Part shown: positions 1 to 39,914 of the stretch, piece after piece
Layout: the number at the start of each line of letters is the position of its first letter
Numbering within the stretch: position 1 is the first letter of the stretch
Source of the DNA: Anaerolineaceae bacterium
GTDB lineage: Bacteria > Chloroflexota > Anaerolineae > Anaerolineales > Villigracilaceae
DNA: 39,914 nt
Assembly: GCA_009885525.1 (NCBI GenBank)
Contig: VFKN01000133.1
Location: forward strand, 1 to 39,914
Reading direction: 5' to 3'
Translations under genes and position numbers: made by a program
Notes under the pieces: model-generated
Database searches by the model: none
What the model saw: only the letters and a program-made list of their open reading frames with translations
Told to the model about the DNA's origin: nothing

Positions 1-262
1 AATGCGCGCGCGCGCGCAGCAGAACGATTTCATAACCGCCTTCAGAAGCCAGGGCATCACTTCGAATGGTTTCGAGAATTTCCTCGTATCTACGGAGCGC
101 AAGAAGCGCATTACCCAGGATTGGGTACACCTGATCCTTAGCAGCCCCGAGCGTCAAGGCGAGGCGCAGCTCCTTCACGGCACTGCGAGCATCCCCGAGA
201 CGCATATAAGCCTGGCCCAACGCAAGGCGCGCGGGCAGGTGGCTTTCCAGGGGCTGAAAAAA
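1..262 (-). CDS. Partial TPR-repeat protein running off the window start
   Basis: Minus-strand translation is open and reads ...FQPLESHLPARLALGQAYMRLGDARSAVKELRLALTLGAAKDQVYPILGNALLALRRYEEILETIRSDALASEGGYEIVLLRARA, with TPR-like helical pairs; this frame is not in the supplied ORF list because it lacks both ends. Confidence 0.6.
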
Positions 263-558
263 TACTGGCGCAACTCGCTGACCCGACTACCTTGACCCGC
301 AAGCGCGTCGGCTTGATAGCGCTTGAGCGCGTCCCCGTGCGCGACCACTCCGCCCTGCACGCCCTGACAGGCGAAGTCATTGGCGAAGTCACCAGCGGCC
401 TGCTCGGCCCTAGCATCAATCAGCCCGTGGCCATGGGCTATGTTGGCCTTGAATTTGCAACCATTGGCACACAGGTCAACGCCATGGTGCGTGGCAAGCC
501 CGTGCTGATGCAAGTGTGTGCCATGCCGTTTGTTGCGAACAATTATTTTCGCGGCTAA
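226..558 (+). pseudogene. gcvT: 3' fragment of aminomethyltransferase (glycine cleavage T protein)
   Basis: In-frame GARAGGFPGAEKILAQLADPTTLTRKRVGLIALERVPVRDHS...GEVTSGLLGP...PVAMGYV...VRGKPVLMQV.AMPFVANNYFRG matches the GcvT C-terminal domain; the N-terminal ~2/3 is missing. Confidence 0.8.
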
Positions 559-590
559 GTTTCAAATTTTTTAAAACCTGGAGATAAATC

Positions 591-962
591 ATGACCCTCA
601 AATACACCGAAGACCACGAATGGCTGAAGATTGAAGGCGACATCGCCACCGTCGGCATCACGCACCATGCGCAAGATGCACTCGGCGATGTGGTGTTTGT
701 GGATCTGCCAGCCGTCGGCACGACTCTGGCGCAAAAAGAAACCGCTGGCGTGGTCGAGTCCGTCAAGGCCGCAGCAGATGTGTACATGCCCGTTAGTGGT
801 GAAATTCTGGAAGTCAACGAAGCCCTGCGCGATGACCCGGCACTGGCCAACTCTGACCCATTGGGCGCGGGCTGGTTCTTCAAGGTCAAGTTGTCTGATG
901 CGTCGCAACTTGCGGCACTGATGGATGAGACCAGTTATTCAGCATTTTCCGCAAACGCCTGA
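591..962 (+). CDS. gcvH: Glycine cleavage system H protein
   Basis: [13 protein letters not shown]...[20 protein letters not shown]......[47 protein letters not shown]; lipoyl-lysine context ESVKA. Confidence 0.96.
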
Positions 963-970
963 TTCCGCTT

Positions 971-1041
971 TATTTCCTCTCTCTGAAGGGAGAGGAAATA
1001 TCCCAGTCCCCTCTCCCTTTGGGAGAGGGTTAGGGTGAGGG
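971..1041. repeat. Two adjacent hairpins, including the dispersed CCTCTCCC-TTTGGGAGAGG-TTAGGGTGAGGG element
   Basis: tatttcctctc...gagaggaaata is a perfect 11-bp stem, followed by ccctctccctttgggagagggttagggtgaggg. Confidence 0.75.
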
Positions 1042-1601
1042 CACGTAACTTTGAAAACTTTTCCACGCCGCTGGTATTGATTCTCATCCTCATCACTTTC
1101 GCCACGCACATCAGCACATGGAAAAATTACACGACAGTTCTCGCGCAACTCACCACGCCCCACGCCCCACTTGACTATCGCGACGAGATCATTGACTACA
1201 TCCAAAAAAACACCGCGCCCGAAGATAAAGTCCTCGTGTGGGGATTCCGCCCGATCATTAATTTCGTGGCGCAAAGAGAATCGCCCGCGAGTTATCTGCC
1301 CTACCCGCTTTCGCATGTGGATACTCCGCTCGCGCAGCATTGGGCGGATGGATTCTATTCGCAGCTCAAAAAAAATCCGCCCGCGCTGATCATCAACATG
1401 ATCGAGCCTGCCGACCGCGAACGCATCCCCGATCTTGACCCGAAAATTCGTAAACGGTATAAAATCAAGTGGAAGGACGTCGTCCTCGCGCATAATTACA
1501 AAGATGTGCTGGAGTTCATCCGCGAGAATTACATCCGCGTGGATAATATCAACGGCTATGATATTTATTGGCTAAATGTAACTACTCAGTCACCCCCATA
1601 A
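1035..1601 (+). CDS. C-terminal fragment of a membrane glycosyltransferase-like protein
   Basis: One N-terminal hydrophobic segment (TPLVLILILITFATH) then a soluble domain (DEIIDYIQKNTAPEDKVLVWGFRPIINFVAQRESPASYLPYPL) typical of the C-terminus of GT39-like proteins; upstream frame is blocked inside the repeat, so likely truncated. Confidence 0.45.
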   Translation: MRARNFENFSTPLVLILILITFATHISTWKNYTTVLAQLTTPHAPLDYRDEIIDYIQKNTAPEDKVLVWGFRPIINFVAQRESPASYLPYPLSHVDTPLAQHWADGFYSQLKKNPPALIINMIEPADRERIPDLDPKIRKRYKIKWKDVVLAHNYKDVLEFIRENYIRVDNINGYDIYWLNVTTQSPP

Positions 1602-1710
1602 GCATGTCGCTGCGAGGCGCTCTTGTTCTTGCCGAAGCAGTCTCCTCACCAAGATTGCTTCGTCGGGAAGAGCAAGAGCCCTCCTCGCAATGACATGGCT
1701 GAGTAGTTAC
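1578..1710. mobile_element. MITE-like palindromic element (copy A of the GTCATTGCGAGG-core family)
   Basis: 12-bp perfect terminal inverted repeats gtaactactcag / ctgagtagttac enclosing tgtcgctgcgaggcgctcttg...gcaatgaca. Confidence 0.75.
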
Positions 1711-1737
1711 GGATAACTTAATGGAAATGAGAATACA

Positions 1738-3873
1738 ATGCCTCCAAAAAAATTAATAACCGAGGAAATCTCAAATGCGGATAAACTGCGCCGCCAGATG
1801 GATATAAGCGAAGCGTTGTATCGCCAGATGTTCACCAATCACTCGGCGGTCATGCTATTGATTGATTCCAAGTCCGGCTCCATCGTGGAGGCGAATCAGG
1901 CCGCTGCAAGTTTTTACGGCTACCCCGTGGATGTGCTGCAGCAAATGAACATCGCAGATATAAGCATGATCTCACCTCAGGATATTGCAAATCTACGGCG
2001 CGAGATTCAAGCAGGCAATTTAAATTATTTTAACATTCCGCATCGGCTGGCTTCGGGGGAAGTTCGCGAGGTTGAAGTTAACTCCGTGCCAATCGAATTT
2101 AATGGACGCAGCCTGCTTTATTCGATCATCCACGATGTTACCGAGCGCAAACAGGCGGAAGAAGCGCGTGAGGAAAGCGCAAAGATCGCGGAGGATATAT
2201 TTGAATTTACGCCCGATGCCCTGTTGACAGTGAATCAGACCGGCACAATCACGCGCGTTAATAAACAGACGCAGGTCATGTTTGGATATACCCGCGAAGA
2301 ACTATTGAATCAGAAAATTGACATTCTCATTCCGCGGCATTTGCATTCCAGCCATGCACAGAATTTCAACTCGTTTTTTGCGGAACCGCATAATCGCCCG
2401 ATGGGTGCAGGTCTGAAATTATCTGCCATCAAAAAGGATGGGAGTGAGTTCCCTGTGGATATTATTTTGAGTCCGCTGCAATTGGGCGGCAAAACTTTTG
2501 TAACCGCCGTGGTGCGCGACATCAGCGAGCGCCAGGAGACGGAGCGAAAATATCAAGAGGCGCAGGAAAAACTGCACGAACAACAACGCGCCATGGATAC
2601 CTTTGAAGAGCGCGAAAGAATGGCGCGCGAGCTGCATGACGGCATCGGGCAGACGCTCGGCTATATCAACATGCAGGCGGATGCGGTGCGCGAAATGATG
2701 AAGAAAGACGATAAGGAAAACGCAATAATAACCCTCGCGCGCCTGTCAGAGGTGGCGCAGGAGGCGCATCGCGATGTGCGCGGATACATCAAGGACTTGA
2801 AAGATTCCGCTAACATCCACCACGAGTTCTTTGCCGCGCTCAGGCAATACTGCCAACATTTGGGGCAGTCCTATCTTTTCCATGTGGAACTGCGCCTGCC
2901 CGAAATCCCGCCGGAAACGGTGGCAAGCGCGCAGGTGGAAACGCACCTGATCTACATCATCCGCGAGGCGCTCGGCAACGCGCGCCGTCACTCTGGCGCG
3001 TATCACGCGCGCGTAATTATTAATCTGGATGATGAATATGTGCAGGCGGTCATCGAGGATGAGGGCAAAGGCATCGTGGTTGAACACCCCGGAGTCGAGC
3101 GGCGCAAGGGCAGCCGCCTCGGGTTGGGTATTATGCGCGAGCGTGTGGATGATGTGGGCGGCTCGCTGCGCATCGAGAGTGAACCCGATAAAGGCACACG
3201 CGTCATCGTGCGCCTGCCGCGCAGACTTGCGCATACAAGCCTGCCATTCAGCCGCGTGCTGATCGTGGATGACCATCCGCTTTTCATCGAAGGTTTGAAG
3301 AATATGCTCACGCAGCGCGGCGCGCAGATTATCGGCGCGGCGCGGAATGGTGTGGAAGCGCAAAGCCTGGCACGCGACCTGAAACCGGATATCATTTTGA
3401 TGGATTTGCAAATGCCACGCATGAGCGGATTGGAAGCCACGCGCCTGATCAAAACCGAACAGCCCGAGATTAAGATCGTCATACTGACCACTTCCATCGC
3501 GGAGGCAGATCTCTTTGAGGCGCTGAGTTCGGGCGCTTCGGGATATTTGCTGAAAGGCATGAGCGCGGATGAATTCATGGAGCGGCTGGGCGATATCTCG
3601 CGCGGCGAAGCGGAATTTTCAGCGGAGATGGCAAATCAAATTCTGACGGAGTTCGGCGCGAAGGATTCACAAACCGCGCCCGTGGATTTGACCGAACGCC
3701 AGCTGGAGATTTTGCGCCTGGTCTCGCAGGGGCTGATGTATAAGCAGATCGGTGACCGGATCTTCCTGACCGAACGCACCGTGAAGTATCACATGGGCGA
3801 GATCCTCTCGCGCCTGCAATTGAAAAACAGGCACGAGGTGGAAGAGTACGCGAAGCGCAGGGGATTAACTTAA
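1738..3873 (+). CDS. Fused PAS-PAS-HisKA_3/HATPase_c sensor kinase with C-terminal receiver and LuxR-type HTH
   Basis: Two PAS domains (YRQMFTNHSAVMLL..., IFEFTPDALLTVN...), H-box ARELHDGIGQTLGYI, ATPase DEGKGI...RLGLGIMRERV, receiver LIVDDHPLF...DIILMDLQMPRMSG, HTH LTERQLEILRLVSQGLMYKQIGDRIFLTERTVKYHMGEIL. Confidence 0.93.
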   Translation: MPPKKLITEEISNADKLRRQMDISEALYRQMFTNHSAVMLLIDSKSGSIVEANQAAASFYGYPVDVLQQMNIADISMISPQDIANLRREIQAGNLNYFNIPHRLASGEVREVEVNSVPIEFNGRSLLYSIIHDVTERKQAEEAREESAKIAEDIFEFTPDALLTVNQTGTITRVNKQTQVMFGYTREELLNQKIDILIPRHLHSSHAQNFNSFFAEPHNRPMGAGLKLSAIKKDGSEFPVDIILSPLQLGGKTFVTAVVRDISERQETERKYQEAQEKLHEQQRAMDTFEERERMARELHDGIGQTLGYINMQADAVREMMKKDDKENAIITLARLSEVAQEAHRDVRGYIKDLKDSANIHHEFFAALRQYCQHLGQSYLFHVELRLPEIPPETVASAQVETHLIYIIREALGNARRHSGAYHARVIINLDDEYVQAVIEDEGKGIVVEHPGVERRKGSRLGLGIMRERVDDVGGSLRIESEPDKGTRVIVRLPRRLAHTSLPFSRVLIVDDHPLFIEGLKNMLTQRGAQIIGAARNGVEAQSLARDLKPDIILMDLQMPRMSGLEATRLIKTEQPEIKIVILTTSIAEADLFEALSSGASGYLLKGMSADEFMERLGDISRGEAEFSAEMANQILTEFGAKDSQTAPVDLTERQLEILRLVSQGLMYKQIGDRIFLTERTVKYHMGEILSRLQLKNRHEVEEYAKRRGLT

Positions 3874-3894
3874 ACCAAAAGACCCTAAACGCTT

Positions 3895-3966
3895 AAACAC
3901 AAAGGGCACAAAGTACACGAAGGTTACAAAGGTTTTCCCTTTGTGATCTTCGTGTACTTTGTGTTT
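3895..3966. repeat. Long hairpin repeat (cacaaagtacacgaag / cttcgtgtactttgtg)
   Basis: Perfect 16-bp arms within a larger imperfect inverted repeat. Confidence 0.8.
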
Positions 3967-4012
3967 AATCCTTTTGGGTTTTGGCTTTTCCGAGTTAGTG
4001 TCTTTGATTTTA

Positions 4013-4033
4013 AGACTGTACCTAGACTGTACC
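4013..4033. promoter_or_regulatory. Two direct repeats agactgtacc at 11-bp spacing upstream of the 4066 gene
   Basis: agactgtacc at 4013-4022 and 4024-4033. Confidence 0.35.
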
Positions 4034-4065
4034 CGCAAAACAGGGGAAAGGATATAAGATGAGAC

Positions 4066-4416
4066 ATGACTTCTCAACGACGTGTGGCGCTCATTTATGG
4101 TGATTCGGTCTTCCTGACCAGCATCGCCGGAGCCTTATGCTCGCTGCCCGAACTGGAAGTTATGCTCGTAAAACCGCGAACTGAATCGCTGTTGACCGAG
4201 CTGCACCCCGATTTTGTGCTGGTAGATGCGGCGCAGACTACCCCCAACCAGATGGAAGAACTTATGGCGTTATTCCCCGCCAATCACAGCCCGCCCTTTA
4301 TCAGCCTAAGCGCCGATGCCATGCAATTAACGGTGCTCTCGGCGCAGCACTTCCCTGCTGTTGATCTCTCCGATCTGACGCAGGCGCTCGAAAAGATAAC
4401 CCGGATCAGCAAGTAG
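4066..4416 (+). CDS. Small stand-alone receiver-like (degenerate response regulator) protein
   Basis: RVALIYGDSVFLTSIAGALCSLPELEVMLVKPRTESLLTELHPDFVLVDA resembles the beta1-alpha1 to beta3-Asp portion of REC; no output domain. Confidence 0.5.
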   Translation: MTSQRRVALIYGDSVFLTSIAGALCSLPELEVMLVKPRTESLLTELHPDFVLVDAAQTTPNQMEELMALFPANHSPPFISLSADAMQLTVLSAQHFPAVDLSDLTQALEKITRISK

Positions 4417-4481
4417 GTCAGGCTTTCAGCCTGACAGTGTTTTGAAAATATGAGTTTTAGTGGGTTTGTAACCCGCCCTAC
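4413..4481. repeat. Palindromic repeat with two hairpins
   Basis: gtcaggct-ttc-agcctgac perfect stem; gggtttgtaaccc; outer gtagg/cctac. Confidence 0.65.
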
Positions 4482-4564
4482 ATTTGAAAGGAGACCTGCC
4501 TATAAAAATTTAGAAAGAACATCGCAATGAAATCTCAATCGTATTCGTTTTAGGCAGATTGAGT

Positions 4565-4674
4565 ATGTCACCCTGAGCAGAGCGCATGGTCTCTGAGACA
4601 ACCGTAGAGATGCTCACCTGCACTGCACGCTTCGCGGCAGCGCGGTGCAAGTGTCGCTGGCGCTCAGCATGACA
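4565..4674. repeat. TGTCACCCTGAGC...GCTCAGCATGACA dispersed inverted repeat
   Basis: Terminal arms tgtcaccctgagc / gctcagcatgaca; same family as 33757-33828. Confidence 0.65.
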
Positions 4675-4716
4675 CTGCGTCAAGCCACTTATAAAAACAA
4701 AACAAGGAAAATAACA

Positions 4717-7700
4717 ATGAAAACATCATTCAAGAAAACATTCATGTTCGTAATCACCCTGCTGGCGCTGACCTTTGGCGCGCTGGGCGTCACGCCCGCT
4801 CTGGCAGACATCACTGTCGCCAACGGAATGTCCGCCTCCCTTGTACTGGGACAACCCAATTTCACCAGCAACACCGCGGCAACAACTCAGAACGGAATGA
4901 GTCAGGGCTACTCAATTTCCGTGGATCCAACTACGGGAAAAGTATTTGTGGCAGACCCAGGCAACAATCGCGTTTTGCGTTTTGCTTCAACGACTTCCCT
5001 GACCAACGGCGCAAATGCGGAAGTGGTCCTGGGGCAGTCCAATTTCACCAGCAACGCCGCGGCAACAACTCAGAGCGGAATGAGTGCGCCCCGTTCAGTT
5101 TTTGTAGACAACACTGGGACGCTCTGGGTTGGCGAAATTGGCAACAGGCGCGTAACGCATTTTAATAACGCCTCCTCCCTGTCTAACGGCGCAAATGCAG
5201 ATGGCGTATTGGGGCAGCCGGGTTTCATCACCAACTCTCAGGCATGGACAAGCACAGGGATGTGGTTCGTGCAGGGCGTTTTTGTGGATTCCAGCGGAAC
5301 CTTATGGGTGGCGGACGCCAACAGGCGCGTAACACGTTTTAATAACGCCGCATCCAAGTTGAATGGCGCTGCTGCTGACGGCGTGCTGGGGCAGCCGAAT
5401 TTCACAACACTTCTCACCACTGCGTCTGCAAGCGTCATAGCTGGCGGCGCCTATCAAGTATTTGTTGATTCGGCAGGGAGGCTATGGGTTGCAGATCATA
5501 CAGCAAACCGTATCATGTGGTTTAACAATGCCGCATCCAAGTTGGATGGCGCTGCTGCTGATGGCGTGCTTGGTCAACCCGACTTCGTCAGCACGGCTAG
5601 TGGAAGCGGAACCAGCGGTATGTCAAGCCCGACAGGCATATCTGGAGACAACGGCACTGGACAGATTTTCGTTGCAGACCGAAATAATAACCGCATACTG
5701 GTCTTTAATAGCGCTGCTTCCAAATCCAATGGCGCTGCCGCAGATAATGTCATTGGTCAGGCAGATTTTTCTGGCACAGGGGCTGCTGTTAGCGCGACTG
5801 GTTTGAATAACCCTTATAACATTTTCTTCGACCAAAACGCTAAAACCTTTTGGGTGGGCGATGTAAACAACAACCGCGTGTTGATGTATGGTACGTCATG
5901 TTCCAGCGCCATCACCGTCACCAACAACGCGGACAGCGGCGCGGGTTCTTTACGCCAAGCCATCGCGGACGTCTGCGCGGGCGGGACGATTACGTTTAAC
6001 AATAATTACACCATCACCCTCACCAGCGGCCAATTGGCGGTAACCAAGGCGTTAACCATTGACGGCGGCGCCAACGCCATCGTCCTTGACGGCAACGCCT
6101 ACGCCTCGCGCGTCATCAACGCCACAGCCGCAATCACGCTCTCCAACCTGACCATTCAAAATGGCGGCGGCGTTGCTACGGGCGGCGGCTTGTACGCTGG
6201 CGCGCCCGCGACAATTACCAACGTTTCCTTCCTGAACAACAAAGTCACTTTCCAGGGCGGCGGCGTCTATCTTAATGACGTCGCAACCATTGACGGCAGT
6301 ACCTTTAGCGGCAATCAAGTTACAGTGTGGAACAATACGGCAATGGGCGGCGCCATACGCACGGCTGCCAATGTAACCATCGCCAATTCTACTTTTACGA
6401 ACAACTCATCCGCCAACTACGCCGGCGCCATTACTGACGAGCCACTCGCTCCCGCTAGCGTCCTCACAATTTCCAATAGCGCCTTCAGTGGAAACACCGC
6501 GCTCGTTGGCGGCGCGCTCACGGTTTGGGACACGCTCGACGTCTCGAATTCCACTTTTTCTGGCAATACGGCGACGTCCTCTCCCACATCTGGCGGCGCA
6601 ATGGCATTGGTCGGTGTTGCCAACCTTACGAACGTAACCATCTCCGGCAGTACGGGTAGCGGCATTCAAGGCGCCGCGACGATCGACATGAGCAACAGCA
6701 TCATTGCCAACAGCTCAGGCCCGGATTGCAGCGTCACGCTGACAACCAACGTCAACAATCTTATCAAAGACAGTACCTGCTCTCCGGCTGTCAGCGGCGA
6801 CCCGCTTCTCGGCGCGCTTGGCAACAACGGCGGTACTACCACCCAGACGATGGCTTTGCTACCCGGCTCCCCGGCGATTAACGCGGGCAACGCACCCGCT
6901 TGCGCGGAGCTCCTCGGCGGCGATTTTGATCAACGCGGCAAGAGCCGCGTCGGAACCTGCGATATCGGCGCGTTTGAATCGCAAGGCTTCACTTTAGGCA
7001 GTCTCACCGGCACACCGCAAAGTGCGACCATCAGTACCGCGTTTGGAACGGCACTCGGCTTGACCGTCACTGCGAATAACGCTGGCGAACCAGTCAACGG
7101 CGGAAAAGTGACTTTCACACCTCCCGGAGCGGGAGCGAGCGCAGTTATCACCACCAGCCCCGCGACAATTGCGGGCGGCACGGTCAGCGTCAGCGCCACC
7201 GCCAACGGCACGGCAGGCGGACCCTACAACGTCGTCGCCAGCGCGGCAGGTGCTACCAGCGTCAACTTTGCGCTGACAAATACAACCACCGTCACCTTTA
7301 ATGGCAACGGCAGCGACGGCGGCTCAATGTCGCCGCAAACTGCCAGTTCTACGACCGCGCTAACGAGCAACGGTTTCACGCGCACTGGCTACACCTTCGC
7401 AGGTTGGAATACGAATGCCAATGGCATCGCTGGTACAGCCTTCACAAACGGTCAGAATTACCCGTTCACGGCAAGTATCAATATATACGCCCAGTGGACG
7501 ATCAACACATACACTGTCACTTACAACGGCAATACCAACACCGGCGGCTCAGCGCCCACGGACGGTTCAAGTCCCTACAACTACAACTCAACCGTGACCG
7601 TGCTCGGCAACATAAATACAGCTCCGCTGGTAAAAACCGGCTACACCTTTAATGGCTGGAACACCGCCGCCAACGGCAGCGGAACGGCTTATGTTGCCAG

Positions 7701-9027
7701 CAATACCTTCACGCTTGGCGCCGCCAACGTCATACTCTACGCCCAGTGGACTGTCAACGGCCAGACCCTGACCTTCAACAGCAACGGCGGCTCGCCGGTC
7801 ACAGCCATCACGCAGAGCTTCGGCACCGCAGTGACTGCTCCGACAAACCCGACCAGGATCGGCTACATCTTCGTCGGTTGGTATGACGAAGTCGGTCTCA
7901 CCACGCTGCACACCTTTAGCACAATGGGCTTGAGCACCACAGTCTACGCCAAGTGGACAGTTAGCATTGAGTCGCCCATAATCACCGAAGGCGTCAGCGT
8001 AAATGTGATCATATCCGAGATCACCAGCGCAGCCCCCTTCGCACTAACCCTGCACGCCACCGACATCAACTCCGATCCGCTCACCTGGAGCGTTCTAACC
8101 CCGGCCAGTTACGGCACAGCCGGTGTGGATGCCGCTACCGGCGTAGTCTCTTATGTTCCGGGTTTTAACTACAACGGTCTAGACTCGTTTGTCGTGCAGG
8201 TTTCTGACGGCAAGGGCGGCACAGACAGCATCATCGTCAATGTGACCATCGACCCAGGAGGCCCCTATCGCGGCACATTGATCTGGAATCAAAGCCGTCA
8301 GATCAAATACGATACATGGTTTGGCGTCAGCGACTCCAATGCCACCGGCGACGGTTACCGCAAGGCAACCTCTGGTGACTTCATATTCAAACCGAAGACC
8401 GCCACCACCAGTTTCAAGTGGATCACCTACCGCGGACCCGATCAGGGCAAGGCGCAAATATTGGTAGACGGCGTGGTCAAGGCAACCGTTGACTTGTATA
8501 GCGCCACTCCACAATGGCAGTATATGGTTGAGATCAAGGGACTCCCGAATGCGAAGCACAAGCACACCATCGTGATCCGCCCCTTGAACTTGAAGAACGC
8601 CCAATCAACTGGAAAATGGGTCAGCGTGGACGGCTTCGAAATCGGAACCACCACCTATGACGATGACCAAATCCTCAGCAATCTGTTCAGCTACAAGAGC
8701 TGGCGCGGCTTACAGAGTTCCGGCGTGCGCTTTGGCGCCTACCGCATCTCGACCCAAAAGAACGCCGCACTGAGTTTCTCCTTCGACGGCGTGAAATTCG
8801 ACTGGACCACCGCACGCGGTCCCAAGTATGGCAAAGCCGCCATCTACGTGGACGGCAAACTCGTGAAGACAGTTGACCTGTACAAAGCCAGTCAGCAATG
8901 GCAATATATAGAAACAATAGACGGTCTGGCGTATGGACATCACACCGTCATCATCAAGGTGCTCGGCACGAAGAACCCCGCCTCCAGCGGCACGGGAGTT
9001 GTCTGCGACGGTTTTGAGATCAATTAG
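4717..9027 (+). CDS. Large secreted mosaic surface protein: NHL-like propeller, polymorphic right-handed beta-helix, three InlB-type B-repeats, cadherin-like domain, two C-terminal beta-sandwich repeats
   Basis: Signal peptide MKTSFKKTFMFVITLLALTFGALGVTPALAD; repeats ...ADGVLGQPNF..VFVDSSGTLWVADANRRVTRFNNAASKLNGA; NSTFSGNTA-type beta-helix; GYTF.GWNT..NG.G....Y.....NIYAQWT repeats; two copies of a KVDLY..QWQY..I..L module. ATG at 4717 preferred over 4645, which lies in a repeat. Confidence 0.9.
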   Translation: MKTSFKKTFMFVITLLALTFGALGVTPALADITVANGMSASLVLGQPNFTSNTAATTQNGMSQGYSISVDPTTGKVFVADPGNNRVLRFASTTSLTNGANAEVVLGQSNFTSNAAATTQSGMSAPRSVFVDNTGTLWVGEIGNRRVTHFNNASSLSNGANADGVLGQPGFITNSQAWTSTGMWFVQGVFVDSSGTLWVADANRRVTRFNNAASKLNGAAADGVLGQPNFTTLLTTASASVIAGGAYQVFVDSAGRLWVADHTANRIMWFNNAASKLDGAAADGVLGQPDFVSTASGSGTSGMSSPTGISGDNGTGQIFVADRNNNRILVFNSAASKSNGAAADNVIGQADFSGTGAAVSATGLNNPYNIFFDQNAKTFWVGDVNNNRVLMYGTSCSSAITVTNNADSGAGSLRQAIADVCAGGTITFNNNYTITLTSGQLAVTKALTIDGGANAIVLDGNAYASRVINATAAITLSNLTIQNGGGVATGGGLYAGAPATITNVSFLNNKVTFQGGGVYLNDVATIDGSTFSGNQVTVWNNTAMGGAIRTAANVTIANSTFTNNSSANYAGAITDEPLAPASVLTISNSAFSGNTALVGGALTVWDTLDVSNSTFSGNTATSSPTSGGAMALVGVANLTNVTISGSTGSGIQGAATIDMSNSIIANSSGPDCSVTLTTNVNNLIKDSTCSPAVSGDPLLGALGNNGGTTTQTMALLPGSPAINAGNAPACAELLGGDFDQRGKSRVGTCDIGAFESQGFTLGSLTGTPQSATISTAFGTALGLTVTANNAGEPVNGGKVTFTPPGAGASAVITTSPATIAGGTVSVSATANGTAGGPYNVVASAAGATSVNFALTNTTTVTFNGNGSDGGSMSPQTASSTTALTSNGFTRTGYTFAGWNTNANGIAGTAFTNGQNYPFTASINIYAQWTINTYTVTYNGNTNTGGSAPTDGSSPYNYNSTVTVLGNINTAPLVKTGYTFNGWNTAANGSGTAYVASNTFTLGAANVILYAQWTVNGQTLTFNSNGGSPVTAITQSFGTAVTAPTNPTRIGYIFVGWYDEVGLTTLHTFSTMGLSTTVYAKWTVSIESPIITEGVSVNVIISEITSAAPFALTLHATDINSDPLTWSVLTPASYGTAGVDAATGVVSYVPGFNYNGLDSFVVQVSDGKGGTDSIIVNVTIDPGGPYRGTLIWNQSRQIKYDTWFGVSDSNATGDGYRKATSGDFIFKPKTATTSFKWITYRGPDQGKAQILVDGVVKATVDLYSATPQWQYMVEIKGLPNAKHKHTIVIRPLNLKNAQSTGKWVSVDGFEIGTTTYDDDQILSNLFSYKSWRGLQSSGVRFGAYRISTQKNAALSFSFDGVKFDWTTARGPKYGKAAIYVDGKLVKTVDLYKASQQWQYIETIDGLAYGHHTVIIKVLGTKNPASSGTGVVCDGFEIN

Positions 9028-9058
9028 TTTGCTGATTTAGTTTCGTAAGTTATAAGAG

Positions 9059-9090
9059 CGCGCCCTCGAGAAATCGGGGGCGCGTTTTCA
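9059..9090 (+). terminator. Rho-independent terminator after the surface protein gene
   Basis: cgcgccctcga-gaaa-tcgggggcgcg stem followed by tttt. Confidence 0.7.
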
Positions 9091-9122
9091 TTACTTTGTA
9101 CATCATAATGAATAGCAAATCC

Positions 9123-9287
9123 TTGCGAAAACAGCAATTCTCAGTATGAATATGTCATTGCGAGGAGGGTGTTTTTCCCGACGAAGCAATCTCCTGTTTT
9201 GTCGAGGAGATTGCTTCGCACACCGTCCTGTGTTCGGTGCAGGGAAGTGCGCTCGCAATGACATATTGAGAATTGCTGTTGCGAAAA
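9123..9287. mobile_element. MITE-like palindromic element (copy B) with putative 9-bp target duplication
   Basis: 12-bp arms cagcaattctca (9132-9143) / tgagaattgctg (9267-9278); flanking direct repeats ttgcgaaaa (9123-9131 and 9279-9287); core tgtcattgcgagg...ctcgcaatgaca. Confidence 0.75.
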
Positions 9288-9295
9288 ATCTTCTC

Positions 9296-9337
9296 TTGAC
9301 CCTGACTTGAACGGGGTTATAATTCAGTCACTGAATT
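9296..9337 (+). promoter_or_regulatory. Sigma70-type promoter with an overlapping/adjacent palindromic operator
   Basis: TTGACC (9296-9301), 16-nt spacer, TATAAT (9318-9323), perfect palindrome AATTCAGT-C-ACTGAATT (9321-9337). Confidence 0.65.
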
Positions 9338-9342
9338 TTGGA

Positions 9343-9831
9343 ATGCAAAGTGCTGTTATGGAATCAACCACAAACGACGAACTCCGCGAACTCTCCCTGC
9401 TCGAACAAATCGAGAGCGACCCAAATGTAAATCAATCCGCGCTGGCTACGCAACTTGGCGTTGCTGTTGGCACGGTCAATTGGCATTTAAAGCGACTGAT
9501 CGCCAAAGGCGCAGTCAAAGTCTCGCGCGCCGAGCGCAAAAAACTGCGCTACATCATCACCCCCGAAGGACTCGCCCTGCGCGCCCGCCTCGCGGTGGAT
9601 TATGTCGAGCGCTCGTTTTCCGTTTATCGGCGCACACGTCAGCGCGTGAAAGACCACGTCACAAAAATCCGCAAGGCGGGTTATGAAAGCGTACGCATCG
9701 TTGGCTCCGGCGACGTAGCGGATATTTGCAAACTCACTTGTCTCGAACAAGGCATCGCAGTTGTCAACGACAAATCTGCACCCGCCTTGATATTAGATGG
9801 ATATAAAATAAAACTGGAAGGAATAGAATGA
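9343..9831 (+). CDS. MarR/winged-helix regulator of the EPS-associated type
   Basis: LSLLEQIESDPNVNQSALATQLGVAVGTVNWHLKRLIAKGAVKVSRAERKKLRYIITPEGLALRARLAVDYVERS, winged HTH; located first in the polysaccharide cluster. Start could be 9343 or 9358. Confidence 0.75.
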   Translation: MQSAVMESTTNDELRELSLLEQIESDPNVNQSALATQLGVAVGTVNWHLKRLIAKGAVKVSRAERKKLRYIITPEGLALRARLAVDYVERSFSVYRRTRQRVKDHVTKIRKAGYESVRIVGSGDVADICKLTCLEQGIAVVNDKSAPALILDGYKIKLEGIE

Positions 9832-10838
9832 CAGACAAACATGTATTGATAACAGGTGGTGCTGGATATATCGGATCGATCCTTACCTCGGAACTGCTGC
9901 GCCAAAACTATCGTGTCACAATTCTTGATTCACTGCTTTTTGGCGGAGAAGCGATCGTCCCGTTTTTACACCATCCTAATTTCCACTTCATCAAAGCGGA
10001 TGTAACCGAACCGCGCGCAATCCGCGATGCAGTTAAGCGTGACTGGCAGACCCCGACCGCCGTTGTTCATCTCGCCGCGATTGTCGGCTTTCCCGCGTGC
10101 CAGGCAGTAGGGAAGCAGGTTTCATGGAAATATAATTTTGATTCCACGAAAATGGCTTTTGAGCAGGCTTCCGATTTGGGCGTGGAGCGATTTATATTCG
10201 CATCCACGTACAGCAATTACGGTTTATCCGAAGATGGAAAACCCGTGACTGAAGAATCCCCGCTCAACCCGCAATCTTTATACGCGGAAACAAAAATTGC
10301 ATCGGAAGAATATTTGCTCGCGCAAAAAGACGCGGCCTGTGCACCGTTAGTTTTCCGTTTTGCAACATTATACGGACTCTCCCCGCGCACGCGCTTCGAC
10401 CTGATCGTGAATCAATTCGTCCTCGAAGCATTTACCAAGCGCGAGTTAATCATCTACCAGCGCGGATATTCACGCTCGTTCGTCCATATCCGCGACGTGG
10501 TGCGCGGCGTGATCATAGGGCTTGAAGCCGAGCAAAACAAGATCCGCGGGCAGGTTTTCAACTTGGGCGGCGAGAATGGCAATTACACAAAAAATGAAAT
10601 CGTAGATCTTGTTCTCAAACGCATGCCCGAAGTGGTTGTGCAATATAAGGACATGTCCTTCGGCGGCGACATGCGCGACATCACCGTATCGTTTGAAAAG
10701 ATCAAGCGCGTACTCGGTTTTGAGACAACATTAAATGTAGACGACGGCGTCCGCGAAGTATTGTTCGCATTGAAATCGGGTTTGATCAAAAATCCAACTG
10801 ATGACAGATATAGAAACGCACAGTTTATTGTGCAGTAA
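9828..10838 (+). CDS. NAD-dependent epimerase/dehydratase (extended SDR)
   Basis: HVLITGGAGYIGSILTSELL Rossmann motif; YAETKIASEEY catalytic YxxxK; ATGA overlap with the upstream regulator. Confidence 0.9.
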   Translation: MTDKHVLITGGAGYIGSILTSELLRQNYRVTILDSLLFGGEAIVPFLHHPNFHFIKADVTEPRAIRDAVKRDWQTPTAVVHLAAIVGFPACQAVGKQVSWKYNFDSTKMAFEQASDLGVERFIFASTYSNYGLSEDGKPVTEESPLNPQSLYAETKIASEEYLLAQKDAACAPLVFRFATLYGLSPRTRFDLIVNQFVLEAFTKRELIIYQRGYSRSFVHIRDVVRGVIIGLEAEQNKIRGQVFNLGGENGNYTKNEIVDLVLKRMPEVVVQYKDMSFGGDMRDITVSFEKIKRVLGFETTLNVDDGVREVLFALKSGLIKNPTDDRYRNAQFIVQ

Positions 10839-10844
10839 AAAAAT

Positions 10845-10877
10845 TAAAGGTTCAAGGTTTAAAGTTGAAGGATAAAA
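10845..10877. repeat. GGTTGAA/AAGTTGAAGG-type short repeat tract
   Basis: attaaaggttcaaggtttaaagttgaaggata; similar tracts at 11292, 12269, 13190 and 25907. Confidence 0.6.
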
Positions 10878-10878
10878 T

Positions 10879-11295
10879 ATGACGACTGCAAAGCGGTTTG
10901 AGGAATTGGAAGTTTGGCAGAAAGCGAAGGAGTTAACAAACTCGGTTTACAAACATTCCTCTGATGGAGCTTTTGCGCGTGATTTTGGTTTGCGCGATCA
11001 AATGCGCCGAGCCGCAGTTTCGATCATGTCAAATATTGCTGAAGGGTTTGAAAGCCAGACGCAATCTATGTTTATAAAATATCTTGGTCATGCAAAAGGT
11101 TCTGCGGGCGAGTTGCGCGCCCAACTTTATATTGCCAGAGATCAAGGCTATATTACTGACGAGGAATTTAAGACAATATTTTCAACAGCAGAAATATGCA
11201 GCAAACAACTTGCCCGTTTTATTCAATATCTAGAATCCCAACCCAATGCGCGGCGCGTCCGCGAAGAAGGAGTAACTTACAATGTCGAACAATAA
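10879..11295 (+). CDS. Four-helix-bundle protein (S23 / 23S rRNA intervening-sequence family)
   Basis: [23 protein letters not shown]...[61 protein letters not shown] is the canonical family pattern. Confidence 0.92.
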
Positions 11296-12289
11296 CCTTA
11301 CACCTGCAACTTTTCAACCTTCAACTTTTTGGCAAAACAAACGTGTGATCGTCACCGGCGGCGCGGGCTTTCTCGGCTCGTTCGTTATTGAAAAACTGAA
11401 AGAACGCGGCGCAACCGATATTTTTATCCCCCGCAAAAAAGATTACAACCTCACCGAGCGCGAAGCCATCGAACGCTTCTACGCGGATGCGCTTAAAGAT
11501 ATCGACCCGAAGAATGTAGTCGTGATTCACCTCGCAGCCAACGTGGGCGGCATTGGCGCGAACCGTGAACATCCCGCCGAATTCTTTTATGACAACATGA
11601 TCATGGGCGTGGAATTAATGCATCAGGCTTACAAACGCGGCGTGGGAAAATTCGTGGCGACAGGAACCGTATGCGCCTATCCTAAATTCACGCCCGTCCC
11701 TTTCAAAGAAGATGATCTGTGGAACGGTTATCCCGAAGAGACGAACGCGCCTTATGGTCTCGCCAAAAAAATGATGCTCGTACAGGCGCAGACTTATCGT
11801 CAGCAATATGGCTTCAACGCCATTTATCTTCTGCCCGTAAATCTTTACGGCCCGCGCGATAATTTCAACTTGCAGACCTCGCATGTGATTCCGGCACTTG
11901 TCCGCAAGGCAGTTGAAGCGGGCGAACGCGGCGACAAGGAATTACAAGTCTGGGGCGACGGCTCCCCCACCCGCGAATTTTTATATGTTGAAGACGCCGC
12001 CGATGGCATCCTGGCCGCCACTGAAAATTACAACGGTGACCTGCCTGTCAACCTCGGCTCTGGTTATGAAATTTCAATCAAAGACTTAACAGAAATGATC
12101 GTGAAGATGACCGGCTTCGAAGGCAAACTTCACTGGCAAACCGATAAACCCAACGGCCAGCCCCGCCGCGGACTCGATGTGACCCGCGCGAAGGAATTAT
12201 TCGGCTGGAGTGCGCAAATCTCATTTGATGAAGGCATGAAGCGCACCATCGAGTGGTTCAAGGAGAATAGGTTGAAAGTTACAGGTTAA
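11282..12289 (+). CDS. GDP-L-fucose synthase-like NAD-dependent epimerase
   Basis: [66 protein letters not shown]; 14-nt overlap with the upstream gene. Confidence 0.85.
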
Positions 12290-12340
12290 AAGGTTGAAGG
12301 TTATTCAACCTTCAACCTTAAACTTTCCAACCTTAAACAC
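12269..12340. repeat. GGTTGAA-type tract forming a hairpin
   Basis: aggttgaaagttacaggttaaaaggttgaaggtt-a-ttcaaccttcaaccttaaactttccaacctt. Confidence 0.75.
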
Positions 12341-12343
12341 AAA

Positions 12344-13189
12344 ATGACCGAAATCATAAAACACGAACCAACTACTGTTTACATCAAACCGCCTAAAGGC
12401 TTCGCCGCACTTAACCTGCGCGACCTTTGGATCTATCGCGAACTGGTCTTCTTTATGATCTGGCGCGATATTAAAGTCCGCTACAAACAAACTTTGCTCG
12501 GCGCATTATGGGCGATCATCCAACCTGTGCTGACCATGCTCGTCTTCACATTTTTGTTCGGCAAGATCGCAAAGGTTTCATCAGATGGCATTCCATATCC
12601 CATTTTTTCTTACACGGCACTTTTACCGTGGGGACTCTTTGTTGCCGCCCTTAACCAAGCCAGCCGATCACTTACGTCCAATCACAACATGATCACGAAG
12701 ATCTACTTTCCGCGGCTGATACTACCCGTGGCGTCAGTACTTGGCGGTCTCGTGGATTTTGCCATCGCATTCGTTGTGTTGATATTTCTGATGATTTACT
12801 ACAAAGTATCTCCCGCGTGGGCAAGTCTTTGGACCTTGCCGCTCTTCCTGCTGCTGGCGATCATCACGGCATTAGGCGTGTCGCTATGGCTCTCTGCGAT
12901 CAACGTTCAATATCGTGATGTGAACTACGCGCTCCCTTTTATGACTCAATTCTGGTTGTTCATCACACCCGTTGCTTATTCTTCCAGTGTGATCTCTCAA
13001 AAATGGCAGCTGGCATATTCCATGAATCCCATGGCGGGCGTGGTCAATGGATTCCGCTGGGCGTTACTCGGCTCGGGTAATGGACCGGATGCTTCGTTAT
13101 GGGTTTCAGTGGCAATATCATTTCTTATTCTATTTAGCGGGTTGTTCTATTTTCGCAATATGGAAAAGACCTTCGCGGATACCATATGA
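12344..13189 (+). CDS. ABC-2 type polysaccharide exporter permease (Wzm-like)
   Basis: LVFFMIWRDIKVRYKQTLLGALWAIIQPVLTMLVFTFLFGKIAKV; YRDVNYALPFMTQFWLFITPVAY; next to a Wzt-like ATPase. Confidence 0.93.
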   Translation: MTEIIKHEPTTVYIKPPKGFAALNLRDLWIYRELVFFMIWRDIKVRYKQTLLGALWAIIQPVLTMLVFTFLFGKIAKVSSDGIPYPIFSYTALLPWGLFVAALNQASRSLTSNHNMITKIYFPRLILPVASVLGGLVDFAIAFVVLIFLMIYYKVSPAWASLWTLPLFLLLAIITALGVSLWLSAINVQYRDVNYALPFMTQFWLFITPVAYSSSVISQKWQLAYSMNPMAGVVNGFRWALLGSGNGPDASLWVSVAISFLILFSGLFYFRNMEKTFADTI

Positions 13190-13274
13190 GTTGAAGGTTA
13201 TAGGTTGAAAGTTGCAGGTTAAAAAACTTCAACCCTTCAACTTTCAACCTTTCAACTTTCAAACCTTAAAACCC
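13190..13274. repeat. GGTTGAA-type tract forming a hairpin
   Basis: ttgaaggttataggttgaaagttgcaggttaaaaaacttcaacccttcaactttcaacctttcaactttcaaacctt. Confidence 0.75.
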
Positions 13275-13275
13275 T

Positions 13276-14571
13276 ATGACAACAGCAATCAGCGTAAAAA
13301 ATCTCGGTAAACAATATCGCATCGGCGCAGCGCAGACTAAATTCAAGTACGGCATGCTGCGCGAAGTCCTCGTGGATGCGGCAATGACTCCTGTCCGCAT
13401 TTATAGATCGTTGACCGGAAAAGGTGCGCGCGGCATAACCAATACATCTTCTTTTTGGGCGTTAAAGGATATTTCCTTTGATCTCGAAGAAGGCAAAGTG
13501 CTCGGCATTGTAGGACGCAACGGCGCGGGCAAAAGCACTTTGCTAAAAATTCTCTCGCGCGTCACCGAACCAACCCTCGGCACCGTGACCGTGCGCGGAC
13601 GCGTCGGTTCGCTGCTAGAAGTTGGCACAGGTTTTCACCCCGAACTTACCGGACGCGAAAATATTTTCATGAACGGTGCGATCCTCGGCATGAAAAATGC
13701 AGAGATTGAATCTAAATTTGATGAGATCGTGGATTTCTCTGAAGTCAGTCAGTTCATTGATACGCCCGTCAAGCGCTATTCATCGGGCATGTATCTGCGG
13801 CTTGCGTTTGCAGTTGCCGCGCATCTTGAACCTGAAATCCTCGTCGTGGATGAAGTTCTCGCGGTCGGTGATGCTGAGTTCCAAAAGAAGTGTCTCGGCA
13901 AAATGGGTGATGTTGCGCAGCAGGGACGCACAGTTTTATTTGTGAGTCATAACATGTCTGCAATTTTGCGGTTGACGCAGGAAGCGCTTGTTTTGAACAA
14001 AGGCCAACTCATCATGCGCGGACCTACGCAGGAGGCTGTTGATTTTTATCTTTCGTCAGGACAGACTCAGGCTGGCGAGCGGATATGGGATGCGGATGAA
14101 ATCCCGGCATCCAGTCAACCGTTTACACCAATCAATTTGAAAATCAAAAATAAAATCGGAAAAGTTGTCGACGTTGTCCGCTCGACGGAACCCGTCACGG
14201 TTGAATTTGAATATCAACTTGACGCGCCGATCACAGGTCTGCGTATTGGATTTTATCTCAGCACCATGCGCGGCGAATATGTGTTGACTTCATTTGACAC
14301 CGATGCCCCCGAAATGTTCGATCAATTTGATTCGCGCAAAGCGGGCCGTTACATCAGCCGCGCGGAAATTCCCGCCGATATTTTCAACGAAGGCAGATAT
14401 AGCATTGGCGTGAACGCGAGCTCGTTCGGCGTGCGCCGCTATTTCATGGATGAGAACGCGATTGCGTTTAACGTGGATATTTCCGGCGCACCAGGCACGC
14501 AATGGCCCGAGCCGCGTGTCGGTCCTGTTCGTCCGCGCTTAAATTGGAAGATCGAGAAAATAGATAAATAG
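13276..14571 (+). CDS. Polysaccharide ABC transporter ATP-binding protein with C-terminal Wzt_C-like domain
   Basis: Walker A GRNGAGKSTLLK, YSSGMYLRLAFAVAAHLEPEILVVDEVLAVGDAEFQKKC, C-terminal beta-rich domain after residue ~270. Confidence 0.93.
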   Translation: MTTAISVKNLGKQYRIGAAQTKFKYGMLREVLVDAAMTPVRIYRSLTGKGARGITNTSSFWALKDISFDLEEGKVLGIVGRNGAGKSTLLKILSRVTEPTLGTVTVRGRVGSLLEVGTGFHPELTGRENIFMNGAILGMKNAEIESKFDEIVDFSEVSQFIDTPVKRYSSGMYLRLAFAVAAHLEPEILVVDEVLAVGDAEFQKKCLGKMGDVAQQGRTVLFVSHNMSAILRLTQEALVLNKGQLIMRGPTQEAVDFYLSSGQTQAGERIWDADEIPASSQPFTPINLKIKNKIGKVVDVVRSTEPVTVEFEYQLDAPITGLRIGFYLSTMRGEYVLTSFDTDAPEMFDQFDSRKAGRYISRAEIPADIFNEGRYSIGVNASSFGVRRYFMDENAIAFNVDISGAPGTQWPEPRVGPVRPRLNWKIEKIDK

Positions 14572-14592
14572 AGAATGGATAAATAGAGAATA
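14563..14592. repeat. 15-bp tandem duplication spanning a stop codon
   Basis: gataaatagagaatg / gataaatagagaata. Confidence 0.7.
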
Positions 14593-14635
14593 GTTTCCAA
14601 TTACTACTTTCTGCTCTCTGTTCCCTTCACCAAAC

Positions 14636-16288
14636 ATGGCAAAAACATCCCCCCTTCGCAACCTATTAGGCGACCTGCCCTTCACTGCCGAAATTGATTG
14701 GATGCTGCGGTCAAAGAATCGTCCGCGCAAAGATCATTTCAATTTGGACAAATTGCAAAAATCATTGCCCGCCGCGCGCGCGGTAGTTGAACCATTTGCA
14801 AAGAACGCAAAACTACATGCTGAGCATGGTCGAAGCACCGGCAAAAAGGTTTTGTTCTTTGCCACCTTGCATTATTGGATTGAACAATCTGCGTATCTTG
14901 GTTTGGCGCTGGCGGGGCTTGGGCACAAGGTCACGCTGTTGACGCTCCCCTATTCCGAATGGCATAAAGAAAAAGATAATTTCACACAACGACAGCGCGT
15001 ACTTCATACCAAAGATGCGCTCGCTTCATTATCTCCGCTCATCAAGCATGTTTCCATGCTTGACCTTCGACCCTTCGACAGGCTCAGGGCAACGCCTTCA
15101 ACCTTCGACCTTCCAACTGCCATTCAAGCCGACATCAAAGAGATTTCACTTTGGGACGTGCAATACACCTTGATGCGTGAAGAAGTGGATATGAACGATG
15201 CGGGCGACCGCGCGTTGTATGATCTGCGGATTCAACGTAATACCTTCGCCGCCAAAGCCGCGCTCGAATGGCTGCAATCCAACAAGCCTGATGTGGTTTT
15301 AATTCCCAACGGTTTAATTCTCGAAATGGGAATTGTCTTCCGCGTGGCGCGTTATTTGAATATTGACGCGGTCACTTATGAATTCAACGATCAACGCGAA
15401 CAGATCTGGCTCGCGCAAAATTCATCCATCATGCAGCAGGAAACCGATTATCTTGTGAATGCGCGCTGTCATTTGCCCATCACCGATGAAATGTTCGAGC
15501 GCGTTGCGGATCTGGAAAACGCCCGCCGTGGCGCACGCGTGTGGGGTAAATCCAAACGCTTGTGGCAATACGTCTCCTCGCAGGGCGCAATCGAGACGCG
15601 CAAAATACTCGGCTTGGATGATCGCCCCGTGGTGATGCTGGCCGCGAATGTTTTGGGTGACAGTCTCACCTTGGGTCGTGATATCTTCGCGGCTTCGATG
15701 ACCGAGTGGATCACGAAGACCGTTCAATATTTTGCAAAACGCACTGATGTGCAAATGGTCATCCGCGTGCATCCGGGGGAGAAACTCGTTCCGCAGGCGA
15801 AATCGATGGGCACAGTGGTGCGCGAGGCGCTGGCGGAAATCCCCAATCATATTCATATCATCGGCGCGCTGGATAAAATCAACACGTATGATTTAATCGA
15901 GATCGCGAATGTTGGTCTGGCATACACAACAACAGTTGGACTCGAAACCGCGATGAATGGCCGCCCCGTGATTTCATGCGGCGATACGCATTATCGCGCG
16001 CGCGGATTTACCCTCGACCCGAATACATGGGATGAATACTACGCCACGCTCGAAAAAGTTTTAGCGGATATTCCCGCCCACCAATTGAACGAAAAGCAAA
16101 CCGAGTTCACATGGAATTACGCTTACCGATTCTTTTTTGAATATCCGCGCCCCTTCCCGTGGCGCTTGATGAATTTCTGGGATGACCTTGAAGTCTGGCC
16201 GCTTGAGAAAGTATTGAGCAAAGAAGGTCTGGCGCAATTCAAAGATACATTTGACTTTTTGGTGAATGAACCATTCACATGGAAATGA
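14636..16288 (+). CDS. Capsule-polysaccharide-synthesis-like glycosyltransferase
   Basis: KKVLFFATLHYWIEQSAYLGLALAGLGHKVTLLTLPYSEW N-terminal Rossmann; DVQMVIRVHPGEKL; LIEIANVGLAYTTTVGLETAMNGRPVISCGDTHYRARGFT, typical of capsule-synthesis GTs. Confidence 0.7.
   Translation: MAKTSPLRNLLGDLPFTAEIDWMLRSKNRPRKDHFNLDKLQKSLPAARAVVEPFAKNAKLHAEHGRSTGKKVLFFATLHYWIEQSAYLGLALAGLGHKVTLLTLPYSEWHKEKDNFTQRQRVLHTKDALASLSPLIKHVSMLDLRPFDRLRATPSTFDLPTAIQADIKEISLWDVQYTLMREEVDMNDAGDRALYDLRIQRNTFAAKAALEWLQSNKPDVVLIPNGLILEMGIVFRVARYLNIDAVTYEFNDQREQIWLAQNSSIMQQETDYLVNARCHLPITDEMFERVADLENARRGARVWGKSKRLWQYVSSQGAIETRKILGLDDRPVVMLAANVLGDSLTLGRDIFAASMTEWITKTVQYFAKRTDVQMVIRVHPGEKLVPQAKSMGTVVREALAEIPNHIHIIGALDKINTYDLIEIANVGLAYTTTVGLETAMNGRPVISCGDTHYRARGFTLDPNTWDEYYATLEKVLADIPAHQLNEKQTEFTWNYAYRFFFEYPRPFPWRLMNFWDDLEVWPLEKVLSKEGLAQFKDTFDFLVNEPFTWK
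15061..15120. repeat. Dispersed repeat sequence lying in frame inside the glycosyltransferase gene
   Basis: cccttcgacaggctcagggcaacg (compare acttcgacaggctcagtacaacg inside 24019-24192) followed by ccttcaaccttcgaccttcc. Confidence 0.6.
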
Positions 16289-16298
16289 AAATCGGAGT

Positions 16299-16349
16299 GC
16301 GGACTTTAGTCCGCTAGTAAACACATTAATTGCAGACTTTAGTCTGCAA
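16299..16349. repeat. Two palindromes sharing the core GACTTTAGTC
   Basis: gcggact-tt-agtccgc (16299-16314) and ttgcagact-tt-agtctgcaa (16330-16349). Confidence 0.85.
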
Positions 16350-16364
16350 TCCGGCAAGGATACA

Positions 16365-17189
16365 ATGACCAACGACACAAAACAAAAAGTACGCGAATTT
16401 TATGATGAGATCGGCTGGCAGCAGGAAGATGACGGGCTGTATCAAAACGCCCGTTACGAAGACCTGCGCCCTGTTTCACGCGAATACATCCACAAGACGC
16501 GATTGCGCGTGATGAATGGAATCATCGCAACTGGAAAATTTTTATTGGACGCGGGTTCCGGTCCCGTGCAATATGAGGAATACAAAACATATTCGCAGGG
16601 ATATGAAAAGCGCGTATGTTTGGATATTTCCATCCAGGCATTGCGCGAAGCGCGTGAGCGAATTGGCGAACATGGTTTGTTCGTTGTAGGCGATCTTGCG
16701 AATTTGCCGTTCAAGCAGGCAGCATTTGATGGCGCAGTCTCGATGCACGCGATTCATCATCTGGCGTTGCCGGAACATCCGCGCGCGTATGCTGAAATTC
16801 ATCGCGTACTTGCATCTGGAAGAACCGCCGCGATCATCAACGGCTGGCATGAACCGCGCTTGATTCAAATGGCGGAGCCGTTGATCGGGCTGATGCGAAA
16901 ATTATCAGGTCGTTCTGTAAAAAAGAAAAAAGAATGGTTAAACGACGAAGATGCCACTGGCACCTTTGTCCAAAAGATGACTCCTGAATGGCTTAAGCGG
17001 GAAATTGGCACAAAGATGAAAATTGAAATCAAACCCTGGCGCAGTCTCAGCACGCGCATGTTACGCTGGTTCGTGCGTCCCTTCGGTGGAAAAATATTCT
17101 TGAAATTCATGTTCTGGCTCGAAGGCATCTTCCCGAAATTCTTTGCCGAGAACGGGCAATATCCGTTGATTATAGTGAAGAAGGCTTAA
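16365..17189 (+). CDS. Class I SAM-dependent methyltransferase
   Basis: GKFLLDAGSGPVQYEEY, DISIQALREARERIGEHGLFVVGDLANLPFKQAAFDGAVSMHAIHHL; ATG at 16365 preferred. Confidence 0.85.
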   Translation: MTNDTKQKVREFYDEIGWQQEDDGLYQNARYEDLRPVSREYIHKTRLRVMNGIIATGKFLLDAGSGPVQYEEYKTYSQGYEKRVCLDISIQALREARERIGEHGLFVVGDLANLPFKQAAFDGAVSMHAIHHLALPEHPRAYAEIHRVLASGRTAAIINGWHEPRLIQMAEPLIGLMRKLSGRSVKKKKEWLNDEDATGTFVQKMTPEWLKREIGTKMKIEIKPWRSLSTRMLRWFVRPFGGKIFLKFMFWLEGIFPKFFAENGQYPLIIVKKA

Positions 17190-17197
17190 ACGTTTGA

Positions 17198-17232
17198 TTG
17201 ACTCTGTCTTTTTACTAGGCTAGAATCTAGCC
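17198..17232 (+). promoter_or_regulatory. Promoter of the toxin-antitoxin pair with palindromic operator over the -10
   Basis: TTGACT (17198-17203), 17-nt spacer, TAGAAT (17221-17226); perfect inverted repeat GGCTAGA-A-TCTAGCC (17218-17232). Confidence 0.65.
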
Positions 17233-17263
17233 AGATAGGACAGATTTTTTAGAAGGAGAAAGC

Positions 17264-17512
17264 ATGAACGACATCTGGCAAATTCAGGATGCAAAGAATA
17301 AATTAAGTGAAGTCGTCGCGCACGCTCTTAAGCGGGGACCGCAAGTAATTACGCGGCACGGGCAAAAAACGGTTGTTGTCGTTTCTTATTTGGAATACGA
17401 GAAATTACGCAAATCACAGGGAAAACTTTCCGAGTTTTTCCACAATTCCCCCCTGGCTGGCGTTGACCTAACTCGCGATAAAAGCCTGCCGCGCAAAGGT
17501 TTTGAACTATGA
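17264..17512 (+). CDS. Phd/YefM-family antitoxin
   Basis: WQIQDAKNKLSEVVAHALKRGPQVITRHGQKTVVVVSYLEYEKL is the typical Phd N-terminal motif; ATGA overlap with the toxin. Confidence 0.9.
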   Translation: MNDIWQIQDAKNKLSEVVAHALKRGPQVITRHGQKTVVVVSYLEYEKLRKSQGKLSEFFHNSPLAGVDLTRDKSLPRKGFEL

Positions 17513-17927
17513 AAGTCCTGCTTGACACTTGCGTTATTTCCGAATTAATTACGAAACAACCCAGTCCCAACATAGTCGAATTTGTGGATTCACTTGACGC
17601 GGACGTCATATATTTGAGCGTGATCACGATCGGCGAAATCGCAAAAGGGATTGAAAAGTTAATAAAATCCCGCCGCAAAACCGAGTTGCAAACATGGTTG
17701 AAAGAAGATTTATTGGTTCGGTTTGATGGCAAAATTGTCTCTTTAGATGTGGATGTTTTTCTGACATGGGGCAATTAACGGCGCTTCTTGAATCGAAAGG
17801 ACACACCATGCCCGCCATTGATTCGTTGATCGCTGCGACTGCGCTCACGCACCAGATGATCCTTGCCACACGCAACGTTAAAGACTTTGAAATATCTGGC
17901 GTTGAGATCATAAATCCGTGGAAATAA
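17509..17927 (+). pseudogene. VapC-like PIN-domain toxin interrupted by a 1-nt frameshift
   Basis: Frame 1: MKVLLDTCVISELITKQPSPN...DVFLTWGN-stop; the next frame continues ...WGQLTALLESKGHTMPAIDSLIAATALTHQMILATRNVKDFEISGVEIINPWK-stop at 17927. Confidence 0.85.
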
Positions 17928-17965
17928 AGAACCAAATTCAAACACCTCGCCGCTTGGAGGAATAA

Positions 17966-19990
17966 ATGGAGCAAAAGAAAAAAACGCTCTTTGAAATCGC
18001 ATTTATTTTTTTAATTTCAGCCATTGTTTTTCTCCCTAACATCAACCGTCTGACCTATTTCAAAGACGACTGGTATTACATTTACGATGGAGTTGCCGGA
18101 GGCGCAAAGGTTTTCCACACCACCTTCAGTATTGACCGTCCGGCGCGTGGTTATTTTTTCGAACTTTATTTTTCCCTCTTTGGTCCCCATCCGCTTCCCT
18201 ATCACATCGGTGCATATCTCTGGCGCATGCTCGCCGTGGCTGGCGCGCTTTGGCTGTTTAATTTACTTTGGACTAATGAAAAAAGATTCGCGTTTTTTGC
18301 AACCCTTTTTTTTGCGATCTATCCCGGATATTACTGGTGGACCAGCGCAATAGAATATCAGCCCATGGTTGCGAGCCTCGCCTTCCAGGTGTTTTCAATC
18401 GCGTTGACCATAAAGTCGATTCAAACATCAGAGCGAGTCCCGAAAATTATTTTCGCGCTCGGTGCAATTCTCACCGGCTGGGTTTGCATCGCACTTGTGG
18501 ATTATGCAATCGGCATGGAAGCATTTCGTCTTTTTTGCGTTTACCTGATCGTAAGCCGCAATCCCAATCTTCCTACAATTTGGAATAAATTATTATCCAC
18601 GCTGCGAGTATGGGCATGGAACTTACTCATTCCACTTGGATTTGTCATTTGGAGAAATTTCTTCTTTGAAAATGCGCGCAAGGCAACCGATGTTGGTTTG
18701 CAACTGAGCGGATTATTTTCTTCACCGATCTCCACACTTACAACATGGTCGCTGACATTTTTCAGCAGTATCCTGAATCTGGCTGTGCTGAGTTGGGTAG
18801 CCCAAGTTCCGCGTTTTTTCTTTACCCTGAGATTCCGCTACGCTGCTTATGGATTTCTCGCCGCCGCTATTGTTATTCTTGTACTGGTCGTATTTGAAAA
18901 ATTATTCAAACACGAAAATAACGCGGCTTCAGTTTCTTCAAATCAAGTTTACAAGGAAGCGCTTCTAATTGGCGTGCTGGGAATGACGGCGGGAATCCTG
19001 CCGGTCATTATGGCGAATCGCTATATCAACCTGGACGTCTTCTCTCATTACGCGCTGCCCGCATCCCTGGCAGCGGCGGTTGCTCTGGCGGGTCTCATTC
19101 ACATGCTGTCTTCAAGGCGCATACAAATGGCAGTCCTATACACCGTGATCACTTTTGCGGTTTTGTCTCATCACGGAATCTCGGTAACGGCGCTGGATGA
19201 AGAAAACGCGATCAAGGAATTCTGGTGGCAGGTCAGCTGGCGCGCACCTGAGATCAAGCCCGGCACTACTTTTGTAGTCGTCTATCCTTCCGGAAATATC
19301 GGCGATGACGGAACGGGCGTGAAAGAAGCGCCAAACTTGATTTATTTTCCGCAGCAAGCCGCGGAAATCCCTGTTCATTATCAAGTCTCTTCTTTGACGC
19401 TAAGCAACTCGATCATGCCGGATCTTTTAGTTGGCGATCTTGAAAAAGAAGTCCCGCGCCGCAGCCATGTGATTAACTATAATTATGGAAATATTCTGGT
19501 CTTGAGTCAACCCACGCCGTCTTCATGCGTCCACATCATAGATGGCAGCCGCCCGCTGATCTCGTCTTACGACCCGGGCAACCTGATGATGATCGCGCCG
19601 CAGTCCAATATCGACAACGTGGTCACTGACGCGAAGCCATCCACTCCGCAGGAATTTGCTTTTGGCGCGGAGCCGGAGAAATCGTGGTGCTATTACTTTG
19701 AAAAAGCGGAACTGGCGCTGCAAATGAAAAATTGGGATGAGGTCAGCGCGCTTGGCGAAAAAGCCATCCACCTCGAATATCACCCGGAAGATCAATCCGA
19801 ATGGATGCCGTTCCTGATGGCTTATGCAATATCAGGGAACGATGTCAGAGTAAAACAAACCGCATCCAAAATCACAGGTAGTAAATTTCTGCGCTTGCAG
19901 GCATGTGAGATGCTGACCAACTTGAAAGAGCCTTTGAAGCCAAACATCCAGGAATTGGTGGATAGTTTGTATTGTAGAAACGCGAAATAA
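17966..19990 (+). CDS. Large multi-pass membrane protein, possible GT-C-type glycosyltransferase
   Basis: Many hydrophobic segments; acidic KDDWYY motif after the first helix, as in GT-C proteins. Confidence 0.5.
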   Translation: MEQKKKTLFEIAFIFLISAIVFLPNINRLTYFKDDWYYIYDGVAGGAKVFHTTFSIDRPARGYFFELYFSLFGPHPLPYHIGAYLWRMLAVAGALWLFNLLWTNEKRFAFFATLFFAIYPGYYWWTSAIEYQPMVASLAFQVFSIALTIKSIQTSERVPKIIFALGAILTGWVCIALVDYAIGMEAFRLFCVYLIVSRNPNLPTIWNKLLSTLRVWAWNLLIPLGFVIWRNFFFENARKATDVGLQLSGLFSSPISTLTTWSLTFFSSILNLAVLSWVAQVPRFFFTLRFRYAAYGFLAAAIVILVLVVFEKLFKHENNAASVSSNQVYKEALLIGVLGMTAGILPVIMANRYINLDVFSHYALPASLAAAVALAGLIHMLSSRRIQMAVLYTVITFAVLSHHGISVTALDEENAIKEFWWQVSWRAPEIKPGTTFVVVYPSGNIGDDGTGVKEAPNLIYFPQQAAEIPVHYQVSSLTLSNSIMPDLLVGDLEKEVPRRSHVINYNYGNILVLSQPTPSSCVHIIDGSRPLISSYDPGNLMMIAPQSNIDNVVTDAKPSTPQEFAFGAEPEKSWCYYFEKAELALQMKNWDEVSALGEKAIHLEYHPEDQSEWMPFLMAYAISGNDVRVKQTASKITGSKFLRLQACEMLTNLKEPLKPNIQELVDSLYCRNAK

Positions 19991-20006
19991 ATTTTAGAGG
20001 TTTTTC

Positions 20007-20564
20007 TTGTCCATTATTAATCGTCTTCCGAGACTTCAACAGATCATCCCAGTTTATGCGGTCATCGTGATGATGATCTATGGGTGGACTGTTTACTGGT
20101 ATATATGGGAAATTCCCAGCTGGATATATTATTTATCGCTGGCGGATATTTTTCGTATTTATGCTTACGCGTTATCCGTGAATTTATTAGAGAGTCTTGT
20201 CGTATTGCTGCTGCCGCTTTTGATTTGTTTTATTCTGCCTCGAAAATGGTTTTACGAATCATTCATCGCGCGCGGTTCGACGCTGGTCATATTGCTGCTT
20301 GGATATGCAATGTATTTCTCCAATTCATTCAAATCCATTTCAGATGGAAGTTATCCGCAGGCGCTGATTAATTGGACGCCTGCAATTCTTGTGGCGATCA
20401 TTCTGCTTGTCTTCGCGGCCGGCAAAATACGCATCGCGATTCGCATCGTGGAGGATTTTTCTTCGCGGGCTATCATCTTTTTATACATATTGATTCCCGC
20501 CAGTATTTTAGCCCTGCTATATATCGTCATCCGAAATATTTTTTGGAGCGTCTTAAATGGATAA
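20007..20564 (+). CDS. Small multi-pass membrane protein of unknown function
   Basis: 185 aa with about five hydrophobic helices (TTG start); overlaps the next gene by 8 nt. Confidence 0.6.
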   Translation: MSIINRLPRLQQIIPVYAVIVMMIYGWTVYWYIWEIPSWIYYLSLADIFRIYAYALSVNLLESLVVLLLPLLICFILPRKWFYESFIARGSTLVILLLGYAMYFSNSFKSISDGSYPQALINWTPAILVAIILLVFAAGKIRIAIRIVEDFSSRAIIFLYILIPASILALLYIVIRNIFWSVLNG

Positions 20565-22074
20565 ATTAAACAGACGCGACTTTTTAAAACTCGCGGCGCT
20601 TGCATCAGCAGGAACAATTATTCCCAACGCATTATTAAACCTAAGCGCAGTCAATGCTCGGAAGAGCGGCGCATTGCCCAACGTGATCATCATCGTCTTT
20701 GATGCCATGTCCGCGCGGAATATGTCTATATATGGTTATCCAAGAAACACAACGCCCAATTTTGAGCGCTTTGCGAAACGGGCAAATGTATATCACTCGC
20801 ATTATTCCACAGGCAACTACACAACGCCCGGTACCGCCTCCCTATTGACTGGTATGTATCCGTGGACGCACAGGGCGATTAATCATGGCGCGCCGGTTGC
20901 TTCGGGATTGATCAAGCAGAATATATTTAGCGCGCTCGGCGAAGAATATAATCGTTATGCGTTTGGTCAAAATGCGTGGGCAAATATTTTTCTGGATCAG
21001 TTCAGCGCGGACATCGACCGTCATGTTCCGATGCGTTCGTTTGGCGCCATCAGCCCGTGGGTTTCCGGCAGCATCCTAAACGATGCGACCCTCGGCTATG
21101 AAACATTTGACCGTTTCCTTTTCTCAAAGAACGACCCGCCCGGTTCGCTTCTTTTCGGCTTGGCGGAAAGGCTTTACGGCTTCAATCAATACAAGCAAGT
21201 AAAATCCAAGGATTATCCAAGTGGACTTCCAGAGGTTGTCACCGCGCCGTTTTATTATCGTCTCGACGAACTTTTTGACGGATTGCAATCCCTGTGCGCC
21301 GAATTCAAGCCGCCCTATTTTTCTTATCTCCATCTTTATCCGCCGCACGAACCTTACAAACCGACCCGCGAATATTCCAAACACTTCATGGATGATTTTG
21401 CGCCGCCTGTAAAGCTGGAACATTCTCTTGTCACAAGCCCGGACTCTGAGAAGCGGCTCAACGGCGGTCGATTAAGTTACGACAGATTTATCGCGAACCT
21501 CGACGCGGAATTTGGTCGCCTGCTGGATACATTTGAGACATTGGGAATTTTCGAAAACAGTTATGTGATTCTGACTTCCGATCACGGTGATATGTTTGAG
21601 CGGGGGCAGCGCGGACATTCCACACCGCTGTTGTATGATCCGGTTGTCCATTCTCCGCTGTTGATATCCGCGCCGGGTAAGCAAAGCAGAACCGATATTT
21701 TCTCCCCCACCAATAGCGTTGACCTTGTGCCGACATTATTGAATCTAGCCGGTCATAAAATCCCTGATTGGTGCGAAGGAAATATATTGCCGGGGCTGGG
21801 CGGCAAGGAAGATTTTGAACGCAATACCTTTTCGATGGACGCGAAGGAAAATTCATCTTTTGCTGCTTTAAAAAAAGCGACGATTGCCATGCGCAAAGGA
21901 AAGTATAAAATGCTCTATTACACCGGTTATGAAGAAAAAGATTCGTTCGAGTTATATGATCTGGAAAACGATCTCGAAGAAATGCATAATTTGTATGTCG
22001 TCAGCGATTCACTCTCCAAAACACTTACGGGAGAATTGTTGGGTCAATTGCAAATTGCCAACAAGAGATTTTAA
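20557..22074 (+). CDS. Sulfatase/alkaline-phosphatase-superfamily protein with a Tat-like signal
   Basis: NRRDFLKLAALASAG signal; NVIIIVFDAMSARNMSIYGY metal site; TTPGTASLLTG; YVILTSDHGDMFERGQRGHSTPLLYDPVVHSPLLI. Confidence 0.85.
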   Translation: MDKLNRRDFLKLAALASAGTIIPNALLNLSAVNARKSGALPNVIIIVFDAMSARNMSIYGYPRNTTPNFERFAKRANVYHSHYSTGNYTTPGTASLLTGMYPWTHRAINHGAPVASGLIKQNIFSALGEEYNRYAFGQNAWANIFLDQFSADIDRHVPMRSFGAISPWVSGSILNDATLGYETFDRFLFSKNDPPGSLLFGLAERLYGFNQYKQVKSKDYPSGLPEVVTAPFYYRLDELFDGLQSLCAEFKPPYFSYLHLYPPHEPYKPTREYSKHFMDDFAPPVKLEHSLVTSPDSEKRLNGGRLSYDRFIANLDAEFGRLLDTFETLGIFENSYVILTSDHGDMFERGQRGHSTPLLYDPVVHSPLLISAPGKQSRTDIFSPTNSVDLVPTLLNLAGHKIPDWCEGNILPGLGGKEDFERNTFSMDAKENSSFAALKKATIAMRKGKYKMLYYTGYEEKDSFELYDLENDLEEMHNLYVVSDSLSKTLTGELLGQLQIANKRF

Positions 22075-22076
22075 TC

Positions 22077-22892
22077 ATGGAAAAATTAACTGACCAGAAA
22101 TATCTTATGCAGGATCAATACAAAGACTCGCGCAATCTCGACGCGCGCATCGAGATTCACAAACGCTTCAGCACAAATCCGCAGGGCTGGTACAACTGGA
22201 TGTTTGATACACTTGCGCGACTTCCTCAAAACGCCCGCGTGCTTGAGCTCGGCTGCGGTGCTGGAACCATGTGGAAGGAATGCGCGGATCGAATCCCTGC
22301 GGGCTGGGTCATCACGCTCAGCGATCTCTCCGATGGCATGCTGGATTCAGCGTGGCGCAATTTGGTCGTGACGGAGCGCAACTTCAAATTCGAGAAGATG
22401 GACGCGCAGGCGATCCCCTACCCCGACCAAACCTTTGATATCGTCATCGCGAATCATATGTTGTATCATGTGCCGGATATAAAGAAAGCGCTGACCGAGA
22501 TCAAGCGCGTGCTAAAAAATGACGGTTGCCTGATTGCAGCAATGGGCGGCGAAAAGCACATGCGCGAAATATTTGCGTGGATAAAAAGCGCAAGCAAAGG
22601 CAAATACGATGTACCTGCGCTGTCATTCACATTGGAAAATGGAAAAGCACAGCTCTGCGAATTTTTCTCACAGGTCGAGATGTTGCGCTACGAAGACAAT
22701 CTCAACGTCACCGAGGTTGAACCGCTTATTGCATATCTGCGGTCTTCCATTCGCGCAGGAAATATCGCGCATGATGAATTGAAGAAGATCGAGAATGAAT
22801 TATCCGCCGCGCTTGCGAAAGACGGTAAAATCTTTATCACAAAAGACTCCGGGTTGTTTTTATGTAATGCGACATTTATGTCGCAAGTATAG
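22077..22892 (+). CDS. Class I SAM-dependent methyltransferase
   Basis: ARVLELGCGAGTMWKECADRIP, DLSDGMLDSA, DAQAIPYPDQTFDIVIANHMLYHVPD. Confidence 0.9.
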   Translation: MEKLTDQKYLMQDQYKDSRNLDARIEIHKRFSTNPQGWYNWMFDTLARLPQNARVLELGCGAGTMWKECADRIPAGWVITLSDLSDGMLDSAWRNLVVTERNFKFEKMDAQAIPYPDQTFDIVIANHMLYHVPDIKKALTEIKRVLKNDGCLIAAMGGEKHMREIFAWIKSASKGKYDVPALSFTLENGKAQLCEFFSQVEMLRYEDNLNVTEVEPLIAYLRSSIRAGNIAHDELKKIENELSAALAKDGKIFITKDSGLFLCNATFMSQV

Positions 22893-22917
22893 GATAGGCG
22901 GGCGACATAAATGTCGC
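22869..22917. repeat. Pair of palindromes, inverted relative to one another
   Basis: gcgacatttatgtcgc (22869-22884) and gcgacataaatgtcgc (22902-22917). Confidence 0.85.
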
Positions 22918-22942
22918 GTCACAGTTTCAAACAGGAGAAATC

Positions 22943-23953
22943 ATGGACTGGAAAAATCAAGTAGTACTCGTCACTGGCGGAACGGGTTCGTTTGGCAAAA
23001 AATTTACAAAAATTTTACTCGAACAATATAAGCCAAAAAAGATCATCATCTTCAGCCGCGATGAGTTGAAGCAGCATGAAATGCAGGTTGGCGGATATAA
23101 CCACGAAAGCCTGCGCTACTTCATCGGCGATGTGCGCGACCGTGAACGTCTCGTGCGCGCCATGCACGGCGTGGATATTGTTGTCCACGCGGCGGCGTTG
23201 AAGCAGGTACCTGCCTGCGAATACAATCCGATGGAAGCGATTAAGACCAACATCATGGGCACAGCCAATGTTGTTGAAGCCGCACTGGATGCGGGCGTGA
23301 AAAAAGTATTGACCGTCAGCACTGATAAAGCCGTCAGCCCCGCGAATCTTTATGGCGCGACCAAACTCGCAGCGGAGAAACTCACCATCCAAAGCAACGC
23401 CTATGCGGGCGGATCAGCGACGCGCTTCTCATGCGTCCGCTATGGGAACGTGGTCGGCTCGCGCGGATCGGTCGTGCCGCTCTTCCTCAATCAGCGCGCG
23501 AGCGGAAAGATCACCATCACCGATGACCGCATGACGCGCTTCTGGCTTTCGCTCGATCAGGGCGTGCGTTTTGTAATCGAGTGTATCGAACAAATGGAAG
23601 GCGGCGAAGTCTTCATCCCGAAGATTCCCAGCACAACCGTAAGCGACCTCGCGCGCGCCATCGCCCCCGATGCGGTGATCAACACCATTGGTATTCGTCA
23701 GGGCGAAAAACTTCACGAGATGCTCATCTCTGAAGACGAAGCGCGTCACACAATTGAACTTGAAAAAATGTTCGTGGTGCAGCCTGCCGAAGCAACCTGG
23801 TTCGGTTATTCATGGCAGGATAAAGGCAAGGCGCTCGACGAAGGTTTTTATTATTCCAGCGACAACAACAGTGAATGGCTTGATATCGAGGGAATTAAAA
23901 AATTCATTGCGCCGTTTGAAGAATTATTCAAGCAAGGGAAATTGGAAGGATAA
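22943..23953 (+). CDS. pseB: UDP-N-acetylglucosamine 4,6-dehydratase (PseB-like)
   Basis: VVLVTGGTGSFGKKFTKILLEQYKPKKIIIFSRDELKQHEM; HAAALKQVPACEYNPMEAIKTNI; STDKAVSPANLYGATKLAAEKL. Confidence 0.9.
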   Translation: MDWKNQVVLVTGGTGSFGKKFTKILLEQYKPKKIIIFSRDELKQHEMQVGGYNHESLRYFIGDVRDRERLVRAMHGVDIVVHAAALKQVPACEYNPMEAIKTNIMGTANVVEAALDAGVKKVLTVSTDKAVSPANLYGATKLAAEKLTIQSNAYAGGSATRFSCVRYGNVVGSRGSVVPLFLNQRASGKITITDDRMTRFWLSLDQGVRFVIECIEQMEGGEVFIPKIPSTTVSDLARAIAPDAVINTIGIRQGEKLHEMLISEDEARHTIELEKMFVVQPAEATWFGYSWQDKGKALDEGFYYSSDNNSEWLDIEGIKKFIAPFEELFKQGKLEG

Positions 23954-23967
23954 ATTTTCAACCCCAT

Positions 23968-24009
23968 AAAAAAAACTCCTGACACTATAAAAGTGTCGGG
24001 AGTTTTTTA
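23968..24009 (+). terminator. Rho-independent (possibly bidirectional) terminator
   Basis: aaaaaactcctgacact-ataa-aagtgtcgggagtttttt. Confidence 0.85.
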
Positions 24010-24018
24010 TTATGTGTC

Positions 24019-24192
24019 TCACCTTACACAGTTTTACTAAAAGTAGATGTCATTGCGAGCCGCGCTTACTTCGACAGGCTCAGTACAACGCTTGGTTTTG
24101 CGGCGAAGCAATCTTGGACAGGCAAGAGCAGATTGCTTCGGACAAAGAACAAAAGCGTCCTCGCAATGACATATCATTTTGCGTAAGGTGAG
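24019..24192. mobile_element. MITE-like palindromic element (copy C) containing a nested TCGACAGGCTCAG repeat
   Basis: 10-bp arms ctcaccttac / gtaaggtgag; core atgtcattgcgag...ctcgcaatgacat; nested cttcgacaggctcagtacaacg. Confidence 0.75.
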
Positions 24193-25905
24193 TTATGTAT
24201 TACGAATGTTTCCGCCCCGCCAAATTTTGAAATCTTTCAAACTCGATCCGCCTAGAAATTCGCGGACGATAGAGTTGGCGGGGATGTGAGTCATATCCAA
24301 CGGCAGGAACCATTCGAGGAAGGCGAGCAATCTGCGCGCTTCGATGAATTCGGGGGCGCGGTGCGGAACCTGACGCAGGAGCGGCTCGGCCAGTGGTTTC
24401 AGCGCGGCGAGTTCATACACCAGCGCGGAGTTGAACATCACATCCGCGTTTTCCTGATACGGGAAGATGTGTTTCTTCTCGCCGCTGCGAACAGATTCCC
24501 AGCGCGCGATTGTCTGCGTCGCCGAATATCCGCGCTCGCGCGCATCGCGCACAATTCGGCGGAAGAGGCGCGTATCAGTGGTCGAGACGCGGTTGTGACG
24601 ATCAAGGTTGAGCTGCGTCAGGGCGGAGACATATATTCGAAACGCGGAAGTAGATAGGTGGTCGGGAATCAATCGCGGATTCATCCCGTGGATTCCTTCG
24701 AGGATGAGCGGCTGTCCGCTTTTGAGTTGGATAATATCCCCCGCTTCACTCATCCCGGTTCTGAAGTTATAACGCGGCAGCTGGACTTCTTTGCCATCCA
24801 AAAGTTTTTCAAGATCTTCGGCAAGCCGATTTAAATCCAGGGCTTCAAGCGCTTCGTAATCGGGTTTGCCATCTGCACCAAGCGGAGTTTTACCGCGCTC
24901 GACAAAATAATTATCGAGTTCAAGCGGAAATGGCGAAACGCCGCGCGCAAGCAATTGCACCGCGAGGCGGCGCGATGAAGTTGTCTTGCCCGAAGAGGAA
25001 GGACCCGCGATGAGAATAATGCGCGAATTATTTTGCGCGATCTGCTGCGCGATATCCGCGACATTTTGTTCGTGCAGGGCTTCGGAGACCAGCACGATTT
25101 CATCGGCGCGTCCATCTTCAATGGCGTCATTGAGCGCGCCGACATTATCAATATCAAGGCGGGTCAGCCAATCACCATATTGGCGGAATGTATTTAATAA
25201 TTTTGGATAATCGCCCATCGGTTCAAGCTGCGTGGGCGAATGACGGCGCGGAAATTGCAGCGTGAATCCACCGCTGATGAGCTTGAGTCCAAACCAGCAT
25301 AAGTATCCGGTGGATGGAACCATGTAACCGTGCAGATAGTCCATGCGCGCGTTGAGGATATAAAGTGTGAGGTAATCTTTTTGGCGGTGCGAAAATAAAC
25401 GGACTTTATCGTCATAACCAAGATTCTTGAAATATTCGATGGCCTCTTGAATGGGAACTTGCTTGCGATCAAGCGGCTGATCCTCCGCCGCCAATTTTTG
25501 CATATGCGTTTTGAGCGTATTCAATTCATTTTGCGTAAGCGCACTGCGGCCTGTGACCTGGCAATAAAATCCGCCGGATGAAACGGAATGATCAATGGTC
25601 AATTTGGCGTCGGGAAAAATCTCGCCGAATGCGATCTCAAGCAGGAAGATAAGCGAGCGGCGGTAAATGCGCGAACCGTCAGCAGTATCCATTGTGACGG
25701 GTGTGCAATTCCCCTCGAGATCAACAGGATAGGTCAGCTCGTGAATTTCGTTGTTGATGATCGCGGCCACGATGGGTGCTTTGAAATCATCTTTTACCGC
25801 TTTCAAGAACTCCCCCACCTGTGCGCCGCGCGGACCTGAAAGCACACGCCCATCGGAGAGATGGAGTTCGACGGTCTTGCTGGGTTGAACAATATTTATT
25901 GTCAT
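24193..25905 (-). CDS. TGS-domain-containing uridine kinase-like (nucleoside kinase) protein
   Basis: N-terminal TGS-like/ThrRS-editing-like region; Walker A LIAGPSSSGKTTSSRRLAVQL; SPFPLELDNYFVERGKTP; PRYNFRTGMSE; ILEGIHGMNP. The listed upstream start (25962) lies in repeat sequence; MTINIVQ is preferred. Confidence 0.85.
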   Translation of the reverse strand: MTINIVQPSKTVELHLSDGRVLSGPRGAQVGEFLKAVKDDFKAPIVAAIINNEIHELTYPVDLEGNCTPVTMDTADGSRIYRRSLIFLLEIAFGEIFPDAKLTIDHSVSSGGFYCQVTGRSALTQNELNTLKTHMQKLAAEDQPLDRKQVPIQEAIEYFKNLGYDDKVRLFSHRQKDYLTLYILNARMDYLHGYMVPSTGYLCWFGLKLISGGFTLQFPRRHSPTQLEPMGDYPKLLNTFRQYGDWLTRLDIDNVGALNDAIEDGRADEIVLVSEALHEQNVADIAQQIAQNNSRIILIAGPSSSGKTTSSRRLAVQLLARGVSPFPLELDNYFVERGKTPLGADGKPDYEALEALDLNRLAEDLEKLLDGKEVQLPRYNFRTGMSEAGDIIQLKSGQPLILEGIHGMNPRLIPDHLSTSAFRIYVSALTQLNLDRHNRVSTTDTRLFRRIVRDARERGYSATQTIARWESVRSGEKKHIFPYQENADVMFNSALVYELAALKPLAEPLLRQVPHRAPEFIEARRLLAFLEWFLPLDMTHIPANSIVREFLGGSSLKDFKIWRGGNIRNT

Positions 25906-25906
25906 G

Positions 25907-25990
25907 AGGTTTAAGGTCGAAGGTTGAAGGTTGAAGGTCAAAGGTTGAAAGTCAAAGGTCAAATTGACTTTAGACTTTTGACTTTTGACA
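25907..25990. repeat. GGTTGAA/GGTCAAA-type tract
   Basis: aggtttaaggtcgaaggttgaaggttgaaggtcaaaggttgaaagtcaaaggtcaaattgactttagacttttgacttttgac. Confidence 0.75.
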
Positions 25991-27053
25991 AAAACTTCTC
26001 TGGTTGATTCGCATATTCTTCCAGCGGGATTTCCCGATTAGTTAAAGCAAGTAACGTAGTTGTCAGTAATTCGTTCACAGGCGTGGGGATGTTATGCTTT
26101 TTGCCCGCTTCCACCACTGCGCCATGCAGATATTCCACTTCGCTTTTGCCGCGGCCTGAATATAGATCAATGTGGAAGGATGGCATTTTTGCGCCGCGTC
26201 CACTGCCTGCCGCGCGCGCGAGGAAAGGTTTTGAAAGCCAGAGCGGTAATTTCGTGGCAAATGCCAGTGCCATGACAGGTGTTCCGGGCAGGTCAACCAC
26301 CTCAAATTTTTGCGCCGCCATCACCACGAGACATTCACTTAACATCTCGATCTCGATCTTATATAATTTTTTATCTGCAAATACTTCAGCAGCGGTCATA
26401 TTGAGAATCGCAGAGGTGGGATTCCCAACGAGGTTGGTTAACATCTTAGACCATTTCATGCTGTGCGGTTTGGCATACAAACGACATTTGAGAAACGCAT
26501 CATTGAATACCGCAACGAGTTTCTCCGAGAGCGGATGTCCCGCGGCAATGCCGACGCCGCGCAATTTTTCCAGCACAATGTCACCCGCGCCGCGCCGTCC
26601 AATGGCAGTGGTCACGGTTCCATAAATGACTTTATCTTTTCCAAGCGCCTCGGCAATGAATTGTTCATTTTGCACGCCATTTGAAAGACACAAGATCGGA
26701 GGCAGTTTATCAGCGAAGGGTTTCATGCCTTCCAATGCAACGGGCGTATCAAAGGATTTCAATGCAAAGAGCGCGACATCGAAGGGTCCAAATTTCAAGG
26801 CCTCTTCCAGCGAAGGCGCAATGACAAAAGCGCGCGATGCAATGACAAAGGCTTCTTTCGTCTTTCTTCTTTCATCCAATGTTAGATCAAGTCGAAGCCC
26901 GTGTTCGAGTAATTGCTCGACCATCTTTTGCTGTTCGACAAATACAACCTGATGTCCCGCAAGGATCAGTGAGCCGCCGAAATATGTCCCAATTGCGCCC
27001 GCGCCAAAGACGAGAATTTTTAAAGCGGAATTTTGATTATGCGGATAAGCCAT
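25959..27053 (-). CDS. 2-dehydropantoate 2-reductase-like (ketopantoate reductase family)
   Basis: LKILVFGAGAIGTYFGGSLILAGHQVVFVEQ; CLSNGVQNEQFIAEALG; KMLTNLVGNPTSAILNM. Confidence 0.85.
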   Translation of the reverse strand: MAYPHNQNSALKILVFGAGAIGTYFGGSLILAGHQVVFVEQQKMVEQLLEHGLRLDLTLDERRKTKEAFVIASRAFVIAPSLEEALKFGPFDVALFALKSFDTPVALEGMKPFADKLPPILCLSNGVQNEQFIAEALGKDKVIYGTVTTAIGRRGAGDIVLEKLRGVGIAAGHPLSEKLVAVFNDAFLKCRLYAKPHSMKWSKMLTNLVGNPTSAILNMTAAEVFADKKLYKIEIEMLSECLVVMAAQKFEVVDLPGTPVMALAFATKLPLWLSKPFLARAAGSGRGAKMPSFHIDLYSGRGKSEVEYLHGAVVEAGKKHNIPTPVNELLTTTLLALTNREIPLEEYANQPEKFLSKVKSLKSI

Positions 27054-27065
27054 TAATATCTCCAA

Positions 27066-27710
27066 TTAACTTTTGTCTTTCCAATGTACGCGGTCATTGA
27101 GCCTGTCGATCACCCAGCGATGTTGGTGCGGAAAATAGGTCAGCTGCGCGAAGGATGTATTTTCAAAACGAAAACGCGTTCCGGCATTATTCGCCTGCGG
27201 CGCAACACCGATGACGGCGTGCATAAATTGATTTAACAATCCACCGTGTGAGACAACCAGATAGCGGGCGGGCGGGCGTCTTAGTAAAGTATGCAACGCC
27301 TGACCCGCGCGCAGGAATAATTCCCAATCGCCTTCGCCATCACCGCCGACGAAATCATACGGGGTGTAGAAGGGCTGCGGGGGAATCTTCTGACGCGCTT
27401 CGGTGGGAGTCAATCCCGCGAATTCACCGTTATCGCGTTCCAGCCATAAGGAATCAATTTCAACCTTCACGTTCAGCGCCTGCGCTACAATCCCCGCGGT
27501 TTCTTTCGCGCGCAATAACGGACTGCTGATAACCAAATCAAATTTTGTTTTTTCAGACTTCCAGCGATGCGCCAATGCGCGCGCCTGCAGACGCCCCGTA
27601 TCATTAAGCGGATAATCCGATTGTCCCTGCCAGCGCGATTCGGCATTACCCACCGATTCGCCGTGACGCAACAACGTAATATAAAAAGGCTGCGGTCTAT
27701 TTTCCATCAT
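27066..27710 (-). CDS. Histidine phosphatase (phosphoglycerate mutase) family protein
   Basis: ITLLRHGESVGNAESRWQGQSDYPLNDTGRLQA; YLVVSHGGLLNQFMHAV. Confidence 0.93.
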   Translation of the reverse strand: MMENRPQPFYITLLRHGESVGNAESRWQGQSDYPLNDTGRLQARALAHRWKSEKTKFDLVISSPLLRAKETAGIVAQALNVKVEIDSLWLERDNGEFAGLTPTEARQKIPPQPFYTPYDFVGGDGEGDWELFLRAGQALHTLLRRPPARYLVVSHGGLLNQFMHAVIGVAPQANNAGTRFRFENTSFAQLTYFPHQHRWVIDRLNDRVHWKDKS

Positions 27711-28650
27711 CGGGATGCCTCCCTTTTACAAGATATACCGGGCGGCGTTTCACTTCCTGAAAAATATAGCCGACATAAATACCGATAAAGCCAAGCAATG
27801 CCATCAACATTCCGCTCACAATCAGAATGACGAACATCAACGAGCTCCAGCCGGGCGCAAGATTGGAGGTTCGACCTGTCACCCAAAACGAAAGTACATA
27901 GATCATTTCCGCCGCCGCGAGACAAAATAAAAGCGCGCCAAAACTCAAGCCGATATATAAAGGCACAAGTGAGAATGAAAAGATCGCATCCATCGCAAGC
28001 CGGATCATTTTCCCCAGCGAATATTTTGAAACGCCGCTAATACGATCTGCAGGCTGATACGGAAGGATCACGGTTGAGAACCCGATCCAAGAAACCATGC
28101 CGCGCAAAAAGCGATGATATTCGGGCATGGATTTAAGCGCATCGACTGCGGAGCGGGTCAATGCCCGAAAATCTGCCGTGCCGGGTAAAATGCGCGTACC
28201 GCTAACCATGTTGATAAAACGATAGAAAAGAGTTGAAGTCCATTTTTTGAACGAAGCCGGCTGGGATTCATCCATACGCTGGGTCTGCACGACATCATAG
28301 CCCTGCAAGATCAGGTCGAGCATTTGCGGAATCATCTCCGGCGGATGCTGACCATCGCCGTCCATGCTGATCACCACGTCGCCTTGCGCCGCATCCATAC
28401 CGGCGGTCAACGCAGCTTGATGACCAAAATTGCGCGAGAGCTGCAAAACGTGGATGCGCGCATCGGCATCCGCGAGGGCAAACAATTCCTTGACAGTATC
28501 ATCCGACGAGCCGTCATCGACATAGTAGATCATAAAATCATGCGGCAGAGAATCCACAACAGCGCGAAGACGCGCGTGAGTCTGCCCGACCACACCCGAT
28601 TCGTTATAAATTGGCAGCACAATGGCAACTTGCAGTTTTCGCTTTTTCAT
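27697..28650 (-). CDS. GT2 glycosyltransferase with two C-terminal TM helices (GtrB/dolichyl-phosphate-transferase-like)
   Basis: VAIVLPIYNESGVV, YYVDDGSSDDT, DVVISMDGDGQHPPEMIPQM, C-terminal hydrophobic pairs. Confidence 0.92.
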   Translation of the reverse strand: MKKRKLQVAIVLPIYNESGVVGQTHARLRAVVDSLPHDFMIYYVDDGSSDDTVKELFALADADARIHVLQLSRNFGHQAALTAGMDAAQGDVVISMDGDGQHPPEMIPQMLDLILQGYDVVQTQRMDESQPASFKKWTSTLFYRFINMVSGTRILPGTADFRALTRSAVDALKSMPEYHRFLRGMVSWIGFSTVILPYQPADRISGVSKYSLGKMIRLAMDAIFSFSLVPLYIGLSFGALLFCLAAAEMIYVLSFWVTGRTSNLAPGWSSLMFVILIVSGMLMALLGFIGIYVGYIFQEVKRRPVYLVKGRHPDDGK

Positions 28651-29789
28651 TAAAATTTAAACTCTGTGATTGCGTCAATAACCTGTTCCTGATCGTTACT
28701 TGTTAATGCATTATGAAAAGGCAGGCGCACCAATTGGTCGCTGATTTTTTCGGTAACGGGGCAATCGCCCGCTTGATAACCAAAACCCTGTCCCATGTCG
28801 GACAGGTGCAGCGGCAAATAATGGAACACGCTGTATATTCCGCGCTCGCGCAAATACAAAATAAAGCGCTGGCGTATTTCCAGATTTGGCATCAGCATGT
28901 AAAACATGTGATATGCCTGTTCATCTTCTTCGGGGATATACGGAAGTTGAACGCCATTCTTTTGCGCCCAATCTTTTAGCGCGGCATGATACATCTCCCA
29001 AATATTTTTGCGGTGGGATTGAATCTTCTCACGCTGTTCAAACTGCGCGTACAGATACGCGGCAAGCATATCAGATGGAAGATACGATGAACCGATATCA
29101 ACCCACGTATATTTATCCACCTGTCCGCGGAAGAAGCGTGAGCGGTTCGTTCCTTTTTCGCGGATGATCTCTGCGCGCTCGGTTAACATCGGCTGATTGA
29201 TCAGCAACGCGCCGCCTTCTCCGCACGAGAAATTCTTGGTCTCGTGGAAAGACTGTGTCGCCATCGCGCCAAATGTGCCGAGATATTTGCCTTTGTATTT
29301 TCCAAACAAACCGTGGGCGTTATCTTCCACAACCGCGATGTTGTGACGGTTGGCGATGTCCATGATTGAATCCATTTCGCAGCCTACCCCCGCATAATGC
29401 ACGGGGACAATTGTCTTCGTGCGCGGCGTGATCGCGGCTTCGAGTTTGGATTCATCGAGGTTAAGTGTATCGGGGCGAACATCAAGGAAAACCGGTTTTG
29501 CTCCGCGCAAGACAAACGCGTTGACCGTCGAGACAAATGTAAAATCGGGGATGATGACTTCATCGCCGGATTTAATATCCAGCAAAATCGCGGACATCTC
29601 CAGTGCGTGCGTGCAGGAAGTGGTAAGCAGGGCTTTTTTTACGCCAAGCTGGCTTTCGAGAAATGCATGGCATTTTTTGGTAAACGCGCCATCACCTGAA
29701 ATATGCGCATTACCAATTGCCTGCTGCATATATTCAAATTCATTGCCCACTGTAACCGGGCGATTAAAGTCTACGCGTATTTCAGGCAT
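28650..29789 (-). CDS. rffA: DegT/DnrJ/EryC1 aminotransferase, dTDP-4-amino-4,6-dideoxygalactose transaminase-like
   Basis: GDGAFTKKCHAFLESQLGVKKALLTTSCTHALEMSAILLDIKSGDEVIIPDFTFVSTVNAFVLRGAKPVF; VVEDNAHG; SFHETKNFSCGEGG (PLP lysine). Confidence 0.92.
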   Translation of the reverse strand: MPEIRVDFNRPVTVGNEFEYMQQAIGNAHISGDGAFTKKCHAFLESQLGVKKALLTTSCTHALEMSAILLDIKSGDEVIIPDFTFVSTVNAFVLRGAKPVFLDVRPDTLNLDESKLEAAITPRTKTIVPVHYAGVGCEMDSIMDIANRHNIAVVEDNAHGLFGKYKGKYLGTFGAMATQSFHETKNFSCGEGGALLINQPMLTERAEIIREKGTNRSRFFRGQVDKYTWVDIGSSYLPSDMLAAYLYAQFEQREKIQSHRKNIWEMYHAALKDWAQKNGVQLPYIPEEDEQAYHMFYMLMPNLEIRQRFILYLRERGIYSVFHYLPLHLSDMGQGFGYQAGDCPVTEKISDQLVRLPFHNALTSNDQEQVIDAITEFKF

Positions 29790-29791
29790 AT

Positions 29792-30415
29792 CTATTTGCG
29801 AACCAGAATGGTGAAATCATATAGATTGTAATCGTGCAACAACGCCACATTGCGTGAAAAATTACGTTTGCAGTAATCGAAGAAAAAACACGGGTCGGCA
29901 TAATATAAATCCGGACGCATTTTATCCGCATCGGAATATTTGGTGAGCATGTTAAACGCCATGCCTTTGGTTGAACGCGAATCCATCTGTTCCAAAGACT
30001 CTATAATGATTTGCGTCCATGCATCGAAGTCGGCGTCCAATTTCATATTGAAAGTGCCGCTGACAATGGCATAATCCAAAAGCGGAACTTCCTCGATGCT
30101 GTTCATAAATACACAGGCAGGGTTATCCGGATGCGACTTGCGTCCTTCGGCAATCATTGATTCGGCAATGTCGTAGCCTACGTAATGCAAGTCGTGTCCC
30201 AGCCCAAGCAGATAATCATACATGCCGCCATAACCACTTCCATAATCAAGCAGCGAATATTTGAGGCTCGGGTCAAGCACTTTGATGAGTTGAAGAAAAC
30301 GCGCTTCCTGAGATTCAACCGAGTTGTAATCTACGCCGCGATGTGTCGCGCCGTGTTGTTCGAGTTTTTCTTTAAAGTAACTTTCAACCTTGGTCAGTTC
30401 AGATGGTTTGGACAT
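29792..30415 (-). CDS. SAM-dependent methyltransferase
   Basis: KYSLLDYGSGYGGMYDYLLGLGHDLHYVGYDIAESMIAEGRK. Confidence 0.85.
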   Translation of the reverse strand: MSKPSELTKVESYFKEKLEQHGATHRGVDYNSVESQEARFLQLIKVLDPSLKYSLLDYGSGYGGMYDYLLGLGHDLHYVGYDIAESMIAEGRKSHPDNPACVFMNSIEEVPLLDYAIVSGTFNMKLDADFDAWTQIIIESLEQMDSRSTKGMAFNMLTKYSDADKMRPDLYYADPCFFFDYCKRNFSRNVALLHDYNLYDFTILVRK

Positions 30416-31119
30416 TATGCGCTTCCTAAAGTAGAGGTAATGTAATCGATAGATGTATTCCCCGCTATAAACATCAAATCCAGTATCGTAACGTACGGGT
30501 CAAAGGGCGGATAGAGCTGGGAATAATTGGCGTAATTATATTCCATATATTCGAGTGTAATACCCGCTGCGCTGAACTTATGATCTTCAATATAATCACG
30601 CGCGGAAGGTCCGCTGACGTAATGGGTCGCACCGACATGATTGAGGATTTGAATCAATCGGTCGGTTTTCTGCCCGTCGATGCCTGCGATTTCGGAGGAA
30701 CGCATAAATTGTGTGTGCGCAAAACCAAGTTTGCGGGTAATCTCAATGGTCAGCCAGACGGTGAAATCCGCGAGGGTTTCATCGCGGCGGGCGAAGACAG
30801 AATCCAACCAGGGGATGTAGTCCGCGAAGTGGGGAGTCTTGGTGTAGGCAAATGTCAGCGCTTTGAGGTGATTCTTCGCCCACGGTTTCGACCAGTCAAT
30901 CTTCACATCCTTGATCGGAATTCCTTCAGTGACTCCTTTGCTGTGAACAGGAATCGTCAACCATTGTTTGCCTTGCGCGGTTTTGATCTGGTTGCGGTTG
31001 CGCCAGCCGTGCTTGTCGTATTGCACATCATCGTAAAAGATGAAAAGATCGGCGCGGCGAATTTGATCGAAATAACCGCGCCAGGGGATATAAGAGGGTT
31101 GCAGAATAACTACATTCAT
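30415..31119 (-). CDS. WbqC-like family protein
   Basis: VVILQPSYIPWRGYFDQIRRADLFIFYDDVQYDKHGWRNRNQIKTAQGKQWLTIPV is the family signature. Confidence 0.93.
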   Translation of the reverse strand: MNVVILQPSYIPWRGYFDQIRRADLFIFYDDVQYDKHGWRNRNQIKTAQGKQWLTIPVHSKGVTEGIPIKDVKIDWSKPWAKNHLKALTFAYTKTPHFADYIPWLDSVFARRDETLADFTVWLTIEITRKLGFAHTQFMRSSEIAGIDGQKTDRLIQILNHVGATHYVSGPSARDYIEDHKFSAAGITLEYMEYNYANYSQLYPPFDPYVTILDLMFIAGNTSIDYITSTLGSA

Positions 31120-32027
31120 GGGCGGGACGTTTCGTGAATGATATAGGAGGGTCTATCCATGCTGCGATCAAAGATGCGCGCGAGGTATTCACCGAAGATT
31201 CCCATTGCGAACAACTGCGCGCCGCTAAACAATGAAATGATGGATGCGAGAAATGGAAAGCCCGGCAAGCTACCCAACGCAAAATAAACATACATCACAT
31301 AAAAGAAAATCGACATTCCGAAAAGAGTCATGAAGAAACCGATCCAACTTGCGAGGCGCAAGGGCATGGTGCTGTAGCCCGTCAGGATGAGCAGTGCCGC
31401 TTTGACGAGTGACGAAAAACCATAGTTTGAGCGCTCTGCCAGGGCAATATCCACTTGCACAGATGTAAAGCGGTTTGTCCCCCAAGAAAGTAAAACATCC
31501 AAAATCACATTTGGGCTTTGAAAGTTTTCGAATGCAAAACGCAAATGAGATCGAAAGACTCGAAACGCGGAAATGTTCCGCACCGAAGAAACGCCCATAA
31601 CACTGGATAAAATTGTTTTGATGTTGGCGGTGAACAGGTTTCGCAAAAATCCCTGCGGAAGTTTTTTGGGTGCGCCATAGACCACATCAAAACCTTCATT
31701 CAGTTTTTCAAGGAGAATGGGAATTTCTTCGGGCGGGTGCTGTAAATCCTGATCGAGAGTAGCGATTATTTCATATTGCGCAGCACGCACGCCGCATAGC
31801 GTAGCGTTATGCTGTCCGTAATTACGCATTAGGCGAATCCCATGCACCCACGGATATTTTTTCGCCATGCGGTCAATGACAGCCCAGCTATTGTCAGGGC
31901 TGCCATCGTTGACCAGGATCACTTCATATTGGTTTGCAAATTTGGGTAACGACTGCGCAAGGCGCTCAACCAAAGGCTCGACATACGTCTCGCCGCGATA
32001 AACGGGAACTACGATGGATAGATTCAT
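31116..32027 (-). CDS. GT2 glycosyltransferase with C-terminal TM helices (GtrB-like)
   Basis: LSIVVPVYRGETYVEPLVERL, ILVNDGSPDNSW, IATLDQDLQHPPEEIP. Confidence 0.92.
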   Translation of the reverse strand: MNLSIVVPVYRGETYVEPLVERLAQSLPKFANQYEVILVNDGSPDNSWAVIDRMAKKYPWVHGIRLMRNYGQHNATLCGVRAAQYEIIATLDQDLQHPPEEIPILLEKLNEGFDVVYGAPKKLPQGFLRNLFTANIKTILSSVMGVSSVRNISAFRVFRSHLRFAFENFQSPNVILDVLLSWGTNRFTSVQVDIALAERSNYGFSSLVKAALLILTGYSTMPLRLASWIGFFMTLFGMSIFFYVMYVYFALGSLPGFPFLASIISLFSGAQLFAMGIFGEYLARIFDRSMDRPSYIIHETSRP

Positions 32028-32048
32028 ACGGGACGCATTATACCCGCG

Positions 32049-33740
32049 CTACAACCTAACCCCGTGTTTATCTGCCAGCAGACTGAGTGCGCGCGCCGCC
32101 TCGGTATTTTTTTGCTCGCTGCTCCAGTTCAATGATTCGCCCAAAACATCGGCAAGTTCGGTGACTGCGTTTTTGGTCAAACGTCCGAGCATGGCGAGCA
32201 TGGTGCGGCGTAATAATAAATCGTCAAGGTGAATAATTTTTTCGTGCTGCGCGAGGAACATGATCTCGCGGCGCGAATATTCGGGCAGCGATTTGAGCGG
32301 CGCGTCATCGGAGCGCTTGATAAACTCAGCAATCGATTCAACCCGCGAGCCGTAGCGTCCGTATAAAATTTGAAGACGCTCTTTGGGAAGTCCCGTCCAC
32401 GCCGCGAATCTGTCTATCTGCTGTTTTTGTTGATCGGGGTTAGTGGAATATTCGCGCCCGCCGCCAATGGGGAGGTCTTGCGTATTTTTCTGACGAACCT
32501 TGCCGAGAAATGCCAGCGCTTTATCGGTGACCTGCTCAGAAAACGCGCGGAAGGAAGTCCACTTACCGCCGACGAGAGAATATACGGGGAAGTTGAGATG
32601 AGTCGCATCGCTGTCCAATATTTGGATATGATGGTCGCGGCTGTATTGTCCCGTTGTCTTTGCGCCGCTGCTGCCAAGCGGACGAACCCCAGCGAAACGG
32701 AAAACGACTTGCTCGCGCGTTACTTTGATGTCGGGGAAAACACGCGCGATCAAATTAATAAAGTAATCAACTTCTTCATCGGTGCAGCGCGCTTCATCGG
32801 GCTTTTCGATTTTGATGTCGGATGTGCCGAGCAGCACGCGGTCATACAGCGGGAGGAGCAATACGATGCGCCCGTCTTTGTTTTCGAAGAAAAATTCATT
32901 GCCGCCAATTGCCGCGCGCAGTTCGGGATTATCCACAACAACGTGCGAACCTTTTGTGCCGCCGCTATAACGCGTGGACAAGCCAAGATTTGAATTCGTA
33001 AAATCTATCCACGGACCCGCGGCATTGAGTACCAGTTTCGGGCGGACTTCAAATGTTTCATTCGTCAACTCATCGCGCAGGGTGATCGAATTCTTTTCGC
33101 CGCCCGTCATGCTGACGTAATTCAGTGCGCGTGCGTTGGGATTATCCGCTTCGGCATCCAGCAAAATTTCGAGGGCGAGTCTTTCAGGGTTGGCGATCAA
33201 GCCGTCGTAATAAACAGCAGTGTTGACTATTTCGGGATTGAGATGAGGCCAGCGAGTCAACGATTGAGTGCGCGAGATAAATTGATGCTTTGGCACAGCG
33301 CCCGTTTTGCCGGTGTAAGCGTCATACATCATCAAACCAACTTTGATGATGAACGCACCGCGCTCGGAAGGTTTTTCCAGCCAGCCTAAAAATTTAAGCG
33401 GCGCATTCAAAATTCCCGAAAAATATTTGAACATGGGAATCGTCGTCGGCAGCGGTCTGACAATATGCGGCGCGTTCCGGATCATGCGATTGCGCTCGCG
33501 CACGGCTTCGCGCACGAGACGAAACTCGCCGTTTTCCAAATATCGAATGCCGCCATGCGCCATGTGAGAGGATGCTGCGCTCGCGCCGGAGCAAAAATCC
33601 GCGCGGTCAACGAGTAAAACATCCACGTCATTTAATGCGAGATCGCGGAACGTACCGATGCCGTTAATTCCTGCGCCAACAATCAGCACAGAGACTTCGG
33701 GCTTATTTTTTATTTGAGATAGGATTTCTTGTCGATTCAT
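32049..33740 (-). CDS. glpD: Aerobic glycerol-3-phosphate dehydrogenase
   Basis: VLIVGAGINGIGTFRDLALNDVDVLLVDRADFCSGASAASSHMAHGGIRYLENGEFRLVREAVRERN; C-terminal DAO_C-like domain. Confidence 0.92.
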   Translation of the reverse strand: MNRQEILSQIKNKPEVSVLIVGAGINGIGTFRDLALNDVDVLLVDRADFCSGASAASSHMAHGGIRYLENGEFRLVREAVRERNRMIRNAPHIVRPLPTTIPMFKYFSGILNAPLKFLGWLEKPSERGAFIIKVGLMMYDAYTGKTGAVPKHQFISRTQSLTRWPHLNPEIVNTAVYYDGLIANPERLALEILLDAEADNPNARALNYVSMTGGEKNSITLRDELTNETFEVRPKLVLNAAGPWIDFTNSNLGLSTRYSGGTKGSHVVVDNPELRAAIGGNEFFFENKDGRIVLLLPLYDRVLLGTSDIKIEKPDEARCTDEEVDYFINLIARVFPDIKVTREQVVFRFAGVRPLGSSGAKTTGQYSRDHHIQILDSDATHLNFPVYSLVGGKWTSFRAFSEQVTDKALAFLGKVRQKNTQDLPIGGGREYSTNPDQQKQQIDRFAAWTGLPKERLQILYGRYGSRVESIAEFIKRSDDAPLKSLPEYSRREIMFLAQHEKIIHLDDLLLRRTMLAMLGRLTKNAVTELADVLGESLNWSSEQKNTEAARALSLLADKHGVRL

Positions 33741-33756
33741 TTTTTCTCTTTCAATG

Positions 33757-33828
33757 CTGTCACCCTGAGCGCCAGCGAAGGGTCTCTACGCCATCAAGAG
33801 ATTCTTCACTCCGCTCAGAATGACATTA
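33757..33828. repeat. TGTCACCCTGAGC...GCTCAGAATGACA inverted repeat between glpK and glpD
   Basis: tgtcaccctgagcgccagcgaagggtctctacg...ccgctcagaatgaca; related to 4565-4674. Confidence 0.7.
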
Positions 33829-35334
33829 TCACTCTGTCCAATCAAACGTGCGTGCAACGGCTTTCTTCCAACCCGAGTATAACTTCTTTCGTTTAGGCGC
33901 ATTCATTTGCGAAGTCCATTCCTTATCGCGTCCCCAATTGGCGCGCAGCTCGTCGAGATTTTTCCAAAAGCCAACGGCGAGTCCCGCTGCGTATGCCGCG
34001 CCAAGTGCGGTCGTCTCGGCAACTTTGGGACGCACCACAGGCACGTTCAAAATATCGGCTTGGAACTGCATCAGCAATTCGTTGAAGACCATGCCGCCAT
34101 CCACTTTCAACGCGCGGAGTTTTACGCCCGAATCTTTTTCCATCGCATCCAATACTTCACGGGTCTGATACGCTGTCGCTTCAAGTGCCGCCCGCGCAAT
34201 GTGACCTTTGTTCACGTATCTGGTCATGCCCGCGATGACTCCGCGCGCATTATATTTCCAATAGGGCGCGTACAATCCCGAAAATGCCGGGACGAAATAA
34301 ATGCCGCCGCTATCCTCGACCGTGTTCGCAAGCGATTCCACATCCGCTGATTTTTCAATTAATCCGAGATTATCACGCAGCCATTGAATCAGCGCCCCCG
34401 CAATCGCGATGGAACCTTCCAGCGCGTACACGGCTTTGTGATTTCCGATTTTGTATCCAAGCGTGGTGAGCAAGCCCGCCTTGCTTTGCACGGGTTTCTC
34501 GCCGGTATTCATCAACATAAAGCAGCCCGTGCCGTAGGTGTTCTTTGCCTCGCCCGCCTTGAAACAGGTCTGACCAAAAAGCGCGGCCTGCTGGTCGCCG
34601 AGATCGCCGGAGACAGGAATTCCTTGTAGAGACGGAACATGTTCCGTCTCTACAATTCCATAAATTTCAGAAGATGATTTTATTTCAGGCAGCATTGCGC
34701 GCGGAATGCCCATCACCTTGAGAATCTCATCATCCCAATCCAAAGTCTTGAGGTTCATCAGCAGCGTACGCGAGGCATTGGTCACATCGGTGACATGCGC
34801 GCCGGTTAAATTCCAAATGAGCCATGTGTCAATATTGCCAAATATCAACTCACCCTTTTTGGCTTTTTCCTTCGCGCCTTTTACGTTATCCAAAATCCAT
34901 TTGATCTTTGGTCCTGAGAAATATGTTGCAAGCGGAAGTCCCGTCTTTTTGCGGAAACGATCCTGTCCGCCGTTTTTCGCCAATTTTGAAATGATCGCAT
35001 CCGTCCGCATGTCCTGCCAGACGATGGCGTTATACACAGGCTTGCCCGTATTCTTATCCCATACTACCGTCGTCTCGCGCTGATTGGTGATTCCAATCGC
35101 CGCGATATCTTCGACTTGCAATTTTTGACCTTCGACCAATTTTCCCAACGCGCCTTTCATCACTTCCTGCGTCCGCTCCCAAATCTCCAGCGGATCGTGC
35201 TCGACCCAGCCGGGCTTGGGGAAAATTTGCTGGTGTTCCTTTTGGTCAGCAGCGACGACATTTCCGCTGTGATCGAAAATCATAAAGCGTGTGCTGGTTG
35301 TACCTTGATCGATTGCGGCGACATATTTTTTCAT
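33829..35334 (-). CDS. glpK: Glycerol kinase
   Basis: [86 protein letters not shown]. Confidence 0.97.
34624..34655. repeat. 32-bp perfect palindrome inside glpK
   Basis: ttgtagagacggaacatgttccgtctctacaa is its own reverse complement. Confidence 0.95.
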
Positions 35335-35368
35335 GATTCACCTCTTGGCTTAATTGTAAAACAAAAAC

Positions 35369-35399
35369 AAAAAGACGGATGAATTCATCCGCCTTTTTG
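35369..35399 (-). terminator. Terminator downstream of prfC (possibly bidirectional)
   Basis: aaaaagacggatgaattcatccgccttttt hairpin; minus strand runs into gtttttgttttac. Confidence 0.75.
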
Positions 35400-35414
35400 T
35401 CATGCTGAATATTT

Positions 35415-37019
35415 TTAATTTTCAGTAATATCCACAAAAGCAAGTTCTGGATTTTTTTCGGCATAATACTTGAGGAAAAATGGCGTACTGAACAGCGCCA
35501 CCCAATCGTTACGCGAATCACGCGCGACGATCACCTCGCTGCGGTGGGGCAGATTTCCCATAGCGGCGTCTGTTCCCTTGATCCAGCGCATAAGCGTGTG
35601 GGGTAATCGCTCCAAATCGGTGGGCACGTTATATTCGGCTTTGAGTCGCGCTTGAACTACATCAAATTGCAGTTGACCTACGACAGCCAAAATCGGTTCG
35701 CGCTTAAAGGCATTCAAGTTGTAAAGCACCTGTACCGCGCCTTCACTTTCCAGTTGAAGCAGACCTTTCGCAAATTGTTTTTGCTTGCTTAGATCGGTAT
35801 TGCGCAACAAGGCAAAATGTTCGGGCTGAAAACGCGGAAGGGAAGCAAAGCGGATCTGCGCCCCCGAGCAAAGCGAATCACCGATGGCAAAATCGCCGTT
35901 GTTCGGAATACCCAACACATCCCCGGCGAAAGCTTCATCCAAAATTTCGCGCTCGTTTGCAAAAGGTTTATACGGGCGCAGCAACTTTATGGTCTTTCCA
36001 CTTTGCATGTGAACGAGGTCCATGCCGCGCTCAAAGCGGCCGGAACAGATGCGCAAAAACGCGACGCTGTCGCGGTGCTTGGGATTCATATTGGCTTGAA
36101 TTTTAAAAATAAAGCCGGAGAAATCCGGCGCAGCCGGAGAAACGACACCCGCATCACTCAGGTATGGCTGCGGCGGCGGCGCGTATTTCACAAATGTATC
36201 AAGGAACAAACGCACGCCAAAATTGGTCACTGCGCTGCCAAAGAACACAGGCGTTTGTTTTTCTTTCAACACACTTTCGTGGTCAAAGACAACGCCGACT
36301 TCATCCAAAAGATGAACGCTTTCAACGAGTTCATTCGTGCGCGCCTGGGATAAAAGATTATTTTTTACAAGGTCATCCAAAGACATAAATGTTTCAGGAG
36401 CCATGCGCTCGTTACGCTCGGTGCGCTCGAATAAATAAACACCCTTTGCGGCACGATCATATACGCCACGGAAATTGGGGCCGTCTCCGATAGGCCAGTT
36501 CATTGGGATGGGTTCCATGCCCAACACTTTTTTGATCTCATCCAGCAAGTCAAGCGGGTCGCGGGCCGGGCGATCCATTTTGTTGATGAAGGTAAAAATC
36601 GGAATTCCGCGTTTGCGACAAACTTCAAAAAGTTTTAGCGTTTGCGGTTCAATTCCTTTGGCGGCATCCATGACCATCACGGCGCAATCCACAGCGGATA
36701 AAGTGCGATACGTATCCTCGGAAAAATCCTGATGTCCGGGCGTATCGAGCAAATTGATTACGTGACCCTGATACGGGAATTGAAGAATGGTTGAGGTGAT
36801 CGAAATCCCGCGCTCGCGTTCCATCTCCATCCAGTCGGATGTGGTCGAGCGCTGATTTTTTCGCGCGCGCACATTCCCCGCCAATTCAATCGCGTTTCCG
36901 TAGAGGAGCAATTTTTCGGTCAGCGTGGTCTTGCCCGCATCGGGGTGCGAGATAATGGCAAACGTCCGCCGCGCGGCAATTGCCTCACTTAAATTAGTAG
37001 TTGAAATTTCATGCTGCAT
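35415..37019 (-). CDS. prfC: Peptide chain release factor 3
   Basis: RTFAIISHPDAGKTTLTEKLLLYGNAIELAGNVRARKNQRSTTSDWMEMERERGISITSTILQFPY; LLDTPGHQDFSEDTYRTL; start moved to MQHEIS. Confidence 0.95.
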   Translation of the reverse strand: MQHEISTTNLSEAIAARRTFAIISHPDAGKTTLTEKLLLYGNAIELAGNVRARKNQRSTTSDWMEMERERGISITSTILQFPYQGHVINLLDTPGHQDFSEDTYRTLSAVDCAVMVMDAAKGIEPQTLKLFEVCRKRGIPIFTFINKMDRPARDPLDLLDEIKKVLGMEPIPMNWPIGDGPNFRGVYDRAAKGVYLFERTERNERMAPETFMSLDDLVKNNLLSQARTNELVESVHLLDEVGVVFDHESVLKEKQTPVFFGSAVTNFGVRLFLDTFVKYAPPPQPYLSDAGVVSPAAPDFSGFIFKIQANMNPKHRDSVAFLRICSGRFERGMDLVHMQSGKTIKLLRPYKPFANEREILDEAFAGDVLGIPNNGDFAIGDSLCSGAQIRFASLPRFQPEHFALLRNTDLSKQKQFAKGLLQLESEGAVQVLYNLNAFKREPILAVVGQLQFDVVQARLKAEYNVPTDLERLPHTLMRWIKGTDAAMGNLPHRSEVIVARDSRNDWVALFSTPFFLKYYAEKNPELAFVDITEN

Positions 37020-37145
37020 ATTTTTCTCCGTAAAATTACAAAGGCTGTGAATTCTAGCATAAAAATACGGATTGACAAAAAATAATCCCCGTCGCATGGA
37101 CGGGGACTACCGACTACTAAATTTTATTTCTTGGCTGTCTTGCTT

Positions 37146-37871
37146 TTACGCCTGCTCAGCAGACTCTTCATCGCCCTCGACTTCTTCTTCCATAACTTCA
37201 TCTGTGCCGGTGAAAAATTTATATACAAGTACGGCAACCGTTGAACCGATCAACGGCCCGAACAAATAGATCACATAAGTGTATACGTTTGTAATGCTCG
37301 GCCCCGAAAAGATCGCAGGACCAAATGTGCGCGCCGGATTCAACGACCCGCCGGTGAAAGGTCCGCCAGCCAGAATCGAAATCGTCAATGTTAAACCGAT
37401 TGCCAGACCCGCGAGTTGACCGCCTTTGCCACCGACCGCTGTCTGCAAAACCGTGTTAACCAGGAAGAAAGTTAAAATGGCTTCTATGACCATTGCCAAT
37501 ATGGGCGCCTTTTCTGTAAGCGCGCCAACCGTGGCGCCGGCATCAATGTTGCCGCCTAAAGAAGTCATAATTGTCCTGAGCAAAAGCGCGGCAAGGATTG
37601 CGCCCGCAAACTGGGCGATCCAATAGAATACAGCCTGCCCCCATTTCACAGTGCCATTCAGCGCGAGGCCAAAAGTCACCGCAGGGTTGACATGCGTACC
37701 GGAAATATGCCCGTAAGAATAAGCAAAAACCGCTAACGTTAAACCGTGCGCCAGAGCAACAGCCAGCAGCCCGATCTTCAAAGCCCCATCAAGAATGCCT
37801 GCGCTCGTGCCAATAAACACCAGCGCGAATGTGCCGATGAATTCGGCAAGAAATACTTTTGAGTTGAACAT
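37146..37871 (-). CDS. MIP family channel (aquaporin-like)
   Basis: FLAEFIGTFALVFIG; HVNPAVTF and LNPARTFGPAI NPA boxes; six TM segments; acidic C-terminal tail. Confidence 0.92.
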   Translation of the reverse strand: MFNSKVFLAEFIGTFALVFIGTSAGILDGALKIGLLAVALAHGLTLAVFAYSYGHISGTHVNPAVTFGLALNGTVKWGQAVFYWIAQFAGAILAALLLRTIMTSLGGNIDAGATVGALTEKAPILAMVIEAILTFFLVNTVLQTAVGGKGGQLAGLAIGLTLTISILAGGPFTGGSLNPARTFGPAIFSGPSITNVYTYVIYLFGPLIGSTVAVLVYKFFTGTDEVMEEEVEGDEESAEQA

Positions 37872-37931
37872 TTTCTCTCCAATTAAATGATTTGATAGCG
37901 AATATAACCCCTCGGGTCTTGATACGCTACG

Positions 37932-38855
37932 CTATGATTCCCAATTTTTTGCGCCCGCCATGAACGATTTCCCGCTCATGGATTTTTTGCCTGCGGGTTG
38001 AATCTCATCGAGAAGTAAAATCCCATCCGCAGATTGGATCGCGGGCTGCCCTTCGACCACCAATCTGCTGCCGATTTCCATATTTGATTCTCCACCCGAA
38101 ACAGATGCGCGCAACACCTTGAGCGGATTCCCGTTCCACGTGAACCACGCGCCGGGCCAGGGATTCATCGCGCGTACGCGGCGTTCCAACTCCGCAGCGG
38201 AGTGTGTGAAGTCGAGGTGGCCGTCTTCCTTCTTGAGCATCGGCGCATAGGTCGCGCCTTCATCCGGCTGTGGAGTTGGTATCAGATTGCCGGATAAATA
38301 ATCGGGCAGGGTTTCGAGGAGCAGATCAGCGCCGAGATGGGATAATATTTGCAGCGCCGAACCCGTTGTGTGGTCGGGAGTGAGGCGCAGGGTTTTCTTC
38401 ATCAGCATGGGACCTGTATCGAGACCTACATCCATTTTCATAATCGTTACGCCGATTTCTGCATCGCCTGCAAGAATCGCGGCATTGATCGGCGCCGCGC
38501 CGCGCCAACGTGGAAGCAAAGAGGCGTGCACGTTGAGACATCCATAACGCGGCATGTCGAGCACATCTTTTTTTAAGATTTGCCCAAACGCGGCAACGAT
38601 GATGAGATCGGGATTCCATGTATGAAGTTGCTGCATGGCTTCGGGCTGCTTAAGTTTTTCGGGCTGCATCACGGGGATGTTTAATTCGAGCGCAAGGGTT
38701 TTGACAGGCGGCGCTTTGAGCTCGCGGCCGCGACCCGAGGCGCGGTCGGGTTGTGTGACAACGCCGACGACCTCGTAATTTTGCGCAGCGGCAAGCGCGG
38801 AGAGTGTGGACAATGCAAAATCGGGCGAACCCATGAAGACGATTTTTATGGACAT
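37932..38855 (-). CDS. fmt: Methionyl-tRNA formyltransferase
   Basis: KIVFMGSPDFALSTLSAL; VVTQPDRASGRGRELKAPPVKTLA; CLNVHASLLPRWRGAAPINAAILAGD. Confidence 0.97.
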   Translation of the reverse strand: MSIKIVFMGSPDFALSTLSALAAAQNYEVVGVVTQPDRASGRGRELKAPPVKTLALELNIPVMQPEKLKQPEAMQQLHTWNPDLIIVAAFGQILKKDVLDMPRYGCLNVHASLLPRWRGAAPINAAILAGDAEIGVTIMKMDVGLDTGPMLMKKTLRLTPDHTTGSALQILSHLGADLLLETLPDYLSGNLIPTPQPDEGATYAPMLKKEDGHLDFTHSAAELERRVRAMNPWPGAWFTWNGNPLKVLRASVSGGESNMEIGSRLVVEGQPAIQSADGILLLDEIQPAGKKSMSGKSFMAGAKNWES

Positions 38856-38966
38856 GTTTTAATTTTACCGCAGCAGAGTACCATTGGGCTAAATCCTTGT
38901 TGCGGATTGGCGCAATTGGTTGTAAAATAATGTAAATTCAAAACCAATTATTCGGAGGAATAAATT

Positions 38967-39278
38967 ATGTCTCAAGAACCAATGTCTCCCAACATTACAG
39001 ATGACGACAAGCTGTGGGCTATGCTCAGCTATCTTATCCCGCTCATTGCAGTGGTTGTCTTGTTTATGGAAGACAAAAAGAACCGTCCCTACATTAAGTT
39101 CAGCGCAGTACAGTCAATTGCAGTAACCGTGGTTATATCCATCATAGCAACGGTCACAGCTGGTTGCGGGTCTATTCTCATCTTTGCTCAATTGTATTGG
39201 GCATACCTTGCCTATCAGGGCCAGGATATTAAAATCCCAATGGTCACTGATTTCATTCACAATCAGGGCTGGGCGTAA
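38967..39278 (+). CDS. Small DUF4870-like membrane protein
   Basis: DDDKLWAMLSYLIPLIAVVVLFMEDKKNRPYIKFSAVQSIAVTVVISI; resembles the downstream 39371 protein. Confidence 0.65.
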   Translation: MSQEPMSPNITDDDKLWAMLSYLIPLIAVVVLFMEDKKNRPYIKFSAVQSIAVTVVISIIATVTAGCGSILIFAQLYWAYLAYQGQDIKIPMVTDFIHNQGWA

Positions 39279-39291
39279 TCTCATCTCACGC

Positions 39292-39327
39292 AAAAAAGAC
39301 TCGCGGCAAAACCGCGAGTCTTTTTTA
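39292..39327 (+). terminator. Rho-independent terminator
   Basis: aaaaaagactcgcgg-caaaa-ccgcgagtctttttt. Confidence 0.9.
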
Positions 39328-39370
39328 TTTAATATGATAGACTCGCCGCATAACAACAAAGGAGAATGTC

Positions 39371-39805
39371 ATGAACGAACAAATGCCGCAAGTTCCGCCT
39401 GTGCCGCTTACACCTGAAGAAGAACGTCAGTGGGCAATGATCGCCCATCTGGGTGTGTTGTTAAATTTGGTTTCGGGATTTTTAGGCCCAATTGTTCCAC
39501 TGGGTATATATATGATCTATAAGGATCGTTCGCGTTATGTTGCGTATCAATCCTTACAGGCGTTAATTTTCCAGCTGATCTGGTGGGTCGGCGGCGGCGT
39601 CATTGCAGGAATTGCATGGGCGATTACAGGCGTGTTAAGTGCGGTAATCATTGGCTTATTATGCATTCCCATTGCATGTGTTTTCAGCGCAATGCCTTTG
39701 GTGGCGTTGGGGTACGGTATTTACGGAGGCATCCAGACCAGTCAGGGACAGGATTTCAAATATTGGCTGGTCGGTGATTGGGTACGCAGCACGCTCACTG
39801 GATAA
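39371..39805 (+). CDS. DUF4870 domain-containing membrane protein
   Basis: TPEEERQWAMIAHLGVLLNLVSGFLGPIVPLGIYMIYKDRSRYVAYQSLQALIFQL. Confidence 0.85.
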   Translation: MNEQMPQVPPVPLTPEEERQWAMIAHLGVLLNLVSGFLGPIVPLGIYMIYKDRSRYVAYQSLQALIFQLIWWVGGGVIAGIAWAITGVLSAVIIGLLCIPIACVFSAMPLVALGYGIYGGIQTSQGQDFKYWLVGDWVRSTLTG

Positions 39806-39856
39806 TAGACGTTATCGGAAATTAGCCAGCAAAGATTAACTCTTCTACTTCAAGCC

Positions 39857-39894
39857 GTTTTCAATCCCGAAGGGATGGCAAGGTTATAGAAAAC
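39857..39894 (-). CRISPR. Candidate single terminal CRISPR repeat at the edge of an array truncated by the window end
   Basis: Minus strand gttttctataaccttgccatcccttcgggattgaaaac: internal palindrome ATCCC-TTC-GGGAT and an ATTGAAAC-like 3' end. Only one copy, no second repeat visible. Confidence 0.35.
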
Positions 39895-39914
39895 GGCGCA
39901 AATTCGCATCAAAT

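What the first reader, a model, noticed from the sequence alone, without database searches (positions are those of the whole stretch)
10845..11332. Four-helix-bundle (S23/IVS-like) gene bracketed by GGTTGAA repeat tracts: candidate mobile unit
This family is known from insertions in 23S rRNA and is related to the Avd accessory protein of diversity-generating retroelements, but here it sits in a polysaccharide operon. It is flanked at 10845-10877 and 11292-11332 by GGTTGAA-type tracts, which also occur without the gene at 12269, 13190 and 25907. This is compatible with a mobile or repeat-associated unit with solo repeats elsewhere. No reverse transcriptase or TR/VR pair is visible.
Basis: inference. 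Interest (0 to 1): 0.65.

Follow-up and report, generated by a model that had tools for sequence, protein, structure and literature searches.

The report
S23 gene inside heptamer inverted repeats
A small bacterial gene of unknown function (S23, a relative of the Avd protein of retroelements) sits here, and in most cases checked across many bacterial phyla, between two mirror-image runs of a seven- or eight-letter DNA repeat whose sequence differs from gene to gene but goes with the type of S23 protein, which points to an overlooked mobile, RNA-hairpin-forming unit.

Summary
The window's S23 gene (10879-11295, PF05635 E=7e-35) lies between a GGTTGAA-type tract (5' arm) and its inverted counterpart (3' arm). 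GGTTGAA is not the shared feature: other S23 genes of this genome have other units (AGTGGAT, TTACGAT, AGAGAAC, TAGTTTG). The kind of repeat is shared. Over three sets, 139/179 S23 genes have inverted-repeat flanks (score >=16) against 111/929 neighbouring genes (107 non-syntenic S23: 81; ParE control 0/24; unbiased background 20/534). The period is 7 nt, sometimes 8; other lags show nothing. It recurs in about 15 phyla. Arms are oriented (conserved AG in the 5' arm, z=8.3), and their sequence follows S23 protein similarity at non-homologous sites (0/2000 permutations). At this operon junction 5 of 29 congeners carry the S23 unit, 7 are empty, 17 hold other insertions, mostly hairpins. The genome's two RT-linked true Avd genes lack the tracts. 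Best reading: an IVS-like S23 element outside rRNA, travelling with its own arms, which form a long RNA stem; arm binding by the S23 oligomer and RNase III excision are inferred. No paper found in the searched library links S23 to such repeats.

The parts
10839..10877 (+). 5' arm: degenerate GGTTGAA-type period-7 tract (AAAGGTTCAAGGTTTAAAGTTGAAGG); contains the likely Shine-Dalgarno GAAGG of the S23 gene
   Evidence: pairs with the 3' arm in the predicted fold (duplex -22.4 kcal/mol)
10879..11295 (+). S23 / 23S_rRNA_IVP four-helix-bundle gene, 138 aa
   Evidence: PF05635 E=7e-35, TIGR02436; AF2 pLDDT 90; fold match 2GSC, 2RLD, Avd 4DWL; dN/dS 0.05-0.10 between G000 and its 5 orthologs
11293..11333 (+). 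3' arm: inverted tract (AACCTTACACCTGCAACTTTTCAACCTTCAACTTTT), which also encodes the new N-terminus of the downstream fcl-like gene
11282..12289 (+). GDP-L-fucose-synthase-like gene whose start codon now lies inside the 3' end of the S23 gene
   Evidence: NF047922 E=4e-89, below that model's cut-off; N-terminus compared with congeners
12267..12333 (.). solo GGTTGAA hairpin (both arms, no gene) at the fcl|ABC-permease junction
   Evidence: congeners hold other hairpins or none here
13187..13269 (.). solo GGTTGAA hairpin at the permease|ATPase junction
15091..15122 (-). short GGTTGAA-type tract (reverse sense)
25904..25963 (+). single-arm GGTTGAA/GGTCAAA tract

Best explanation
This is an S23 element of IVS type outside rRNA: an S23 gene nested between two inverted period-7 arrays that belong to it. 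SHOWN: S23 genes of many bacterial phyla lie between inverted period-7 (sometimes period-8) arrays; the arms are oriented, with a conserved AG on the coding strand of the 5' arm; arm sequence follows the S23 protein subfamily at unrelated genomic sites; the unit is present at some and absent from other orthologous operon junctions; the protein is under purifying selection. INFERRED: (1) gene and arms move or are copied together. (2) In the operon mRNA the two arms pair into a long stem enclosing the S23 cistron; RNase III, as in 23S IVSs, could cut the stem and release the S23 message without harm, because the cut falls between cistrons. (3) The S23 oligomer (five chains in each solved homologue) binds the NAG repeats of its own 5' arm, one unit per subunit, much as TRAP binds (G/U)AG repeats; this would explain the fixed spacing, the strand asymmetry and the co-divergence with the protein, and would let S23 repress its own translation, since the likely Shine-Dalgarno sequence lies in the 5' arm. 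(4) Gene-less hairpins of the same unit are gene-less derivatives. How new copies are made is not known.
For: Inverted flanks: 64/80 against 40/583, 66/87 against 55/293 across phyla, 139/179 against 111/929 over all sets, 81/107 after removing syntenic copies, against 20/534 genes in 676 kb of unbiased sequence and 0/24 ParE genes. Periodicity in both flanks peaks at lag 7 (p=2e-20, 4e-18), weakly at 8, at no other lag from 4 to 12; direct repeats are not enriched in the close relatives and only weakly across phyla (p=0.008). AG in conserved columns 96 against 52 expected, z=8.3. Arm similarity of non-syntenic S23 pairs rises with protein identity; at >=60% identity 0.210 against 0.079 +/- 0.013 permuted, 0/2000; period label clustered on the tree, 0/500. 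At pheS|pheT three S23 subclades carry three units. Presence/absence at the window junction. Solo tracts near an S23 resemble its arms (p=0.006). dN/dS 0.05-0.10. Arm duplex energies lower than control, p=6e-20. Fold of 2GSC/2RLD/Avd.
Against: No binding, processing or transposition was observed. Of the six carriers at the window junction, the five resolved lack the native ribosome-binding site and start of fcl, with no clean target-site duplication, so the insertion mechanism is unclear. The whole-region RNA fold is not more stable than shuffles (z -0.58). About a quarter of S23 genes lack clear arms at the threshold used. The AG signal could come from a DNA-level rather than an RNA-level constraint. 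Homologous loci in related genomes reduce the effective sample size, although the synteny-reduced set keeps the result. The window S23 is not basic (pI 6.7; median of the set 8.6).
Confidence: 0.5

Rival explanations
1. REP/RAYT-like DNA element: S23 with its inverted arms is a transposable unit moved at the DNA level (single-stranded hairpin ends recognised by S23 and a host or borrowed nuclease or polymerase), and gene-less hairpins are its non-autonomous copies; RNA plays no part.
For: Same layout as RAYT genes between inverted REPs; the same flank score puts an IS200-like transposase candidate (PF01797 E=4e-4, below cut-off) first among 534 unbiased genes. Arms co-travel with S23; genomes with the GGTTGAA S23 at fcl have more GGTTGAA tracts (median 20.5 against 4, p=3e-4, phylogeny not controlled); solo tracts cluster near S23.
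Against: S23 has no known catalytic motif and its solved relatives are structural or RNA-associated (Avd in a DGR RNP, 8UB7). Arms are degenerate arrays of variable length rather than a fixed end sequence; no target-site duplication was seen.
Confidence: 0.25
2. Resident regulatory module: S23 is a stationary self-regulated RNA-binding protein; arms are its leader and 3' operator and co-diverge by vertical descent; presence/absence differences are losses.
For: Purifying selection; the same S23 type kept at pheS|pheT in many congeners with arms diverging by subclade; likely Shine-Dalgarno inside the 5' arm.
Against: Many copies per genome at non-homologous places with the same arms in pairs of more than 65% identity; empty congeneric sites with an intact short native spacer.
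Confidence: 0.15
3. Passive hitch-hiking: bacterial intergenic hairpins built of heptamers arise by polymerase slippage or template switching and S23 genes merely happen to lie in them.
For: Heptamer repeats are over-represented in some bacterial genomes, explained by polymerase slippage in the literature (PMC4692102, PMC4679880); other palindromes also sit at these junctions.
Against: Association absent for ParE genes (0/24) and rare for genes at large (1/534 with both criteria against 44/80); arms follow the S23 subfamily at unrelated sites; strand asymmetry fixed relative to S23.
Confidence: 0.07
4. Degraded diversity-generating retroelement: the S23 gene is a stray Avd.
For: Shared fold.
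Against: The genome's two real Avd genes match bAvd PF22296, lie beside RT genes, and lack the arms; the window S23 matches PF05635 alone and no RT was listed in the window.
Confidence: 0.03

Closest known systems
23S rRNA intervening sequence (IVS) with S23 ORF (Coxiella, Leptospira; PMC4990558)
   Same: S23-family ORF enclosed by terminal inverted repeats that form a stem in the transcript; of debated mobile origin
   Different: Not in 23S rRNA but between protein genes; arms are degenerate period-7/8 arrays; several copies per genome, each with its own unit. Whether IVS stems have the same period was not tested.
REP sequences with RAYT (TnpA_REP) genes
   Same: Gene between inverted copies of an intergenic repeat, with gene-less copies dispersed
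   Different: S23 is no tyrosine transposase; the repeat is a tandem array and differs from element to element
Heptanucleotide stems of the cyanobacterial tRNA-Leu intron P6b (Class I TDNGATT, Class II NNTGAGT; PMC4476775) and heptameric SSRs of Xanthomonas and Nostoc (PMC4692102) and Beggiatoaceae TAACTGA (PMC4679880)
   Same: Degenerate seven-nucleotide arrays; in trnL they build a stem whose motif class is replaced at one site
   Different: No link to S23 genes found in these papers with the terms searched (PMC4476775 was not searched for S23); no large gene-bearing loop described in the passages read
Avd of diversity-generating retroelements (4DWL, 8UB7)
   Same: Same four-helix-bundle fold; part of a nucleoprotein
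   Different: No RT partner; period-7 arms instead of TR/VR
TRAP, the trp RNA-binding attenuation protein (own knowledge)
   Same: Ring protein reading regularly spaced NAG triplets; here only an analogy
   Different: Different fold; period 5 in TRAP, 7 or 8 here

Membership tests
S23 / 23S_rRNA_IVP protein family (PF05635, TIGR02436) | Profile match above curated cut-off and four-helix-bundle fold | tested here: met
   119.9 bits against cut-off 33.8; TIGR02436 111 against 24; fold 2GSC TMt 0.91
23S rRNA IVS | Location inside a 23S rRNA gene | tested here: not met
   No Rfam match in the window; neighbours are polysaccharide genes
23S rRNA IVS | S23 ORF framed by inverted repeats forming a stem | tested here: met
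23S rRNA IVS | Excision by RNase III | not testable with these tools
   needs RNA from wild type and an rnc mutant
DGR accessory protein Avd | bAvd profile match and linked reverse transcriptase with TR/VR | tested here: not met
   the window S23 matches PF05635 alone; no RT-like ORF noted in the window; the RT-linked bAvd genes are on contigs C195 and C37
REP/RAYT | Gene between inverted intergenic repeats with dispersed gene-less copies | tested here: met
REP/RAYT | Y1/HUH transposase gene | tested here: not met
   Pfam scan gives PF05635 alone
Transposon / MITE | Target-site duplication at an otherwise intact empty site | tested here: inconclusive
   empty congeneric junctions exist, but in the filled sites inspected the native RBS and start are lost and no duplication is seen
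Heptameric tandem repeats | Period of seven nucleotides | tested here: met
   lag 7 only, with a period-8 minority
TRAP-like RNA binding | Protein oligomer binds the repeated NAG units | not tested
   only the sequence signature was tested (AG z=8.3); five chains in each of 2GSC and 2RLD

The most novel reading that the evidence does not exclude
A bacteria-wide class of selfish or domesticated RNA-hairpin elements in which each S23 protein carries, recognises and co-evolves with its own seven- or eight-nucleotide repeat arms. If so, 23S rRNA IVSs would be the rare members that landed in rRNA, part of the unexplained excess of heptanucleotide repeats in bacterial genomes would be their footprint, and a protein-repeat code could be read off the S23 tree.
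Probability: 0.4. Interest if true: 0.92.

Novelty: new variant of a known kind. Interest (0 to 1): 0.8.

Why it matters
S23 (IVP, 'four helix bundle protein') genes are common (up to 16 per genome in the relatives searched), under selection, structurally solved, and without known function. A rule linking each protein to a short repeat at its gene's borders gives a direct, cheap test of function (does each S23 bind its own repeat?), a way to trace movement of the elements, and a candidate source for heptanucleotide repeats that are over-represented in some bacteria and so far put down to polymerase slippage. It would also connect 23S rRNA IVSs, Avd of diversity-generating retroelements and intergenic hairpins in one family of nucleoproteins.

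Tried and rejected
GGTTGAA as the specific S23-associated repeat: rejected, other S23 loci of the same genome have other units. A true 23S IVS in a congener (L123) suggested by one rRNA-like 17-mer: rejected, no LSU rRNA match. DNA search for the empty site of the AGTGGAT element: only dispersed repeats and one contig-end match, no clean empty site. Whole-region fold stability as evidence (z -0.58): not supportive, only the arm pairing is. Direct-repeat flanks: not enriched in the relatives (p=0.88), weakly across phyla (p=0.008). A first profile alignment of 16 diverse S23 proteins was too divergent for the collection scan; a closer set was used. No Rfam family covers the tracts. S23 gene orientation relative to its neighbours: at most a slight bias. 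In the 12 extra S23 genes from isolates the flank score held (9/12 against 16/53) but the lag-7 test alone did not reach significance (p=0.09).

Full report
1. Observation. The window holds a 138-aa S23/IVP gene at 10879-11295 between a sugar epimerase gene and a GDP-fucose-synthase-like (fcl) gene. A GGTTGAA-type tract lies directly before it (10839-10877) and an inverted one directly behind it (11293-11333); further tracts at 12267-12333 and 13187-13269 are complete hairpins, and 25904-25963 is a single tract. GGTTGAA is in fourfold excess over shuffles. The two flanking tracts pair as the outermost stem of the predicted transcript fold, duplex energy -22.4 kcal/mol; the fold of the whole region is not exceptional (z -0.58).

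2. What the repeat is. The genome has 11 PF05635 matches. At the other loci fetched first the flanks are not GGTTGAA but other seven- or eight-letter arrays (AGTGGAT, AGAGAAC, TAGTTTG, TTACGAT, GTAGACAG), most arranged as + arm before the gene and inverted arm behind it. So the class of repeat matters, not its letters. I scored each gene by the local alignment of its upstream flank with the reverse complement of its downstream flank, and by autocorrelation of each flank at lags 4-12. In the genome and its relatives, 80 S23 genes have a median score of 20.5 against 11 for 583 neighbouring genes (p=5e-36); lag 7 stands out in both flanks (p=2e-20), lag 8 weakly, others not (arms listed).

3. Controls. 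Unbiased background: 534 genes in 676 kb of the genome and a complete congener, 20 with score >=16 and 1 with both score and periodicity, against 64 and 44 of 80 S23 genes. The first-ranked background gene is a weak match to IS200-like transposases (PF01797 E=4e-4, below cut-off), framed by inverted palindromes, which suggests that the score finds REP/RAYT-type layouts. ParE genes of the same genomes: 0/24. The two true Avd genes (PF22296, beside reverse transcriptases) lack periodic arms. After merging syntenic copies, 81 of 107 S23 units remain positive.

4. Breadth. Eighty genome-contig loci (Bacteroidota, Chloroflexota, Acidobacteriota, Planctomycetota, Poribacteria, candidate phyla, Desulfobacterota and others, including type strains) give the same result: 66/87 S23 against 55/293 neighbouring genes, p=2e-22, lag 7 p=4e-18. 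Twelve more S23 genes from 18 genomes: 9/12 against 16/53, though their lag-7 signal alone is not significant (p=0.09). All sets: 139/179 against 111/929, p=1e-69, copies not independent.

5. Grammar. In 145 period-7 segments the coding strand of the 5' arm carries a conserved AG (CT in the 3' arm): 96 segments against 52 expected when columns are permuted, z=8.3. Arm similarity between S23 units at non-syntenic places is flat below 55% protein identity and climbs above it; at >=60% identity it is 0.210 against 0.079 +/- 0.013 permuted, 0 of 2000; period 7 or 8 is clustered on the S23 tree, 0 of 500 shuffles as low. At the pheS|pheT junction three S23 subclades (54-62% identical to each other) carry three different units, constant within the two subclades that have several members. 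Solo tracts close to an S23 resemble that S23's arms more than others' (p=0.006), fading beyond about 3 kb; the number of independent loci in this test is small.

6. This locus in 29 congeners. Epimerase|fcl: five have the S23 unit with GGTTGAA-type arms (G000, G064, G012, G071, G018; a sixth, G017, was seen), seven have only the native spacer of 24-29 nt to the FW codon, and 17 hold other insertions, mostly other hairpins (ACGGATT, AATCTCC, GTAGACAG, CGTCATTGCGAGG, CCTGACAGGTC). In the five resolved S23-bearing genomes the native fcl ribosome-binding site and start are gone; fcl now begins with an ATG inside or at the end of the S23 gene, and its first residues are encoded by the 3' arm. The S23 gene of these genomes is under purifying selection (dN/dS 0.05-0.10 where dS could be estimated, including all five pairs with G000). 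The neighbouring fcl|permease junction turns over in the same way.

7. Protein. AlphaFold2 gives a four-helix bundle (pLDDT 90), matching XCC0516 (2GSC) and BT_0352 (2RLD), each with five chains in the entry, and Avd of the Bordetella phage DGR (4DWL, 8UB7). PMC10053308 notes the PF05635/Avd relation.

8. Interpretation. The anatomy is that of an IVS (S23 ORF within an inverted repeat) outside rRNA, and of REP/RAYT (gene within inverted repeats plus gene-less copies). Co-divergence of arms and protein at unrelated sites argues that gene and arms belong together, and is best explained if S23 recognises its arms. A ring of S23 subunits reading NAG triplets every seven nucleotides in the 5' arm RNA, as TRAP reads (G/U)AG triplets, is the model I consider most likely; it is inferred from sequence alone. 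Rivals are a DNA-level element and a resident autoregulated module.

9. Literature. Searches of the held library found S23 IVS papers, heptamer-repeat papers and DGR papers; none of those read links S23 genes to period-7 inverted arrays. The library lacks most subscription journals, so priority is not proven.

Noticed in passing
G000 contigs C195:13785-14941 and C37:21804-23071 (L084, L083): Two reverse transcriptase genes each beside a true bAvd gene (PF22296): probable diversity-generating retroelements elsewhere in this genome.
   Followed up: partly
G000:C94:58847-59095 (L006): An S23 gene interrupted by another palindromic insertion with GGAATTGCCGTGATT / AATCACGGCAATTCC ends.
   Followed up: no
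L078 (L004), L125 (L040), L113 (L038), L094, L101, L088, L120: S23 genes sit between pheS and pheT in several congeners, in at least three subclades with three arm units; T-box leaders lie nearby in L101, L113 and L125.
   Followed up: partly
L037 (G006:C119): The 3' arm of one S23 unit reads as (TTTAGGG)n, identical to the plant telomere repeat; presumably coincidence within the AG-rich heptamer grammar.
   Followed up: no
L169:2998-4311 and other loci of G089: In an Elusimicrobia genome an S23 domain is fused in frame to a PorV-like outer-membrane protein; other S23 matches there lie in open frames of 1182 and 2014 codons.
   Followed up: no
L053, L055, L058, L063, L070, L073, L074, L075 (epimerase|fcl|permease junctions): Orthologous junctions hold a CGTCATTGCGAGG palindrome family; other genomes hold CCTGACAGGTC or GCGGACTGAAGTCCGC hairpins: rapid turnover of unrelated hairpins at operon junctions.
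   Followed up: partly
G071 (same genus): 114 GGTTGAARGTTGAA matches in one genome, many times the genus median: a recent burst of this repeat.
   Followed up: no
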